Source: Rhodobacterales bacterium (lineage in GTDB: Bacteria > Pseudomonadota > Alphaproteobacteria > Rhodobacterales > Rhodobacteraceae). From it: DNA of 64,000 nucleotides. The notes beneath the pieces are model-generated. The model had not been told where the DNA came from. It ran no database searches and saw only the letters and a list, made by a program, of their open reading frames with translations. Position 1 is the first letter of the stretch; each line of letters opens with the position of its first letter. Made by a program: the position numbers and the translations under genes. The DNA lies in NCBI GenBank assembly GCA_002748265.1, contig PDRY01000020.1, positions 1 to 64,000 of the forward strand. The letters are read 5' to 3'. This document shows, one piece after another, positions 1-64,000 of the stretch.

Positions 1-45
1 AGGGCAGAGCCCTCCCCCAAACGGTCGCGCCGCATGGCGCGAAAC

Positions 46-525
46 TCAAAGCCGCCCGGAAAACTCCGCGATCACAGCTTCATAGACCGGGCGTTTGAAC
101 GGCACGATCAGATCCAGCATCTGCTCTGGCAACACCCATTGCCAGGCCGAAAACTCCGGGTGCTTCTGGGCGATCACCACGTCAGCATCCGCGCCATTGA
201 ACCGCAGCAGGAACCATTTCTGCTCCTGCCCGCGATAGCGCCCTTTCCACAGCTTCGGCACGAGATCGTGGGGCAGATCGTAGCGCAGCCAGCCATCGCT
301 CTCCGCCTCAAGCGCAACCATGGCCGGGGACACGCCGGTCTCTTCCTCCAGCTCGCGCAGCGCGGCGATACGGGCCTCTTCGCCCTTGTCGATCCCACCC
401 TGAGGCATCTGCCACGCACCAGGCGTGTCGATCCGTTCTCCGACCCAGACCCGGCCATCGGGCCGCGCCAGCATCACGCCGACATTGCGGCGATACGGCA
501 GCGCGGCAATCTGCTCCGGCGTCAT
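46..525 (-). CDS. rppH: RNA pyrophosphohydrolase RppH (Nudix)
   Basis: A 159-residue Nudix hydrolase predicted to convert the 5'-triphosphate of mRNAs to a monophosphate and so start 5'-dependent decay; related alphaproteobacterial enzymes also cleave dinucleoside polyphosphates. The Nudix box is intact near residues 43-65 (GGIDKGEE, then RELEEETGV), preceded by [10 protein letters not shown] and followed by WFLLRF, as in RppH. The ATG at 525 overlaps the ctpA stop by four bases (ATGA), so the two are probably translationally coupled at the end of the run rsfS-rlmH-gpmI-envC-ctpA-rppH. Length is normal. The family call is firm; substrate preference between mRNA and dinucleotides is inferred. 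Confidence 0.93.
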
Positions 526-1868
526 TGACCGGCCTCACGCGGGCCCAGAGCCGACAGCCCCTTCAGGATGTCGATGGCATAGGCGAGCTGGTAATCCTCC
601 TCGCGCAGCGCGGCGGCGTCTTCGGCCTTGGCCCGGTCCGCTTCGATCTGTTCGATCTGATCGTCGGTCAGGCTGTCATTGGACAGCGCGCCGCGCAGGC
701 TTGCCTCGGTGCGGGCGGGCCGCTCGTTGCCGTCCTCTTCCTCGGTTTCGGGGCGGCGCGGGGGCTGCTCCACGATGATGTCGGGCGAAATGCCCAGAGC
801 CTGGATCGAGCGCCCCGACGGCGTGTAGTAGCGCGCCGTGGTCAGCCGCATCGCGCCTTGCGTGCGCAGCTGCATCAGCGTCTGCACCGAGCCCTTGCCA
901 AAGCTTTTGGTGCCCACGACAATCGCCCGGCGGTGATCCTGCAGCGCCCCGGCGACAATCTCGGAAGCCGACGCGGATCCGCCATTGATCAGCACGACCA
1001 CCGGCTTGCCTTCGATCAGATCGTCGGGCTCTGCCATCCACCGCTCGCCATCTTCGGCGTTGCGGCCACGGGTGGAGACGATTTCCCCTTCGGGCAGGAA
1101 CGCATCCGCGACCAGGATCGCCTGATCCAGCAGCCCGCCGGGATTGTTGCGCAGGTCGATCACGACGCCGTTCACATTGTCGATCCCACCTGCGGCCTCG
1201 ATCTGTTCTTCAAGACCGCTGCTCAGGTCGGGATAGGTCTGATCCGAGAAGGTCGACACGCGCAGAACCACGGTCTCCCCTTCGGTGCGCGCCCGCACCG
1301 CGTCCAGCTTGATCGTGTCGCGCACGATGGACACATCGAAGGGCTCGATCTCGCCTTCGCGCACGACGGTCAGAACGATCTCGGACCCAACCGGCCCGCG
1401 CATCATCTCGACCGCCTCGTTCAGGGTCAGACCCAGAAGGCTTTCGCCATCCACATGGGTGATGAAATCGCCCGATTCCATCCCGGCGGCGTCGGCAGGC
1501 GTGCCGTCCATCGGAGAGACGACTTTCACGAACCCTTCTTCCTGCGTCACCTCAATCCCGAGCCCGCCGAACGATCCGCGCGTCTGCTCGCGCATGTCCG
1601 CGGCATCCTCGGGCGACAGATAGCTGGAATGCGGATCGAGCGAGGTTAGCATCCCGTCAATCGCCGCCTCGATCAGCTCATCGGGGCCGACCTCTTCGAC
1701 ATACTGCGCGCGGATCCGCTCGAAAATGTCACCGAACAGGTCCAACTGCTCATAGACAGAGCTGGCTCGGCCACCGCCCTCCTGTGCCATCAGGGGCCCC
1801 GCAACCTGGGTTGTGGCGATCAGGGCCAGAACAGCACCGCCGGTGGCGGCCATCGCGACTTTCTTCAT
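522..1868 (-). CDS. ctpA: Carboxy-terminal processing protease, S41 family (CtpA)
   Basis: A 448-residue secreted serine protease of the S41/tail-specific family that trims or degrades periplasmic proteins. It opens with a signal peptide or anchor ([19 protein letters not shown]), then a PDZ domain around residues 95-180 ([18 protein letters not shown]) and the catalytic core. The nucleophile lies in GGSASASEI and the general-base lysine in GTKSFGKGS, so the Ser-Lys dyad is present. A charged tail rich in Glu/Asp/Arg follows the core. It sits directly downstream of an EnvC-like hydrolase activator, the usual Rhodobacteraceae pairing, suggesting a shared role in envelope maintenance. Start ATG at 1868. 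Confidence 0.93.
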
Positions 1869-1893
1869 GGATACATCTCGCTCTTGTTCCGGC

Positions 1894-2997
1894 TCATTCC
1901 AACACGAACCAGGTGGCCGGGTCCACCGGATCGCCGTGTTCTCTGACTTCGATATAAAGCGACTCGCTCAGCCGCGCACCCTCACCATCGTTCAAAATTC
2001 CGTCGGCATCGGGGGGCGTGCCGCCCATGAGCCCCAGAGGGCTCCCGGCGGGCAGGACCTGGCCGACCTCTCCGAACACTTCCGCGAGCCCGGCCATGAC
2101 GATCAGAACATCGGCGGCGGGCTCGATGATGGCCACGGTGCCGTAATCCAGCAGCGGCCCGGAGAAGCGCAGCGTCGCCGGAGCAGGCAGCGTCACCAGG
2201 GCGCGCGGTCGTGTGGCCAGGGTGACACCGGGGCGCCGGGCGCCGCCCGGTCCGGGCGCATTGAACGCGCGTGCAAGCTGCCCGGTGACGGGCGGGGACA
2301 GCTCTCCCTTTAGGGTGTCGGGCGGGGGCAGATCGCCCCCTGTCTCAACGTCCCCCAACATCTTCGCAAATCCGTCAAGCGTCTCCGCGCTCGCGATCAG
2401 CAGCGCCGCCTGCACCGGGTCTTCGGTGAACCGGCGCGGCAGATCAGAACGGGTGTCCACAGCATCGGCCAGAGCCGCACGCGCCGCTTGCGCGCCATCG
2501 AGCCCCTCGCGGAGCGTCTCTGCCGCCCCGTCCTGCAACGCCCGCAAGCGAGAGACCTCCTCAAGCTCGCTGCGCAGGCCTTCGGCCCGGGCCTGAAGTG
2601 CGGGGGTCACGTCAGATAGGATCATCCCACCCCGCGCCGTGCCGAGCGGCCCGGACGGGTGGAGCAGCAGCAGCGGCGCGGGCGCACGGCCCATGGTCTG
2701 CAACACGCCCAGAAGCTGAGCGACCTCTTCCGACTGGCTGTCCAGCTTGCGGGTCAGGGTCTCTTCGCGCAGCGCCGCGCGGCGCAGCCCCTCGCGCATG
2801 GCGACTAGCCCGTCTTCATAGGCCTGAACGGTCGCGGTCAGGGCGCTGATACGGTCCCGCGCGCCGCCCGCCGCCTGCAACTGGCGGCCAGCCTCGGCCA
2901 GCCGATCGCGCGCGGCCTCGGCAGCGGCGGCCGCATCCTGCGTATGGGCAGGACCGGCGATCAAAACCGCCAGGGCAAGGGCGAGGGCCCGGATCAT
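1894..2997 (-). CDS. EnvC-like murein hydrolase activator
   Basis: A 367-residue periplasmic protein: signal peptide (LALALAVLIAGPAHT), a long alpha-helical, Arg/Glu/Ala-rich coiled-coil region over roughly residues 20-230, and a C-terminal LytM/M23-like domain. The C-terminal end reads LYIEVREHGDPVDP, where active M23 peptidases carry an HxH zinc motif; the first histidine is missing, matching EnvC/NlpD-type proteins that activate amidases instead of cutting peptidoglycan themselves. The ATG at 2997 overlaps the gpmI stop by four bases. The FtsEX/amidase role is known for E. coli EnvC and is inferred here. Confidence 0.85.
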   Translation of the reverse strand: MIRALALALAVLIAGPAHTQDAAAAAEAARDRLAEAGRQLQAAGGARDRISALTATVQAYEDGLVAMREGLRRAALREETLTRKLDSQSEEVAQLLGVLQTMGRAPAPLLLLHPSGPLGTARGGMILSDVTPALQARAEGLRSELEEVSRLRALQDGAAETLREGLDGAQAARAALADAVDTRSDLPRRFTEDPVQAALLIASAETLDGFAKMLGDVETGGDLPPPDTLKGELSPPVTGQLARAFNAPGPGGARRPGVTLATRPRALVTLPAPATLRFSGPLLDYGTVAIIEPAADVLIVMAGLAEVFGEVGQVLPAGSPLGLMGGTPPDADGILNDGEGARLSESLYIEVREHGDPVDPATWFVLE

Positions 2998-4508
2998 CGG
3001 CGGATCAGGCTCCGCCCGGTCATCTCCGGCGGCAGATCCAGCCCCATCAGCTCCAGCAGAGTGGGCGCCAGATCGGCCAGCCGGCCATTGGCCAGGCTCG
3101 CGCCCTCGGGCCCGCCGACCATCACGACCGGCACCGGGTTAAGCGTATGCGCCGTGTGCGGCCCACCGGTTTCCGGGTCCACCATGGTTTCGCAATTGCC
3201 GTGATCGGCGGTCACGATCATCGCCCCGCCCGCCGTGTCCAACGCCGTCAGAACCCGGCCCAGCCCGGCATCCACGGCCTCGCAGGCGCGCATGGCGGCG
3301 GACAGATCGCCGGTATGGCCGACCATGTCGGGGTTGGCATAGTTGCACACGATCAGATCGTAACCCTGCTCGATCGCGTCGACGAAGCGGTCGGTCACCT
3401 CGCCCGCGCTCATCTCGGGCGCCAGATCATAGGTCGCCACCTTGGGCGACGCGGGCATGAACCGATCCTCGCCCGCCTCGGGCGCTTCCTTGCCGCCGTT
3501 CAGGAAGAAGGTGACATGGGGGTATTTTTCCGTCTCCGCAATGTGGAACTGGGTCAGGCCCTTTTCCGCCACCCAATGCGCCAGAGTGTTCGGCACCACC
3601 TGCTTGGGAAACACCGTGTCATACCAGGCGTTATGGGCCTCGGAATAGTCCACCATCCCCAGCCGCGCGGCCAGATCGGGCAGATCGCGGGCAAAACCGT
3701 CAAAGGCCGGATCGCCAATCGCCTGCAGAATTTCGCGGGCGCGGTCGGCCCGGAAGTTGAGACAAAAGAGCCCGTCCCCAGAGGCCATGCCAGCGTAATC
3801 CCCGATCACGGAGGCGGGGATGAATTCATCGGTGACACCGCCCTCATAGGCTGCGGCAATAGCGGCATCGGCGCTCGCCGCTTGAGTCCCCTGCCCGCGC
3901 ACGATGGCGTCATAAGCCGCCTCGATCCGCTCCCACCGCTTGTCGCGATCCATCGCGTAGTAGCGCCCGATCACGGTGCCGATGCGCGCGCCCTCGGGCA
4001 AGGCCGCCTCAAGCTCCGCGACATAGCCGGTGGCGGATGTCGGGGCCACGTCGCGCCCGTCGGTGATCGCGTGGATCACCACCGGCACACCGGCGTCCCG
4101 GATCACCTTCACCGCCGCGATCAGATGGGTCAGAGCCCCGTGCACCCCGCCATCCGATACCACGCCGAAGAGATGCGCAGCGCCGCCGCTGTCCTTGAGC
4201 GCGGCAATGAACCGGCCCAGGGCGGGCTCTTCCGCGAAGCTTCCGGTCTCAATCGCGTGGTCGATCAGCCCCAGGTCCATGCGCACCACCCGGCCCGCGC
4301 CGATATTCATGTGGCCGACCTCGGAATTGCCCATCTGCCCCTCGGGCAGGCCAACATCGGGGCCATGGGTCACAAGCTGTGCATTCGGGCAGCGCGCCAT
4401 GATCCCGTCAAACGCGGGCGTATCGGCCAAAGCGGGCGCGTTATTGGCGCGCTCCTCGCGCGCGCCCCACCCGTCCAGAATGCACAAAACCACCGGTTTA
4501 GGAGCCAT
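2994..4508 (-). CDS. gpmI: 2,3-bisphosphoglycerate-independent phosphoglycerate mutase
   Basis: A 504-residue metalloenzyme interconverting 3- and 2-phosphoglycerate in glycolysis and gluconeogenesis. It begins with the phosphatase-type metal site (VVLCILDGWG), the nucleophilic serine is in GNSEVGHMNIGAG, and later metal ligands are seen in TADHGNCE and HTAHTLNPVPV. The start is set at the ATG at 4508, preceded by a strong GGAGGG Shine-Dalgarno seven bases away; the open frame runs 35 codons further but that part is not family sequence. A dispersed two-hairpin repeat lies in the 125-base gap to rlmH upstream. Confidence 0.96.
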   Translation of the reverse strand: MAPKPVVLCILDGWGAREERANNAPALADTPAFDGIMARCPNAQLVTHGPDVGLPEGQMGNSEVGHMNIGAGRVVRMDLGLIDHAIETGSFAEEPALGRFIAALKDSGGAAHLFGVVSDGGVHGALTHLIAAVKVIRDAGVPVVIHAITDGRDVAPTSATGYVAELEAALPEGARIGTVIGRYYAMDRDKRWERIEAAYDAIVRGQGTQAASADAAIAAAYEGGVTDEFIPASVIGDYAGMASGDGLFCLNFRADRAREILQAIGDPAFDGFARDLPDLAARLGMVDYSEAHNAWYDTVFPKQVVPNTLAHWVAEKGLTQFHIAETEKYPHVTFFLNGGKEAPEAGEDRFMPASPKVATYDLAPEMSAGEVTDRFVDAIEQGYDLIVCNYANPDMVGHTGDLSAAMRACEAVDAGLGRVLTALDTAGGAMIVTADHGNCETMVDPETGGPHTAHTLNPVPVVMVGGPEGASLANGRLADLAPTLLELMGLDLPPEMTGRSLIRR

Positions 4509-4572
4509 CTGCTCAACCCTCCAAAATCTTTGCCCCGTTCCTACGCCCAAAGACGCCAAAGGAAAACGCCCC

Positions 4573-4632
4573 GGGCTTCTTTTGGCCGCAAATATCCTGG
4601 GGGGAGGCCGCAAGGCCGGGGGGCAACGCCCC
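4573..4632. repeat. Dispersed two-hairpin repeat, copy 1
   Basis: About 60 bases between rlmH and gpmI. It contains an AT-rich head (CTTCTTTTGGCCGCAAATAT), then CCTGGGG, a GGCC-GCAA-GGCC hairpin with a GNRA-type loop, and a GGGGG-CAAC-CCCC-type hairpin. A closely matching copy lies at 33673-33734 and a weaker one at 9563-9622. Read on the plus strand it is antisense to the surrounding transcript. It resembles a REP-like intergenic element; family membership is not proven from one window. Confidence 0.6.
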
Positions 4633-4633
4633 C

Positions 4634-5098
4634 TTACACGCGGTGATAGGGCGATCCGGCCAGGATCGACGCGGCGCGGTAGAGCTGCTCCGTCAGCATG
4701 ACCCGCACCAGCATATGCGGCCAGACCATGGCTCCGAAGGACAAGAGATGATCCGCCTCAGCCCGCAGCGACGGATCAATCCCGTCCGCCCCGCCGATGA
4801 CGAAGCTCACGCAGCCTTCACCCCGATCACGCCAGCCGCCCAGGCGCGCGGCAAAATCGGGCGAGCTTTCCACCCGCCCGCGCTCATCCAGGCAAACAAT
4901 CAGCCCGCTGGCCGCCTTGCGCAGCAGCGCCGCTTCGCTGGCCATCCCGCCGCCCTTGCGATCGTCGACTTCAACGACATCCACCGGGCCGAGCCCAAGA
5001 GCCCGCCCGGTTCGGTCGAACCGTTTCACATAGTCGTCGATCAGGTCTTGCTCGGGGCCGCCACGCAGGCGCCCCACGGCCACGATCCGAACCTTCAC
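4634..5098 (-). CDS. rlmH: 23S rRNA (pseudouridine1915-N3)-methyltransferase RlmH
   Basis: A 154-residue SPOUT-family methyltransferase that uses S-adenosylmethionine to methylate pseudouridine 1915 in helix 69 of 23S rRNA on assembled 70S ribosomes. Diagnostic segments are the N-terminal MKVRIVAVGRL, LDERGR, the knot sequence FVIGGADG, and the C-terminal LTEQLYRAASILAGSPYHR. The start codon is GTG at 5098. The rsfS stop is only four bases upstream, the normal rsfS-rlmH pairing of two late ribosome factors. Confidence 0.96.
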   Translation of the reverse strand: MKVRIVAVGRLRGGPEQDLIDDYVKRFDRTGRALGLGPVDVVEVDDRKGGGMASEAALLRKAASGLIVCLDERGRVESSPDFAARLGGWRDRGEGCVSFVIGGADGIDPSLRAEADHLLSFGAMVWPHMLVRVMLTEQLYRAASILAGSPYHRV

Positions 5099-5102
5099 GC
5101 GC

Positions 5103-5462
5103 TCAGCGCGCGGCAGCCGCCTCGGGCAGCCACATCTTCTCGAGCTGGTAGAACTCGCGCACCTCGGGGCGGAACAGGTGAACGATCACGTCCCCGCCGT
5201 CGATCAGGACCCAATCGCCCGTTTCCTTGCCCTCGACTTTCGAGGCCACGGAAAACTGCTGCTTGAGCATATCCACCAGATGCTCCGCCATGGCGGAAAC
5301 TTGCCGGGACGAGCGACCGGAGGCGATCACCATGTGATCTCCCATTTCCGATTTTCCGCGCAGATCAATCTGCACGACATCCTCGGCCTTGTCGTCTGAG
5401 AGAGAGGTCAGCACGGCGTCCAGCATCTGCGCGCTCGTTCCGTGTTGCGATGCGGCGCTCAT
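5103..5462 (-). CDS. rsfS: Ribosomal silencing factor RsfS
   Basis: A 119-residue RsfS/Iojap protein that binds L14 on the 50S subunit and blocks subunit joining when nutrients are low. Conserved family segments are KAEDVVQIDLRGKS, ASGRSSRQV and DWVLIDGGDVIVHLF, ending in FYQLEKMW. The start is placed at the ATG at 5462, which gives the usual family length; the frame is open for 37 codons further upstream without family similarity, and the Shine-Dalgarno here is weak, so the exact start is uncertain. It is the first gene of the rsfS-rlmH-gpmI run and is divergent from the HemJ-like gene. Confidence 0.93.
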   Translation of the reverse strand: MSAASQHGTSAQMLDAVLTSLSDDKAEDVVQIDLRGKSEMGDHMVIASGRSSRQVSAMAEHLVDMLKQQFSVASKVEGKETGDWVLIDGGDVIVHLFRPEVREFYQLEKMWLPEAAAAR

Positions 5463-5639
5463 CACAGCGCCGGTTTCTGCGGGGGTTTCCGCAAATGTGC
5501 CAAGAGACAGGACATGGTCCTCCAAAGATGAACGCCGCACAGCCCCGGCGCCGGGATGCCCCCAAACTAGCAACGCTTTACCGACATTTCAATGAAACAC
5601 CGCTTGCGCCTCTTTGGCGATCCGGGCATCACGCCAGCC

Positions 5640-6053
5640 ATGAACTGGATCACCATCATTCACATTCTGTGCGTCATGGGCTGGATGACCTCGATCTTCG
5701 CGGTCCCGCGCGCCCTGATCTACTGGAAACGCGAATATGCCAAGCTGGGCGAATTCGGCCCGACCGGAGACCTCACCATCCGGCTCTACCGGTTCTCGCT
5801 GGGGCTGGGGGTGATCGCGATCCTGACCGGGCTCTGGCTGGGCTGGAAGCTCTGGGCCTTCGCGCCGTGGGTGCATCTGAAGATCGGGCTCGTCACCTTG
5901 CTGGCGATCCATTACGCGATGACCGGCTTCATGGTGCTGCGCGCCCGCAAGGGAGAGTTCCGCGAAAGCGATCTCTTCTTGCGCATCTTCAACGAAATCA
6001 GCGTGTTTGGCGTGATCGCCGTGCTGTGGGTCGTGGTCGTCAAGCCCTTCTGA
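5640..6053 (+). CDS. HemJ-like / CopD-superfamily membrane protein
   Basis: A 137-residue integral membrane protein with four predicted helices. The N-terminal helix carries a conserved histidine (WITIIHILCVMGWM), followed by FAVPR; a conserved lysine occurs in WVHLKIG; and the C-terminus reads RIFNEISVFGVIAVL then VKPF, close to the RxxNE...VVKPF ending of HemJ. HemJ oxidises protoporphyrinogen IX in bacteria lacking HemG/HemY and needs the conserved His and Lys. The match is good but this could be a HemJ paralogue with another role. Start at ATG 5640; an in-frame ATG at 5592 is possible. Its 3' end overlaps the convergent GNAT gene by 14 bases. Confidence 0.68.
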   Translation: MNWITIIHILCVMGWMTSIFAVPRALIYWKREYAKLGEFGPTGDLTIRLYRFSLGLGVIAILTGLWLGWKLWAFAPWVHLKIGLVTLLAIHYAMTGFMVLRARKGEFRESDLFLRIFNEISVFGVIAVLWVVVVKPF

Positions 6054-6489
6054 GCACCTGCCAGCCATCCTCGACATCTCGCAAGACGGCCCAGCCGCGA
6101 CGCTGGAAGATCGGCGCCGCTTCGCGCGTCGTGGTGTAAAGCGGACCGGGCACGGAGCGCTCAACCTCCGCAACCAGATCGCCGCCGATCCCGCGCCCGC
6201 GCCACTCCGGCGCCACGCACAGCCCGCCCAGCCAAGGCGCTTCTTCGGGCCCGGCCCCGAACGACGTCCTGGTCAGCGCAACGGTGCCGATGGCCACGTC
6301 CCCATGCAGGGCAACCCATCCCTTCGGGAGGCCGGGACCGGAGCGCGCCGTCAGATCCTTGTCCGCATCGCCCTGCCCGCTGGCCCCATACCAGTCGGGC
6401 CATGTCGCCTCGAGCAAGGTTGCAAGCGGCCCAATCACATCGGGCCGCGCCGCCAGGGGCATGATTGCAAAGGGCGTCTCACGGGTCAT
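6040..6489 (-). CDS. GNAT-family N-acetyltransferase
   Basis: A 149-residue acyltransferase of the Gcn5 fold. The acetyl-CoA binding motif A is clear (LCVAPEWRGRGIGGDLVAEVE), preceded by the beta-strand GTVALTRT and followed by the C-terminal IFQRRGW segment. The substrate cannot be deduced. ATG at 6489 is chosen because similarity-bearing sequence begins shortly after it; the frame remains open to 6555. It lies 68 bases downstream of the PaaK-like ligase on the same strand and runs into the 3' end of the HemJ-like gene. Confidence 0.85.
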   Translation of the reverse strand: MTRETPFAIMPLAARPDVIGPLATLLEATWPDWYGASGQGDADKDLTARSGPGLPKGWVALHGDVAIGTVALTRTSFGAGPEEAPWLGGLCVAPEWRGRGIGGDLVAEVERSVPGPLYTTTREAAPIFQRRGWAVLRDVEDGWQVLRRA

Positions 6490-6557
6490 GCGCCCAAGAA
6501 GCCGGGCAGGCGACGGAAGGTCAAGTCCGACCGCCCCAGCCCCTGCCCCGCGCACCG

Positions 6558-7775
6558 TTAATCGTAGCTGCGCTGATCCTCGATCACCACGCCGTCGCGG
6601 GGCAGCGAGCCTGCACCGACCTGCTCCACATCGCCGCGCAGCTTCAGGTGTTCTTTCACAGCGGCATCCAGAGCGGCGGGCTCAAGCCCCTCGCCCTCGA
6701 CCTTGACGATCATCTTGTCGGCCTCGCCCTCACGGGTCGCGATCACGCGCACCCGGTCGGCTCCGGTAGCGGCCACCAGAGCGGCGACCTGCTCCGGCCG
6801 CACGAACATGCCCTTGATCTTCGCGGTCTGATCGGCGCGGCCCATCCAGCCCTTGATCCGCATATTGGTGCGCCCATCCGATGCGGGAGCGTCGTGCAGC
6901 GCGCTCATGTCACCGGTGGCGAAGCGGATCAGCGGGTAATCGGGGTTGAGCGATGTCACCAGCACTTCGCCCACCTCACCGGGCGCAACCGGATCGCCGG
7001 TGCCGGGGGTGACGATCTCCACGATCACGCCTTCGTCGATCACCATGCCCTCGCCGGGGGTGATTTCGGTGGCCACATGCCCCAGATCGGCAGTGGCGTA
7101 GCATTGCGTGACCTTGATACCGCGGGCCTCGTACCACTCGCGCAGGGACGGGAACAGCGCCCCGCCGGACACGGCCGCCTTGGTGATCGCCAGATCGACC
7201 CCCATGGCATCGGCTTTCTCAAGGATCACCTTCAGATAGTCCGGCGTACCCGCATAGGCGGTGGCGCCCAGGGCCTTAGCGGCCTGGACCTGCAATTCGG
7301 TCTGGCCTGTGCCTGCCGGGATGACGGTTGCGCCAACGGCGCGGGCACCGCTTTCCATCATGATCCCCGCCGGGGTCAGATGATAGCCAAAGCAGTTCTG
7401 CACCACATCGCTTGCGCCGATCCCGGCAGCATGCATGAAGCGGCCAAAGCGCCACCAGTCGGCAACATCCATCCGGCCCGGCTCGTAGATCGGTCCCGGA
7501 GACTGGAACACATGGGTGAAGCGGATCGCGGCATCGGCATAGCCGCCCAAGGGCGGGCGCTCCGACTGGGCAGAGACCAGATCGGATTTGCGCAGCACCG
7601 GCAGCCGCGTCAGCTCCGCAGCAGAGGTGATGGCACTCATGTCGATCCCGTCGAACCGGCCCCCATAGCCCTCCAGCACGGAGGCCGCCGCCAGTTGGCG
7701 CGGCAAGGCCTCTGCGATCGCCGCAGCGCGCGCCGCGCTGTCGCGGGTTTCCAGATCATCGTAGAAATTGCCCAT
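6558..7775 (-). CDS. PaaK-like AMP-dependent CoA ligase
   Basis: A 405-residue adenylate-forming enzyme resembling phenylacetate-CoA ligases (PaaK). Seen are the region LPVLRKSDLVSAQ, a phosphate-binding-loop-like IPAGTGQTELQV, the core YATADLGHVATEI (where PaaK has YGxTE), the hinge FATGDMSAL and the C-terminal IKGMFVRPEQVAALV. It should activate a carboxylic acid, probably aromatic, with ATP and CoA. A good AGAGGA ribosome site precedes ATG 7775. No phenylacetate ring-degradation genes (paaABCDE) are nearby, so the substrate is open; proximity to the acyl-CoA ligase/ABC importer operon may hint at a related substrate. Confidence 0.8.
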   Translation of the reverse strand: MGNFYDDLETRDSAARAAAIAEALPRQLAAASVLEGYGGRFDGIDMSAITSAAELTRLPVLRKSDLVSAQSERPPLGGYADAAIRFTHVFQSPGPIYEPGRMDVADWWRFGRFMHAAGIGASDVVQNCFGYHLTPAGIMMESGARAVGATVIPAGTGQTELQVQAAKALGATAYAGTPDYLKVILEKADAMGVDLAITKAAVSGGALFPSLREWYEARGIKVTQCYATADLGHVATEITPGEGMVIDEGVIVEIVTPGTGDPVAPGEVGEVLVTSLNPDYPLIRFATGDMSALHDAPASDGRTNMRIKGWMGRADQTAKIKGMFVRPEQVAALVAATGADRVRVIATREGEADKMIVKVEGEGLEPAALDAAVKEHLKLRGDVEQVGAGSLPRDGVVIEDQRSYD

Positions 7776-7805
7776 TCTGTGGTCCTCTTCCCTTTGAACG
7801 GCCCC

Positions 7806-8507
7806 CTAGACCGCCACTCCAAACAATTTGCCGACTCCCGCCGTCAGAGCGAGCGCAGCCAGCCCCCAAAACACAACACGCCGCACCGCGCGTCCCGCTG
7901 GCGCGCCACCGGCCCGCGCGCCCACGGCGCCCAGCACGGCCAGAGCGGCCAGCGTTGCCACCACGACCGACGGAATGATCGCGCCACCCGGCGCGAACAG
8001 CGCCGCCAGCAGCGGAATCGCCCCAGCGATCGAAAAGGTCGCCGCCGAGGTGAACGCCGCCTGCAGCGGGTTTGCCTTGTGCACTTCGGACAGGCCCAGC
8101 TCATCGCGGATATGCGCATCAAGCGCATCGTGATCGGTCAGCTCGCGCGCCACCTGCGCGGCGGTTTCGTCGCTCAGGCCCCGCGCGCGGTAGATCGACG
8201 CGAGCTCCGCCTCTTCGGCAGAGGCATTCTTGTGCAAGGAGACCCTTTCGCGGGCGATATCCGCTCGTTCGATGTCGGACTGGCTGGAAACCGACACGTA
8301 TTCTCCCGCCGCCATGGACAGTGCCCCCGCGACCAACCCGGCAACCCCGGCCAGGGCCACGGCCTGCGCCCCGGGATCAGCCGCCGCGACCCCCACCAGC
8401 AAGGCCGAGATCGACACGATCCCGTCATTGGCCCCCAGCACAGCCGCCCGCAGCCATCCCGCACGGGTGACATAGTGAGGGTCGGCATGGGCACGCTCGA
8501 TGGTCAT
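7806..8507 (-). CDS. VIT1/CCC1-family iron/manganese transporter-like protein
   Basis: A 233-residue membrane protein of the VIT1/CCC1 family, which moves Fe(II) or Mn(II). The family signature LRAAVLGANDGIVSISALLVGVA starts the first helix, followed by AAGEYVSVSSQSDIERADI, and ELTDHDALDAHIRDELGL in the cytoplasmic metal-binding loop; three hydrophobic helices close the protein. ATG at 8507 starts right before the family sequence (MTIERAHADPHYV). The open frame extends 85 codons upstream without similarity. Metal specificity is not visible. Downstream is the PaaK-like gene, 30 bases away. Confidence 0.88.
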   Translation of the reverse strand: MTIERAHADPHYVTRAGWLRAAVLGANDGIVSISALLVGVAAADPGAQAVALAGVAGLVAGALSMAAGEYVSVSSQSDIERADIARERVSLHKNASAEEAELASIYRARGLSDETAAQVARELTDHDALDAHIRDELGLSEVHKANPLQAAFTSAATFSIAGAIPLLAALFAPGGAIIPSVVVATLAALAVLGAVGARAGGAPAGRAVRRVVFWGLAALALTAGVGKLFGVAV

Positions 8508-8612
8508 TGCGGTGATCCTTCCTGCTTCTGCTTTGGCACGGTTCGCCACGCGCAAAAAGCCACAGCTCCGGGAGGAATGGAATGCGCGGATATAGCGCGC
8601 GGCGCGAACGGC

Positions 8613-8638
8613 AAACGCCCGGCACGAGGGGCCGGGCG
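8613..8638 (-). terminator. Probable terminator of the acyl-CoA ligase/ABC importer operon
   Basis: In the 190 bases between the VIT-family start and the end of livF an 8-bp stem CGCCCGGC/GCCGGGCG with a 7-base loop is followed on the minus strand by a short T run (8615-8613). The position after the last gene of the operon fits a weak intrinsic terminator. Confidence 0.5.
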
Positions 8639-8697
8639 CGTCTCGTCTTCGCGGGCGAAGACCGTCGCAGGGCGCGGCGCCCAGAGCGGCGCTGCGA

Positions 8698-9522
8698 TCA
8701 GGCCAGCCACCGCTTCCGCCGACGATAGGACCGCACATCGCGGAAGCTCTTGCGCCCATCATCGCTCATCCCGAGATAGAATTCCTTCACGTCCGGGTTC
8801 TCACGCAGCTCCTTGGCAGGGCCGTCCATCACGACGCGCCCGCTCTCCAGGATGTAGCCCTTGTGGGCGTAGCGCAGGGCGACGTTGGTGTTCTGCTCCG
8901 CCAGAAGGAAGCTCACGCCCTCGCCCTCGTTGACCGCCTTCACGATCTCAAAGATCTGCTCCACCAGCTGCGGAGCCAGACCCATGGACGGCTCATCCAG
9001 AAGGATCGTCTCGGGCCGGGCCATCAGGGCGCGGCCCATGGCAGCCATCTGCTGCTCCCCGCCCGAGGTGTAGCCCGCCTGACTCTTGCGGCGCTCCTTC
9101 AGGCGCGGAAAATAATGGTAAACCATCTCCAGATCCTTGGCGATCTCGGCGCCGCCATCGGTGCGGGTATAGGCACCGGTCATCAGGTTCTCTTCGATGG
9201 TGAGGTGCTCAAAGCAGTGACGGCCTTCCATCACCTGCACGACCCGGCGCTTCACCAGCTCCGACGGGCTCAGTTCCTGAACCTTCTCGCCGCGATAGAT
9301 GATCGAGCCCTTGGTGACCTCGCCGCGCTCGGAATGGAGCAGGTTGGACACGGCCTTCAGCGTCGTGGTCTTGCCCGCGCCGTTGCCGCCGAGCAAAGCG
9401 GTGATCCCGCCCTTTTCGACCGTCAGGCTCACACCTTTGAGAACGAGGACCACATGGTTGTAGATCACCTCGATGTTGTTCACTTCCAGCAGCGTTTCCT
9501 GCTCTGCACTCGCATCCAGCAT
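8698..9522 (-). CDS. Branched-chain-type ABC transporter ATPase (LivF-like)
   Basis: A 274-residue ABC ATPase. Walker A (GGNGAGKTT), the signature region (YTSGGEQQM, an SGGEQ variant of LSGGQ), Walker B (ILLDEPSMGLAP) and the H-loop position (LLAEQN, Gln as typical for LivF) are present. It energises import together with LivG, LivH and LivM. ATG 9522 is preferred because GGAGGGG lies six bases upstream; ATG 9558 is an alternative. It is separated from the binding-protein gene by a strong hairpin region (9597-9622), unlike the tight spacing elsewhere in the operon, and is the last gene. Confidence 0.9.
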   Translation of the reverse strand: MLDASAEQETLLEVNNIEVIYNHVVLVLKGVSLTVEKGGITALLGGNGAGKTTTLKAVSNLLHSERGEVTKGSIIYRGEKVQELSPSELVKRRVVQVMEGRHCFEHLTIEENLMTGAYTRTDGGAEIAKDLEMVYHYFPRLKERRKSQAGYTSGGEQQMAAMGRALMARPETILLDEPSMGLAPQLVEQIFEIVKAVNEGEGVSFLLAEQNTNVALRYAHKGYILESGRVVMDGPAKELRENPDVKEFYLGMSDDGRKSFRDVRSYRRRKRWLA

Positions 9523-9562
9523 CTCACACCCCTCCGGCCCGTAGATCAGGGCGCGCATGCCC

Positions 9563-9622
9563 TGCTTCTTATTTGCACAAATACCTAATTTCGGTCCCGC
9601 GGGCAGGCACCCTGCCCGCGGG
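9563..9622. repeat. Strong hairpin and possible third copy of the dispersed repeat
   Basis: Between the binding-protein gene and livF. The 12-bp perfect inverted repeat CCCGCGGGCAGG-CAC-CCTGCCCGCGGG spans 9596-9622. Its plus-strand flank (GCTTCTTATTTGCACAAATA then CCT) resembles the head of the repeats at 4573 and 33673. In the direction of transcription the hairpin follows the binding-protein stop, without a U tract. It could protect the binding-protein mRNA and reduce read-through into livF, a usual device for making more binding protein than ATPase. Confidence 0.45.
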
Positions 9623-9631
9623 TTGGTCAGA

Positions 9632-10918
9632 TCACTCGCAGGAGCGCGGCTCCACGCCGTTCTCTTCCGCGAAGGCCATCGAGTCTTCCTTGATCAGCGG
9701 ATCAATGACGGAAGCGTCGCTGGCGATGTAGTCGGTCAGGACCTTCCACTCACCCGCAGCGGCATCCCACTGCTGCATCAGGCCCATGCCGGAGCCGCCG
9801 TGATCGGCGCAGGACACGGAGAACGCCGGGCCGATATTCGGCATGCCCAGCTCTTCCATGCGGGCATCGGTGATCTCCAGAGCTTCCATCCCGTCGCGCA
9901 TCTGCGCGGCGGTGATGGCAGAGGTGCCGTGGATTTCCTGAGCTTTGGCAATGGCCTCGGCGGCCAGCATGGCGGCATACATGCCACGCGCGTAAAGCAC
10001 GGTGCCGACATTGGAGCCGTCACCCGCCGCGTTGCCAGCGTCATGGACGAGCGTCTTGATCTCACCAAAGACCGGCATGTCTTCCACGGCGTTCATGTTG
10101 AGCGCCTTGTAGCCATTGGCCGCGGCCCCTGCCGGGATCACGTCATGCTCGGCACCGGCCCACCAGTTGCCGATGAAGTTCTCCATCGGGAAACCGATAT
10201 TGGCGGCTTCCTGAACGGCGACCTGGTTCATCACGCCCCAGCCCCACATCACGACATAGTCGGGACGCTCGCGGCGGATCTGCAGCCACTGGGACTTCTG
10301 CTCCTGACCGGGGTGGTCCACCGGGATCAGGGTCAGGTCATAGCCGTACTGTTCCTGCAGCTTCTCCAGAGTGCGGATCGGCTCCTTGCCATAGGCGGAG
10401 TTGTGATACAGCAGCGCGATCTTCTTGCCGTCCAGGCTGTCGCCGTTCTCGGACAGAAGGTAGTTCACGATGATCGACGCGCCGTCCCAGTAGTTGGCCG
10501 GATAGTTGAACACGTTGGAGAACACTTCGCCATTCGCAGCCGAGGTCCGGCCATAGCCCATGGTGTGAAGCGGGATACCGTCGGCAGTCGCTTTCGGGAT
10601 CAGCTGGTAGGTGATGCCGGTGGAGAGCGGCTGATACACCAGAGCGCCTTCGCCCTTGGTGGATTCGTAGCACTCAACGCCTTTTTCGGTGTTGTAGCCG
10701 GTCTCACAGCTCACGATGCGGATGGCTTCGCCGCCGATGCCGCCGTCACGGGCATTGAGCAGGTTCAGGTAATCCTGGTAGCCGTCCGAGAACGGGATCC
10801 CGCCAGCGGCGTAGGGGCCGGTGCGATAGTGCAGGTCCGGGATGACCAGTTCCGCGGATGCGGCACCTGCCAGCAGGGTGGCGCCCATCAGCGCGGAAGT
10901 CAGTTTCGTCAGTTTCAT
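9632..10918 (-). CDS. Periplasmic substrate-binding protein of ABC importer (LivJ/COG0683-like)
   Basis: A 428-residue type-1 periplasmic binding protein. It begins with a signal peptide (KLTKLTSALMGATLLAGAASA) and the mature form starts near ELVIPDLHYRTGPYAAGG, followed by YLNLLNARDGGIGG and RIVSCETGYN, as in branched-chain/urea-type binding proteins. Two lobes with NSAYGKEPI and PDYVVMWGWGVMNQ are seen. The real start is the ATG at 10918; the open frame continues far into livM but that is out-of-frame sequence. Binding specificity is unknown; the neighbouring acyl-CoA ligase suggests a carboxylic acid. Confidence 0.9.
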   Translation of the reverse strand: MKLTKLTSALMGATLLAGAASAELVIPDLHYRTGPYAAGGIPFSDGYQDYLNLLNARDGGIGGEAIRIVSCETGYNTEKGVECYESTKGEGALVYQPLSTGITYQLIPKATADGIPLHTMGYGRTSAANGEVFSNVFNYPANYWDGASIIVNYLLSENGDSLDGKKIALLYHNSAYGKEPIRTLEKLQEQYGYDLTLIPVDHPGQEQKSQWLQIRRERPDYVVMWGWGVMNQVAVQEAANIGFPMENFIGNWWAGAEHDVIPAGAAANGYKALNMNAVEDMPVFGEIKTLVHDAGNAAGDGSNVGTVLYARGMYAAMLAAEAIAKAQEIHGTSAITAAQMRDGMEALEITDARMEELGMPNIGPAFSVSCADHGGSGMGLMQQWDAAAGEWKVLTDYIASDASVIDPLIKEDSMAFAEENGVEPRSCE

Positions 10919-10986
10919 CGGGTTTCTCCTCCCATGGTTTGTCCGATGCGGGTGCCGGGGTTGTGAGTCCCCGGTCTGATTTGATG

Positions 10987-12063
10987 TTAGTACGGGAACG
11001 GCCAGAGGCGCAGTTTCTCCTTGCCGAGCCGCCAGAGCTGCGCGAGCCCGTGGGGCTCCGCGATCAGGAAGATCACGATCAGCCCGCCCACGATCACCAG
11101 CTGGAAATGCGCGACCAGATCCGAAGGCCATCCCATGATGTCCACGCCGACGATCTTGAGCGCCACCGGCAGCACCACCAGAAAGGCCGCGCCCGCGAAG
11201 GAGCCAAAGATCGACCCCAGCCCGCCGATGATCACCATGAACAGGACCGAGAAGCTCTTGTTGATGCCGAAGGCCTCCCCGACCTCGACAGCGCCAAGAT
11301 AGACGGCAAAGAACAGCGCGCCCGCGACGCCAATAAAGAAGGACGACACCGCAAAGGCCGTCAGCTTTGCCTTCAGCGGGTTCACCCCGATGATCTCGGC
11401 CGCGATGTCCATATCGCGGATCGACATCCAGCTCCGACCGATGGTGCCGCGGGTCAGGTTCCGGGCGATCACCGCGCTCAGGAACACGAAGATCAGGCAG
11501 ACCATGTAGGCGGCCCAGGACGGGGCGTTGGCGCCGGTCACGGCAATGCCGAACACGGTCCGCTCCGGCGCGGAAATCTGGCCGGAGGCAGAGTAGTTGT
11601 AGAACCACGGCACCTTGTTGAAGAGCCACACGAGGAAGAACTGCGCCGCCAGCGTGGCCACCGCGAGGTAGAACCCCTTGATCCGCAGCGACGGCAGGCC
11701 GAAGGCCGCGCCGACGATGGCGGTGATCCCGCCGGCCAGCACCACATGGATCAGGATCGACACTTCGGGAAAGGCGGTCATCAGCTTGTAGCAGGCATAG
11801 GCGCCCACAGCCATGAAGCCCCCCGTGCCCAGCGACACCTGCCCGGCATAGCCGACAAGGATGTTCAGCCCGATGGCCGCGATCGAGTAGATCAGGAACG
11901 GCAGGAAGATCGAATTGGCCCACCAGTCGTTCATCACGAATGGCAGAACCGCGAACGCGACAAACAGCACGACATAGTAGCGCATGCGGTCGAACGCGAT
12001 CGGGAAGGTCGCGTTATCGTCGCGGTAGGAGGTCTTGAAGTCCCCTGCTTCACGGTAAAACAT
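10987..12063 (-). CDS. Branched-chain-type ABC transporter permease (LivM-like)
   Basis: A 358-residue inner-membrane permease with about ten hydrophobic segments. Family marks are GYAGQVSLGTGGFMAVGAYA, SLRIKGFYLAVATLAAQF, and the EAA-like coupling segment containing GRSWMSIRDMDIAAEIIGVN, then KLTAFAVSSFFIGVAGALF. It pairs with LivH to form the channel. ATG 12063 is preceded by GGGGAGAGG. The start lies 14 bases after the stop of the small membrane protein, so all these genes are probably co-translated. Confidence 0.92.
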   Translation of the reverse strand: MFYREAGDFKTSYRDDNATFPIAFDRMRYYVVLFVAFAVLPFVMNDWWANSIFLPFLIYSIAAIGLNILVGYAGQVSLGTGGFMAVGAYACYKLMTAFPEVSILIHVVLAGGITAIVGAAFGLPSLRIKGFYLAVATLAAQFFLVWLFNKVPWFYNYSASGQISAPERTVFGIAVTGANAPSWAAYMVCLIFVFLSAVIARNLTRGTIGRSWMSIRDMDIAAEIIGVNPLKAKLTAFAVSSFFIGVAGALFFAVYLGAVEVGEAFGINKSFSVLFMVIIGGLGSIFGSFAGAAFLVVLPVALKIVGVDIMGWPSDLVAHFQLVIVGGLIVIFLIAEPHGLAQLWRLGKEKLRLWPFPY

Positions 12064-12077
12064 CTTGGCCTCTCCCC

Positions 12078-12311
12078 TTACTCTTCTTCAAACCGCGCGG
12101 CGCGGTTGCGCTTCGGCGCGTAGCCGGTTGCTTCGGTGTGACGGGCCAGCCAGAGATAGGCGAAAAGCCCGATCATAAGCGCCACAAAGGCGATCACGGA
12201 TGCGGTGACGATCTGCCCGCCATTGGCGGCATGGGTGGTCAGGGCGATGTAGCCAAAGGCCCAGAACCCCGACCAGCAGATCACGTTGATGATGGCGACC
12301 AGTTTCGGCAT
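12078..12311 (-). CDS. Small two-helix membrane protein within the ABC importer operon
   Basis: A 77-residue protein with two predicted transmembrane helices (IINVICWSGFWAFGYIAL and IVTASVIAFVALMIGLFAYLWLA) and a basic, hydrophilic C-terminal tail (RHTEATGYAPKRNRAARF). The ATG at 12311 shares one base with the livH TGA stop (TGATG), which implies translational coupling. The family is not recognised. Its place between the two permease genes suggests an accessory subunit or assembly factor of the importer; this is inference only. Confidence 0.75.
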   Translation of the reverse strand: MPKLVAIINVICWSGFWAFGYIALTTHAANGGQIVTASVIAFVALMIGLFAYLWLARHTEATGYAPKRNRAARFEEE

Positions 12312-13306
12312 CAAACCCTCTCGATGATCTTCTCACCGAACAGGCCCTGGGGCCGGAACACGAGGAAGACCAGGGCCAGCACGTAGGCGAACCAGTTCTC
12401 GGTCGCGCCGCCAATGGCGCCGCCAATGGTGTATTCAAAGAGCTTCTCGCCCACACCGATGATCAGACCGCCCGCGATGGCGCCAGGGATCGAGGTGAAC
12501 CCGCCCAGCATCAGCACCGGCAGCGCCTTGAGCGCGATCAGCGACAGGGAGAACTGCACCCCGGATTTCGCGCCCCACATGATCCCGGCGACCAGAGCGA
12601 CAAACCCCGCCAGCGACCAGACCAGGACCCAGATGAAGTTCAGCGAAATCCCGACGGACAGCGCCGCCTGGTGATCGTCCGCCACGGCGCGCATGGCGCG
12701 GCCCTGCTTGGTGTATTGCGAGAACAGCACCAGAGCGATCACCAGAAGGATGGCGACGAAGGTGGCGAAGATGTCCAGCTTGTCGATGAAGAAGCCGTAG
12801 AAATCCTCCCCGCCCAGCCCGGCGGTCGCTTCTTCGATCCACATGCTGCCACCCTTGGGCAGGCCGACATTCAGCGTCTTGATGTCGGAGCCCCACATCA
12901 GATCGCCCACACCCTCCAGGAAATAGGCCAGACCGATGGTCGCCATGAACAGGATGATCGGCTCCTGCCCGACGAGATGCCTGAAGATCAGATTATGCAC
13001 CAACCAGGCGAACCCGATCATCACCACGACCGTCAGCGCAATCGCCAGAACCGCCGGGATGTGCCATCCGAAATGGTGGATCGATGTGCCAAAGATCGCG
13101 TTGATCAGGTGACCGAAGGGTACCTGCCCCTCCATGATCCCGACCAGGGTCAGCGCCGCGAACAGCGCCATGACGCCCTGCGCGTAGTTAAAGATGCCCG
13201 AGGCCTTGTAGATCAGCACGAAGCCAAGCGCGACGAGCGCGTAGAGCACCCCGGCCATGAGCCCGTTGAGGACAACCTCGACACCGTAAAGAAATGTAGC
13301 CGACAT
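12311..13306 (-). CDS. Branched-chain-type ABC transporter permease (LivH-like)
   Basis: A 331-residue inner-membrane permease. Family sequence includes NGLMAGVLYALVALGFVLIY, KASGIFNYAQGVMALFAA, the cytoplasmic coupling segment GRAMRAVADDHQAALSVGI and, near the end, LMLGGFTSIPGAIAGGLIIG. Around eight to nine hydrophobic helices are visible. ATG 13306 follows a GGAGGGG site. LivG lies 12 bases upstream and the small membrane protein overlaps its stop. Confidence 0.92.
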   Translation of the reverse strand: MSATFLYGVEVVLNGLMAGVLYALVALGFVLIYKASGIFNYAQGVMALFAALTLVGIMEGQVPFGHLINAIFGTSIHHFGWHIPAVLAIALTVVVMIGFAWLVHNLIFRHLVGQEPIILFMATIGLAYFLEGVGDLMWGSDIKTLNVGLPKGGSMWIEEATAGLGGEDFYGFFIDKLDIFATFVAILLVIALVLFSQYTKQGRAMRAVADDHQAALSVGISLNFIWVLVWSLAGFVALVAGIMWGAKSGVQFSLSLIALKALPVLMLGGFTSIPGAIAGGLIIGVGEKLFEYTIGGAIGGATENWFAYVLALVFLVFRPQGLFGEKIIERV

Positions 13307-13317
13307 GTTCCCCTCCG

Positions 13318-14136
13318 TCAGTCGTGAGCCACGCCCAGATAGGCGTCGATCACTTCCTGGTTGTTGCGCACTTCGTCCGGGGTGCCGTCCCCGATCTTCT
13401 TGCCGTAATCCATCACGACCACGCGGTCGGACAGGTCCATCACGACGCCCATATCGTGTTCGATCAGGGCGATCGTGGTGCCGAATTCGTCGTTCACGTC
13501 CAAGATAAAGCGGCTCATGTCCTCTTTCTCTTCGACGTTCATGCCCGCCATCGGCTCGTCCAGCAGCAGCAGCTTGGGCTCCGCCGCCAGAGCGCGGGCC
13601 AGCTCGACCCGCTTTTTCAGGCCGTAGGGCAAACGGCCCACGGGCGTTTTGCGGATGTGCTGGATTTCGAGGAAGTCGATGATCTTCTCGACCTGCTCGC
13701 GATGTTCGATTTCTTCTTTTTCGGCTTTGCCGAACCAGATCGCCTGCTGAAGCATGTTCGATTTCATCTGGGTCAGGCGGCCGGTCATGATGTTGTCCAG
13801 CACACTCATCCCGTCGAACAGGGCGATGTTCTGGAAGGTCCGGGCAATGCCCTGCGCAGCCACCTGATAGGGGCGCATCGGCGGGCGTTTCTCACCGTGG
13901 AACCAAACCTCGCCTTCCTGAGGGTTATAGAACCCCGAGATGACGTTGAGCATCGAAGACTTGCCCGCCCCATTGGGGCCGATGATCGCGCGGATTTCAC
14001 CTTCACGAATGTTGAAGGAAATATCCTTGATCGCGACCACCCCGCCAAAGCGCAGCGTGATGTTCTTCATTTCCATCATGACGCCGCCAATCGTGCGGCC
14101 GTCTGCGGTCACATAGGGTTCGACATCGTCAAGCAT
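13318..14136 (-). CDS. Branched-chain-type ABC transporter ATPase (LivG-like)
   Basis: A 272-residue ABC ATPase: Walker A GPNGAGKSS, a Q-loop region followed by GIARTFQNIALFDGM (typical of LivG), the signature position reads PYGLKKRVELARAL (variant of LSGGQ, with LPYGLKK), Walker B LLLLDEPMAGM, and the H-loop IALIEHDMGVVMDLSD. The variant signature is common in LivG proteins. It is 33 bases downstream of the acyl-CoA ligase gene, joining import and activation in one transcript. Confidence 0.92.
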   Translation of the reverse strand: MLDDVEPYVTADGRTIGGVMMEMKNITLRFGGVVAIKDISFNIREGEIRAIIGPNGAGKSSMLNVISGFYNPQEGEVWFHGEKRPPMRPYQVAAQGIARTFQNIALFDGMSVLDNIMTGRLTQMKSNMLQQAIWFGKAEKEEIEHREQVEKIIDFLEIQHIRKTPVGRLPYGLKKRVELARALAAEPKLLLLDEPMAGMNVEEKEDMSRFILDVNDEFGTTIALIEHDMGVVMDLSDRVVVMDYGKKIGDGTPDEVRNNQEVIDAYLGVAHD

Positions 14137-14169
14137 GTGACATCCCCTCTTCTTTGAGTTGGGCGCCGA

Positions 14170-16329
14170 TCATTCCGCGGCAACCTTGCTGGCCACCGGG
14201 AAGACCTCGGCATCGCGCAGGTCCAGCGTCGCCTTGATGGAGCCCTTGCGGCCATCCTCGTAGGTGACTTCGGTTTCGGTGTAGACGGTGTCCGCCCCGT
14301 TATAGAGCCCGTCGATCAGGTCGGCGAATTTCTCGCCCACGATCTTGCGGCGCACCTTCCGGGTCCGGGTCATTTCGCCGTCATCGGCATCCAGTTCCTT
14401 GTGCAGCACCAGGAAGCGTTCGATCTGGCAGCCGGAGAGCATCTCGTCCTGCGCAACCGACTGGTTCACCTCGCGCACATGATTCGCGATGATGTCGAGC
14501 ACCTTCGGGTTCTGGCTCAGCTCCTGATAGGAGGCGTAGGCGACATTGTTGCGCTCCGCCCAGTTGCCCACGGCGGTCAGGTCAATGTTGATGAAGGCCA
14601 CACAGTGGTCTTTGTCAGCACCAAAAACGACGGCCTCAAGGATGTTCGGGAAGAACTTGAGCTTGTTCTCCACGTATTTGGGCGCGAACAGGCTGCCATC
14701 GGCCAGTTTGCCCACGTCCTTGGCGCGGTCGATGATACGGATATGGCCCGAGGATTTCTCGATGAAGCCCGCGTCGCCCGTCGCCACCCAGCCTTCGGCG
14801 TCCTTGGTGTCGGCGGTGCTCTCCGGGTTCTTGTAGTACTTCACGAACGTGCCGGGGGAGCGGTAGAAAATCTCTCCGCTGTCCTCGATCTTCACCTCGA
14901 CGCCGGGCGAGGGCACGCCCACCGTGTCGGCGCGCACTTCGCCATCGGGCTGCTGGGCGATATACACCGTCGCTTCCGTCTGGCCGTAGAGCTGCTTCAG
15001 GTTGATCCCCATGGACCGGTAGAAGCTGAAAATCTCGGGCCCGATGGCTTCACCCGCGGTGTAGCCCACGCGGATGCGGCTAAAGCCGAGCGTGTTCTTG
15101 AGCGGGCCGTAGACCAGCACATCGCCCATGCGATACTTGAAATAGTCCCGCAGCTTGCCGCGATACAGTTTCAGACCGATCGGGTCTTTGGCCTTGAAGT
15201 GCTCCCGGGTGTGGATCGGGTGGCGCAGCTTCACAAAGAACAGGCGGATCGCGTTTTCCACCATGGTTTCAATGGCAAAGCCAATACCCATGGCATAGCG
15301 AAAACTGCGGCGTAGGCGGCGGCCCAGCGAAGGTTTCTTGGGCGACTGGAAGCGGCGCTTGCGCAGGCCGAACTCTTCACCCTTCTCCTTCGCGAAATCC
15401 ATGAAGTGATGGAACAGCGCATATTTCAGCGGCCCTGCATCCTCCATGCGGATCATCACATTGGTGAGCTGGTTTTCAAACACCCGCGGCGGGGCGAAGA
15501 AATAGGTCGGCCCGATCTCGCGCATGTCGATCATCATCGTATCGGCGCTTTCGGGGCAGTTGGTGCAGAACCCGCACCACATGGCCTGCCCGACCGAGAA
15601 GATGAAATCCCCGACCCAGGCCATCGGCAGATAGGCCAGGATGTCTTCGTCCACCATCAGCGTGTCGAAATCCGACGAATTCTTCGCGGTCTCGATCACG
15701 TTGCGGTTGGACAGCACGACGCCCTTCGGCTTGCCGGTGGTGCCCGAGGTGTAGAGCATCACGCAGGTGCTGTCGTAATCCAGCTTGGCCTCGCGTTCGC
15801 GCATGAGCGGCTCAAGCCGGGCGTGACCGGCGCGGCCTTCGGCCTGCACGTCGGTCATGGCGTTCATGTGGGTGTGATCGTATTTGCGCAGGCCGCGCTT
15901 ATCGACATAGACGATCTGATCGATACCGTGGACCGTCTCCTGGACCTCGATCACCTTGTCGACCTGTTCCTGGTCGGCGCAGACCACAAAGCGGGCGCCG
16001 CAGTGCTCCAACACGTAGGCCATCTCTTCGGCCACGGCGTCCTGATAGAGCGGCACCGGGATCGCGCCGCATTTCTGCGCGGCCACCATGGACCAGTAAA
16101 GCGCGGGGCGGTTACGGCCGATGATGGCGACGTAATCGCCCTCATTCAGGCCGATGGCCAGCAGACCCATGGCCAGGGCGTCGATCTCCTCCGCCGCTTC
16201 GGCCCAGGTCCAGCTTTGCCAGATGCCAAATTCTTTTTCTCGGTATGCGGGCTTGTCCCCGAATTCCGTTGCGTTGCGCGCCAGTAGCGCGGGCATATTG
16301 GTATAGGTGCCTTCGGCGGCCGAAGTCAT
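14170..16329 (-). CDS. Long-chain-type acyl-CoA ligase (AMP-binding)
   Basis: A 719-residue adenylate-forming ligase of the ACSL/FadD15 type. Seen are the phosphate-binding loop (MLYTSGTTGKPKG), LYGQTEA, and ATGDAGFIEKSSGHIRIIDRAKD, the A8 hinge, followed by LADGSLFAPKYVENKLK. It is longer than usual because of an insert between roughly residues 290 and 400 (basic, KRRFQSPKKPSLGRRLRR). The enzyme makes an acyl-CoA from ATP, CoA and a carboxylic acid. It heads the operon that continues with livG, livH, small protein, livM, binding protein and livF, so it probably traps the imported substrate. ATG 16329 chosen; the frame is open to 16428. Confidence 0.9.
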   Translation of the reverse strand: MTSAAEGTYTNMPALLARNATEFGDKPAYREKEFGIWQSWTWAEAAEEIDALAMGLLAIGLNEGDYVAIIGRNRPALYWSMVAAQKCGAIPVPLYQDAVAEEMAYVLEHCGARFVVCADQEQVDKVIEVQETVHGIDQIVYVDKRGLRKYDHTHMNAMTDVQAEGRAGHARLEPLMREREAKLDYDSTCVMLYTSGTTGKPKGVVLSNRNVIETAKNSSDFDTLMVDEDILAYLPMAWVGDFIFSVGQAMWCGFCTNCPESADTMMIDMREIGPTYFFAPPRVFENQLTNVMIRMEDAGPLKYALFHHFMDFAKEKGEEFGLRKRRFQSPKKPSLGRRLRRSFRYAMGIGFAIETMVENAIRLFFVKLRHPIHTREHFKAKDPIGLKLYRGKLRDYFKYRMGDVLVYGPLKNTLGFSRIRVGYTAGEAIGPEIFSFYRSMGINLKQLYGQTEATVYIAQQPDGEVRADTVGVPSPGVEVKIEDSGEIFYRSPGTFVKYYKNPESTADTKDAEGWVATGDAGFIEKSSGHIRIIDRAKDVGKLADGSLFAPKYVENKLKFFPNILEAVVFGADKDHCVAFINIDLTAVGNWAERNNVAYASYQELSQNPKVLDIIANHVREVNQSVAQDEMLSGCQIERFLVLHKELDADDGEMTRTRKVRRKIVGEKFADLIDGLYNGADTVYTETEVTYEDGRKGSIKATLDLRDAEVFPVASKVAAE

Positions 16330-16667
16330 CGCGTCTGTCCCTCCCTGTCCTGCCGGGCCTCCATCCGGCAGCGGCGCGCGGCTGAATGCCGCAGCGCATG
16401 GCGACAATTTGGTCAGGGTCGAGCGCAAAGGTCAAACGGTTTTTATGAACAAGCGTTCAATTATTTTCTTGCGACCGCCTTTTCACTAATTTTCAAAAGG
16501 ATTCTAACGCTTTTGGAATATTTCAAAGGTGCCTTATATCTCGCTAACATTCAAAAATATGCAAGCGTTATACCTCGACTCATACGGGCAGGCACGAAAT
16601 GGTGCGCATGAAAAAACGGGGCCCCGAAGGGCCCCGCCAGTGATCTCGGGAATGCAGGGACCGAGGA
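16330..16667. promoter_or_regulatory. AT-rich divergent/upstream control region of the acyl-CoA ligase operon
   Basis: This 338-base stretch has no gene. It is much more AT-rich than its surroundings between about 16440 and 16570. It holds a 14-base palindrome TGAAC-AAGC-GTTCA at 16446-16459, the heptamer AAGCGTT three times (16451, inverted at 16506, and 16563), and an inverted pair CAAAAG/CTTTTG at 16494-16515. These look like operators for a TetR- or similar regulator of the acyl-CoA ligase operon; no confident -35/-10 pair was assigned. The end near 16611-16636 is the DUF481 terminator. Confidence 0.5.
16611..16636 (-). terminator. Rho-independent terminator of the DUF481 gene
   Basis: An 8-bp GC stem (CGGGGCCC, loop CGAA, GGGCCCCG at 16617-16636) is followed on the minus strand by six T residues (16616-16611). 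It lies 32 bases after the stop codon of the DUF481 gene and is a classic intrinsic terminator. Confidence 0.88.
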
Positions 16668-17492
16668 TCAGTTAAAGCTATAGACGACCGACATACCCAG
16701 GGTGTTGTCGGTGTGCTTGTAACCCGGAGCCGGGTTATCCTTGTATTCCGTGGTCAGCGAGGTGCGCAGAGCCAGGGCGTCGGTCATGGCGACGTTCACG
16801 CCCAGCTCGTTCTTCACGGCAGTGTCGGTTTCCGACCACAGCACATCGGTGTCGTTGGTCAGGAACACGGTCGGGGTCAGCTTGTTGCTGTAGTAGGAGG
16901 ACAGCGACACGGCCGCCTCTTCGATCACAGCGTTGCCCGCGTTGTCTTCGGCATAGCGGTAGCCGGGGCCACCTTGGATGGACCACTGGGTCTTGCCGGT
17001 GTTGACAATGCGATACCCGACACCGGCGCCCAGGAAGGCGTCGTACTTGTAGGTGTCGAACTTGTCATAGGCGACGGTGGTCTTGCCGAACGCATACAGG
17101 TTGCTGCCGATCTCACGGGTGTAATCGTAGCCGAACAGCAGCTCGTCCTTGGTGGTGGTGTCGTCCTTGTCGGAGAACCCATAGGCCAGAGCGATGCGGT
17201 GACCATTCTTGCCGTCGAAGTGGTTCAGGCGCATGCCCGCAGCGACATCGACATTGTCGGTGTTGCCGGAGGTCATGGAGGTGGAGGCGGACAGAGAACC
17301 GCTCCAGCCCAGTGCGCGGCCGGCGTTACCGAAGGTGGCCACATCGCGGTCATAGCTGTCCTGGATGTTTTCTTCGATGTTCTCGATCGCGTCCGTGGTG
17401 CGGTCTTGGTTCACGAAGGCGTCTTGCGCCACAGCGGCGCCAGCGGTCAGGCTGGCCACAGCAGCGGCGATAAAGATGTTCGTCCGGGTCAT
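16668..17492 (-). CDS. DUF481 family outer-membrane beta-barrel protein
   Basis: A 274-residue secreted protein. After a signal peptide (FIAAAVASLTAGAAVAQ) a short acidic segment leads into a series of alternating amphipathic strands (GWSGSLSASTSMTSGNTDN, HRIALAYGFSDKDD, ELLFGYDYTREI, PGYRYAEDNAGN) ending with the hydrophobic-aromatic terminus SVVYSFN, as in DUF481/YdiY-type barrels. The function of the family is unknown. ATG 17492 follows AAGGA. It is monocistronic with its own terminator and divergent from the phosphatase gene. Confidence 0.88.
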   Translation of the reverse strand: MTRTNIFIAAAVASLTAGAAVAQDAFVNQDRTTDAIENIEENIQDSYDRDVATFGNAGRALGWSGSLSASTSMTSGNTDNVDVAAGMRLNHFDGKNGHRIALAYGFSDKDDTTTKDELLFGYDYTREIGSNLYAFGKTTVAYDKFDTYKYDAFLGAGVGYRIVNTGKTQWSIQGGPGYRYAEDNAGNAVIEEAAVSLSSYYSNKLTPTVFLTNDTDVLWSETDTAVKNELGVNVAMTDALALRTSLTTEYKDNPAPGYKHTDNTLGMSVVYSFN

Positions 17493-17772
17493 ATCGTTAT
17501 CCTTTTCATTGCTCGTTTTCGGATGAGCACGGGGGCATAGATAGGCGTCGCCAGCCCCGTGGAAAGAGGGGAAATTGGGGCATTTCTCCCCATGCCGAAA
17601 AATGGGAACTTTCCCGCGCATTCAGATAGATACACAGGCAAGAAGCCGCCGTCCGGACGCTCTGTTATCGCATAGCAACCTTGAACTTCGTGAACATGGG
17701 CACGGCTTCGCGAATGCCTCGGCCTTGCCGCGCCGAAGCGCATCCCTTACCCACGGGGAAAAGGAGTCCGCG

Positions 17773-18423
17773 ATGGGGCAGATCACGTTAGTTCGGCACG
17801 GCCAGGCCAATTCCAAGGCGCGGACCGAAGAAGAGTATGACCGTCTCTCCGAGTTGGGCGCGCTTCAGGCCCGCCGGTTGGGAGACTACCTGCGCCAGAC
17901 CGGCGAATCTTTTGATCTGGTCCTGCGCGGCACGCTCAACCGCCATGATGCGACCGCCCGCGAAATGGGCGAGATGGGTGCCGCCGTTGAGGTCGACGCA
18001 CGCCTCAACGAGATGGACTACCTGACCTTGGGCCGCGCGCTCCAGGACAAGAAGGGCATCGCCCAACCAGGCCCGGATGCGTTCATGGATCACTTCATCC
18101 AAGTACTCACAGCCTGGAAACAGGCCGAGATCAACGGGCAGGAAACCTACGAAAGCTTCGAAACCCGCATCGCCGGCGTGCTGGATGCCGCGACCCAGCC
18201 GGGTCGGCGGGTGCTCTGCGTCACCTCGGGCGGCGTGATCGCGATGATGATCCGCCACCTCCTGCGACTGGATCTGCCCGCGATGGCCCGTGTCGCCTTG
18301 CCGATCTACAACACATCGCTCCACCGGATCGACGTGACCCCGCGCGGCGCGGTGCTGTCCGGCTACAATTCCATCCCCCATCTGGCCGATCCGGCCCATG
18401 TGGATCTACGCAGCTACTACTGA
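17773..18423 (+). CDS. Histidine phosphatase family protein (phosphoglycerate mutase-like)
   Basis: A 216-residue branch-1 histidine phosphatase. The catalytic motif is LVRHGQAN (RHG) at residues 6-13; the second histidine and partner residues lie in the C-terminal CVTSGGVIAMMIRHLL and YNTSLHRIDV. The phospho-substrate cannot be told. ATG 17773 is preceded by AAAAGGAG. The next gene (saccharopine dehydrogenase-like) follows nine bases after the stop, so the two are co-transcribed. Confidence 0.85.
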   Translation: MGQITLVRHGQANSKARTEEEYDRLSELGALQARRLGDYLRQTGESFDLVLRGTLNRHDATAREMGEMGAAVEVDARLNEMDYLTLGRALQDKKGIAQPGPDAFMDHFIQVLTAWKQAEINGQETYESFETRIAGVLDAATQPGRRVLCVTSGGVIAMMIRHLLRLDLPAMARVALPIYNTSLHRIDVTPRGAVLSGYNSIPHLADPAHVDLRSYY

Positions 18424-18431
18424 GGCACGCG

Positions 18432-19469
18432 ATGACCCATTTCTGGCTCCGCCACGAGACCCGCGCTCACGAGGATCGCAGCCCTCTGACGCCCGGAGGC
18501 GCCAAGGCCCTGATCGACGCCGGGTTCCGGGTCACGGTCGAAGACAGCCCCACGCGGGTGTTTCCGACCCAGGACTATGCCGCCGCTGGATGCACGGTGG
18601 TGCAGGCTGGAACCTGGCCGGACGCACCAGTCGAGACGGTCATCCTCGGCCTCAAGGAGCTGCCCGAGACCGGCACCCCGCTCCCCCACCGGCACATCAC
18701 CTTTGGCCACGCCTTCAAAGGCCAGCATTCCGGCCGGGCCCTGCTGGACCGGTTCAAGGCCGGGGGCGGCACGCTTCTGGATCTTGAATACCTGACCGAT
18801 GCGAACGGGCGCCGGGTCGCGGCCTTCGGCTATTGGGCGGGCTATGCGGGCGCGGCTGTCAGCCTGTTGGCGCTTGCCGCTCAGACGGGCGCACCGATGG
18901 CGCCGCTCACCGGCTGGCGGGACAAAGCAGCGCTTCTGGCGGATCTGTACGCCGCTTTGCGCGACCATGACACGCTCTCCGCCATCATCATCGGCGCGCT
19001 TGGCCGGGTGGGCGTCGGCGCGGCGGATTTGTGCGCGGAAGCGGGCGTTTCGGTCACCGGCTGGGACATGGCGGAAACAGCCTCCGGCGGGCCCTTCCCC
19101 GAGATCCTGAACCACGATCTGTTCTTCAACTGCATTCTGGCGCGGCCCGGAACGCCGGTCTTCGTCGGGCCCGAGGCGCTCTGCGCCCCGCGCAAGCTCC
19201 GCATGATCGGGGACATCGCCTGCGATCCTGACAGCGATTACAACCCGGTGCCGCTCTATGAGGAAGCGACCAGTTGGGAGGCGCCAGTGGTGCCGGTCCA
19301 TGACGATCCGCCGCTCGAAGTGATGGCGATCGACAACCTGCCCTCGCTGCTCCCGCGCGAATCCACCGAGGATTTCGCCGCGCAGCTTCTGCCGCATCTG
19401 CTGGCCTTTGACAGCGATGAGCACGGCGTGTGGTCCCGCGCGCGGGAAGAATTCGCGCGCCATTTGTGA
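18432..19469 (+). CDS. Saccharopine dehydrogenase-like protein
   Basis: A 345-residue protein of the alanine dehydrogenase/saccharopine dehydrogenase superfamily. The N-terminal domain has FWLRHETRAHEDRSPLTP and LGLKELPETG, followed by HITFGHAFKGQ and DLEYLTDANGRRVAAFGYW, close to fungal lysine-forming saccharopine dehydrogenases (LYS1). A nucleotide-binding GALGRVGVGAADL is present. In vivo it may reduce or oxidise saccharopine or a related opine-like compound with NAD; no other alpha-aminoadipate pathway gene is adjacent, so the role is inferred from family only. Confidence 0.82.
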   Translation: MTHFWLRHETRAHEDRSPLTPGGAKALIDAGFRVTVEDSPTRVFPTQDYAAAGCTVVQAGTWPDAPVETVILGLKELPETGTPLPHRHITFGHAFKGQHSGRALLDRFKAGGGTLLDLEYLTDANGRRVAAFGYWAGYAGAAVSLLALAAQTGAPMAPLTGWRDKAALLADLYAALRDHDTLSAIIIGALGRVGVGAADLCAEAGVSVTGWDMAETASGGPFPEILNHDLFFNCILARPGTPVFVGPEALCAPRKLRMIGDIACDPDSDYNPVPLYEEATSWEAPVVPVHDDPPLEVMAIDNLPSLLPRESTEDFAAQLLPHLLAFDSDEHGVWSRAREEFARHL

Positions 19470-19477
19470 CCGCAGCG

Positions 19478-19504
19478 GGCCGACACGCGATCATGTCGGC
19501 CTTT
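19478..19504 (+). terminator. Hairpin after saccharopine dehydrogenase-like gene
   Basis: An 8-bp stem GGCCGACA/TGTCGGCC with an 8-base loop (19478-19501) is followed by TTT. It begins nine bases after the stop codon. A second, weaker stem (CGGTCGG/CCGACCG at 19514-19538) lies next to it and could serve the convergent DUF3775 gene. Confidence 0.55.
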
Positions 19505-19543
19505 GGCCTGCTCCGGTCGGGATTCTAAAAACCGACCGCGCTG

Positions 19544-19861
19544 TTAGTAGATGGCGTCTTCCAGATCGCCCGGATCAATGCCCAACGCATCCAGACCGGC
19601 CTCCAGATGGTCGGCCAGATGGGGCGAGCCCTTCAGATAATCCGCCGTCGGAGCCGTGGCCTCCGCGCGGGCCGTGGCGATGGCTTCGGCAATGTCATCG
19701 GCTTCGTAGGCGCCACGACCGACCCAGAAGATCGCGACCAGATCGGCTTGCTCATCCGGGTCCAGCCGCTCGATGAACGCGTCCAGCTCCGCTTCGGCGC
19801 GATCAATTTCACGCGCCAGAACAATGACCTGCGCCACTTTATCCCGGTTGATTTCGATCAT
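19544..19861 (-). CDS. DUF3775 domain protein
   Basis: A 105-residue soluble, acidic, helical protein of the DUF3775 family, of unknown function. The characteristic order is an N-terminal helix (KVAQVIVLAREIDRAEAEL), the centre DPDEQADLVAIFWVGRG, and a C-terminal segment PTADYLKGSPHLADHLEAGL ending in LEDAIY. ATG 19861 follows GGAGG with good spacing. It stands alone between the convergent saccharopine-like gene and the SDR gene upstream on the same strand. Confidence 0.82.
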   Translation of the reverse strand: MIEINRDKVAQVIVLAREIDRAEAELDAFIERLDPDEQADLVAIFWVGRGAYEADDIAEAIATARAEATAPTADYLKGSPHLADHLEAGLDALGIDPGDLEDAIY

Positions 19862-19917
19862 GACATACCTCCAAAGACATCATGGGCGGCGTAGCGCCCC
19901 TTGCGCTTTGACCGAGG

Positions 19918-20658
19918 TCAGTTTTTGCGTCCCATGAGCGTGAAGTAAAGCCAATCCGGCATCAATTGCATCATCTGGGCGGCCAGCCCGGTGGGAAGCG
20001 GGAAATTCCGGGCAAAGCGTTCGCTCTGCATCAGGTCGAAAATTCGCTCCGCCGCCTGCTCTGGTTCGATCCTCAGCGGCATCCGGCCCTTCATGCCCGC
20101 CGTCATGTTGGTGCGAATATAGCCGGGGTTCGCGATCTGGACGGTGATGCCGCTTTCATTCAGATCGGCGCGCAGACTTTCGGCAAAGGACATCAGGCCC
20201 GCCTTGGAGGCAGCGTAGCCCAGAAAACCCGACATGCCGCGATAGGCCGAGAGTGATCCGGTCAGAACGATCCGCCCTGTGCCGCGCTCCAGCATGCCAG
20301 GCAGGACAGCGCCGACGGCGCGCGCGGCCCCCAGGAGGTTCACATCGAGCATCTTCTCGATCTCGGCCGTGTCGTAGCGCTGCGCGGTCATCGGGGTGAG
20401 CACCCCGGAGAGGTAGACCATCGTGTCCACCGCGCCGATGTCCTGCACTGCGGCCTCAAGCGCGGCGCGGTCGGTCACGTCCACGGGCATAGCCATCGCG
20501 CGGCCCGGAAGCTGCTGCACCAGCTCGCGCAGGCGGTCTTCGTTGCGGGCACTGACAATGACCTCGGCGCCGGTGCGGCTGAGCTTATCGGCCAGGGCGC
20601 GCCCGACCCCTTCGCTCGCGCCGATCAACCAGTAGCGTTTCGAGTTCACGTCATGCAT
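19918..20658 (-). CDS. Short-chain dehydrogenase/reductase (SDR)
   Basis: A 246-residue classical SDR. The nucleotide-binding glycine motif is GASEGVGRALADKL (residues 12-25), the acidic/basic cofactor selector region reads VSARNEDRL (favouring NADP), followed by MVYLSGVL instead of NNAG, catalytic Ser in LTGSLSAYRG, and YAASKAGL (YxxxK). The C-terminal part RIEPEQAAERIFDLMQSERF followed by a hydrophobic end (MLPDWLYFTLMGRKN-like) is typical for membrane-associated SDRs of this type. Substrate unknown. AAAGGAG precedes ATG 20658. Confidence 0.87.
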   Translation of the reverse strand: MHDVNSKRYWLIGASEGVGRALADKLSRTGAEVIVSARNEDRLRELVQQLPGRAMAMPVDVTDRAALEAAVQDIGAVDTMVYLSGVLTPMTAQRYDTAEIEKMLDVNLLGAARAVGAVLPGMLERGTGRIVLTGSLSAYRGMSGFLGYAASKAGLMSFAESLRADLNESGITVQIANPGYIRTNMTAGMKGRMPLRIEPEQAAERIFDLMQSERFARNFPLPTGLAAQMMQLMPDWLYFTLMGRKN

Positions 20659-20794
20659 GTGTCCGCTCCTTTGTCTGATGGGTCCAACCTAAGAGGCGCG
20701 CCCATGCATTGCGAGGGGAGCGCCGGAAGGATGCTCCCCTTCCTATGCAGCGAAGATGTCGCGGGCATGTCAGGGCGCGCGGATCAGTCCCCGA

Positions 20795-21970
20795 TCAGTC
20801 CCCGGAGCGGACCACGCGCGGCGCGCGTTTGGGCGCGACATCCGGGACCGCAGGCGTGTCCTGCGACAGCTCGTCGAAATCGAAACTGTCGAGCCGCCGG
20901 GCCCGCCCGCCCGCCTTGCCTGCGCTGATCTTGATCTCATCCACGTCCTTCTGGGCCTGGGTGAAATGGCGATCCAGATTGCCAACGCGGGTCTCCAACC
21001 GCTCCACATCCTTGTGCAGCATGGCCAGCTCCTTGCGGATCATCCCCGCCTGTTCGCGCATGCGCACGTCCTTCAGGATCGCCCGCATCGTGTTCAGCGT
21101 CGCCATGCAGGTGGTCGGAGACACGATCCACACCCGCGCCTGGAACCCTTCACGGACGACCTCGGGGAAGTTGGCGTGCAGCTCCGCATAGACGGCCTCG
21201 GACGGGAGGAACATCAGCGCGCCATCGGCTGTTTCGCCGTCGATCAGGTATTTCTCTGCAATGTCGCGGATATGCTTGCGCACCGCCGCCCGCAGATCGC
21301 GCGCGGCCTGCTCCAACTGGCCGCGTGTGTCCGCATTGCGCAGGGCCTCATAGGCCTCCAGCGGGAATTTGGCGTCGATCACGATGGGGCCCGGCGGGTT
21401 GGGCAGGTGGATCAGGCAATCCGCCCGCTTCCCGTTCGAAAGCGTCGCCTGCAGCGTATAGCTGTCCTTGGGCAGCGCCTTCAGAACGATGTCGTGAAGC
21501 TGGATTTCCCCGAACGCGCCACGGGTCTGCTTGTTGCTCAAGATGTCTTGCAGCGACAGCACGTCCCCCGACAGGCGGGTGATGTTCTCCTGCGCGCGGT
21601 CGATGGTCTTGAGCCGCTGCTGCAATTCACCCAGCGACTGTGCTGTGTTGCGGGCCGAGGCCGACAGGTTCTGGTTCATGGCCTCCGTCACCTGCGCCAG
21701 CCGCGCCTCCATCAGCTCCAGCGTACGGGACTGCGCCTGCACCTGCGCTTCGCTGACCGAGGTGAGCCCGCCGAACAACTGATGCTGCCCGTCCGAGAGC
21801 CCCTTCACCGTCGCGCCCAGCCCGCCCATCTGGGCGGCGAGCGTTTCCGCCGTGCGGGCAGAGCGCCCGGCGCGGGAAATGACCAAAATCAGAAGAATTA
21901 TGGTCAAAACGGCAAAGCCCGCCGCGATCAGCCCGGCGATGTGGATCGGATCGTTCAGGTCAATCTGCAT
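20795..21970 (-). CDS. rmuC: DNA recombination protein RmuC
   Basis: A 391-residue protein with an N-terminal membrane anchor (IAGLIAAGFAVLTIILLILVI), a long coiled coil, then the RmuC nuclease-like domain: KTRGAFGE-type segment (SNKQTRGAFGEIQL), CLIHLPNPPGPIVIDAKFPLEAYEAL, and FLPSEAVYAELHANFPEV with VWIVSPTTCMATL. RmuC limits DNA inversions and is thought to be a nuclease-fold protein; its exact chemistry is unsettled. ATG 21970 shares one base with the mutL stop (TAATG), so translation is coupled with mutL, linking two genome-stability genes. Confidence 0.9.
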   Translation of the reverse strand: MQIDLNDPIHIAGLIAAGFAVLTIILLILVISRAGRSARTAETLAAQMGGLGATVKGLSDGQHQLFGGLTSVSEAQVQAQSRTLELMEARLAQVTEAMNQNLSASARNTAQSLGELQQRLKTIDRAQENITRLSGDVLSLQDILSNKQTRGAFGEIQLHDIVLKALPKDSYTLQATLSNGKRADCLIHLPNPPGPIVIDAKFPLEAYEALRNADTRGQLEQAARDLRAAVRKHIRDIAEKYLIDGETADGALMFLPSEAVYAELHANFPEVVREGFQARVWIVSPTTCMATLNTMRAILKDVRMREQAGMIRKELAMLHKDVERLETRVGNLDRHFTQAQKDVDEIKISAGKAGGRARRLDSFDFDELSQDTPAVPDVAPKRAPRVVRSGD

Positions 21971-23802
21971 TATGTCCGTCCAAACAGGCGTTCGATATCG
22001 CTCAGGCGCAGCTCCACATAGGTGGGGCGCCCGTGGTTGCACTGGCCGGAATGGGGCGTGGCCTCCATCTCGCGCAGCAGCGCGTTCATCTCCTCGGCGC
22101 GCATCCGGCGGCCCGAGCGGATCGAGCCATGACAGGCCATGCGCGACAGGATCGCTTCGACCTTCTCGCGCACCAGCCGGGTCTCGCCGCTCTCCGAAAG
22201 CTCATCGACCACGTCTTCGATCAGGGGCTTTGCGGCAACCTCACCCAGAGGCGCCGGGGTGGCTCGCACGGCGATGGCGCCGGGGCCGAAGCGTTCGATC
22301 TCCAGGCCCAGCTGCGCCAGATCCGGCGCGGCGTCCAGCAGGCGAGCAGCGTCGCCTTCGGACAGCTCCACCACCTCGGGGATCAACAGCGCCTGCGCCT
22401 TGACGCCGGTTTCCGCCATCTGGGTCTTGAGCCGCTCATAGACCAGGCGTTCATGGGCGGCGTGCTGATCGACGATGACGATGCCCGTCTCGGTCTGGGC
22501 GATAATGTAGTTTTCATGGACCTGCGCCCGCGCCGCGCCAAGCGGAAGCGCCTCCGCCTCGGGCGTTTGCTCGGGCTCGAACCGGGCGGAGGGCGCCGAC
22601 ATCTCGGCAAAGCCCGGCGCCGGGGCCTGCATCTGATAGCTGGCGGCGCGGGCATCCAGCGAAGGCCGGTCCATCTGGTAAACGCGCGGCGGCGGCGTAC
22701 CTTCGGGCCGCAGGGCAGAGAGCGTTGCATCCGCCACCGTGGTCGAGGCCCGGTGCCCCGCATCATGCAGCGCATGGCGCAGGGCGCTGACGATCAGCCC
22801 GCGCACCAGGGCAGGCTCGCGGAAGCGGACTTCGGCCTTGGCGGGGTGGACGTTCACATCGACCTTGTGCGGATCGCAGTCGATGAACAGCGCCGCCGCC
22901 GGGTGGCGATCACGGCTGAGGTAATCCGCATAGGCGCCGCGCAGGGCGCCGATCAGCAGCTTGTCCCGCACCGGGCGACCATTGACGAACAGGAACTGAG
23001 ACACCGCCGCGCCGCGCGAATAGGTCGGCAGCGCCGCATAACCGGTGAGCCGGATGCCCTCGCGCTCGGTGTCGATGCGCAAGGCGTTGTCGATGAACTC
23101 GCGCCCCATGACGGCGCCCAGCCGTCCGTGCAACGCGTCGAACAGATCGCCGGTTTCGGCGGGATAGCGCAGCACGACCCGGTCGCCGCCGCCTGTGGCA
23201 TCGCGCAGGGTGAAGCCGATGGAGGGCTCCGCCATGGCGAGCCGCTTCACCACATCGGTGAGCGCCTGCATCTCCGCCCGGTCGGAGCGTAGGAATTTCA
23301 GGCGGGCGGGCGTGGCGAAGAACAGATCGCGCAGCTCCACCACGGTGCCCGAGGTAAGCGCGGCTGGGCGCACGGGATCTGCGCGGCCTCCGCTCACGTT
23401 GATCTCGGCGGCCTCCTGCCCGGCCCGGCGCGAGGTGATCGACAGCCGCCCGACCGCCCCGAGGGACGGCAGCGCCTCCCCGCGGAAGCCGAAGGACCGG
23501 ATGTCGAGCAGGTCGCTCCCGTCGATCTTGGACGTGGCGTGGCGGGACAGGGCCAGCGGCAGGTCGCTCGCCTGCATCCCGCAGCCGTCATCGGCCACGC
23601 GGATCAGGCTTTTGCCCCCCTGCGCCACGGTGATGTCGATGCGCCGGGCGCCCGCATCGACGGCGTTTTCGACCAGCTCTTTCACGGCCGACGCCGGGCG
23701 CTCGATCACCTCACCGGCGGCGATACGGTTGATCGCCGTTTCATCCAGTTGACGGATCACGGGCGCCTCAGGGGCGCTTATCTTGGGGTCAGGCAGGGAC
23801 AT
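21970..23802 (-). CDS. mutL: DNA mismatch repair protein MutL
   Basis: A 610-residue GHKL ATPase mediating between MutS and downstream nicking/excision. The N-terminal ATPase motifs are complete: [38 protein letters not shown] and [11 protein letters not shown]. The C-terminal domain has the endonuclease metal motif [12 protein letters not shown] (DQHA-x2-E-x4-E), ACHGSIRSG and [12 protein letters not shown], so this is a nicking-type MutL as expected for bacteria without MutH. A Pro/Ala-rich linker lies at about residues 345-420. The rmuC start overlaps its stop. Confidence 0.96.
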
Positions 23803-23841
23803 GCCCCAAGGGGTAGCATGTCCCGCCCCGAGTCGGAAAGG

Positions 23842-25143
23842 CTATTCAGGGAGCCCTTCGGGCTGGCCCGCAATCACGAAAGTGAGCCGGTCCGGGTCCA
23901 GCCGTTCGCGCCCGACCCGGTTGATCTGATCCAGCGTGACCGCGTTGATCCGATCATTGCGGGTGTTCACGTAGCTTGGGTCTTTCCCCTGAATCTGAAG
24001 CCCCGCGAGGATGCGCGCGATGGGTCCGTTGCCATCAAAGCGAAGCGGGTAGGCGCCGGTCAGGTAGGTTTTGGCCGCCGTCAGCTCGTCTTCGGTCACG
24101 CCCTCACTGGCCAGCAACTGCCACTGCGCGCGCACGACCTCCACGGCCTCCGCCATGGTGCCATTGCCCGACGCGAGCGAGCCCTGCCAGAGCTGCGCGC
24201 CCTCGCGGTCCACGAGGTAGGAATAGACGCCATAGGTCAGGCCGCGCTCTTCGCGCACGGCTTGCATCAGGCGCGATTGCAGACCGCTGCCGCCCAGAAT
24301 TTCGTTCAGGATGTAGAGCGGAAAGAAGTCCGGGTCTTCCTGCGTGATCCCCGGCTGGGCAAAGAGCGCAACCGATTGCGGAGTGTCGAACGGCGCGACA
24401 CTGACGCCGCCCGCAAGCTGCGGATCCGCCGGGCCGGGCAAATCGCGCTCTGCCAGTGGAAGATCGGCCAGAAGGCCATCGACGAGAACGCCCAGCTCTT
24501 CGGCGGAGATATCCCCCACGGCAGAGATCAGCACGCGGTCGCGCACCAAAATGTCCCGATGGGCCTGAAGCAGATCATCGCGCGTTAGCCCCGCGACGGT
24601 TTCCGGCGTGCCCTCGCGGTCACGTCCGTAAGCATGATCCCCATAGACCTGTGCGCTGAACGCACGGCCCGCGATAGCGTTCGGATCCACGGCATCGGCG
24701 GCCAGCCCGGCCAGCACCTGCCCCCGCACCCGCTCCACCGCGTCGGGATCGAAGCGGGGCGCGCGCAGGGCCTCGCCCAGCAGGGCGGCGGCCTCTTCGC
24801 GGTTCTCGCTCAGCATCTTGGCGGAGACCGACATGCGATCCGCGCTGATGTCAAAGCGGAACTCCGCAGCGAGCGCTTCGCGCGCGGTCTGGAAGGCCTG
24901 CGCATCCCGATCCCCGGCGCCCTCTTCGATCAGGCCGCTCATGAGATAGCCCGCGCCCTCCTTGCCGGGACGATCGAGCGCCGCGCCGCCTTCAAAGACC
25001 AGCTCTAGCGCGACGAAGGGGATCGTGTGGTCTTCGACCAGCCAGGCTTCGAAACCGGCGTTCGTCTCGACCACGTCGATGTCGATGGCGCGCACGGGGG
25101 ACGCCGCAAGCAGCAGCGCCGCGATCAGGAAACGGATGATCAT
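23842..25143 (-). CDS. M16-family peptidase-like protein lacking the zinc motif
   Basis: A 433-residue secreted protein (signal peptide IIRFLIAALLLAASPVRA) with the two-lobe M16 fold. Where active members carry HxxEH it reads GAGYLMSGLIEEG, so zinc ligands are missing. The second-lobe R/Y motif region (LQSRLMQAVREERGLTYGVYSYL) that binds substrate in pitrilysin-type heterodimers is intact. It is the partner of the active M16 gene upstream, which it overlaps (ATGA). Together they probably form a heterodimeric periplasmic processing peptidase like the bacterial PqqL/MPP-like pairs. Confidence 0.88.
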   Translation of the reverse strand: MIIRFLIAALLLAASPVRAIDIDVVETNAGFEAWLVEDHTIPFVALELVFEGGAALDRPGKEGAGYLMSGLIEEGAGDRDAQAFQTAREALAAEFRFDISADRMSVSAKMLSENREEAAALLGEALRAPRFDPDAVERVRGQVLAGLAADAVDPNAIAGRAFSAQVYGDHAYGRDREGTPETVAGLTRDDLLQAHRDILVRDRVLISAVGDISAEELGVLVDGLLADLPLAERDLPGPADPQLAGGVSVAPFDTPQSVALFAQPGITQEDPDFFPLYILNEILGGSGLQSRLMQAVREERGLTYGVYSYLVDREGAQLWQGSLASGNGTMAEAVEVVRAQWQLLASEGVTEDELTAAKTYLTGAYPLRFDGNGPIARILAGLQIQGKDPSYVNTRNDRINAVTLDQINRVGRERLDPDRLTFVIAGQPEGLPE

Positions 25144-26471
25144 GAGGGCTCCTTCGGCGCGCGGACGATCCCGGTAACGGCGCTGCGGCGGTCAAGCACC
25201 TGAGCCGCCACGCGCATCACGTCCTCGGCGGTCACGTCTTGCAAGATCGCTGGCCAGGCTTCGATATCCTCAAGCGTGAGGCTGGTGGTCAGCCCCTGCC
25301 CGTAGCGCATCGCCAGCGACCGCACGCTGTCGCGGTCATAGACCGCTTTGGCTCGGTATTTCATCCGCAGCGCGTCCATCTGCTCCGCGTCGGGGCCTTG
25401 CTCCAGGAACTGCGCAAGCGCGGCGTCCATCTGAGCCTCAATCTCCTCCAGCGTCACGCCATCGGCAGGGGCCGCGTAGATCGAAAAGGTCGTGTCATCG
25501 AAAGACAGGCCCGAATAGCCCGCGCCGGTGAACACCGCGTTTTGCGTGTCGAACTGAAGCGCGCGGCCCAGCACGGAGGTAAAGGGCGAGCCGCCCAGAA
25601 GGTCAGCCAGATAGGTCAGCGCGGCGGCGTCTTCCTGCGCGCCGGGATCACGCTCGGGCGCGAGGTAGGAGCGCACGACATAGTCCCGCCCGACGCGCGG
25701 GTCTTCAAAGATCACGCGCCGCTCGGCCCTTTGTTCGGGCTCCTGCGCCCGCTCGCGTGGCGCGATGCCCGGGCTTGGGGCCAGCGGGCCGTAATGGGTT
25801 TTCGCGAGGGCAAAGACCTCTTCGGGCTGCACATCCCCGGCCACCACCAACACCGCGTTGTTGGGCGCATAGTTCAGATCGTAAAAAGCGCGGGCGTCCT
25901 CTTGTGAGAGGGTCTCCATCTCATTGCGCCAGCCGATCACGGGCGTGCCGTAAGGGTGGGCCAGATACTGCGCGGCAGCGATCTGTTCGCGGGCAAGCGC
26001 GCTTGGATCGCTGTCGGTCCGCTGGCTGCGCTCTTCGAGGATCACGCGGCGTTCGGTGTCCACGTCATCGGCGGTGAGCTTGAGATTGCGCATCCGGTCG
26101 GCTTCCAGCTCCATCATCAGACCAAGCCGGTCCGCCGCGATCCGCTGGAAATAGGCGGTGTAATCGTAGCTGGTGAAGGCGTTATCGCTGCCACCATTGG
26201 CGGCGACGATGCGCGAGAACTCCCCGCTTTCGCGGGTCTCGGTCGCCTTGAACAGGAGGTGTTCCAGAAAATGGGCCACGCCGCTTTGACCCGGCGCCTC
26301 ATCGGCGGCCCCTGCGCGCAGCCACATCATATGCATCGCCACCGGCGCGCGGTGATCTTCGATCACCACGACCTCAAGCCCGTTGTCGAGCGTCGTCGAA
26401 GTGACAGCGGTTTCCGCCACCACCGGCGCGGCCAAGACGGCTGCCGCGAGCGCCGCGCGCAGAACGCGCAT
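25140..26471 (-). CDS. M16-family zinc metallopeptidase (active subunit)
   Basis: A 443-residue secreted peptidase: signal peptide (RVLRAALAAAVLAAPVVA), then the inverted zinc motif HFLEH in GVAHFLEHLLFKAT, with the distal glutamate in the following NAFTSYDYTAYFQRIA to LELEADRMRNL region. The C-terminal lobe is also present. The ATG at 26471 shares a base with the L,D-transpeptidase stop (TGATG); a TTG one codon upstream is possible. Substrates are unknown; location in an operon with L,D-transpeptidases suggests envelope protein processing. Confidence 0.92.
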   Translation of the reverse strand: MRVLRAALAAAVLAAPVVAETAVTSTTLDNGLEVVVIEDHRAPVAMHMMWLRAGAADEAPGQSGVAHFLEHLLFKATETRESGEFSRIVAANGGSDNAFTSYDYTAYFQRIAADRLGLMMELEADRMRNLKLTADDVDTERRVILEERSQRTDSDPSALAREQIAAAQYLAHPYGTPVIGWRNEMETLSQEDARAFYDLNYAPNNAVLVVAGDVQPEEVFALAKTHYGPLAPSPGIAPRERAQEPEQRAERRVIFEDPRVGRDYVVRSYLAPERDPGAQEDAAALTYLADLLGGSPFTSVLGRALQFDTQNAVFTGAGYSGLSFDDTTFSIYAAPADGVTLEEIEAQMDAALAQFLEQGPDAEQMDALRMKYRAKAVYDRDSVRSLAMRYGQGLTTSLTLEDIEAWPAILQDVTAEDVMRVAAQVLDRRSAVTGIVRAPKEPS

Positions 26472-27043
26472 CAATGCAGCACCGCGCGCGCGCCAATCGG
26501 AACACGGTTATAGAGATCCGCGATATGTTCGTTCACGAGCCGCACGCAGCCATTGGACACGGCGGTTCCGATGGTGCCCGGTTTGTTGGTGCCGTGAATG
26601 CGCAGGAACGTGTCGCCGCGCTCTTGCGTGAAGAGATACAGCGCCCGCGCGCCCAGCGGGTTGTTGGGCCCGCCCGGCATCCCGTCGGCATATTTCGCAT
26701 AGGCGTCCGGGTTGCGTTCGATCATCTCTTTCGTGGGCGTCCAACTGGGCCATTCTTTCTTGGCCCCGATGAAGAAATCGCCCCGCTCATAGAGCCCGGC
26801 ACGCCCGATCCCGACCGCATAGCGAATGGCCCGACCTTCGGGCAGAATCAGGTAGAGCGCAAAGGCCCCTGGATCGACATGGATTTCACCGGGCAGGAAC
26901 GCACCAGAGATGCGCACGACGCGCGGGGTGATGTCGGGGGCCTGCGGCTCGGCCGGGGCGACGGCATCTTGCGCAAGCGCCGGAGCAGCGAGCGTGGTGG
27001 TCGCGGCAAGCGCCGTGGTCAGGAAGCTGCGGCGGGTGGTCAT
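26471..27043 (-). CDS. L,D-transpeptidase (YkuD), Tat signal, copy 1
   Basis: A 190-residue YkuD-domain enzyme expected to make 3-3 peptidoglycan cross-links or attach proteins to the wall. The catalytic motif is HGTNKPGTIG followed by SNGCVRLVNEHI, with the Cys nucleophile. The N-terminus has a twin-arginine signal (TTRRSFLTTALAATTTLAA), implying export folded through Tat. Segments YLILPEGRAIRYAVGIGR and GMPGGPNNPLGARALYLF match the family. It lies 19 bases downstream of a paralogue on the same strand and overlaps the M16 gene start. Confidence 0.92.
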   Translation of the reverse strand: MTTRRSFLTTALAATTTLAAPALAQDAVAPAEPQAPDITPRVVRISGAFLPGEIHVDPGAFALYLILPEGRAIRYAVGIGRAGLYERGDFFIGAKKEWPSWTPTKEMIERNPDAYAKYADGMPGGPNNPLGARALYLFTQERGDTFLRIHGTNKPGTIGTAVSNGCVRLVNEHIADLYNRVPIGARAVLH

Positions 27044-27062
27044 CGTGTCTCTCCGGTGGTTT

Positions 27063-27680
27063 TTACTGGCCCATCATCTCTTCAAGGCAGCCGATCTCAT
27101 AGCACGCTTTGGGCGGCATCTTCGGCAGCAGGCGCACGGTCGTCCCCATGGGTGTGCGCGCAAACAGGTCGAGCATGTAGGCGTTGATCATCCGCACGCA
27201 GCCCGAAGAGGTTGCACGGGTGATCGTCCAGGGTTCGGGCGTGCCGTGAATGCGCATCATCGTGTCGCGCGAACCATCGTAGAGATAGAGAGCCCGGCTC
27301 CCCAGCGGGTTCAGCGGCCCACCCGGCATCCCGCCCGCGTATTGGCGATATTTGTCGGGCTCGCGCCGGATCATGTTGGCCGTCGGGGTCCAGCGGGGCC
27401 ATTCGACCTTGCGCCCCACCGTAAACGTGCCTGCGCGGTAAAGCTCAGGCGAGCCGATCCCCACGCGGTAGCGGATGGCTTCGCCTCCGCCCAGCCCCCA
27501 GTAGAGACAGAAGCTCGACGGAGCGACGACGATCTCCCCGGCGCCGACATAGCTTTGCAGCCTGACGCGGGCCGGTTTGTGATCATCAGGGATGATATAG
27601 GTGCTGGCAAGCGCGGGGGCTGCCAGGGCCGTGCCCGCCGAAGCGGCGGCGGCGGTCAGGAATGAGCGACGCGAGATCAT
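27063..27680 (-). CDS. L,D-transpeptidase (YkuD), Tat signal, copy 2
   Basis: A 205-residue paralogue of the preceding gene with the same order of parts: twin-arginine signal (ISRRSFLTAAAASAGTALAAPALA), YWGLGGGEAIRYRVGIGS, WPRWTPTANMIRREPDKYRQ, GMPGGPLNPLGSRALYLY, and the catalytic HGTPEPWTI with SSGCVRMINAYM. The C-terminus is longer and carries two cysteines (ACYEIGCLEEMMGQ) not present in copy 1. First gene of the LDT-LDT-M16-M16 run. Confidence 0.92.
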   Translation of the reverse strand: MISRRSFLTAAAASAGTALAAPALASTYIIPDDHKPARVRLQSYVGAGEIVVAPSSFCLYWGLGGGEAIRYRVGIGSPELYRAGTFTVGRKVEWPRWTPTANMIRREPDKYRQYAGGMPGGPLNPLGSRALYLYDGSRDTMMRIHGTPEPWTITRATSSGCVRMINAYMLDLFARTPMGTTVRLLPKMPPKACYEIGCLEEMMGQ

Positions 27681-27747
27681 GATTATAGGTCCATTTGGCA
27701 GCAGTGTTACCGCTGTTAATACGGCCTTATCCCGTAAGTTCCTAGTG

Positions 27748-28518
27748 TTATCGGATCACAAAGCCGCGTGCGCGCGCCCTGTTGCGTGCCACAGCCCGCC
27801 TGTAGGCCCATTTCCGTTGCCACTTGCGCCACCGCTCAGGCATGGTCTCACGCGGTCTTTGCCCATCGGTGTCGATATCGCTCGCGGCTCCCGATTGATT
27901 GAGCATCGCTGGCTCAAGCGCCAATCCCGTCCCGCGCCAGGTCGCAAAATCAAGCACGGCGTGATCCAGCGGCATCTCCGGCGACGCGTGGCTTTCCAAA
28001 AACGCCTGAGCGCCGGCTCGGGACCACAAGAGCCCGTGGCTCAGCACCGGCAGCACCAGGGCATGGGCAAGATCAAGACGAGGCGTGGTCGCCAAGGACG
28101 CAAGCGGCATCCGGTATTTCGGCTTCGGGGCCTTGCCGATATTGACGACCTCCCACCGCCCCTCCAGATCGGGGCGTTGCAGACAGGCGACAAGCGCATC
28201 GAGCGCCTCGCGAAACCCTTCTGGGATCTCGGCATCATCTTCGAGGATCAGCCCAAGCGGCGCCGCCGTGCTTACCAGATCGCGCAGCGCCCCAACATGG
28301 CTGAGATAGCACCCCACCTCGGCAGGGCGAAGGGGGCGGCCGTAGCGCCGCCGTGCCGCGCTCGAATCACACAGGCCTTCGTCGGCCGGGTCGCGCCCGG
28401 CCATGTCGACCGCATCGAAGCGGGTATAGCTCATCCCCTCCCGGTCCAGATCGGCGGCGATGCGCGCCATGCGCTCGGGGCTGCGGGCAAGGTTTATGAC
28501 GATGATCGGAATACTCAA
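27748..28518 (-). CDS. Glycosyltransferase family 25 protein
   Basis: A 256-residue GT25 enzyme, a family acting on lipooligosaccharide. It begins IPIIVINLARSPERMARI, then FDAVDMAGRD, VGCYLSHVGALRDLV and the metal-binding acidic motif LILEDDAEIPEGF; later HALVLPVLSHGLLWSRAGAQAFL fits family sequence. No ATG is available near the start; TTG at 28518 is preferred since AAGGGG lies six bases upstream, with TTG 28539 as an alternative. The C-terminal end is basic (RKWAYRRAVARNRARARGF). It is separate from other genes and no LPS cluster surrounds it. Confidence 0.86.
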   Translation of the reverse strand: MSIPIIVINLARSPERMARIAADLDREGMSYTRFDAVDMAGRDPADEGLCDSSAARRRYGRPLRPAEVGCYLSHVGALRDLVSTAAPLGLILEDDAEIPEGFREALDALVACLQRPDLEGRWEVVNIGKAPKPKYRMPLASLATTPRLDLAHALVLPVLSHGLLWSRAGAQAFLESHASPEMPLDHAVLDFATWRGTGLALEPAMLNQSGAASDIDTDGQRPRETMPERWRKWQRKWAYRRAVARNRARARGFVIR

Positions 28519-28591
28519 GCTGTGCCCCTTCTGCTGCAAAGCGAGGTTATCATCATGCGAGGCCTCAACAAGGCGGCCCCCTGACGGAAGA

Positions 28592-28617
28592 GGCCCCGAA
28601 ACCTGCGTTTCGGGGCC
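28592..28617 (-). terminator. Strong hairpin downstream of pnp
   Basis: An 11-bp stem GGCCCCGAAAC/GTTTCGGGGCC with the loop CTGC lies 26 bases after the pnp stop. On the minus strand it is followed by CTCTTCC, not a long U run. It probably acts as a terminator or 3'-end stabiliser of the pnp mRNA. Confidence 0.6.
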
Positions 28618-28642
28618 CCTCCTGGAAATGCGGTGAACAGGA

Positions 28643-30781
<2,139 letters not shown>

Positions 30782-30966
30782 GTGTCGTATCCTGTCTGGG
30801 AGCACTTCCGGGCCCTTCCCGGATCTCCCTGTGTATGTGGCGACCCCATTGCCGCCGGCCCCTGTCATCCTCTTGTGACTGCGCCGGGGCCGGGCGCAGG
30901 CGTCTCAGATGGCCGCGCCATACATGAGAATACCCTCCATGGAAAGGAAAACCGGCGACAGCGGGC

Positions 30967-30994
30967 TTGACCCCTGCCCCCAGCGGCGTATTGA
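30967..30994 (+). promoter_or_regulatory. Possible sigma-70 promoter of thrS
   Basis: TTGACC at 30967-30972 and TATTGA at 30989-30994 are separated by 16 bases, about 60 bases upstream of the thrS start. The -35 box is good and the -10 box moderate. The rest of the 275-base pnp-thrS gap shows no gene and no tRNA-like T-box or obvious attenuator. Confidence 0.4.
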
Positions 30995-31056
30995 AACTCC
31001 ACACCATAACCCGCAACCGGGCGTTCAGTGGGCGCCAAACCGACGAGGACAGCGCG

Positions 31057-33036
31057 ATGACGCAAATCTCCCTCACATTTCCCGATGGCAATTCCCGTGA
31101 TTTCGATGCGGGCGTGACCCCTGCCGAAGTGGCGGCGGGCATCTCCACCTCGCTGGGCAAGAAGGCCATCAGCGCCTCCGTGAACGGCCAGCACTGGGAC
31201 CTGCAATGGCCCATCGAGCAGGACGCTCAGATCGCCATCCACACCATGGCCGACGACGACCAGGCGCTAGAGCTGATCCGCCACGATCTGGCTCATATCA
31301 TGGCCCGCGCCGTGCAGGAGCTGTGGCCCGACGTGCAGGTCACCATCGGCCCCGTCATCAAGGACGGCTGGTATTACGATTTCGACCGGGAAGAGCCCTT
31401 CACCCCGGAAGATCTGGGCGCCATCGAAGCCAAGATGAAAGAGATCATCAACGCCCGCGATGCCGTGCGCACCGAAATCTGGCCGCGCGAGAAGGCGGTG
31501 AAGCACTATGAGGACAACGGCGAGCCCTACAAGGTCGAGCTGATCGACGCGATCCCGGGCGATGAGCCCCTGCGCATGTATTGGCACGGCGAGTGGCAGG
31601 ACCTGTGCCGCGGCCCCCACCTGCAGCACACCGGCCAGGTGCCCGGCGATAGCTGGAAACTGATGAGCGTCGCGGGCGCCTACTGGCGCGGCGACAGCAA
31701 GCGCGCCATGCTTCAGCGGATTTACGGCGTGGCCTTCAAAGATCGCAAGGCGCTCAAGGCCCACCTGACCATGCTGGAAGAGGCCGCCAAGCGCGACCAC
31801 CGCAAGCTGGGCCGCGAGATGGACCTGTTCCACATGCAGGAAGAGGCCCCCGGTCAGGTGTTCTGGCACCCGAACGGCTGGACCATCTACACCCAGCTTC
31901 AGGATTACATGCGCCGCAAACAGCGCAAGCACGGCTATCAGGAAATCAACACGCCGCAGGTCGTGGACCGCAAACTGTGGGAGGCCTCGGGCCACTGGGA
32001 CAAATACCAGCACCACATGTTCATCGTCGAAGTCGATGAATCCCGCGACGGCGAAAACGACGACGCGACCGCCAAGAACAAGGCCGAAACCCGGATCAAC
32101 GCGCTCAAGCCGATGAACTGCCCCTGCCATGTGCAGGTGTTCAACCAGGGGCTCAAATCCTATCGCGACCTGCCGCTGCGGATCGCGGAGTTTGGCTCCT
32201 GTTCGCGGTTCGAGCCCTCGGGCGCGCTGCACGGCATCATGCGGGTGCGCGGCTTTACCCAGGACGACGCGCATATCTTCTGCACCGAAGAGCAGATTCA
32301 GCAGGAATGCGCGAACTTCATCGACATGGTGGCCGAAGTCTACGCCGAGCTCGGCTTCGACGATTTTGAGATCAAATTCGCCACCCGCCCCGAAAAGCGG
32401 GTCGGATCGGATGAAAGCTGGGACTACGTCGAAGGCGCGCTTGAAAACGCGATCAAATCCGTGGGCCGTGACTACACGCTGGAGCCCGGCGACGGCGCCT
32501 TCTACGGGCCCAAGCTGGACTTCTACCTGACCGACGCCATCGGCCGGGTCTGGCAATGCGGCACCTTCCAGGTGGACCCGAACCTGCCCGAACGGCTGGG
32601 CGCACACTATGTGGGGCAGGATGGCGAAAAGCACCGCCCGTTCATGCTGCACCGCGCGACGCTCGGATCGTTTGAGCGCTTCATCGGCATCCTGATCGAG
32701 AACTGGGAAGGCAAGCTGCCCTTCTGGCTGGCCCCGCGCCAGGTGGTCGTTGCTGCCATCACCTCGGACGCAGATGACTACGTCGCAGAGGTCGTGGCGG
32801 AGCTTCAGGCCGCTGGCATCCGCGCCGAAGCCGACATCCGCAACGAAAAGATCAACTACAAGGTCCGCGAACACTCTGTCGGCAAGGTCCCGGTGATCCT
32901 CGCCGTCGGTAACCGCGAGGTCGAAGAGCGCACGGTCTCCGTCCGCCGCCTGGGCGAGAAGCAGACCTCGGTGCAGCCCCTGTCCGACGTGATCGCATCG
33001 CTTGCTGCGGATGCGACGCCTCCGGATCTGCGCTGA
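31057..33036 (+). CDS. thrS: Threonyl-tRNA synthetase
   Basis: A 659-residue class II synthetase charging tRNA-Thr. The N-terminal TGS domain ([17 protein letters not shown]) is followed by the editing domain ([17 protein letters not shown] with [12 protein letters not shown], the HxxxH pair), the catalytic core with the zinc ligand Cys in [11 protein letters not shown] and histidines in [12 protein letters not shown] and [13 protein letters not shown], and the anticodon domain ([17 protein letters not shown]). ATG 31057 matches the family start. A strong hairpin follows the stop. Confidence 0.97.
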
Positions 33037-33060
33037 TCCGCACGGACACTGCCATGACAG

Positions 33061-33088
33061 GAACGGGGCGCCCCACGGCGCCCCGTTC
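33061..33088 (+). terminator. Terminator-like hairpin of thrS
   Basis: A perfect 12-bp stem GAACGGGGCGCC/GGCGCCCCGTTC with the loop CCAC lies 25 bases after the thrS stop. It is followed by GCGTTTC instead of a pure U tract, so termination may be partial. Confidence 0.6.
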
Positions 33089-33253
33089 GCGTTTCAACAG
33101 CTCACATCCCGCGTGATCACACGCCGCACCGCCACGCAGTTTTGAAACATTGCGATGGAATAAATCCCAAACGGCAGATCCCCGCTCAAGCGGATATACG
33201 ACAACCCTATGTTTCTAAAGTATATTCAATATGCGAAATGCACCACCACCCTG

Positions 33254-33278
33254 ACAGACGCGTGACACACGAGTCTGT
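33254..33278. promoter_or_regulatory. Inverted repeat, candidate operator of the bufferin operon
   Basis: ACAGAC (33254-33259) and GTCTGT (33273-33278) form a 6-bp inverted repeat spaced by 13 bases, about 95 bases before the precursor start. Arm spacing fits a dimeric regulator bound to one face of DNA. No regulator gene adjoins the operon, so the partner, if any, is encoded elsewhere. Confidence 0.35.
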
Positions 33279-33370
33279 GAATGGATCGGTTCAGTCAGGC
33301 AGGCCAACCTTGGGGCGTCGGGTCGGCATGGTGCCGGACCGCTCACACAAAAAGCCATGAGGACACCCCC

Positions 33371-33667
33371 ATGACCAACACCAAAACCCTCGCCATCGCC
33401 GTCGCCGCTGCTGTCGCCGGGCTCGCCACCACCGCCCACGCCGGCGGTAAGGAAAAGTGCTATGGCGTCGCCATGGCTGGCGAAAACGGCTGCGCTGCCG
33501 GTCCCGGCACCACCTGCGCCGGCACCTCCACCGTTGACTACCAGGGCAATGCCTGGGCGCTCGTCGACGAAGGCACCTGCATGGACATCGAACTGCCCGC
33601 CATGGACGACGGCACCATGCGCAAAGGCTCCCTTGAGGCGCTCGATCGCGACCTGCCCGAAGCGTAA
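33371..33667 (+). CDS. bufA1: Bufferin-type precursor peptide (DUF2282)
   Basis: A 98-residue secreted peptide of the DUF2282/BufA1 family. A signal peptide ([18 protein letters not shown]) is cleaved near residue 24, unlike most RiPP leaders, which are cut by dedicated proteases. The mature part carries four cysteines at 30, 41, 49 and 70 in the family frame [21 protein letters not shown] and DEGTCMDI, and a 28-residue acidic tail ending in LEALDRDLP. In bufferins studied elsewhere, the MNIO enzyme converts cysteines to copper-binding heterocycles and the product is exported to the periplasm to sequester copper. That chemistry is inferred here from family and operon. Start ATG 33371, preceded by GAGGA. 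Confidence 0.92.
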
Positions 33668-33672
33668 ACCAC

Positions 33673-33734
33673 CGCTTTCTTTTTAGCCCCAAATATCCTG
33701 GGGGAAGCCCGCAAGGGCCGGGGGTGAAACCCCC
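33673..33734. repeat. Dispersed two-hairpin repeat, copy 2
   Basis: Just after the precursor stop. Order of parts is as in the copy at 4573-4632: CTTTCTTTTTAGCCCC, AAATATCCTGGGG, GCCC-GCAA-GGGC, then GGGGG-TGAAA-CCCCC. Here it is in the sense direction of the transcript. It could stabilise the short precursor mRNA. Confidence 0.6.
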
Positions 33735-33742
33735 GAGAAAAG

Positions 33743-33768
33743 GGGTGGGAGGGCGGGCCCTCCCACCC
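33743..33768 (+). terminator. Very strong hairpin between precursor and MNIO genes
   Basis: GGGTGGGAGGG and CCCTCCCACCC form a perfect 11-bp stem with a CGGG loop, 75 bases after the bufA1 stop and 28 before bufB. There is no U tract. It most likely acts as an RNase barrier or partial terminator that yields far more precursor than enzyme message. Together with the repeat just before it, the 128-base gap is almost entirely structured. Confidence 0.6.
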
Positions 33769-33795
33769 ATCCCCTCACAAGAAACGAGCGGTTCG

Positions 33796-34650
33796 ATGCG
33801 CGACACCCTTTCCGATTTCCGCCTGCCCCCACGCCCCGGCGTCGGCTACAAACCGCAGCATTTCAGCGCCATCCAGGACGACGCGACGCCAGTCGAGTGG
33901 TTCGAGATCCACGCAGAAAACTACATGGGCGACGGCGGCCGCCCCCTCGCGCAGCTGCGCTCCTTGTCCGAGCGGTTCCCGATCTCGGTGCATGGCGTCG
34001 GGCTTTCGATCGGCGGGGAGCGCCCGCTCGACAAAGACCACCTTGCCCGGCTCAAGACGCTTGTCGATGCGATCAACCCGGCCAGCTTCTCTGAACATCT
34101 TGCCTGGTCGACCCATGACATGGGGTTTTTGAACGATCTTCTGCCCCTGCCCTACACGACCGAAACCCTGACCCGCATCTGCGATCACATCGACGAGGTG
34201 CAGGCGCATCTGGGCCGCAAGATGCTGCTTGAAAACCCGTCCTCTTACCTGGCCTTTGCCGAAAGCACCTGGGCCGAGACCGACTTCCTGCGCGAAGTTT
34301 CGGACCGCACCGGCTGCGGGCTACTGCTGGACGTCAACAATGTCTTTGTCTCCGCCACCAACCTGGGCACGTCCCCGCAAGGCTACATCGCGCAGTTCGC
34401 GCTTGACCGGGTGGGAGAAATCCACCTCGCGGGCCACGATGAGGACGAAGACGACCACGGCCGCCCGCTTCTGATCGACAGCCACGGCCGCGAAGTCGCG
34501 GAGCCGGTCTGGGCCCTGCTCGACATGGTGCTGGACCGCGCCGGCGCGCGGCCGCTTCTCATCGAATGGGACAATGATGTGCCGGATTGGCCGGTTCTGG
34601 CCGCCGAAGCGCGCCGTGCTCAAGATGCCTTGGAAAAGGTCTCCGCATGA
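33796..34650 (+). CDS. bufB: MNIO-family peptide-modifying iron enzyme (DUF692, BufB)
   Basis: A 284-residue TIM-barrel enzyme of the multinuclear non-heme iron oxidase family (DUF692). Metal-ligand positions are visible: WFEIHAENYM (E41), SVHGVGLS (H66), FSEHLAW (E100), LLENPSSY (E146, N147), LLDVNNVFVSA (D179), EIHLAGHD (H210, H214), LIDSHGR (D228, H230) and LIEWDND (E257). Members oxidatively modify cysteines in a ribosomal precursor using Fe(II)/Fe(III) and oxygen, with a DUF2063-type partner. ATG 33796 has only a weak ribosome site, consistent with lower expression than the precursor. Its end overlaps bufC by four bases. Confidence 0.92.
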   Translation: MRDTLSDFRLPPRPGVGYKPQHFSAIQDDATPVEWFEIHAENYMGDGGRPLAQLRSLSERFPISVHGVGLSIGGERPLDKDHLARLKTLVDAINPASFSEHLAWSTHDMGFLNDLLPLPYTTETLTRICDHIDEVQAHLGRKMLLENPSSYLAFAESTWAETDFLREVSDRTGCGLLLDVNNVFVSATNLGTSPQGYIAQFALDRVGEIHLAGHDEDEDDHGRPLLIDSHGREVAEPVWALLDMVLDRAGARPLLIEWDNDVPDWPVLAAEARRAQDALEKVSA

Positions 34651-35366
34651 GCCAGACGATCTTCGCCAAAGCCCTGCTGAACCCGGATGCCCCCGTCCCC
34701 GAAGGCGTGATTGACCCGGATGGGAACCCGACGCCGAAACGCTTCGCCGTCTATCGCAACAACGTGGCGGTTTCACTGACCGAGGCGCTCGAACAGGCCT
34801 TTCCCGCGCTGCAAAGCCTGATCGGTCCGACCCGGTTCAAGGCGCTTGCCGGGCTGTACCTGCGCGCCCACCCGCCCCGCGATCCGCGCATGATGGTTTA
34901 CGGCGATGGGATGGCCGATTTCCTGCCGCAGGTCACCCAGCTTGCGGCCTATCCCTATTTCGCCGATGTCGCGCGGCTGGAGCAGGCGATCCGCGAGAGC
35001 TACCACGCCGCCGATACTGCCCCGCTCGATCCGGCGCGGCTGGCGGCCCTGCCGCCCGAGGCGATTGCGGACACCCGGTTGCTCTTTGCGCCCGCCGTGC
35101 GACTGGTCAGCTCCCCCTTCCCGGCCTTGAGCATTCGCGCCCGCGCGCTTGATCCAGAGGCGCCAAAGCCGACCCAAGGGGCGCAATCCATCCTCATCAC
35201 CCGGCCGGAATTCGATCCGGTTCCTCATCTGATCGGCCAGGATCAGGCCGATGCCATCGCCGCGCTGATGAACGGCGCCCCGCTGGGCGAGGCGCTTGCA
35301 TCGACCGACCCGAATGCTCTGCTGGCGCTGCTTTTGGGCAGTGCCGCGCTTACCGACCTGGAATGA
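34647..35366 (+). CDS. bufC: MNIO partner protein (DUF2063, BufC/HvfC-like)
   Basis: A 239-residue protein with an N-terminal DUF2063 helical domain (FAVYRNNVAVSLTEALEQAFPALQSLIG, and LYLRAHPPRDPRMMVYG) and a C-terminal part (YPYFADVARLEQAIRESYHAAD, then LLITRPEFDPVPHLI-like). In MNIO systems this subunit binds the precursor and delivers it to the enzyme. The ATG at 34647 overlaps the bufB TGA (ATGA), and bufD starts at or 11 bases after its stop, so B, C and D are tightly coupled. Confidence 0.9.
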   Translation: MSQTIFAKALLNPDAPVPEGVIDPDGNPTPKRFAVYRNNVAVSLTEALEQAFPALQSLIGPTRFKALAGLYLRAHPPRDPRMMVYGDGMADFLPQVTQLAAYPYFADVARLEQAIRESYHAADTAPLDPARLAALPPEAIADTRLLFAPAVRLVSSPFPALSIRARALDPEAPKPTQGAQSILITRPEFDPVPHLIGQDQADAIAALMNGAPLGEALASTDPNALLALLLGSAALTDLE

Positions 35367-35377
35367 AAGGCCCCGCC

Positions 35378-35902
35378 ATGCTGACCCGCCTCGACCGCCT
35401 TGCCGACCCGCTTCGTTTTGCTGCCACACCGGTTCTGACGACCCTGGCCCGCTTTGCCTTCGCGGCGGTGCTGCTGCGCTATTATCTCAACTCGGCCTTC
35501 ACGAAGTTCGACGGGCTCGGCCTCGACGCGGGCGCCTATATCCAGATCCTGCCCAAAGCGATGGAGGCTGCCGGATACGACCCCTCGCAGCTGGGCTTCG
35601 TGGCGCATTTGATCGTCTTCGCCGGGGCCATGGCAGAAATCATTCTGCCGATCCTGCTGATCATCGGGCTCGCCACACGGCCCGCCGCGCTTGGCATGAT
35701 CGTGTTCATCCTGGTGCAAAGCATTGTCGACGTGACGGGTCACGCGGTCGACGCAACCACGCTGGGTGCCTGGTTCGACACCCAGTCGGGCGCGCTGATC
35801 CTGGATCAACGACTGATGTGGATCACGGTTCTGGCGATCCCGCTGATGCTGGGAGGCGGGCCGCTCTCGCTTGATCGGTTGATCTACAAAAGGTTCGCCT
35901 GA
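35378..35902 (+). CDS. bufD: DoxX-family membrane protein (BufD)
   Basis: A 174-residue four-helix inner-membrane protein of the DoxX family. Helices are seen at FAFAAVLLRYYLNSAFTKFDG, LGFVAHLIVFAGAMAEIILPILLIIGLA, ALGMIVFILVQSIVDVTG and ILDQRLMWITVLAIPLMLGG. DoxX proteins are the usual fourth gene of bufferin operons and are suspected to serve in electron transfer or membrane support. ATG 35378 has AAAGG at good spacing; ATG 35363, overlapping the bufC stop, is an alternative. Its last 19 bases overlap the convergent ArsC-like gene. Confidence 0.88.
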   Translation: MLTRLDRLADPLRFAATPVLTTLARFAFAAVLLRYYLNSAFTKFDGLGLDAGAYIQILPKAMEAAGYDPSQLGFVAHLIVFAGAMAEIILPILLIIGLATRPAALGMIVFILVQSIVDVTGHAVDATTLGAWFDTQSGALILDQRLMWITVLAIPLMLGGGPLSLDRLIYKRFA

Positions 35903-36207
35903 ACGTTCGCAGACCAGCCCAGATACCAATCGCCTTTGTGCTCGATCACCGGGCGCTTCATGACCGTCGGGTGCTCCTCCAAAAGCTCGCGCGGGCGCTC
36001 CATCTGCTGAACTTCGGTCAAACCCCGCCAGGTTGTAGACCGCCGATTGATGCAGTCGTCCCCGAACAACACCGCGATCTGATCCATGTCGGTCTCGGAC
36101 ATGCCGTCCGCCCGCACATCGATCACCTCCGGCTCGTGCCCCGCCTCACGCAGCGCGGCAAGCGCCTTGCGGCAGGTGTCACAGGTCTTCAGACAGAACA
36201 CGCGCAT
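35884..36207 (-). CDS. ArsC/Spx-family thioredoxin-fold protein
   Basis: A 107-residue ArsC-family protein. The N-terminal redox motif is CDTC (residues 8-11 in LKTCDTCRKAL), followed by ADGMSETDMDQI and the cis-proline segment EEHPTVMKRPVIEHKGDWYLGW. True arsenate reductases have a single Cys followed by NT; this CxxC form is closer to the YffB/Spx-like group of unassigned function. Convergent with bufD, overlapping its 3' end, so it is not part of that operon. Confidence 0.82.
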   Translation of the reverse strand: MRVFCLKTCDTCRKALAALREAGHEPEVIDVRADGMSETDMDQIAVLFGDDCINRRSTTWRGLTEVQQMERPRELLEEHPTVMKRPVIEHKGDWYLGWSANVQANLL

Positions 36208-36336
36208 TGCTTCCTCCCCTGGATGTCACGCCAATTTCGCATTCCGCTTTTAGCCTGCAGCGCAGGAACTTGCGACGGCCTCTTTCACACGGGCCCAAGA
36301 AAGTGCCCGAAAAGACAAAGTCCAAGGAGTCATCCC

Positions 36337-36543
36337 ATGCCCAACGGAACCGTAAAGTGGTTCAACACCACGAAAGGCTATGGTTTCATCGAACCCGAAG
36401 GCGGCGGAAAGGACGTGTTCGTCCATATTTCGGCCGTTGAACGCTCTGGCCTCACGGGTCTGGCCGACAACCAAAAGGTGAGCTTTGAGCTGATCGAAGG
36501 CCGCGATGGCCGGGAGATGGCCGGAGACATCAAGCCGCTCTGA
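36337..36543 (+). CDS. Cold-shock protein (CspA family)
   Basis: A 68-residue single cold-shock domain. RNP-1 (KGYGFIEP) and RNP-2 (DVFVHISAVE) are intact, with MPNGTVKWFN at the start and the family end DGREMAGDIKPL-like. It binds single-stranded RNA/DNA and melts secondary structure. AAGGAG at 36324-36329 precedes ATG 36337. The 129-base upstream region is compatible with a regulated leader, but no cold box was identified. Confidence 0.95.
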   Translation: MPNGTVKWFNTTKGYGFIEPEGGGKDVFVHISAVERSGLTGLADNQKVSFELIEGRDGREMAGDIKPL

Positions 36544-36583
36544 CACGCCTTGCATGGCGGCCTGTGGGGCGGTATACAAAAGT

Positions 36584-36958
36584 ATGCCAACGTTCCTGAT
36601 CGCCCTGCATCACATCCAACTTGCGATCCCGGCTGGCTCCGAAGATGACGCGCGGACGTTCTACGTTGGCGTGCTTCGCATGTGCGAAATCGACAAACCC
36701 ACGGCCCTGCAGGGTCGCGGTGGGTGCTGGTTCGAAAGCGGCACGATCCAGCTTCATCTGGGGGTCGAAACCCCCTTTACCCCGGCCCGCAAGGCGCACC
36801 CCGCTTTCGTGACAGGTGATCTCGATCAGCTCTGCGCCCAGCTCGACGCCCATGGCGTGGACTATCGGCGCGATGCTGATCTGCCCGATGCGCGGCGCGT
36901 CTTTGTCTCCGATCCGTTCGGGAACAGGATTGAACTGATCGAACCCCTCAAGCCTTAG
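36584..36958 (+). CDS. VOC-superfamily (glyoxalase-like) protein
   Basis: A 124-residue vicinal-oxygen-chelate domain with two beta-alpha-beta-beta-beta units. Candidate metal ligands are the His in IALHHIQLAIP, the His in IQLHLGVE, and the Glu in GNRIELIEP. The substrate is unknown; small single-domain members include dioxygenases, lyases and resistance proteins. ATG 36584 lacks a strong ribosome site. It follows the cold-shock gene by 40 bases. Confidence 0.85.
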   Translation: MPTFLIALHHIQLAIPAGSEDDARTFYVGVLRMCEIDKPTALQGRGGCWFESGTIQLHLGVETPFTPARKAHPAFVTGDLDQLCAQLDAHGVDYRRDADLPDARRVFVSDPFGNRIELIEPLKP

Positions 36959-37041
36959 TGTTTGTCTCCCCTTTTCTTGGCCCCTTTGTTGGCGCAATAA
37001 GAATGCGCAAACAAAACCAATGACTTTGAAAGGGACATCCC

Positions 37042-37464
37042 ATGCGCTTTGCACCTCTTTTTCTGGGATCGCTTGGCCTTGCTGCTCTGGTCGGCTGCTC
37101 CGACTTTGGCGATGATACCGGCCCCTATGCGAATGACGGCGAATGCGATGACCCGCGCTACACCGGGCAGGGCATGGCGAGCTCTTTGAACGACGAGAGC
37201 ATCGGCAGGGACGCAAGCGACTGCGCTGCAATGCTCGCCGCCGGCCGCATCCGGCCGATCCGTCAACGCAGCCAGTGGGAGCCTGCGCAATGCCGGGCCA
37301 TCAGCTTTGGCGACAACAGCTCGCAGTGGGCGCGGGATGGTGAATGCGACGATCCGCGTTTCGCCGGACCGGGCGTGGATGAAATCCTTCTCCCCGCCGA
37401 CAAGGGCCACGACGCCGCCGATTGCCGCGCCCTTTGCGAGGCCGGAGAAGCCTGGCCGCGCTGA
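37042..37464 (+). CDS. Lipoprotein with two DGECDDPR cysteine repeats
   Basis: A 140-residue predicted lipoprotein (lipobox LVGC, Cys 19). The rest is built from two copies of one unit with a 67-residue period: residues 22-69 and 89-135. Each unit reads FGD(D/N), then (A/W)..DGECDDPR(Y/F) and G(R/H)DA(S/A)DC, with cysteine pairs 35/61 and 102/128 that could form a disulfide in each copy. An extra pair, Cys 84 and Cys 132, might link the units. Acidic clusters DGECDDP might bind calcium. The same motif is known to me from other Rhodobacteraceae secreted proteins, but no function is established. Confidence 0.8.
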   Translation: MRFAPLFLGSLGLAALVGCSDFGDDTGPYANDGECDDPRYTGQGMASSLNDESIGRDASDCAAMLAAGRIRPIRQRSQWEPAQCRAISFGDNSSQWARDGECDDPRFAGPGVDEILLPADKGHDAADCRALCEAGEAWPR

Positions 37465-37526
37465 CCCCGGCGCCCGGGTCGCAAGTCCCCCTTGCGACCC
37501 CTCCCCGGAGCACGTCACAAAGGGGC

Positions 37527-41021
<3,495 letters not shown>

Positions 41022-41072
41022 ACCCCGCCCCGCCTTCGCCCTAGAATCGCGGCAAAAGATGCCGGAGGGGCC

Positions 41073-41963
41073 ATGAGCGGACAGGGCTGGAAATACGCAG
41101 CGGCGGCGATCGTGCTGCTCGCGGGATGCGGCGATCCGCTGCGCGATGTCGATCGGCTGTCGGACATCGAAACCGTCAGCCCGCCCGAAAACGCCCGGGC
41201 GATCACGGCCAATGTCAGCACCACGCAGCGGCCCGGGTTCTTTGGCATGCTGTTTGGGAACTCCGATCAAGGTCAGGGCGGACCCCGCGTGCCTCCGCAA
41301 GAGGACGCCGTGGCCCGCGCCCTGGAAGACGCCACCCGTGAGCAGCCCCCCGAACCCACCAACGCCGCAGCCCCGCCCCCGTCCCGAGCCGGAGGATTGT
41401 TTGGCGGGCTCTTCGGAGGCGGTGCAGCCGCGCGAACAGAGCCGATAACGGTGCGCACCCCGACACGGCCAGGCCGCGTGGGCAATGGCCCGGACAGCCA
41501 GCAAATCGCATCCGGGGAGAAACTGCCCTTTGGAGAGATTGCACGGGTGTGCGATCTGCGGCGTTCAGACCGGGGCACGAAGATCGGAGAGGCCGGCGGC
41601 ATTACCCTGTGGGATCCGTTCCCCAACTCCACCGCGCCGCGCCCGCACTACCTGACCGGCTTTCCAGACGGCTGCGCGCGCAGCTTCACGGCGGCGCTCG
41701 CCATGTTCGGCGCGGCGGATATGCACGAAACGACGCGCTACAGCGCTTCGGGTCCCTACGATGCTGTCGATCAAGCCTATGAGGACGTGAAGTCCCGCGT
41801 CTGTCGCGCGCGCCGGGGGCAACCTTGCGGCGACAAGATGCCCCGGCTGGAGCGGCAGCTCGCCTTCGTGTCCGCCTATGACAGCTTTGGCAACAGCACC
41901 AACAGCGCGGCGTTCCTGATCCATGCGGGCAAGGTTCTGGCGGCGACCCGGCGGGACCGCTAG
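41073..41963 (+). CDS. Lipoprotein of unknown function with GGLFGGLFGG linker
   Basis: A 296-residue predicted lipoprotein (lipobox LLAGC). The N-terminal third is low-complexity (Pro/Ala/Gly-rich) with a GGLFGGLFGGG segment near residues 107-117. The C-terminal 150 residues look globular: KLPFGEIARVCDLRR, GITLWDPFPNSTAPRPHYLTGFPDGCARSF and KSRVCRARRGQPCGDKMPRLE, with four cysteines. I do not recognise the family. ATG 41073 follows GGAGG. It shares a palindromic CTAG with the convergent yjbQ gene, both stops being TAG. Confidence 0.75.
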   Translation: MSGQGWKYAAAAIVLLAGCGDPLRDVDRLSDIETVSPPENARAITANVSTTQRPGFFGMLFGNSDQGQGGPRVPPQEDAVARALEDATREQPPEPTNAAAPPPSRAGGLFGGLFGGGAAARTEPITVRTPTRPGRVGNGPDSQQIASGEKLPFGEIARVCDLRRSDRGTKIGEAGGITLWDPFPNSTAPRPHYLTGFPDGCARSFTAALAMFGAADMHETTRYSASGPYDAVDQAYEDVKSRVCRARRGQPCGDKMPRLERQLAFVSAYDSFGNSTNSAAFLIHAGKVLAATRRDR

Positions 41964-42367
41964 GCCGACAGATGCGCCGCCACCTGGCGCCGGTGCGGCG
42001 CTGTGCGGTGTTCGAACAGGTAGATGCCCTGCCACGTCCCCAACCGAAGCCGCCCGTCCTGGACCGGGATCTGCAGGCTCACCGGCAACAGCGCCGCCTT
42101 GATATGGGCGGGCATATCATCGGGGCCTTCATAGGTGTGGGTCAGGTAGGACATGCGCGGATCCGTCGTGGGTGGCACCAGACGGTGGAAGAAAGCGGTT
42201 AGGTCGGTCTGAACTTCGGGATCGGCGTTCTCCTGGATCAGCAGACTGGCCGAGGTGTGCTGCACCAGGAGCGTCAGGAGGCCATCGCCTTGGACCCAAG
42301 CGGCCACGTCGCCGGTGAACTCATAGAGACCGGGGCCTTGGGTGGGGATGGAGAAGGTGGTGTGCAT
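41960..42367 (-). CDS. YjbQ-family protein (secondary thiamine-phosphate synthase-like)
   Basis: A 135-residue UPF0047/YjbQ protein. Family segments are LTLLVQHTSASLLIQENADPEVQTDL, HTYEGPDDMPAHIKAALL and GTWQGIYLFEHR, with conserved histidines that form a metal-like site. YjbQ has weak thiamine-phosphate synthase activity in vitro, but the physiological role is unclear. ATG 42367 fits the family start; the frame is open for 12 codons upstream into the DUF1294 gene, whose stop lies four bases away. Confidence 0.9.
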   Translation of the reverse strand: MHTTFSIPTQGPGLYEFTGDVAAWVQGDGLLTLLVQHTSASLLIQENADPEVQTDLTAFFHRLVPPTTDPRMSYLTHTYEGPDDMPAHIKAALLPVSLQIPVQDGRLRLGTWQGIYLFEHRTAPHRRQVAAHLSA

Positions 42368-42371
42368 GGGG

Positions 42372-42743
42372 TCAGCATGCCCTGATATGCATGGCCCATC
42401 CAAAGCTGATCACAGCCAGAAAGGCCGGCATCGCCAACATGTTCACAATGAAGCATAGCGTCAGATAGGTTGCAAAAGGCTGCTTCCGGGTCTTGTGGCG
42501 AAAAGCCCGTTGACCGATGCGAACGCCTATCGCGCCACCACAGAGCGCGATCAAAAGCAACGTTGCTTCCGATATTCGCCATGCCCCACGCTCCGCTGCA
42601 CGTTTATCGCGTAGCATTGCCAGAAAGCCCCATATGCTCATGACGCCCACGAACGCGAGGAACAGTCCCAGCTGCAGCGCTTGGGTATCGAAATCAGCTA
42701 TACAAGCGAGCGTGTGACTGCCCTCCCTCACAGCATCCGCCAT
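42372..42743 (-). CDS. DUF1294 family membrane protein
   Basis: A 123-residue membrane protein with four hydrophobic segments. The diagnostic DUF1294 run is DKRAAERGAWRISEATLLLIALCGGAIG followed by FRHKTRKQPFATYL. Function unknown; some members are fused to cold-shock domains. The start is uncertain: ATG 42743 is used, with a GTG at 42767. It lies 48 bases after rpoD and immediately before yjbQ on the same strand. Confidence 0.82.
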   Translation of the reverse strand: MADAVREGSHTLACIADFDTQALQLGLFLAFVGVMSIWGFLAMLRDKRAAERGAWRISEATLLLIALCGGAIGVRIGQRAFRHKTRKQPFATYLTLCFIVNMLAMPAFLAVISFGWAMHIRAC

Positions 42744-42791
42744 GGGATCGCGAGACGAGGGCGTCACAGTAATCCATTGTTCATCGAACCA

Positions 42792-44780
42792 TCACTGATC
42801 CAGGAACGACCGCAGTTTCCGGCTCCGCGAAGGATGCTTCAGCTTCCGCAGGGCCTTTGCTTCGATCTGGCGGATCCGTTCGCGGGTGACCGAGAACTGC
42901 TGCCCCACCTCTTCGAGCGTGTGATCCGTGTTCATCCCGATGCCAAAACGCATCCGCAGAACCCGCTCTTCGCGCGGCGTGAGAGAGGCCAGAACCCGCG
43001 TCGTCGTTTCCTTCAGGTTCTCCTGAATGGCACTATCAAGAGGCAGAACGGCGTTCTTATCCTCGATGAAATCGCCCAGCTGGCTGTCCTCTTCGTCGCC
43101 AATCGGCGTCTCAAGGGAAATCGGCTCCTTGGCGATCTTCATCACCTTGCGGACCTTATCGAGCGGCATTTGCAGCTTCTCGGCCAGCTCTTCATGGGTC
43201 GGCTCGCGACCGATCTCATGGAGCATCTGGCGCGCGGTCCGGGTGATCTTGTTGATCGTCTCGATCATATGGACCGGGATCCGGATCGTGCGGGCCTGGT
43301 CGGCAATCGAGCGGGTGATCGCCTGACGGATCCACCAGGTCGCATAAGTCGAGAACTTGTATCCCCGGCGGTATTCGAACTTATCGACCGCTTTCATCAG
43401 GCCGATGTTCCCTTCCTGGATCAGGTCAAGGAACTGAAGACCGCGGTTGGTGTATTTCTTGGCAATCGAGATCACGAGCCGCAGGTTGGCTTCGACCATC
43501 TCTTTCTTGGCCTGACGGGCTTCTTTTTCGCCCTTTTGCACCTGCTGCACGATGCGGCGGAATTCGCTGATATCGACCCCGACATACTGCCCCACCTGCG
43601 CCATCTCGGCGCGCAGATCTTCGATCTTGCCGGTGGAGCGTTCGATCAGAGCCTGCCAGCCCCGGCCGGTTTTCTCGCGCATACGGTCGAGCCATGTCGG
43701 GTCGAGCTCGCAGCCGCGATAGGCGTCGATGAATTCGCGGCGGTTGATCCGGGCCTGGTCCGCCAACTTCACCATGTTCGAGTCGATCGACATGATGCGG
43801 CGGTTGATGCCGTAAAGCTGGTCCACCAGAGCTTCGATCCGGTTGTTATGAAGGTGCAGCGAATTCACCTTCACCACCAGATCCGAGCGCAGGGACTGAT
43901 ACCGCTTCTCTGCAGCGTCCGAGAAGGTTTCCTCGTTCAGCTGGGCGGAAATCCGGGCGTCCTGCATTTCGGACAGCTCGGCGAATTCTTCGGCGATCAG
44001 GTCCAGCGTCTCCAGCACGCGCGGCTTCAGAGCAGCTTCCATCGCGGCGAGCGACATGTTCGCCTGCTCGTCCTCGTCGTCGTCATCGTCCTTGGCGATC
44101 GGGTTGCCATCGGCATCCAGCTCGGGGCCGGTATCCTTGGCAGGGGCGGCATTCGGCGTGTTGGCCGCCGCCGGGGCGGCGCCCACGACCGGCTCTTCCT
44201 CGTCATCGCCCATCTGGCCCGAGAACGTGGTCTCAAGATCGATCACGTCGCGCAGCAGAATGTCTTCGCCCAGAAGTTCGTCCCGCCAGATCGTGATCGC
44301 CTGAAAGGTCAGCGGGCTTTCGCACAGCCCCGAGATCATCGTGTTGCGGCCGGCCTCGATCCGCTTGGCGATGGCAATCTCACCCTCGCGGGAGAGCAGC
44401 TCAACCGAGCCCATCTCACGCAGATACATGCGCACCGGATCGTCGGTGCGGTCCAGCTTCTCGGTGGCGCCTTCGCTGACGGCAACCTCACGCGGACCGC
44501 CGGTGGTGGCCACTTCGCGCGATCCGCTGGCGTCGTCGCTGTCGCTGTCCTCGTCCTCTTCGGTGATCTGGATGCCCATTTCGTTGAGCATCGACATCAC
44601 GTCTTCGATCTGGTCCGAAGAGACCTGATCGGGCGGCAGAACCTTGTTGAGCTGGTCGTAGGTGATCGAACCCTTTTCACGGGCTTCTGCGATCATCTTT
44701 TTGACCGCGGCCTGGCTGAGGTCCAGCGACACGTCGTCTTGATCGTTGGTCTTCTGCTCGTCGGTATCCTTGGCGGCCAT
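42792..44780 (-). CDS. rpoD: RNA polymerase primary sigma factor (sigma-70)
   Basis: A 662-residue housekeeping sigma factor. Region 1.1 is followed by a long acidic insert (about residues 75-270, Asp/Glu stretches), then region 2 ([35 protein letters not shown] with 2.4 [19 protein letters not shown]), region 3, and region 4.2 ([25 protein letters not shown]). ATG 44780 is preceded by AAGGAG. It is downstream of dnaG on the same strand, the partial remnant of the macromolecular-synthesis arrangement. Four GANTC sites sit in its upstream region. Confidence 0.97.
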
Positions 44781-44806
44781 GGGGGCTCCTTCACGGGGGC
44801 GCATGT

Positions 44807-44859
44807 GATTCGGCGCAGATGATTCGTTTGACCGAATCAACCGCGCAGCGAGATGATTC
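44807..44859. promoter_or_regulatory. Cluster of four GANTC (CcrM) sites upstream of rpoD
   Basis: GATTC at 44807, 44821 and 44855 and GAATC at 44834 fall within 53 bases between dnaG and rpoD. Three lie in TGATTCG context and one in the inverted CGAATCA, with GCGCAG repeated next to two of them. GANTC is the target of the cell-cycle methylase CcrM of alphaproteobacteria. Composition predicts about one site per 300 bases here. Confidence 0.55.
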
Positions 44860-44910
44860 GCAACCCGAAGCGCATGCTGCGGGCGCGGGGCGTGGTTTTT
44901 CAGGCGCCGC

Positions 44911-46857
44911 TCAGTCGCGGCGGCTGGGTTTGGCGTAGGTCAGGCCGCTCAGAAGCTTCTCCAGAGCGTCCTTTTCATCGCGGCGGATCGGGGCGCCGTT
45001 GGGGCCGAATTCGTATTCGACACGGCTTTCGGCTTCGGCGCGTTCGGCCTGATGAACGGCGCGCAAGGACAGGCCCAGGCGGCGCATCATCTGCTCATCG
45101 CCATGTTGGGAAAACTCCTCAAGCGTCTCGACCATTTCGCGGGCATGTCCACGGCGGGCGTTCAAGCGTTCCAGCTCATCTCGGACAACCATTCCGGCGG
45201 TTTCCGTATTGGGGTGACGCACCACGGGCATCACCGCGACATGGGGGCGGGTCAGCAAGGCGTCAAGGGCTTCGGGCCCCAAAGCCTCAGCCAGACGCGC
45301 CTCAAGCCCGGAATCGCCCGGATCCGCCAGCAGAGCGCGGCGGATCGCGTCATGGTCGGGGTCGGTAAACTCCATCTCTTCGAGCGCGTGGATGAAATCG
45401 GGCAGGATGCGTTCGTTGCGCACCAACACGGCAAGGATCTGCGCCTCGCGCAGGGCGTCTTGGTCCGCCAGCCCCCGGGCAAGCGCGGATTGCCGAGTGT
45501 CCGGCTGGGCGCCCCCCTCCCCCCGTTTGGGCGCGCCGCGCCGCCCAGAGGCGCCGGGCCCGCGCGCCCCGCCCGAACGGAAGAGCTGCCACCGCAGATC
45601 CTTGATCGTCTGCCCGTAATGGGCGCGGATCGACGGATCCTTGATCCGCCCGATCGCCTCGCGCAGGCTTTTGTCCAACGCCGCCTTGCGCTCCGGGCTG
45701 TCCAGAACGCGGCCTTCGGTTTCGCGCCGCCACAAAAGGCTGACCATGGGCTGAGCCGCCGCCACGACCTCGGCCACCGCGCCGGGCCCTTTGGCGCGCA
45801 GCAGATCATCCGGGTCCATGCCTTCGGGCATCAAGGCAAAGCGCAGCGACTGCCCCGCCTCCAGCAGCGGCATCGCCAGATCCATCGCGCGGTAAGCGGC
45901 CCGCAAGCCTGCGGTATCGCCATCAAGGGCAATCACCGGCTCCGGTGCGATCCGCCAGAGCATGGCAAGCTGGTGTTCCGTGATCGCCGTGCCCAGGGGG
46001 GCCACGGCTCCGGCAAACCCAGCCTCGGCCAGAGCGATCACATCCATGTAGCCTTCAGCCACGATCAGCGGCTGACCTTTGCCTGCGGCCTCGCGGGCGG
46101 GGCCGTGATTGAACAGGCTGCGGCCCTTGTCGAACAGCTCCGTTTCCGGCGAGTTGAGGTATTTCGCGTTATCGCTTGGGTCCATCGCCCGCCCGCCAAA
46201 GGCGATACAGCGCCCCCGCGCGTCGCGGATCGGGAACATGATCCGGCCTCGGAATGTGTCATAGGGCTTGCCGCCCTTCGTGCTGGGCTTGGCAAGCCCG
46301 GCGCCCAGGATCAGGCCTTCGTCGATCCCCTGCCCGCGCAGATGATCCCAAAGCCCCTGCCAGGCGTCGGGGGCAAAGCCGATCTCCCAGCGATCAAGCG
46401 CTTCCGGCCCCAGCCCGCGCCCTTCCAGATAGTCCCGCGCCGCCGCCCCGGCACCGCTGCGCAACAGCATCCGATAGTGCCGGACGGCCTGTTCCATGAC
46501 CTCGCCCAGTCGGGTGCGGCGGTCGGCCTTCTGCTGCGCCTGCGGATCGCGTTCGGGCATGGTGAGCCCGGCCTCGCGGGCAAGAATGCGGACGGCTTCC
46601 ATGAAGTCCACGTTCTCGGTCTCGCGCACGAAGGAAATCATGTCCCCTTTGGCGTGACAGCCAAAGCAGTAGTAGAAGCCCTTCTTGTCATCGACATGGA
46701 AGCTGGCGGTCTTTTCCTGGTGAAACGGGCATGGCGCCCACCAATCGCCCTTGGCTTGGTTGGATTTGCGCATGTCCCACATGACCTTGCGCCCAGCCAC
46801 CTGGGCCAGGCTCAAGCGTGTGCGCAGTTCATCCAAAAAACCGGGGGGCAGACTCAT
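44911..46857 (-). CDS. dnaG: DNA primase
   Basis: A 648-residue primase making RNA primers for replication. The N-terminal zinc-binding domain is complete ([30 protein letters not shown]), followed by the TOPRIM core ([26 protein letters not shown]) and a C-terminal helicase-binding domain. A low-complexity Gly/Arg segment ([21 protein letters not shown]) around residues 425-445 is a linker. ATG 46857. It is transcribed towards rpoD and lies 72 bases downstream of the OmpA-domain gene. Confidence 0.96.
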
Positions 46858-46929
46858 TGCGCCAGTATCCCCGGAGCGGCGCGGAGAGTCGAGACGGGGA
46901 AAGCGATCCGATGAGGGGCGCGGCGCCCG

Positions 46930-49215
46930 CTACCGCTCCGTCAGCTTCAGCTCGATCCGGCGGTTGGCGGCAAGCGCCGCGTCGCTGTCGCCTTCCGCGA
47001 TGGGGCGGTATTCCCCGAACCCGTTCGCCGCGAGCCGCTGCGGCGGGAACCCGAGCGCATCAATCATATAGCGCACGACGGACAAGGCGCGCGCCTGGCT
47101 CAGCTCCCAATTGTCCGCGAACTGCCCAAAGCCGGAAAGCTGCGTGGCATCTGTGTGCCCGTCCACCCGGATGATCCAGTCGATCCCATCGGGGATCTTG
47201 TCGGACAGATCCCGCAGCGTCTGCGCGATGGAGGCGATCTGCTGTTTACCGTCTTCGGACAGCACCGCCTGACCGGGCTCGAACAGCACTTCGGAGGAAA
47301 AGACAAACCGGTCCCCGACCACGCGCACGCCCTCGCGGCCAGCCAGGATCGCACTCAGCTCCCCGAAGAAATCCGAGCGGTAACGCTCCAGATCCTGCGC
47401 CTCCTCGGCGAGGCGGTCACGCTCTTCCTGAAGGCGGATGCGTTCGGCCTCTTCCAGCTCCGCGCGCTTTTTCTGCTCCGCCGCCGCCCGCGCCAGGGCG
47501 GTGTTGAGCCGATCCCCCAGAGAGCTGATCTGCACCTGCGCTTCACGGTCCGCCTCTTCGGCCAGGTCCAGAAGCTCCTGCAACGTGCCGATCTGGCGCC
47601 GCAGCTCGGCCACCTGTTCGTTCAACGCCGCAACCTGCCGCTGCGCACGGGCCGAGAGCTGCTCTTCCTCGGTCAGCCGATCCCGCGCCGTGGCCAAAAG
47701 CGCGGCCTGCCGGTCCGCTTCGCTTTGCGCCTCGGTCGTAGCGTTTTGAGCGCTGTCGCGGGCCGAAAGGGCCGCGGCAAGCTGCGCCTGAAGCGCCGCG
47801 CGGGCCGTTTCGGTATCGGTGCCGCCCGATTGCAGCGCAGCCACCTCCGCCGCGAGGCTTTCGCGAGCGGCGAGCGCCTCGGCCAGGCGGGTTTGCAGGG
47901 CCTCTTGTGACTGGCGCGCGGTGGTCAGCTCTGCCTCGGCCTCAGCCGTGCGGGCAAGCGCCCGGGCCAGTTCGTCTTCGAGCGAGGCCGCGCCTTCATC
48001 CGCCGCCTGCCGGGCCAGCACGGCGGCGGCCAGCTTGTCCTCCAGCTCCTTGCGGCTGGTCGCGCCCTCAGCGAGAGCCGCGTCCAAGGCAGCCTGCGCC
48101 GCCTCCAGCTCGCTTTGCGTCGCATCCTTTTCGGCCAGAGCGGCGGCCAGCTGTGCGCCAAGCTCATCTTGAGCCTGCGCTGCCTGATCCAGCCGGGCCC
48201 GCGCATCAGCCAGTTCGTTCTCGGTCACGGAACGAGAGGCCAATACTGCGGCAAGCCGAGCGTCCAGCTCGGCCCCGCTTTCGCGGGTCGAGGAAAGCGC
48301 CTCCTGAGCTTCCCGCTGCGCCAGAAGCGCCGCCGCGAGATCGGTCGCCGCTTCATCCTTGGCCAGATTAGCCGCGGCCAGAAGGGTCAGCGTTTCTTCG
48401 GCCTCTCGGCGCTTTTCCTCAAGCGTCAGGGTCATTGCGGTCAGTTCGGCATCGGCGTTTTCGAGCCGTTTGCGCAGCGCCTCGGCAGCAGCGGCATCGG
48501 CCAAACGGTCCGCCTCAAGCTGGTCGATCTGGCCCTGTGCCTCCGCCTGCCCGGCCTCCAGATCCGCGATCATCGCATCCAGAGCATCGGCCCGCGCCGC
48601 CGCCAGACGTGCCGCTTCGGCTTCGGCGTCGATCTCCTCACGGGCCTGAGCAAGCGCCAGGTTCAGCGCCTCTTGCTCCGAGAGCAGCGCCCCGGCCTGC
48701 GCCTCCGCAGCGGCCAGTTGCCCACGCACTGTCTCCAGATCGGCATCGCGCGCCTCCAGATCGCTGGTCAGCGCCGCGATCTTGTCGCGCGCCTGCGTGC
48801 GATCTGCCAACAGCCCGGCGACCTGCGCTTCGAACCCGGTGATCTTGGATTGCGCATCGGACAGGGCCGCAGCGGTGGCGTCCCGCTCCCGGGTCAGCGA
48901 TGCGATCAGGGCCGATTGGGCCTCCTGATCCTCGCGGGCCGAAGACAGCGCCGATGTCAGCGTGCCCACCTGAGAGGCAAGCGAGGCCGACCGGTCCTGC
49001 TCCAGCCCGAGGGCCCGCGATAGCGCCGCGACCTCGGCGGAGAGCTGTCCCAGCTCCGCCTCCTGCCCGCTGATCGTCTCGCGCAGCACGAACTGCACCA
49101 CCATGAAGATGGTGAGCACGAACATCAGCACCAGCAAAAGCCCGGTCATCGCATCGACGAAGCCCGGCCAGATCGACGCCTGAAACCTGTTCCCGCTGCG
49201 CCGCGACAGAGCCAT
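46930..49215 (-). CDS. MotB/OmpA-like protein with very long coiled coil
   Basis: A 761-residue protein. A short basic N-terminus leads to one transmembrane helix (FVDAMTGLLLVLMFVLTIF), with Asp21 at the position of the proton-carrying Asp of MotB. Residues ~46-590 are an Ala/Glu/Gln/Arg-rich coiled coil of repeating heptads, and the C-terminus (~625-761) is an OmpA peptidoglycan-binding domain (VLFEPGQAVLSEDGKQQI, WIIRVDGHTDATQLSG, ANGFGEYRP). It starts three bases after the partner gene's stop. Such stator-like pairs drive movement or energise the envelope with proton flow, but this architecture matches neither MotB, ExbD nor TolR. Role unknown. Confidence 0.85.
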   Translation of the reverse strand: MALSRRSGNRFQASIWPGFVDAMTGLLLVLMFVLTIFMVVQFVLRETISGQEAELGQLSAEVAALSRALGLEQDRSASLASQVGTLTSALSSAREDQEAQSALIASLTRERDATAAALSDAQSKITGFEAQVAGLLADRTQARDKIAALTSDLEARDADLETVRGQLAAAEAQAGALLSEQEALNLALAQAREEIDAEAEAARLAAARADALDAMIADLEAGQAEAQGQIDQLEADRLADAAAAEALRKRLENADAELTAMTLTLEEKRREAEETLTLLAAANLAKDEAATDLAAALLAQREAQEALSSTRESGAELDARLAAVLASRSVTENELADARARLDQAAQAQDELGAQLAAALAEKDATQSELEAAQAALDAALAEGATSRKELEDKLAAAVLARQAADEGAASLEDELARALARTAEAEAELTTARQSQEALQTRLAEALAARESLAAEVAALQSGGTDTETARAALQAQLAAALSARDSAQNATTEAQSEADRQAALLATARDRLTEEEQLSARAQRQVAALNEQVAELRRQIGTLQELLDLAEEADREAQVQISSLGDRLNTALARAAAEQKKRAELEEAERIRLQEERDRLAEEAQDLERYRSDFFGELSAILAGREGVRVVGDRFVFSSEVLFEPGQAVLSEDGKQQIASIAQTLRDLSDKIPDGIDWIIRVDGHTDATQLSGFGQFADNWELSQARALSVVRYMIDALGFPPQRLAANGFGEYRPIAEGDSDAALAANRRIELKLTER

Positions 49216-49218
49216 GGC

Positions 49219-50385
49219 CTACCCGCCGTTTCGCGGGGTGTCGCGCAGGGCGCGCACAAGCTGAGACATGTCCGAACGCAGCTCCGCCACGGTCTCCTGC
49301 CGCCCGGCGGCGATCTCTTCGAGAACCCGCAAAAGCTGCACGTCGATGGAGCGCAGCCGCATCCGGCTCTCGGCATCGAGCCCGCCTTCGAGCCCCGCCT
49401 GCTTCATGGCCTCCAGCAGCCCCTCCTGCCCGTCGGCCACGCGGCTCAACGTGGCGGTGGCTTCGCTCGTGTCCATCCGTTCGGCCAGGACCTTCACGGC
49501 ATCGGACAGCTCACCCATACGGGCGTCGGCCTCCGTCCGGCTGATATCGGCCTGGGTGAACATGTGCTCAAGCGCATCCATCTGTTCCGACATCTGGGTC
49601 AGGATCGCCTCCATGACCTCCTGGTCGGAAGCCGTATCATCGCCCTGCGCCAGCCCCACGCGGGTGATCGAGCCAAGCCATTCCTCAAGCTCGCGGTAGA
49701 ACCGGTTCTGCCCGTGCCCGGCGAACAGCTCCAGCAGCCCGACGACCAGCGACCCGGCCAAACCGAGAAGCGAAGACGAGAACGCGACCCCCATGCCCGA
49801 CAGCTGCCGATCCAGCCCGCCCATCAGGCGATTGAAGACCTCGATCCCGGCCTCCCCCTCTTCGGGGGCAAGGCTGCGGATCGTGTCGACAAGCGCCGGG
49901 ACCGTCGTGGCGAGCCCGTAGAACGTGCCCAAAAGGCCCAGAAAGATCAGCGTATTGACGATGTACCGGGTGATCTCTCGGTCTTCTTCGATACGCGTGC
50001 CGACACTGTCTAGGATCGACCGGGACGAGGTGGCCGAAAGCTGCATCCGGCTACGCCGCGCGCCCAGAAGGCTCGACAGTGACGCCATCAGCTGCGGCGC
50101 GCGCGTGTCGTCCATCTCAACGGCGCCGGTGAAGGCTTCGATCCACCGCACGGATCGGATGAGCTGCCAGACCTGCCAAAAGCAGGACAGAACCCCGATC
50201 ACGAACACGGCAAAGATAAACGCATTGAGCCCCGGATTGGCGGTAAAGACCGGCATCACGCTGGGCAGCGCCAGGAAGGTGCCCGCCCCGACCAGTCCCA
50301 AAACCACCAGCATGGAGACAACCTGCCGCGTCGGATGGGAAAAATGCTGTCGTCTCGGGCCTGCCGCGCCTGCTGCCTTGTCCAT
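49219..50385 (-). CDS. MotA/TolQ/ExbB-like proton-channel protein
   Basis: A 388-residue inner-membrane protein. Four hydrophobic helices are seen: VVSMLVVLGLVGAGTFLAL, LNAFIFAVFVIGVLSCFWQVW, YIVNTLIFLGLLGTFYGLATTV and MGVAFSSSLLGLAGSLVVGLLEL; the last two carry the small-residue pattern of MotA/TolQ channels. A ~150-residue charged, helical tail (DQEVMEAILTQMSEQMDALE onward) follows, probably cytoplasmic. AGGAG precedes ATG 50385. It forms a two-gene unit with the OmpA-domain gene. The pair's layout recalls ZorA/ZorB of Zorya defence, but ZorC/D/E partners are absent. Confidence 0.85.
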   Translation of the reverse strand: MDKAAGAAGPRRQHFSHPTRQVVSMLVVLGLVGAGTFLALPSVMPVFTANPGLNAFIFAVFVIGVLSCFWQVWQLIRSVRWIEAFTGAVEMDDTRAPQLMASLSSLLGARRSRMQLSATSSRSILDSVGTRIEEDREITRYIVNTLIFLGLLGTFYGLATTVPALVDTIRSLAPEEGEAGIEVFNRLMGGLDRQLSGMGVAFSSSLLGLAGSLVVGLLELFAGHGQNRFYRELEEWLGSITRVGLAQGDDTASDQEVMEAILTQMSEQMDALEHMFTQADISRTEADARMGELSDAVKVLAERMDTSEATATLSRVADGQEGLLEAMKQAGLEGGLDAESRMRLRSIDVQLLRVLEEIAAGRQETVAELRSDMSQLVRALRDTPRNGG

Positions 50386-50453
50386 CGCGGACTGCTCCTG
50401 CTCGCGTTGTCGCTGTGGGCGAACCATAGGGGCTCGCGCGGGAAAACCCAAAT

Positions 50454-50978
50454 CTAATCTTGGCGCATCGCCAGCACCCGCGTGACCAACCACGCCATAT
50501 CGTCATCCCGGATCGCCAGCAGATCCAGATGGGCAGCGGTGTTCATCAGGTATTCACTGTTCGGGCCCCGCCCGCCGGTCGCACGGGCGATCCTTTGGGC
50601 CTGCTCTTCCAGGGACAATTGCACGAACTGATCGTGCTCCATGTCGATCACATAGGTCAGCGCCTCGACCACCCGCCCGTCATCCAGCCGAAGCGGCAGG
50701 TGGCGCTCCAGATATGCCGCCGATACCAGCTCCCGCTCACGCAGATAGGCCAGCACTTCGTCCTCTTCGCCCTCAGCGACCCGAAAGGCCACGCCTGTGC
50801 AGGCCGCGCCAGGCGCCTCGGCCAGAGCCAGCACCAGCCCCGGACATTCCGGCGTGCCGCGATGGTGGATCGAGGACATGCAGAAACTGCGGTGATAATC
50901 CTTTAGCCGCGCGCGATGCTGCTCTGCCGGAGTGAACCCGGGATTCCACAAAAGCGATCCGTAGCCGAAAACCCACAT
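50454..50978 (-). CDS. ChaC-like gamma-glutamylcyclotransferase
   Basis: A 174-residue enzyme of the ChaC family, which splits glutathione into 5-oxoproline and Cys-Gly. The substrate loop is WVFGYGSLLWNPGF at the N-terminus, followed by HHRGTPECPGLVLALA and the region LAYLRERELVSAAYL that carries the catalytic glutamate, then YVIDMEHDQFVQLSLEEQA. ATG 50978 begins right at the family start; the frame is open to 51026. It is divergent from the DUF2125 gene. Confidence 0.9.
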   Translation of the reverse strand: MWVFGYGSLLWNPGFTPAEQHRARLKDYHRSFCMSSIHHRGTPECPGLVLALAEAPGAACTGVAFRVAEGEEDEVLAYLRERELVSAAYLERHLPLRLDDGRVVEALTYVIDMEHDQFVQLSLEEQAQRIARATGGRGPNSEYLMNTAAHLDLLAIRDDDMAWLVTRVLAMRQD

Positions 50979-51051
50979 TGACGCGCGCCTCACTGGTGTT
51001 TCTATGCAAGCCGTCTTATCGGGCATGGCAATCAGCTTTGAAAGGGCTCCT

Positions 51052-51987
51052 ATGCGTCGGCTTCTGATTGTGATTTGCCTCTTGGTCGCCGCCTATAGCG
51101 GGTACTGGGCGCTTGGTCGCGCGGGGCTCGTGCGGGCTCTGGACGCAGGCGAAGCGCGGCTGGGCCAGTCGGTTCAGTTGACTTATGCCAACCGCGCGAC
51201 CTCCGGCTACCCGTCGCGCTTTGACACCACCTGGCGCGATGTGACGCTGGCCGTGCCGGGGCTGAGCTATCGCGTGCCGCTGGTGCAGGTCTTTGCTCTG
51301 TCCTACCGCCCCAACCGCGCCATCCTATTTGCCCCCGGGCCCCACGATGTCACAGTGGCCGGACATGCGGTCAGGCTGAAAACCGACGATTCCCGCGCGA
51401 GCGTTCAAGTGGTGCCCGGCACCGAGCTCGCGCTCGACAAGCTTACCGCCCAGTCCGAGAAGCTCTCCCTGCTGGTTGATGGCGCGCAGGTGCTCACGGC
51501 CCAATCCGCCCTGGCGGCGCTCCATCGCGGCGGCCCGCCCGAGACGCGGATGAAAGCCTATCTGGAGGCAAACTCGATTGATCTGGGCGGCGCCGTGTTC
51601 GACCGGGTTGAGCTGGACGCCCTGCTTGATCTCGACACGCGCGCGACACTGCGCGGGGTGCGCCCACGGATCGCGGCCCTCAGCTTGCACACCGCCCGCA
51701 TCACCGCGGGGGACTCCCATGTTGCCCTCGGCGGCGCCCTCACCGTCGATGGGGCGGGCCAGCTTCAGGGGGAGCTGGCACTGACCGGAACGGGGTGGCA
51801 GCGCATTCTCGATCTCGCCGTGCAGGGCGGCCTGCTGGAGCCGGGCATCGCTCAAACCTGGCGCAATATGGGCGAAACCCTCAGCGGCCCCGGCGCGCTC
51901 AATCTGACATTGCCGGTTCGCAATGGCCGCGTTCTGCTTGGCCCGGTGCCGATCGTGATCTTGCCGCAGCTCGCACCGCCGCGCTGA
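51052..51987 (+). CDS. DUF2125 domain protein
   Basis: A 311-residue protein with an N-terminal signal anchor (RRLLIVICLLVAAYSGYWALG) and a periplasmic DUF2125 domain rich in beta strands (ATSGYPSRFDTTWRDVTLAVP, VQVFALSYRPNRAILFAPGPHDV). The C-terminal end LNLTLPVRNGRVLLGPVPIVILP is conserved-looking. Its function is unknown; relatives are widespread in alphaproteobacteria. GAAAGGG precedes ATG 51052. Convergent with the extensin-like gene. Confidence 0.85.
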   Translation: MRRLLIVICLLVAAYSGYWALGRAGLVRALDAGEARLGQSVQLTYANRATSGYPSRFDTTWRDVTLAVPGLSYRVPLVQVFALSYRPNRAILFAPGPHDVTVAGHAVRLKTDDSRASVQVVPGTELALDKLTAQSEKLSLLVDGAQVLTAQSALAALHRGGPPETRMKAYLEANSIDLGGAVFDRVELDALLDLDTRATLRGVRPRIAALSLHTARITAGDSHVALGGALTVDGAGQLQGELALTGTGWQRILDLAVQGGLLEPGIAQTWRNMGETLSGPGALNLTLPVRNGRVLLGPVPIVILPQLAPPR

Positions 51988-52017
51988 TCCCAACTTGGCC
52001 CCGCGAGGGCACGCCCC

Positions 52018-52944
52018 TCACCGGCAGTAGGGACCGCTGCGATAACGCGCCGTATCAAAGTGGAAGTGATCGCCGTGATAGCGGTCCGATCCGGGGCCCA
52101 GCACGGTGCCAAACGTGCCGCAGGCCTGCCGCCGCATATTGGCAAGCGCCTGGCCCTTCCAGCCGCGCCCCCAATCGCCCAGCACCCGGATCCGCGTGCC
52201 ATCGCGCAAGGTGAGCCCACCGATATCAATCGCATGCCCCTTGGCGTGTTCACTCAGCCGCGCGCCGGGGCGGCTGTTGCGGGTCCGGCAGGCATAAGAG
52301 GCCATCACGTAGAGCTCTGCCGCGCCGCCGCCCCGACGGGCGACGCTCGGCTTGACCGAGCGCTCAACCCACCTCAGCAGCGCCTGCGCGGTCTGGCAAT
52401 CGACCCGCGCCGGGGTTGAGAGCCGCACACCGGCGACCGATCTGAGCCGCACAGGGTTCGCAATGCCGCAGCCCGACCCCGGCGTGCCGATCCGGGCGAT
52501 GGCCTCGCCCTGCAGGGCGGGGGTGCCGCACACGGCCCCGCGGGCGCGGGCGGCGCGGGCAGCCTCGGCGGCGCGGGTGATCCCGGCGGGGCGCGCGGGC
52601 GGGCGCAGCGCGACCGTCACGCGGCTCGCCAGAGCTCGATCCGCAAGCCCCTCGGGCCGGATCGGGGGTGCATCGGGCCGCGCGTCAACGGACGGTGCGC
52701 TTGGGGTGGTCACCATGATCTCTGGCGCCGCCGCTGCGCCCGGCTCGGTGGGGGCGACCTCCTCCGGTGCGGGCAAAGGGCTGGCAGGCAACGGCTCATC
52801 GACCGGCGCCTCCGGGGCGGGCCGCGCAATGGGACGCTCCGGCGCCTCTGGCTGTGGCCGCGCCTCTGGCCGCAAGCCCACGCCCTGGGCGCTCGCCGGT
52901 CCGGCCAGAGCGGCCAGAACGAGGACGAGCGCCAGCGGCTTCAC
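52018..52944 (-). CDS. Extensin-like C-terminal domain protein
   Basis: A 308-residue secreted protein: signal peptide (PLALVLVLAALAGPASA), a Pro/Ala/Glu-rich low-complexity segment to about residue 130, then an extensin-like domain with six or more cysteines (CGTPALQGEAIARIG, GSGCGIANPVRL, VDCQTAQAL) and the D,D-peptidase-like motif LSEHAKGHAIDIGGL plus YHGDHFHFD at the end. These His/Asp motifs resemble zinc carboxypeptidases, so a wall-active role is possible. GTG start at 52944 overlaps the tyrC stop (GTGA). Confidence 0.86.
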   Translation of the reverse strand: MKPLALVLVLAALAGPASAQGVGLRPEARPQPEAPERPIARPAPEAPVDEPLPASPLPAPEEVAPTEPGAAAAPEIMVTTPSAPSVDARPDAPPIRPEGLADRALASRVTVALRPPARPAGITRAAEAARAARARGAVCGTPALQGEAIARIGTPGSGCGIANPVRLRSVAGVRLSTPARVDCQTAQALLRWVERSVKPSVARRGGGAAELYVMASYACRTRNSRPGARLSEHAKGHAIDIGGLTLRDGTRIRVLGDWGRGWKGQALANMRRQACGTFGTVLGPGSDRYHGDHFHFDTARYRSGPYCR

Positions 52945-53861
52945 CGCTGGGCCCCGCCGCGCCCGAAATTGGGCTCTTCGGTATCCTGACCGGCTTCGAT
53001 GATGCCGCGCCGGATGGCCCGCGTGCGGGTGAAGTAATCGTGCAGCAACGCCCCATCCCCGGTGCGGATCGCGCGCTGAAGGGCGAACAGCTCCTCGGTG
53101 AAACGGCCAAGGATCTCAAGCGTCGCATCCTTGTTCGTCAGGAACACATCGCGCCACATGGTCGGATCTGAGGCCGCGATCCGGGTGAAATCCCGAAAAC
53201 CGGCGGCGGAGTATTTCACGACCTCGCTGTCGGTCACGCGGCTCAGGTCATCGGCCACGCCCACCATCGTGTAAGCGATCAGGTGCGGCGTGTGGCTGGT
53301 GACGGCCAGAACCAGATCGTGGTGATCGGCGTCCATTTCCTCGACGAACGAGCCCATGCCCTCCCACAGGGCGCGCAGCCGCGCCACCGCTTCGGGCGCA
53401 ACGCCGGGCTGCGGCACCAGCAGGCACCAGCGGTTTTCGAACAGCTCGGCAAAGCCCGATTTCGGGCCGCTTTGTTCGGTCCCGGCGAGCGGGTGCGCGG
53501 GCACAAAATGCACCGACGGCGACAGATGCGGCGCGACGGCGTCGATCACCGCGCCCTTGACCGATCCGACATCCGACACGGTGCAGCCCGGCTTGAGGTG
53601 CGGCGCGATCTCGCGCGCAACGGCGCCCATCGCCCCGACCGGGACGCAGAGCACGACAAGATCGGCGCCCTCCACGGCCTCGGCCGCCGTGTCCACAACG
53701 CGATCCACGAGGCCGATCTCTTCCGCGATGGCCCGGCTGTCCTGGGAGCGTGCCGTTCCGACGATCTCTCCCGCGAGGCCGGCCTTGCGCATAGCAAGCG
53801 CCATCGAGCCCGCGATGAGCCCAAGGCCGATCAAGGCGACGCGGTCGTAGATCACGCTCAT
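52941..53861 (-). CDS. tyrC: Prephenate/arogenate (cyclohexadienyl) dehydrogenase
   Basis: A 306-residue NAD(P)-dependent enzyme that oxidatively decarboxylates prephenate or arogenate in tyrosine synthesis. The Rossmann motif [17 protein letters not shown] begins the protein, followed by [39 protein letters not shown] (catalytic His) and the helical C-terminal half with [18 protein letters not shown] overlap with hisC. Together they supply the last steps of tyrosine synthesis, the aminotransferase being able to serve both aromatic and histidine paths. Confidence 0.93.
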
Positions 53862-54949
53862 GCAGCGCCCTCCTTGAACTGGCCGATGGCATGGGCGACG
53901 CGGCGGCAGGAGGCTTCATCCCCCACGGTGATGCGCAGGCAGTGCGGCAGGCCATAACCCGCCACGCGGCGCACGATGATCCCTTCGCTGCGCAGGAAAT
54001 CGTCGCAGGCCTCGGCCTCTTCCGCACAGGCGAACCGGGCGAGGATGAAATTCGCCATGGAATGATCGGACGGCACGCCCTTTTCCATTAGCGCCCCGGC
54101 CAACCAGTCGCGCAGGCGAATGTTGTCGGCGCGGGTCTTCTCCACGAAATCCAGATCGCGCACGGCCGCTTCGGCGGCGACAAGCGCCGGGCCCGACAGG
54201 TTGAACGGCCCGCGAATGCGGTTGAGCACGTCGATCACGGGCTTGGGGCCATAGCCCCAGCCGATCCGCATCCCGCCCAGACCGTAGATCTTGGAAAAGG
54301 TGCGGGTCATGACCACGTTCTCGCGGGTCTCGATCAAGGACGCTCCGCCGTCATAGCCTTCGACGAATTCCGCATAGGCGCCATCGAGAACGAGCAGCAC
54401 GTGACCCGGCAGCCCATCGGCTAGCCGCGCCAGCTCGGACGTGCCGATCATGGTGCCGGTCGGATTATTGGGATTGGCGATAAAGACCAGCCGCGTGGCG
54501 GGCGTCACCGCCGCCAGGATCGCGTCGATGTCGGTCACGCGGTCGCGCTCCTTGACCTCCACCGGGGTGGCCCCGGCGGCGAGCGTGCTGATGCGATACA
54601 TGGCAAAGCCGTGTTCGGTGTGAATGACCTCATCCCCGGGCCCGGCATAGGCCTGACACAGGAAGTGGATCACCTCGTCCGAGCCATTGCCGCAGATGAT
54701 CCGCTCCGGGTCGAGCCCGTGGACCTCTCCGATGGCGGCGCGCAGCGGCGCGTGATCGGTGGAGGGGTAGCGATGCAGTTCGTGCAGGGTGCGAGCGATT
54801 GCCTCGCGGGCGCTGTCAGGCGGCCCCCACGGGTTTTCATTGGAGGAGAGCTTGATGACGTTGCTCTGCCCCGGAAGGCTGGACGCACCTCCCTGGTAGA
54901 GCGCGATCTCCATGATGCCCGGCTGCGGGCGAAGGCCATCGGATGGCAT
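53858..54949 (-). CDS. hisC: Histidinol-phosphate aminotransferase (aromatic aminotransferase-like)
   Basis: A 363-residue PLP fold-type I aminotransferase. Seen are [12 protein letters not shown], the cofactor-contact segments [15 protein letters not shown] and [13 protein letters not shown], and the PLP lysine in [24 protein letters not shown] 54949 has AGGGG at good distance; ATG 54967 is the alternative. The tyrC overlap suggests that it transaminates prephenate, phenylpyruvate or hydroxyphenylpyruvate as well as imidazole acetol phosphate. Its place 100 bases downstream of hisG also fits histidine synthesis. Confidence 0.92.
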
Positions 54950-55070
54950 GTCTAATCCCCTGATCACAAACGTGGGCGACCCTAGCGCTGCCAGGCCGGT
55001 TGCGCCAGAGCGCGCACGCGGAAAAGGGGGATTTCGCGCGCCGTGGCGCGCGACCGTCTAGAGGACGGCC

Positions 55071-55760
55071 TCAGAGACCCAGCTTCTGCTTAAGCGCCTT
55101 GAGCGCGGGCCGGGCCCCACCGGACCAATCCGCCGCGCGCGAGCGCAGGAGCGTGGCCTGGCTGGCGTGGATCAAGCCGTCTTCGAGGATCCGCAAGCCG
55201 TTGGCCCGCAGGGTTTCTCCGGTGGAGGTGATGTCCGCGATCGCTTCGGCGGTCTCGTTGCGCACGGTGCCTTCGGTCGCGCCCTGGCTATCGACCAGCC
55301 GGTAATCCGCCACCCCGGCATCACGCAGGAATTCGCGGGTCAGCCGGTGGTATTTCGTCGCGATCCGCAGGCGTTGGCCATGGGTGCGGCGGAACAGGGC
55401 GGCGGCGGCATCCAGATCGCCCAGCGTGGTCACATCCACCCAAGCGTCGGGCACCGCGATGATGAGATCGGCGCCGCCAAAGCCCATGGGCTCCAGCTCT
55501 TCGATCTTCTGATCCCAAAGCCCGATCTTTTCGCGCACGAGGTCGGTGCCGGTCACGCCCAGATGCAGCGCACCAGAGGCCAGATCGCGCGGGATTTCCC
55601 CGGCGGAGAGCAGGACCAGCTCAAGCCCGTCGATGCCCTCAGCGCTGCCGGTGTAGTCGCGATCGGACCCGGCGCGGGACAAGGTGATCCCCCGATCCGA
55701 GAACCAGTCGAAGGTCTTTTCCATCAGCCGCCCCTTGGACGGCACACCAAGCCGGATCAT
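55071..55760 (-). CDS. hisG: ATP phosphoribosyltransferase, short form
   Basis: A 229-residue catalytic subunit for the first step of histidine synthesis, joining PRPP and ATP. It begins RLGVPSKGRLMEKTF, with VTGTDLVREKIG and the PRPP-binding region DITSTGETLRANGLRI. It lacks the ~80-residue regulatory ACT domain of long HisG, so it depends on HisZ, which is encoded next to it with an ATGA overlap. Confidence 0.96.
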   Translation of the reverse strand: MIRLGVPSKGRLMEKTFDWFSDRGITLSRAGSDRDYTGSAEGIDGLELVLLSAGEIPRDLASGALHLGVTGTDLVREKIGLWDQKIEELEPMGFGGADLIIAVPDAWVDVTTLGDLDAAAALFRRTHGQRLRIATKYHRLTREFLRDAGVADYRLVDSQGATEGTVRNETAEAIADITSTGETLRANGLRILEDGLIHASQATLLRSRAADWSGGARPALKALKQKLGL

Positions 55761-56842
55761 GCGGGATCCTCCATGAGGTCGGGGCGGATCATACCGCCCA
55801 CCGCCGACAGGGCCGCACCGCCGCCCAGAGCATAGGTCAGCGCGTCATAGCGCCCGCCCGTGGCCAGCGGCGGCTGGGCGGGATCGGGCCCGTGGAAGGC
55901 AAAGACGAAACCGTCGTAATACTCCATGCTGGCCCGGCCGAGCGCGGCATCAAAAGCCAGCGTCTCAACGGCGATGCCATGCCCGGCCAGTGCCTCCAGA
56001 CGCGCGGCGAGCTGATCGACCGCCGGGGTCAGGCCCGGCAGATCCACGGCCAGATCGCGCAGGGCGCTGACCGCATCCGGGGCCGCAGCGCGTAGGGCCA
56101 GCACCGCATCCAGCACCTCGGCTTCGAGCGCGGCAATGGGCGGCGTCTGCGCATCCTCGCGCAAGGTGGCGAGACGGGTTTCGATCTCGGCGCGGGTGCG
56201 CAGGCCGGGGATCGCGTCGAAACGGGCCAGCGGGTCCGCCTCAGCCAAAAGCGCGGTGCGGCCCGGCGGCGGGGTCAGCTTGCCGGTGAACCGCTCGATC
56301 AGGCGGCGGAAGCGGCGCGGGCGCCAGATGTGGCGCAGCAGCGCCGCCTTGCGCGCAGGCGTCGTGGAGAGCCCGTCGATGGCCGCGCGCAAAAGGCCCA
56401 TATCGCCGATCACCGGGGTGACGTTCTGGTCCGCCACGGCGCTCGCGATCAGGGCGAACACCTCTGCGTCCTCGTCGGCGCGCGCCCCGGTGCCGAACAG
56501 CTCGAACCCGGTTTGCAGATATTCCACGGCGCGGGTGTCATCGTCCTCCTGCTTGCGGAAGACCTCGCCCGAATAGGTGTAGCGCGCCGGGGTTTCGGCG
56601 CCGGACGCCATGTGCATCCGCACCACGGGCACGGTGAAATCCGGGCGCAGCATCATCTCTCCGCGCAGCGGATCGGTGGTGGTATAGGCGCGGGCCCGGA
56701 TGTCTTCGCCGTAAAGGTCCAAAAGCACGTCCGCCGGCTGCAGGATCGCGGCTTCAACGGGGGACGCCCCGGCAGCCGTGAAGCGATCCGTCAGGGCGCT
56801 CGCCCGCGCCCGCGCGTGGGCCTTGGCAGCGCTGTCGATCAT
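55757..56842 (-). CDS. hisZ: ATP phosphoribosyltransferase regulatory subunit HisZ
   Basis: A 361-residue HisRS-like protein without tRNA charging activity that joins short HisG as a hetero-octamer and gives histidine feedback control. The class II fold is recognisable: [62 protein letters not shown] and the C-terminal [15 protein letters not shown]. There is no anticodon-binding domain. Overlaps hisS by four bases (ATGA). Confidence 0.94.
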
Positions 56843-58311
56843 GAGCCCGCTCCCAGCATCTGCTGCACCGTGGCCACCAGATCCCCGCGCGAGACTTCAC
56901 GCTGGCTGGGGTTTTCCTGCCATTCCTCAAGGCTCGCGGTTTCCGCGATCTGTGCGCCCAGGATCAGGTCCTTCACCTGCACCACGCCGCGCTCATGTTC
57001 GTCGCCGCCTTCGATGATCGCCAGCGGGGCGCCGCGTTTGTCGGCGTATTTCATCTGGTTGCCGAAGTTCTTGGGATTGCCCAGATAGACTTCGGCCCGG
57101 ATGCCAACCGCGCGCAGCTCTGCCACCATGGCCTGATAATCCGCCATGCGGTGCTTATCCATCACCGTCACCACGACCGGGCCGGGCGTCTCACCGCCCA
57201 CGCGGCCCTTCTCGCGCAGCGCGGCCAGCAGGCGGTCCACCCCAATCGACACGCCCACAGCGGGCACTTCCTGCCCGGTGAAACGTTTGACCAGATCGTC
57301 ATAGCGCCCGCCTCCGGCAACCGAGCCAAACTGGCGCTTGCGCCCCTTGTCATCGAGGATCTCAAAGGTCAGCTCTGCCTCGAACACGGGGCCGGTGTAG
57401 TAGCCAAGGCCGCGCACGACGCTGGGGTCGATCTCGATCCGGTCGGTGCCATAGCCGCCCGCCGCCAAAAGCGCGGCGATCTGTTCCAGCTCATCCACGC
57501 CCTGCGCACCGACATCGGAGCCGCCCACAGCCGCGCGGAGGTTGGCCAGAGTCTCTGCGGCCCCTGCCCCCTTCGAGGTCAGGAAGGCCAGCACAGGCGC
57601 CGCCTGATCGCCGGAGAGGCCCACACCATCGATGAACGCGCCCGAGGCGTCCTTGCGCCCCGTGGTCAGCAGCTCGCGCACGCCCGCTTCGCCGACCTTG
57701 TCGAACTTGTCGATGGTGCGCAGGACGTCGTCGCGCTGCGCGTCATCGACCAGCCCCATGCCCTCAAGCACGCCGTTCAGAACCTTCCGGTTGTTGAGCC
57801 GGATCACATAATCCCCGCGCGGGATGCCCGCCGCTTCCAGAGCGTCGGCCAGCATCATGCAGATTTCGGCATCCGCCGCCGGGTTGGCACTGCCCACGGT
57901 ATCGGCGTCGCATTGGGTGAACTGGCGGAACCGGCCCGGGCCGGGCTTTTCGTTGCGCCACACGGGGCCCATGGCATAGCGCCGATAGGGCGTGGGCAGA
58001 TCGTTGCGGTGCTGCGCATAGACGCGGGCCAGCGGCGCCGTAAGGTCATAGCGCAGCGCCATCCAGCTTTCATCCTCGTCCTGCCAGGCGAACACGCCCT
58101 CATTGGGGCGGTCCACATCGGGCAGGAACTTGCCCAAAGCTTCGACCGTCTCGACCGCGCTGCTTTCCAGAGCATCAAACCCATAGCGATGATAGACCTC
58201 GCGGATGCGGGTGAGCATCTCGTCGCGCTCCAGCACTTCGGTGCCGAAATAGTCGCGGAATCCCTTCGGGGTCTGGGCCTTGGGGCGGGGGGTCTTCTTG
58301 GGCTTGGCCAT
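56839..58311 (-). CDS. hisS: Histidyl-tRNA synthetase
   Basis: A 490-residue class II synthetase. Motif 2 ([23 protein letters not shown]), the histidine-A type motif ([14 protein letters not shown]) and motif 3 ([29 protein letters not shown]) are present, as is the C-terminal anticodon domain ([20 protein letters not shown]). ATG 58311 follows AGGAGG. The basic start ([19 protein letters not shown]) is normal. First of the overlapping trio hisS-hisZ-hisG, which puts tRNA charging with its own paralogue and target. Confidence 0.97.
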
Positions 58312-58355
58312 CGGGGCCTCCTGATGCATCGCGCCGCCCGTCTAGCGCGGTGCCC

Positions 58356-58811
58356 CTAGAGGGGCAACTCCGTCGTGTCCTTAAGCTCGCGCAGAGAAAA
58401 CGCCGAGGTGACAGAGCGCACGCAGCTCGCCCGCAGCAGATGGGCCGACAGAAAGGCCTCATAGGCCGCCACATCGCGGCAGCGGATCTTGAGCAGGTAG
58501 TCATCCGCGCCCGACAAAGCGTGCGCCTCCATGATCTGCGGCTGGGTGCGCACGATCGCGGCGAAACGGCGCACCGACTCTTCGCTGTGATCGGTCAGGG
58601 ACACATGGGCAAAGACGCACAGCCCCAGATCCAGCTTGGCCGGGTCCAGCAACGCCACCCGCGCACGGATCACGCCCGCCGCCCGCAGATCGGCCAGCTT
58701 GCGCCAGATGGTCGAGGCGCCCATTCCCACGGCCTGAGCCAAATCCTGCACGGATCGGCTGGCATCGCGCTGCATCTCGACCAAGAGACGCCTTTCGAGA
58801 TCGGATAACAT
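58356..58811 (-). CDS. Lrp/AsnC-family transcriptional regulator
   Basis: A 151-residue Lrp-type regulator: N-terminal winged HTH (LSDLERRLLVEMQRDASRSVQDLAQAVGMGASTIWRKLADL) and a C-terminal RAM ligand domain (FAHVSLTDHSEESVRRFA, IMEAHALSGADDYLLKI). It is divergent from phhA across 108 bases and probably senses an aromatic amino acid to control phhA, as in other proteobacterial lrp-phhA pairs. ATG 58811 fits the family start; the frame is open to 58898. Confidence 0.9.
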   Translation of the reverse strand: MLSDLERRLLVEMQRDASRSVQDLAQAVGMGASTIWRKLADLRAAGVIRARVALLDPAKLDLGLCVFAHVSLTDHSEESVRRFAAIVRTQPQIMEAHALSGADDYLLKIRCRDVAAYEAFLSAHLLRASCVRSVTSAFSLRELKDTTELPL

Positions 58812-58825
58812 CAGCTTTCGCCCCT

Positions 58826-58849
58826 TATTGGAATATATCTCTCTCAATA
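58826..58849. promoter_or_regulatory. Candidate Lrp operator between the regulator and phhA
   Basis: TATTG at 58826-58830 and CAATA at 58845-58849 form an inverted repeat around an AT-rich centre (GAATATATCTCTCT), in the otherwise GC-rich divergent promoter region. This matches the palindromic, AT-centred sites typical of Lrp/AsnC regulators. It lies 15 bases before the regulator ATG and 71 before phhA. Confidence 0.5.
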
Positions 58850-58919
58850 GCACAGCTTCCGCAGGCGATTGCGAAGATTTTTCAGTCTCGCCGGGCAATC
58901 CTCTCGGGGGAGGACGACA

Positions 58920-59702
58920 ATGGCTAAGGACAGCAGCTACATTTCCAAGGAAGCGGGTCCGGACGGGCTCTACCCCTATGACGCCAAGGAGGACCGCGTC
59001 TGGTCCGTTCTGATGGAACGGCAGATGGCCGACCTGCCCGGCCGCATCGCGCCCGAGTTCCTGGACGGGATCGACATGCTGGGCCTGAAGCCCGACCGCG
59101 TCCCTCAGGTCCGCGACATCAACGCCCGGCTGAAAGAGGCCTCGGGTGCGGGCGTCGAAGGTGTCCCCGCGATCATCCCGCCCACGCGGTTCTTTACGCT
59201 CCTGTCAGAGCGCAAGTTCCCCGTCGCGACCTTCATCCGCCGGATGGAGCATCTGGACTACATCGAAGAGCCCGACCTGTTCCACGAGGTCTTTGGACAT
59301 TGCCCGATGCTGACCAACCCTTTCATGGCCGATTTCATCCAGGGCTTTGGCCAAAAGGCCCTGTCCATGGAGAAATCCCACCGCTGGCACATGTTCCGGC
59401 TGTTCTGGTTCACCGTCGAATTCGGCATGATCGACACACCCCAGGGCCTGCGCGGCTATGGCGCCGGGATCGCCTCCTCTCCGGCGGAGCTGCGCAACGC
59501 CACGGGAGGCGGCGCCAGGATGCGCCCCTTCACGATGCGCGAGGCGCTGCGCACCCCCTACCGCATCGACATCGTGCAGCCGGTCTATTTCGTGATCGAC
59601 AGCTTCGAGCAGCTCGCGCGCACGCTCGATCAGGATTTCACGGCACTTATCGACGAGGCCAAGACCCTTGGCGATCTGCCCCCGCTCTTCGATCCCGCCT
59701 GA
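58920..59702 (+). CDS. phhA: Phenylalanine-4-hydroxylase
   Basis: A 260-residue pterin- and iron-dependent monooxygenase converting phenylalanine to tyrosine. The iron-binding motif is [12 protein letters not shown] (His-x4-His), followed by the Glu ligand in [11 protein letters not shown], and [22 protein letters not shown] before them. The length is normal for the bacterial form lacking the regulatory domain. GGAGGAC precedes ATG 58920. Divergent from its presumed Lrp regulator. The pterin recycling enzyme PhhB is not next to it. Confidence 0.95.
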
Positions 59703-59726
59703 ACGGGCCGCGCCCCGGATTCCATT

Positions 59727-59755
59727 TGACTCCCACCCTGCCCGCTCCTATACGC
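59727..59755 (+). promoter_or_regulatory. Sigma-70 promoter of rpsD
   Basis: TTGACT (59727-59732), a 17-base spacer and TATACG (59750-59755) form a near-consensus promoter. Transcription would begin around 59762, giving a leader of about 90 bases before the GTG start of rpsD. Confidence 0.75.
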
Positions 59756-59778
59756 GCGACTTCATTGGTGTTGGTGGC

Positions 59779-59819
59779 CCCCGCAAGGGGATGCCTGTCG
59801 GGCCTAAGGCCAAAGGACA
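59779..59819 (+). promoter_or_regulatory. Structured leader of rpsD, possible S4 autoregulatory element
   Basis: The leader holds two hairpins: CCCC-GCAA-GGGG (59779-59790, a GNRA tetraloop) and a stem TGTC/GACA (59796-59799 with 59816-59819) enclosing GGCC-TAA-GGCC (59801-59811). They end 21 bases before the AAGGAG site. S4 is known to repress its own mRNA in E. coli and Bacillus through different leader folds; a similar role is inferred. Confidence 0.4.
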
Positions 59820-59853
59820 ACGCCCTTTTGAAACACACAAAAGGAGACCAGCC

Positions 59854-60474
59854 GTGACCAAACGCACGTCTGCCAAGTACAAAATCGACCGCCGCATGGG
59901 CGAAAACATCTGGGGCCGTCCGAAATCCCCGGTGAACCGCCGCGAATACGGCCCCGGCCAGCACGGTCAGCGCCGCAAGGGCAAAATGTCCGACTTCGGC
60001 CTGCAGCTCCGCGCCAAGCAGAAGCTGAAAGGCTACTACGGCGATCTGACCGAAAAGCAGTTCCGCCGCATCTTCCGCGAAGCCGAACGCCTTAAAGGCG
60101 ACACCGGTGAAAACCTGATCGGCCTGCTGGAGCGCCGCCTGGACGCCGTCGTCTACCGCGCCAAGTTCGTGCCGACGATCTTCGCCGCCCGCCAGTTCGT
60201 GAACCACGCCCATGTGCGTGTGAACGGCCAGAAGGTGAACATCCCCTCCTACCGCGTGAAGGAAGGCGACGTGATCGAGGTCCGCAACCGCTCCAAGCAG
60301 CTGGCCATCGTGCTCGAAGCCACCCAGCTGGCTGAGCGTGACGTGCCGGACTACATCGACGCCGACCACTCCAAGATGACCGCGACCTTCGTGCGCACCC
60401 CGGGCCTGGCCGACGTGCCCTACCCGGTGCAGATGGAACCGAACCTCGTCATCGAATACTACGCTCAGAACTAA
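59854..60474 (+). CDS. rpsD: 30S ribosomal protein S4
   Basis: A 206-residue primary 16S rRNA-binding protein starting assembly of the 30S body. The conserved start [20 protein letters not shown] and the S4 RNA-binding domain ([44 protein letters not shown]) are intact, ending in [10 protein letters not shown]. The start is GTG at 59854, with AAGGAG at 59841-59846. Here it is monocistronic and has its own promoter and terminator, unlike the alpha operon arrangement of enterobacteria. Confidence 0.97.
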
Positions 60475-60497
60475 GCCTGAGCCGATCCATTCCGAAG

Positions 60498-60529
60498 AGG
60501 GCCGCAGCAGAGATGCTGCGGCCCTTTTT
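60498..60529 (+). terminator. Rho-independent terminator of rpsD
   Basis: A perfect 12-bp stem AGGGCCGCAGCA/TGCTGCGGCCCT with the loop GAGA is followed by TTTTC. It lies 23 bases after the rpsD stop. Confidence 0.92.
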
Positions 60530-60570
60530 CGTGCGCCCGCGCCGGGCGCCCCGCTCCGCAAGGAACGCAC

Positions 60571-60598
60571 AAAAAGAGAGCGGCCCCAAAAGGGCCGC
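60571..60598 (-). terminator. Rho-independent terminator of the dehydrogenase gene
   Basis: A 7-bp stem GCGGCCC/GGGCCGC with the loop CAAAA (60580-60598) is followed on the minus strand by CTCTTTTT. It ends the transcript of the GcvT-fused dehydrogenase. Confidence 0.85.
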
Positions 60599-60637
60599 CC
60601 ATTTAGCTCAGAGCTGGAAGGTCAGACCCGGAACGCC

Positions 60638-63136
60638 TCACCCGTCTTTGCGGATGGTCTCGTTCTTCGGATCGTAGGGGCTGTCTTCGACCACCTCGGC
60701 CTCCCAAAGCTGGTCGAACATCTTCACCTTCAGCCTGGTGCCGGGCTCCGCCAGATCGGGGCGGACATAGCCCATGCCGATACTCTTGCCGAAGGCCACC
60801 GAGTAGCCGCCCGAGGTCAGCCGCCCAACGCGCGTGTCCCCATCGTATAGCGCCTCGCGCCCCCAGGGATCCGCGTCCTCGGGCCCGTCGATCAGCAGTG
60901 TGCAGCATTTCGATCGAATGCCCTTCTGCTCCATCGCCGCCTTGCCGTGGAACTCCTTGGAGAGGTCGATGAAACGCGGCAGGTCCGCTTCCGCCGGGGT
61001 CGCATCGCGGCCCAGCTCATTGCCGAAGGCGCGGTAGCTCTTCTCCTGCCGCAGCCAGTTTTGCGCCCGCGCACCGACCAGCTTCAGCCCGTGTTCCGCA
61101 CCGGCCGCCTCCAGAAGGTCGAAGAGATAGTTCTGCATCTCGATCGGGTGGTGCAGCTCCCAGCCCAGCTCCCCGGTATAAGCGACCCGGACCGCGCGAA
61201 CGGGGCACATGCCCAGCTCGATCTCGCGGCAGGACAGCCAGGGGAAACGCTTGTTGGACAGCGCCGTTTCCGGCTCCGCGTCCTTGATGACAGCCTTCAG
61301 AAGATCGCGCGATTTCGGCCCGGCGACGGCAAAGACACCCCACTGCGTCGTCACATCGTGGATGTCGATATGGCCGAACGTGTCTGCCTTATCCTCTGCG
61401 GCCTTGCGCAGAAAATCACTATCATAGGCGGTCCAGGCGCCCGCAGAGACCAGATAATATTCGTTTTCTGCAAGCCGCACGATGGTGTATTCCGTGCGCG
61501 TCGTCCCGGCATCGGTCAGCGCATAGGTCAGGTTGATCCGCCCCACGCGGGGCAGCTTGTTGCAGGTGAACCAGTCCAGAAACGCCGTCGCGCCGGGCCC
61601 GCGCACGATGTGCTTGGTGAAAGCCGAAGCGTCGATCAGCCCCACGCCCTCGCGGATGGCCTTGGCCTCTTCGACGGCATGGGACCACCACGCGCCCCGG
61701 CGGAAGCTGCGGGCGTCGTGATCGAAGCTGTCTGGCGCATCCAGCGGGCCGAAATAGTTGGGCCGTTCCATGCCGTTAACACAGCCGAACTGGGCGCCGC
61801 GCGCCTTCATCCGATCATAGCACGGCGCCGTGCGCAGCGGGCGGCAGGCTTCGCGCTCTTCGTCGGGGTGGTGGAGGATATAGACGTGCTCGTAGCACTC
61901 CTCGTTCTTGCGCGCCGCGTACTCGGTCGTCATCCACGACCCGTAGCGTTTGGGGTCGAGCGAGGCCATGTCGATCTCCGCCTCGCCCTCGACCATCATC
62001 TGCGCCAGGTAATAACCTGTGCCCCCGGCGGCGGTGATCCCAAAGGAAAACCCTTCGGCCAGCCACATGTTGCGCAAGCCCGGCGCGGGGCCGACCAGCG
62101 GGTTGCCATCGGGCGTGTAGCAGATCGGCCCGTTGAAGTCGTCCTTCAGCCCCACGGTCTCCGAGGACGGAATCCGATGGATCATGGACATATATTCTTC
62201 CTCGATCCGCTCCAGATCGAGCGGGAAAAGATCGGCACGGAAGCTGTCCGGCACGCCGAATTCGAACCGCGCGGGCGCGTTCCGCTCATAGGGCCCAAGG
62301 ATCCAGCCGCCGCGCTCCTCGCGGACATACCACTTGGCATCGGCATCGCGCAGCACCGGGTGCTGCGGATTGGTCTTGCGCCATTCGACCAGAGCCGGGT
62401 CGGGCTCGGTGACGATGAACTGGTGTTCAACCGGGATCGCCGGGATCTTGATCCCCAAAAGCTGCGCCGTGCGCTGTGCGTGATTGCCGGTGGCCGTCAC
62501 CACATGTTCAGCGGTGATGACCTGCGTCTCTCCGGAACTGACCAGATTTCCGCCCTTTTCGGTCATTTTGCTGACGGTCACGCGCCATTCGGAGCCGGTC
62601 CACTCATAGCCATCGACCTGCCATTTGCGCTCAACGACCACGCCGCGCTGCCGGGCGCCCTTGGCCATCGCCATGGTGACGTCTGCCGGATTGATGTAGC
62701 CATCCGTCGGGTGATAGATCGCGCCCTTCAGATCTTCGGTCCGCACCAGAGGCCAGCGGTCCTTGATGTCATTCGCGCTCAGCCACTCATAGGGGACGCC
62801 GCAGGTCTCTGCCGTCGAGGCGTAGAGCATGTATTCATCCATCCGCGCCTGCGTTTGCGCCATGCGCAGATTGCCGACGATGAAGAACCCCGCATCCAGC
62901 CCGGTTTCGGCCTCAAGGCTCTTGTAGAACTCAACCGAGTATTTGTGGATATGGGTGGTCGCGTAGCTCATATTGAAGAGCGGCAGCAGCCCCGCCGCAT
63001 GCCAGGTGGACCCTGATGTCAGCTCATCGCGCTCCAGCAGCATCACGTCGTCCCACCCGGCCTTGGCCAGGTGATACGCGATAGAGGTTCCGACGGCGCC
63101 GCCGCCCACGACCAGAGCTTTGACATGGGTTTTCAT
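60638..63136 (-). CDS. GcvT-fused FAD dehydrogenase (dimethylglycine/sarcosine dehydrogenase-like)
   Basis: An 832-residue two-part enzyme. The N-terminal half is a DAO-type FAD oxidoreductase (VKALVVGGGAVGTSIAYHLAKAGW, GSTWHAAGLLP with the His that covalently binds FAD in dimethylglycine dehydrogenases). The C-terminal half is a GcvT/aminomethyltransferase-like folate-binding domain (VGLIDASAFTKHIVRGPGA, PVRAVRVAYTGELGWELHHP, and LTSGGYSVAFGKSIGMGYVRP). It should demethylate an N-methylglycine-type substrate and pass the one-carbon unit to tetrahydrofolate. Whether it prefers dimethylglycine, sarcosine or another tertiary amine cannot be told. It stands alone with its own terminator. Confidence 0.88.
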   Translation of the reverse strand: MKTHVKALVVGGGAVGTSIAYHLAKAGWDDVMLLERDELTSGSTWHAAGLLPLFNMSYATTHIHKYSVEFYKSLEAETGLDAGFFIVGNLRMAQTQARMDEYMLYASTAETCGVPYEWLSANDIKDRWPLVRTEDLKGAIYHPTDGYINPADVTMAMAKGARQRGVVVERKWQVDGYEWTGSEWRVTVSKMTEKGGNLVSSGETQVITAEHVVTATGNHAQRTAQLLGIKIPAIPVEHQFIVTEPDPALVEWRKTNPQHPVLRDADAKWYVREERGGWILGPYERNAPARFEFGVPDSFRADLFPLDLERIEEEYMSMIHRIPSSETVGLKDDFNGPICYTPDGNPLVGPAPGLRNMWLAEGFSFGITAAGGTGYYLAQMMVEGEAEIDMASLDPKRYGSWMTTEYAARKNEECYEHVYILHHPDEEREACRPLRTAPCYDRMKARGAQFGCVNGMERPNYFGPLDAPDSFDHDARSFRRGAWWSHAVEEAKAIREGVGLIDASAFTKHIVRGPGATAFLDWFTCNKLPRVGRINLTYALTDAGTTRTEYTIVRLAENEYYLVSAGAWTAYDSDFLRKAAEDKADTFGHIDIHDVTTQWGVFAVAGPKSRDLLKAVIKDAEPETALSNKRFPWLSCREIELGMCPVRAVRVAYTGELGWELHHPIEMQNYLFDLLEAAGAEHGLKLVGARAQNWLRQEKSYRAFGNELGRDATPAEADLPRFIDLSKEFHGKAAMEQKGIRSKCCTLLIDGPEDADPWGREALYDGDTRVGRLTSGGYSVAFGKSIGMGYVRPDLAEPGTRLKVKMFDQLWEAEVVEDSPYDPKNETIRKDG

Positions 63137-63308
63137 CGGGTCTCTCCTCTCGCGACTCGTTTACCCGCTTATCGCAAGGGGAGCCTTCGGCGCCGCCGCC
63201 TGCTCCGACCTTCCGGGGATGGAATGCGACTTGGGTCGCGGGCAAAACGACGCATCCGGGCGGGTTTTCCCCGTGGAAGATGCCGGGCAGAGCCCCCATC
63301 TGTATCTC

Positions 63309-63797
63309 ATGAACAGACGCGACTTCACAAAGCTCTCTGCCGCGGCGGCGGCCTCCGCCGCCCTGCCCCTGCCAGCCCTTGCCCAAAGCGCCGCCCCGCG
63401 CGCCGCCGGGCAAGCCGGATACATCTGGGCCGTGGCCATGGCCAAATCGCAAGGCCGCGTCTCGCGCGAGATGCTGACCGGCCAGTTGGGGCTGACCCCA
63501 CGCGCCGCACGCGCCATGCAGGCGCGGCTGGTCACGCGCGGCGTTGTGTCCACGCCCAACGCGGCCGGGATCAGCCGTGCCATCGCCCCCCTGTTCGAGG
63601 GCGGCCTTCCTGTCCCCGCCGCCGTGCAAGCCGCCGCAACCCGTGCGGGGGCGCCCTCCGCGCCGGACGCCCTGACCAAAGCCGGACACCGGATCGGCCA
63701 GGTGATGGAACAGGTCGCCGCGCCGAACCCCGAGGAGGCGCCTTCAGGCACGCCTGAGGAGCCCGAGGAGATTGAGCCTCCGGCACCGCTGGACTAG
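63309..63797 (+). CDS. Tat-signal secreted protein of unknown function
   Basis: A 162-residue protein. A twin-arginine signal (NRRDFTKLSAAAAASAALPLPALA) is followed by a helical region of ~85 residues (AGYIWAVAMAKSQGRVSREMLTGQLGLTPRAARAMQARLVTRGVVSTPN) and an acidic Pro/Glu-rich tail. The central part resembles a small HTH-like or three-helix fold but is exported, so a DNA role is unlikely. The family is not recognised. ATG 63309; divergent from the dehydrogenase and 30 bases before panC. Confidence 0.68.
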   Translation: MNRRDFTKLSAAAAASAALPLPALAQSAAPRAAGQAGYIWAVAMAKSQGRVSREMLTGQLGLTPRAARAMQARLVTRGVVSTPNAAGISRAIAPLFEGGLPVPAAVQAAATRAGAPSAPDALTKAGHRIGQVMEQVAAPNPEEAPSGTPEEPEEIEPPAPLD

Positions 63798-63827
63798 AAC
63801 CGCCTCAGGCAACATCGGAGCGCTCCC

Positions 63828-64000
63828 ATGAAGATCTGTCGCACCATCCCCGAGTTCCGCGCGGCCCTGTCCGGCCTGCGCGGCGAGGGCAAAACCCTTG
63901 GCTTGGTGCCCACAATGGGCGCGCTGCACGATGGCCATATGGCGCTTGTCGAGGCGGCGAAGGCGGAATGCGATGCCGTGGCCGCGACGATCTTCGTCAA
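63828..64000 (+). CDS. panC: Pantothenate synthetase, N-terminal part (cut by window end)
   Basis: Only the first 57 codons are in the window. The N-terminal [13 protein letters not shown] and the signature [20 protein letters not shown] (with the HxGH nucleotide-binding motif) identify PanC, which joins pantoate and beta-alanine using ATP in coenzyme A synthesis. The continuation [13 protein letters not shown] is also family sequence. The gene runs beyond 64000. Confidence 0.92.

Follow-up and report, generated by a model that had tools for sequence, protein, structure and literature searches.

A chromosomal bufferin 1 operon with a predicted tandem-palindrome operator in a Rhodobacterales bacterium

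Introduction

Bufferins of type 1 (Buf1) are defined, and their chemistry is described, in PMC12452194 and PMC12668002. In the account given by PMC3511200, the bufferin operons of Caulobacter are transcribed from a SigF promoter (GTAACC-N16-CGAA) and are subject to a negative regulator, CC3252. The stretch of Rhodobacterales DNA analyzed here, 64,000 nucleotides long and termed the window, contains four adjacent genes of bufferin type. This raises two questions: whether these genes constitute a complete Buf1 operon, and how their transcription is controlled.

Genes and gene order

The coding region comprises the following features.

33371..33667, + strand: bufA, 98-aa bufferin 1 precursor (DUF2282) with Cys30, Cys41, Cys49 and Cys70 and a likely signal peptide at residues 1-24; PF10048, E 1.5e-22
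33668..33795, + strand: bufA-bufB gap, 128 nt, with strong stem-loops (e.g., 33743-33768) according to folding energy
33796..34650, + strand: bufB, 284 aa, MNIO bufferin maturase (DUF692); NF050167 MNIO_BufB
34647..35366, + strand: bufC, 239 aa, predicted DUF2063-RRE partner (PME type 1); PF09836, E 1.5e-24, and AlphaFold2 fold match
35363..35902, + strand: doxX, 179 aa, DoxX-family membrane protein of the bufferin cluster; PF07681 and hydrophobic segments

The four products exceed their Pfam cut-offs, with 79.7 bits for PF10048 (DUF2282; cut-off 22.4), 348.4 for PF05114 (25), 86.5 for PF09836 (27.2) and 31.6 for PF07681 (DoxX; 23.6). The first-pass annotation had claimed a complete bufferin-type operon and had proposed a search with DUF2282, DUF692 and DUF2063 models; these three matches are all well above cut-off, and with DoxX and the published gene order they uphold the claim. 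Judged by sequence, 33371-35902 is a complete Buf1 operon in the published bufABC-doxX order, and its agreement with the Buf1 cluster in family, gene order and likely function is supported as far as PMC12452194 describes that cluster. The DUF2063 gene does start within the previous stop codon, as ATGA, and the first ATG of doxX gives the same overlap with bufC, a second ATG at 35378 being an alternative start.

Among 114 bufA-bearing loci from relatives, some of which stop at a contig end and two of which (L042 and L109) count one genome twice, the same-strand neighbors of bufA include bufB in 112, bufC in 111 and doxX in 101. A chance origin of this gene content and order is excluded. MNIO and DUF2282 each have a single match in the organism's own genome. 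With BufA matches in 178 of the 248 family genomes sampled, the coding part is that of a normal Buf1 bufferin operon. At gathering scores, no known RNA family is found within the 64-kb window.

The gap between bufA and bufB folds with -66.4 kcal/mol (z -6.3 against mononucleotide shuffles). Values of z < -2 occur in 79/106 such gaps of 30-200 nt versus 10/84 leader regions, which are not a matched control. The stem-loops may act as a 3′ mRNA stabilizer or as an attenuator.

BufB, BufC and DoxX

BufB scores 377.2 bits against the NCBIfam equivalog NF050167 (cut-off 310). Its likely ligand positions (H66, H101, E146, D179, N182, H210, D228, H230, E257 and D259) were aligned by eye to 3BWW or to the ligands of a solved MbnB, some of which are listed in PMC8888699. 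All are identical in 109/109 BufB sequences, which bears out, at the positions that can be checked, the earlier statement that the DUF692 enzyme has the expected iron ligands.

The AlphaFold2 model of BufC (pLDDT 93.6) matches TglI (8hci_A; E 8.8e-6, TM 0.61 by query, 229 alignment columns) and NGO1945 (3dee; E 1.3e-3, TM 0.57, 217 alignment columns). Together with the PF09836 match, the model identifies BufC as a DUF2063-RRE partner of PME type 1. The BufC sequence itself has no match in the PDB and falls under the HvfC equivalog cut-off (40 bits vs 142). Hydrophobic segments agree with the four helices previously ascribed to DoxX.

The BufA precursor and its C-terminal tail

The 98-residue, four-cysteine DUF2282 peptide recognized earlier corresponds to the bufA frame, and each of its cysteines is kept in 80/80 named relatives. 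These 80 are the best of 577 loci by similarity, so counts drawn from them are biased to close kin. The signal peptide is likewise agreed, from the sequence pattern alone: a Lys, a hydrophobic Ala-rich run and AHA-GG, with Ala24 in 79/80 named relatives. BufA has no match in the PDB, and its predicted model lacks confidence (pLDDT 50), such that the fold is not readable.

A tail of 28 residues follows Cys70, with the conserved ending [11 protein letters not shown]. The ending RD[LIVM] is found in 80/80 named relatives (the strict form RxGSLxxLxRD(L/I)P in 72/80) and in 21/25 same-family genomes sampled by kinship, versus 0/9 genomes of other families, 7/9 of which have a GSL-like motif. The tail therefore appears to be a conserved family feature rather than an unexplained acidic add-on. 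The first-pass annotation gave its length correctly and suggested that it might add metal binding. Within this family, extra binding through imidazole is unlikely because His is scarce in the tails (1/80 named relatives and 1/25 same-family genomes; 4/9 in other families), while acidic residues may still serve as metal ligands.

A predicted operator and promoter upstream of bufA

The earlier reading covered the genes, and the control region upstream of bufA was not noted there. Two features are predicted in this region.

33252..33284, + strand: putative operator, tandem 14-bp palindromes TSACR-N4-YGTSA at 33252-33265 and 33267-33280 with a 1-nt spacer, followed by ATGG
33305..33310, + strand: putative degenerate -10, CAACCT, at a conserved distance from the operator

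The two-palindrome motif is present in 84/103 bufA upstreams, that of the window included, compared to 1/1030 shuffled sequences; the other 19/103 score under the PWM threshold. This set omits 12/114 loci, one cut at a contig end and 11 of SigF type or from other families, and 21/114 upstreams lack two boxes even when a spacer of 0-3 nt is allowed. With a PWM trained on 83 relatives' sites, the window excluded, the bufA site scores 38.4, the best in the window, and the next independent site scores 10.5. Information content is 1.75 bits at 14 core positions, which were picked after the fact, and 1.08 over all 33, compared to 0.21 upstream and 0.15 in the spacer. Since the core lies so far above its flanks, the conservation of the operator does not reflect mere relatedness.

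The spacing is conserved as well. TANNNT lies exactly 21 or 22 nt past the motif in 57/84 sequences, compared to a mean of 10 after shuffling. The 27/84 without strict TANNNT include the window, its -10 missing the strict T; transcription in the window would be expected to start about 7 nt after 33310. A search of the 248 family genomes for the two-box pattern gave more than 128 matches, compared to 6 for a backwards control pattern; 128 places were entered once 4 that overlapped another on the opposite strand had been dropped. In the literature searched, as far as its text was accessible, no published account of this two-palindrome operator was found. This conserved site appears to control the bufA operon.

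Within the own genome, the bufA site is the only exact match. The remaining matches carry 2 and 3 mismatches; they fall within dnaK and in the interval separating an M48 peptidase gene from a tRNA-Phe gene. A wider operator regulon was rejected. A stem-loop at the 5′ end of the mRNA was also rejected, the leaders folding little better than shuffled sequences (median z -0.8; z < -2 in 10/84).

Two schemes of control

In Caulobacter, the sigma factor SigF acts together with the anti-sigma factor NrsF. NrsF has 0 matches in the own genome, which is 88% complete, and the 300 nt preceding bufA contain no SigF-type promoter (GTAAC-N17-CGAA). Judged from this gene and this promoter in a genome of that completeness, SigF/NrsF control seems to be absent here. 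Across the 248 genomes, all of one family and with five genomes that have sub-cut-off NrsF matches counted as negative, the two-box pattern is found in 2/35 NrsF-positive versus 113/213 NrsF-negative genomes. The two schemes are close to mutually exclusive, although one genome (G179) combines NrsF over cut-off with two boxes at bufA. The bufA places among the matches listed cover 146/178 bufA genomes; SigF-type operons are common among the weaker matches beyond, and the 12 NrsF-positive genomes listed are therefore only part of such genomes.

In each of the nine SigF-type promoters inspected from the family, one box (8-10 of 10 positions) lies upstream of the -35, at a distance of 5 nt, once 6. 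This place is activator-like. When 2 mismatches are allowed, the combined box-plus-SigF pattern is unspecific (at least 40 sites vs about 50 for a backwards control), so only sites with 0-1 mismatch mean much. The SigF-type pattern at other distances is also seen in three two-box upstreams (L126, L129 and L142). In a BufB tree made by a quick method with midpoint rooting, L073 and L102 left out, SigF-type operons mostly lie near the root and two-box operons are mostly nested, with 6 changes of control type compared to 20.3 when shuffled.

It is conceivable, if somewhat short of probable, that most Rhodobacteraceae bufferin operons left SigF/NrsF for a dedicated, unlinked, metal-responsive activator that acts on the palindrome tandem, a site with few other genomic uses. 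The same factor would once have assisted SigF promoters from a lone box 5 nt ahead of the -35, and the sigma factor would later have given way to a second box.

Candidate regulators

No linked regulator stood out among the recurrent neighbor clusters listed for the 80 named loci (best of 577), surveyed over 5 kb on each side for ORFs of at least 90 aa and judged by sequence starts and positions. The recurrent neighbors were thrS on the upstream side (65 loci) and, on the downstream side, a gene resembling ArsC/Spx (47 loci).

The boxes might be bound by a copper-sensing response regulator from a two-component system (CopR/CusR/AgrR kind), a minority possibility suggested by the AgrR box ATKACA-N4-TGTMAT, a 6-4-6 inverted repeat for a type II activator that, as given in PMC7380067, has the same core TNACR-N4-YGTNA. 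However, TIGR01387 (CusR/CopR) exceeds its cut-off of 279 bits in 0/61 genomes, the own included, and CopR/CusR was rejected as the regulator of this operator. Strong sub-cut-off matches of 244-250 bits do occur in two-box genomes (G031, G009 and G003), but others (G006, G001, G014 and G032) belong to genomes that lack either the two boxes or bufA. The best match in the own genome, at 183 bits, is probably PhoB because PhoU and ABC ATPase genes adjoin it. Moreover, the half-site has G, C or A as its second base in this operator, versus G or T in CopR-type boxes.

An equally doubtful alternative is that the two palindromes form a repressor operator (e.g., of TetR, GntR or MarR type), released under metal or oxidative stress. 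With about 24 nt between the end of the tandem and the -10, any protein bound there would extend over the -35 region too. However, the rigid distance to TANNNT and the single box located 5-6 nt ahead of the -35 in the SigF-type promoters examined both argue for the other direction of control. Such box places are usual for activators.

Proposed function

The locus is best read, with good confidence, as a chromosomal bufferin 1 operon for a copper-chelating periplasmic peptide, transcribed through an unlinked regulator on tandem palindromes and not from a SigF-type promoter. By analogy with characterized relatives, BufA would be made with a Sec signal, and a BufB-BufC complex would oxidize the inner Cys41 and Cys49 to thiooxazoles before export, while Cys30 and Cys70 would form a disulfide. 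The mature peptide would then chelate surplus copper in the periplasm, with DoxX as a probable accessory membrane protein. An unlinked DNA-binding regulator, from the position of its site most likely an activator, would act on the palindromes (33252-33280), which lie immediately before a weak promoter, and the stem-loops after bufA would probably raise the precursor:enzyme ratio.

Copper specificity is suggested by homology. That the operon instead answers to stress from gold, chromium, cadmium, oxidants or sulfur species is rather improbable. Caulobacter relatives are described as SigF-dependent under dichromate (PMC3511200), and PMC12452194 counts the gold-induced "gig" operons among the bufferin clusters and links DoxX with oxidative or sulfur stress; however, the Buf1 protein characterized there is a binder of Cu(I)/Cu(II) that enhances growth in the presence of copper. 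A methanobactin-like or oxazolin-type system is very improbable, for although BufB shares the MNIO superfamily and is matched by the MbnB and HvfB models, it scores only 58.3 bits (cut-off 325) and 236.7 bits (cut-off 360), respectively, passes its own model, and accompanies a DUF2282 precursor without EGKCG repeats.

The coding genes are one more case of a large known family. The departure from the Caulobacter relative appears to lie in regulation, the coding part being ordinary. For a major group of largely marine bacteria, the operator offers a sequence handle on the sensor behind bufferin production, and the one-box/two-box pattern predicts a route by which a sigma factor may have ceded control to another regulator.

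Comparison with known systems

The Caulobacter Buf1 operon CC3254-CC3257 has, as described in PMC3511200 and PMC12452194, the four gene families seen here, in identical order. It is placed under SigF and CC3252 (PMC3511200), whereas the operon here has a putative two-palindrome operator and no NrsF match. The captophorins (fontiphorin and oxazolin/HvfABC) are alike in combining an MNIO with a DUF2063-RRE partner and in being thiooxazole copper binders, but their precursors, in the account of PMC12668002, carry EGKCG/Lys-Cys repeats, while the operon here belongs to the DUF2282 group. The CopR/PcoR/AgrR boxes, 6-4-6 inverted repeats in the description of PMC7380067, resemble the predicted operator in their core TNACR-N4-YGTNA and in their place upstream of the promoter. 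In contrast, the operator here would consist of two whole palindromes 15 bp apart with the half-site T(G/C/A)AC, compared to T(G/T)AC in the CopR type.

The bufferin operon and its family

The four genes of the bufferin 1 (Buf1) operon, bufABC-doxX, lie at the places reported in the first-pass annotation, and their open reading frame coordinates agree.

33371-33667, + strand: bufA, precursor of 98 aa with Cys30, Cys41, Cys49 and Cys70
33796-34650, + strand: bufB, MNIO enzyme of 284 aa
34647-35366, + strand: bufC, BufB partner of 239 aa, with an ATGA overlap with bufB
35363-35902, + strand: doxX, 179 aa

The family assignments proposed there also hold. In profile searches, all four products score above curated Pfam cut-offs; for BufB, the bufferin-specific NCBIfam model is also matched above its cut-off, and the other four listed NCBIfam MNIO models (HvfB, ApyH, MbnB and ChrH) below theirs. 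The iron ligands previously read in this DUF692 enzyme, taken here as the residues that an alignment by eye places opposite known iron ligands, are invariant across the BufB sequences (109 of 109). A search with an AlphaFold2 model of BufC matches the structures of TglI (8hci_A; E 8.8e-6, TM 0.61) and NGO1945 (3dee; E 1.3e-3, TM 0.57), and on these matches BufC is a full DUF2063-RRE partner.

According to excerpts of PMC12452194, the core of bufferin clusters is exactly this gene set, the inner cysteines of Buf1 become thiooxazoles, the outer pair is joined by a disulphide, and the peptide is a periplasmic copper chelator. The bufferin call made for the operon was right, and the same thiooxazole, disulphide and copper chemistry would apply here by analogy with Buf1. 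Its coding part adds a new member to a well-described family.

In its own genome, which is 88% complete, BufB is the sole MNIO match and BufA the sole DUF2282 match. Many members of the family carry the operon, and bufA is found in 178 of 248 family genomes. Among the best 80 of 577 relatives, which by their titles, as far as shown, are Rhodobacteraceae and kin, bufA is followed by bufB in 79, bufC in 79 and doxX in 77. In the same 80, thrS is an upstream neighbour at 65 loci and an ArsC/Spx-like gene a downstream one at 47, which suggests that inheritance has been mostly vertical. At three loci of relatives (L048, L087 and L151), one bufB is preceded by two bufA copies in tandem.

The BufA tail and the bufA-bufB gap

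BufA continues for 28 residues after Cys70, and the end of this tail is conserved. Arg84, Gly86, Leu88, Arg93 and Asp94 are invariant (80/80) in the best 80 of 577 relatives, 72 of which carry the strict motif RxGSLxxLxRD(L/I)P and all 80 a slightly relaxed form. Of 25 same-family genomes chosen for their kinship, 21 have an RD[LIVM] end and 23 a GSL-like motif, compared to 0 and 7 of nine genomes of other families. From these alignments, the tail appears to be a common Buf1 end that was extended in this clade. It had been suggested that the tail adds metal binding; histidine occurs in only 1 of the 80 tails, 1 of the 25 same-family tails and 4 of the nine others, and the imidazole part of that suggestion is therefore unlikely in Rhodobacteraceae. 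Recognition by BufB-BufC and stability are possible roles. Structure prediction of BufA was uninformative.

Folding of the 128-nt gap between bufA and bufB gives -66.4 kcal/mol (z -6.3). Across the loci compared, z calculated from mononucleotide shuffles is below -2 in 79 of 106 gaps of 30–200 nt versus 10 of 84 leader regions, which are not a matched control. Most gap sequences look unrelated to one another. The stem-loops would fit a device for making more precursor than enzyme.

A GC-rich palindromic intergenic element occupies 33680-33768 within this gap. Elsewhere in the own genome this dispersed element has 8 further partial matches, with E < 1e-4 for 3, and one of the strong ones lies within the window at 4580-4653. 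Further along, at 37042-37464, a 140-aa putative lipoprotein contains two copies of a GECDDPR(Y/F)xGxG...DAxDC-type repeat and has no Pfam match at E 0.01.

A conserved putative two-box operator

A conserved block upstream of bufA was first seen on side-by-side reading of upstream DNA.

33252-33284, + strand: two-box operator, two 14-bp palindromes TSACR-N4-YGTSA

A weight matrix finds this block in 84 of 103 bufA upstream regions (that of the window and those of 69 of 79 titled relatives' loci and 14 of 23 further same-family loci), compared to 1 of 1030 shuffled controls. When the matrix is trained without the window, 33252-33284 has the top score in the 64 kb (38.4, with the next independent site at 10.5). 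With spacer freedom allowed, 93 of 114 upstream regions match at 17 or more of 20 positions versus 18 of 2280 shuffles, and the spacer between palindromes is 1 nt in 86 cases and 2 nt in 7. Information content is 1.75 bits at the 14 core positions, which were selected post hoc, 1.08 over the whole motif, 0.21 in the 30 nt upstream and 0.15 in the spacer. TANNNT occurs at exactly 21 or 22 nt past the operator in 57 of 84 regions (shuffle mean 10, highest 17); its counterpart in the window, CAACCT, is a weaker match.

The own genome has one exact match to the pattern, at bufA; of two further matches, with 2 and 3 mismatches, one falls within dnaK and the other between genes for an M48 peptidase and tRNA-Phe. 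When 2 mismatches at most are allowed, the pattern is present in 115 of 248 family genomes, and a backwards control gives 6 hits. The pattern listing over these genomes, less 4 places overlapping another on the opposite strand, comprises 128 places, and for 98 of them a bufA match, among the matches listed, starts 70–127 nt downstream. Four more (in genomes G003, G011, G013 and G022) are at known bufA places, and bufA sites therefore account for at least 102 of the 128.

Candidate regulator

According to excerpts of PMC7380067, the AgrR box is ATKACA-N4-TGTMAT, a 6-4-6 inverted repeat like the CopR and PcoR boxes, and a type II activator role is proposed for AgrR. The core is common to this box and the window palindrome and the half-site differs, so that in sequence there is a resemblance, not a match. 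No CusR/CopR-model hit exceeds the cut-off in any of 61 genomes, own included. Strong hits below the cut-off occur alike in two-box genomes (G031, G009 and G003) and in others (G006, G001, G014 and G032), and the own genome's best hit is probably PhoB, because genes for PhoU and an ABC ATPase adjoin it. On these results no name is given to the regulator, for which a protein of the AgrR/CopR kind is a candidate of fairly low probability.

Relation to SigF/NrsF control

The sigma factor SigF and its anti-sigma NrsF are known to control the Caulobacter bufferin operon. Among 35 bufA genomes, the two-box site occurs in 16 (including G039, of another family, where it scores weakly), none of which has NrsF, and the SigF promoter in 6, all with NrsF; 2 have NrsF without an exact SigF promoter, and 11 have neither the two-box site nor SigF/NrsF. 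In the 248-genome sample, where five NrsF matches below cut-off were entered as negative, the pattern is found in 2 of the 35 genomes whose NrsF match exceeds the cut-off, versus 113 of 213 others. The two exceptions are G179, with its site at bufA, and G257, whose site is not at a listed bufA. For sites upstream of a listed bufA only, the counts among the matches listed are 1 of 12 with NrsF versus 97 of 134 without, a comparison covering 146 of the 178 bufA genomes, with SigF-type operons common among the weaker matches beyond them.

In a quick, midpoint-rooted BufB tree without L073 and L102, promoter types are clustered (9 changes versus 21.1 when shuffled). SigF types mostly branch close to the root, and most two-box types are nested; L056, a SigF type, falls within the two-box group.

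Nine SigF-type promoters of the family were examined, eight with GTAAC-N17-CGAA and one near match, and in each, one palindrome lies 5 nt (once 6 nt) upstream of GTAAC. It is absent at that place in L069, L072 and L073, which are outside the family. A genome-wide search for box plus SigF promoter, allowing 2 mismatches at most, hits 35 of 248 genomes, and since the backwards control gives about 50 hits, only close matches count. Among 30 loci returned, bufA adjoins the site in 12; the eight exact sites comprise 6 at bufA, 1 before a lone doxX and 1 before a DUF2063 gene.

The lone DoxX gene (L239, genome G101) follows a SigF-type promoter and one box with 0 mismatches at ~1501-1545, linking DoxX to this control at a place where bufABC is not adjacent. 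In L235 (G107), the promoter-plus-box at ~1501-1545 lies ~0.5 kb before the DUF2063 gene, and the 3-kb locus has no match to bufA or bufB. Unlike in most two-box operons, a DoxX match is absent from the fetched stretch of the family's SigF-type operons L050, L054, L065, L067 and L127; it is present in four other SigF types (L056, L083, L102 and L124).

In Caulobacter, according to excerpts of PMC3511200, the same operon is driven by SigF (GTAACC-N16-CGAA), with CC3252 as negative regulator. In contrast, the window operon has a two-box site, with no NrsF match in its own genome (88% complete) and no SigF-type promoter in the 300 nt examined upstream of bufA. Within the literature searched, this putative operator, conserved and apparently SigF-independent, seems to be the new part.
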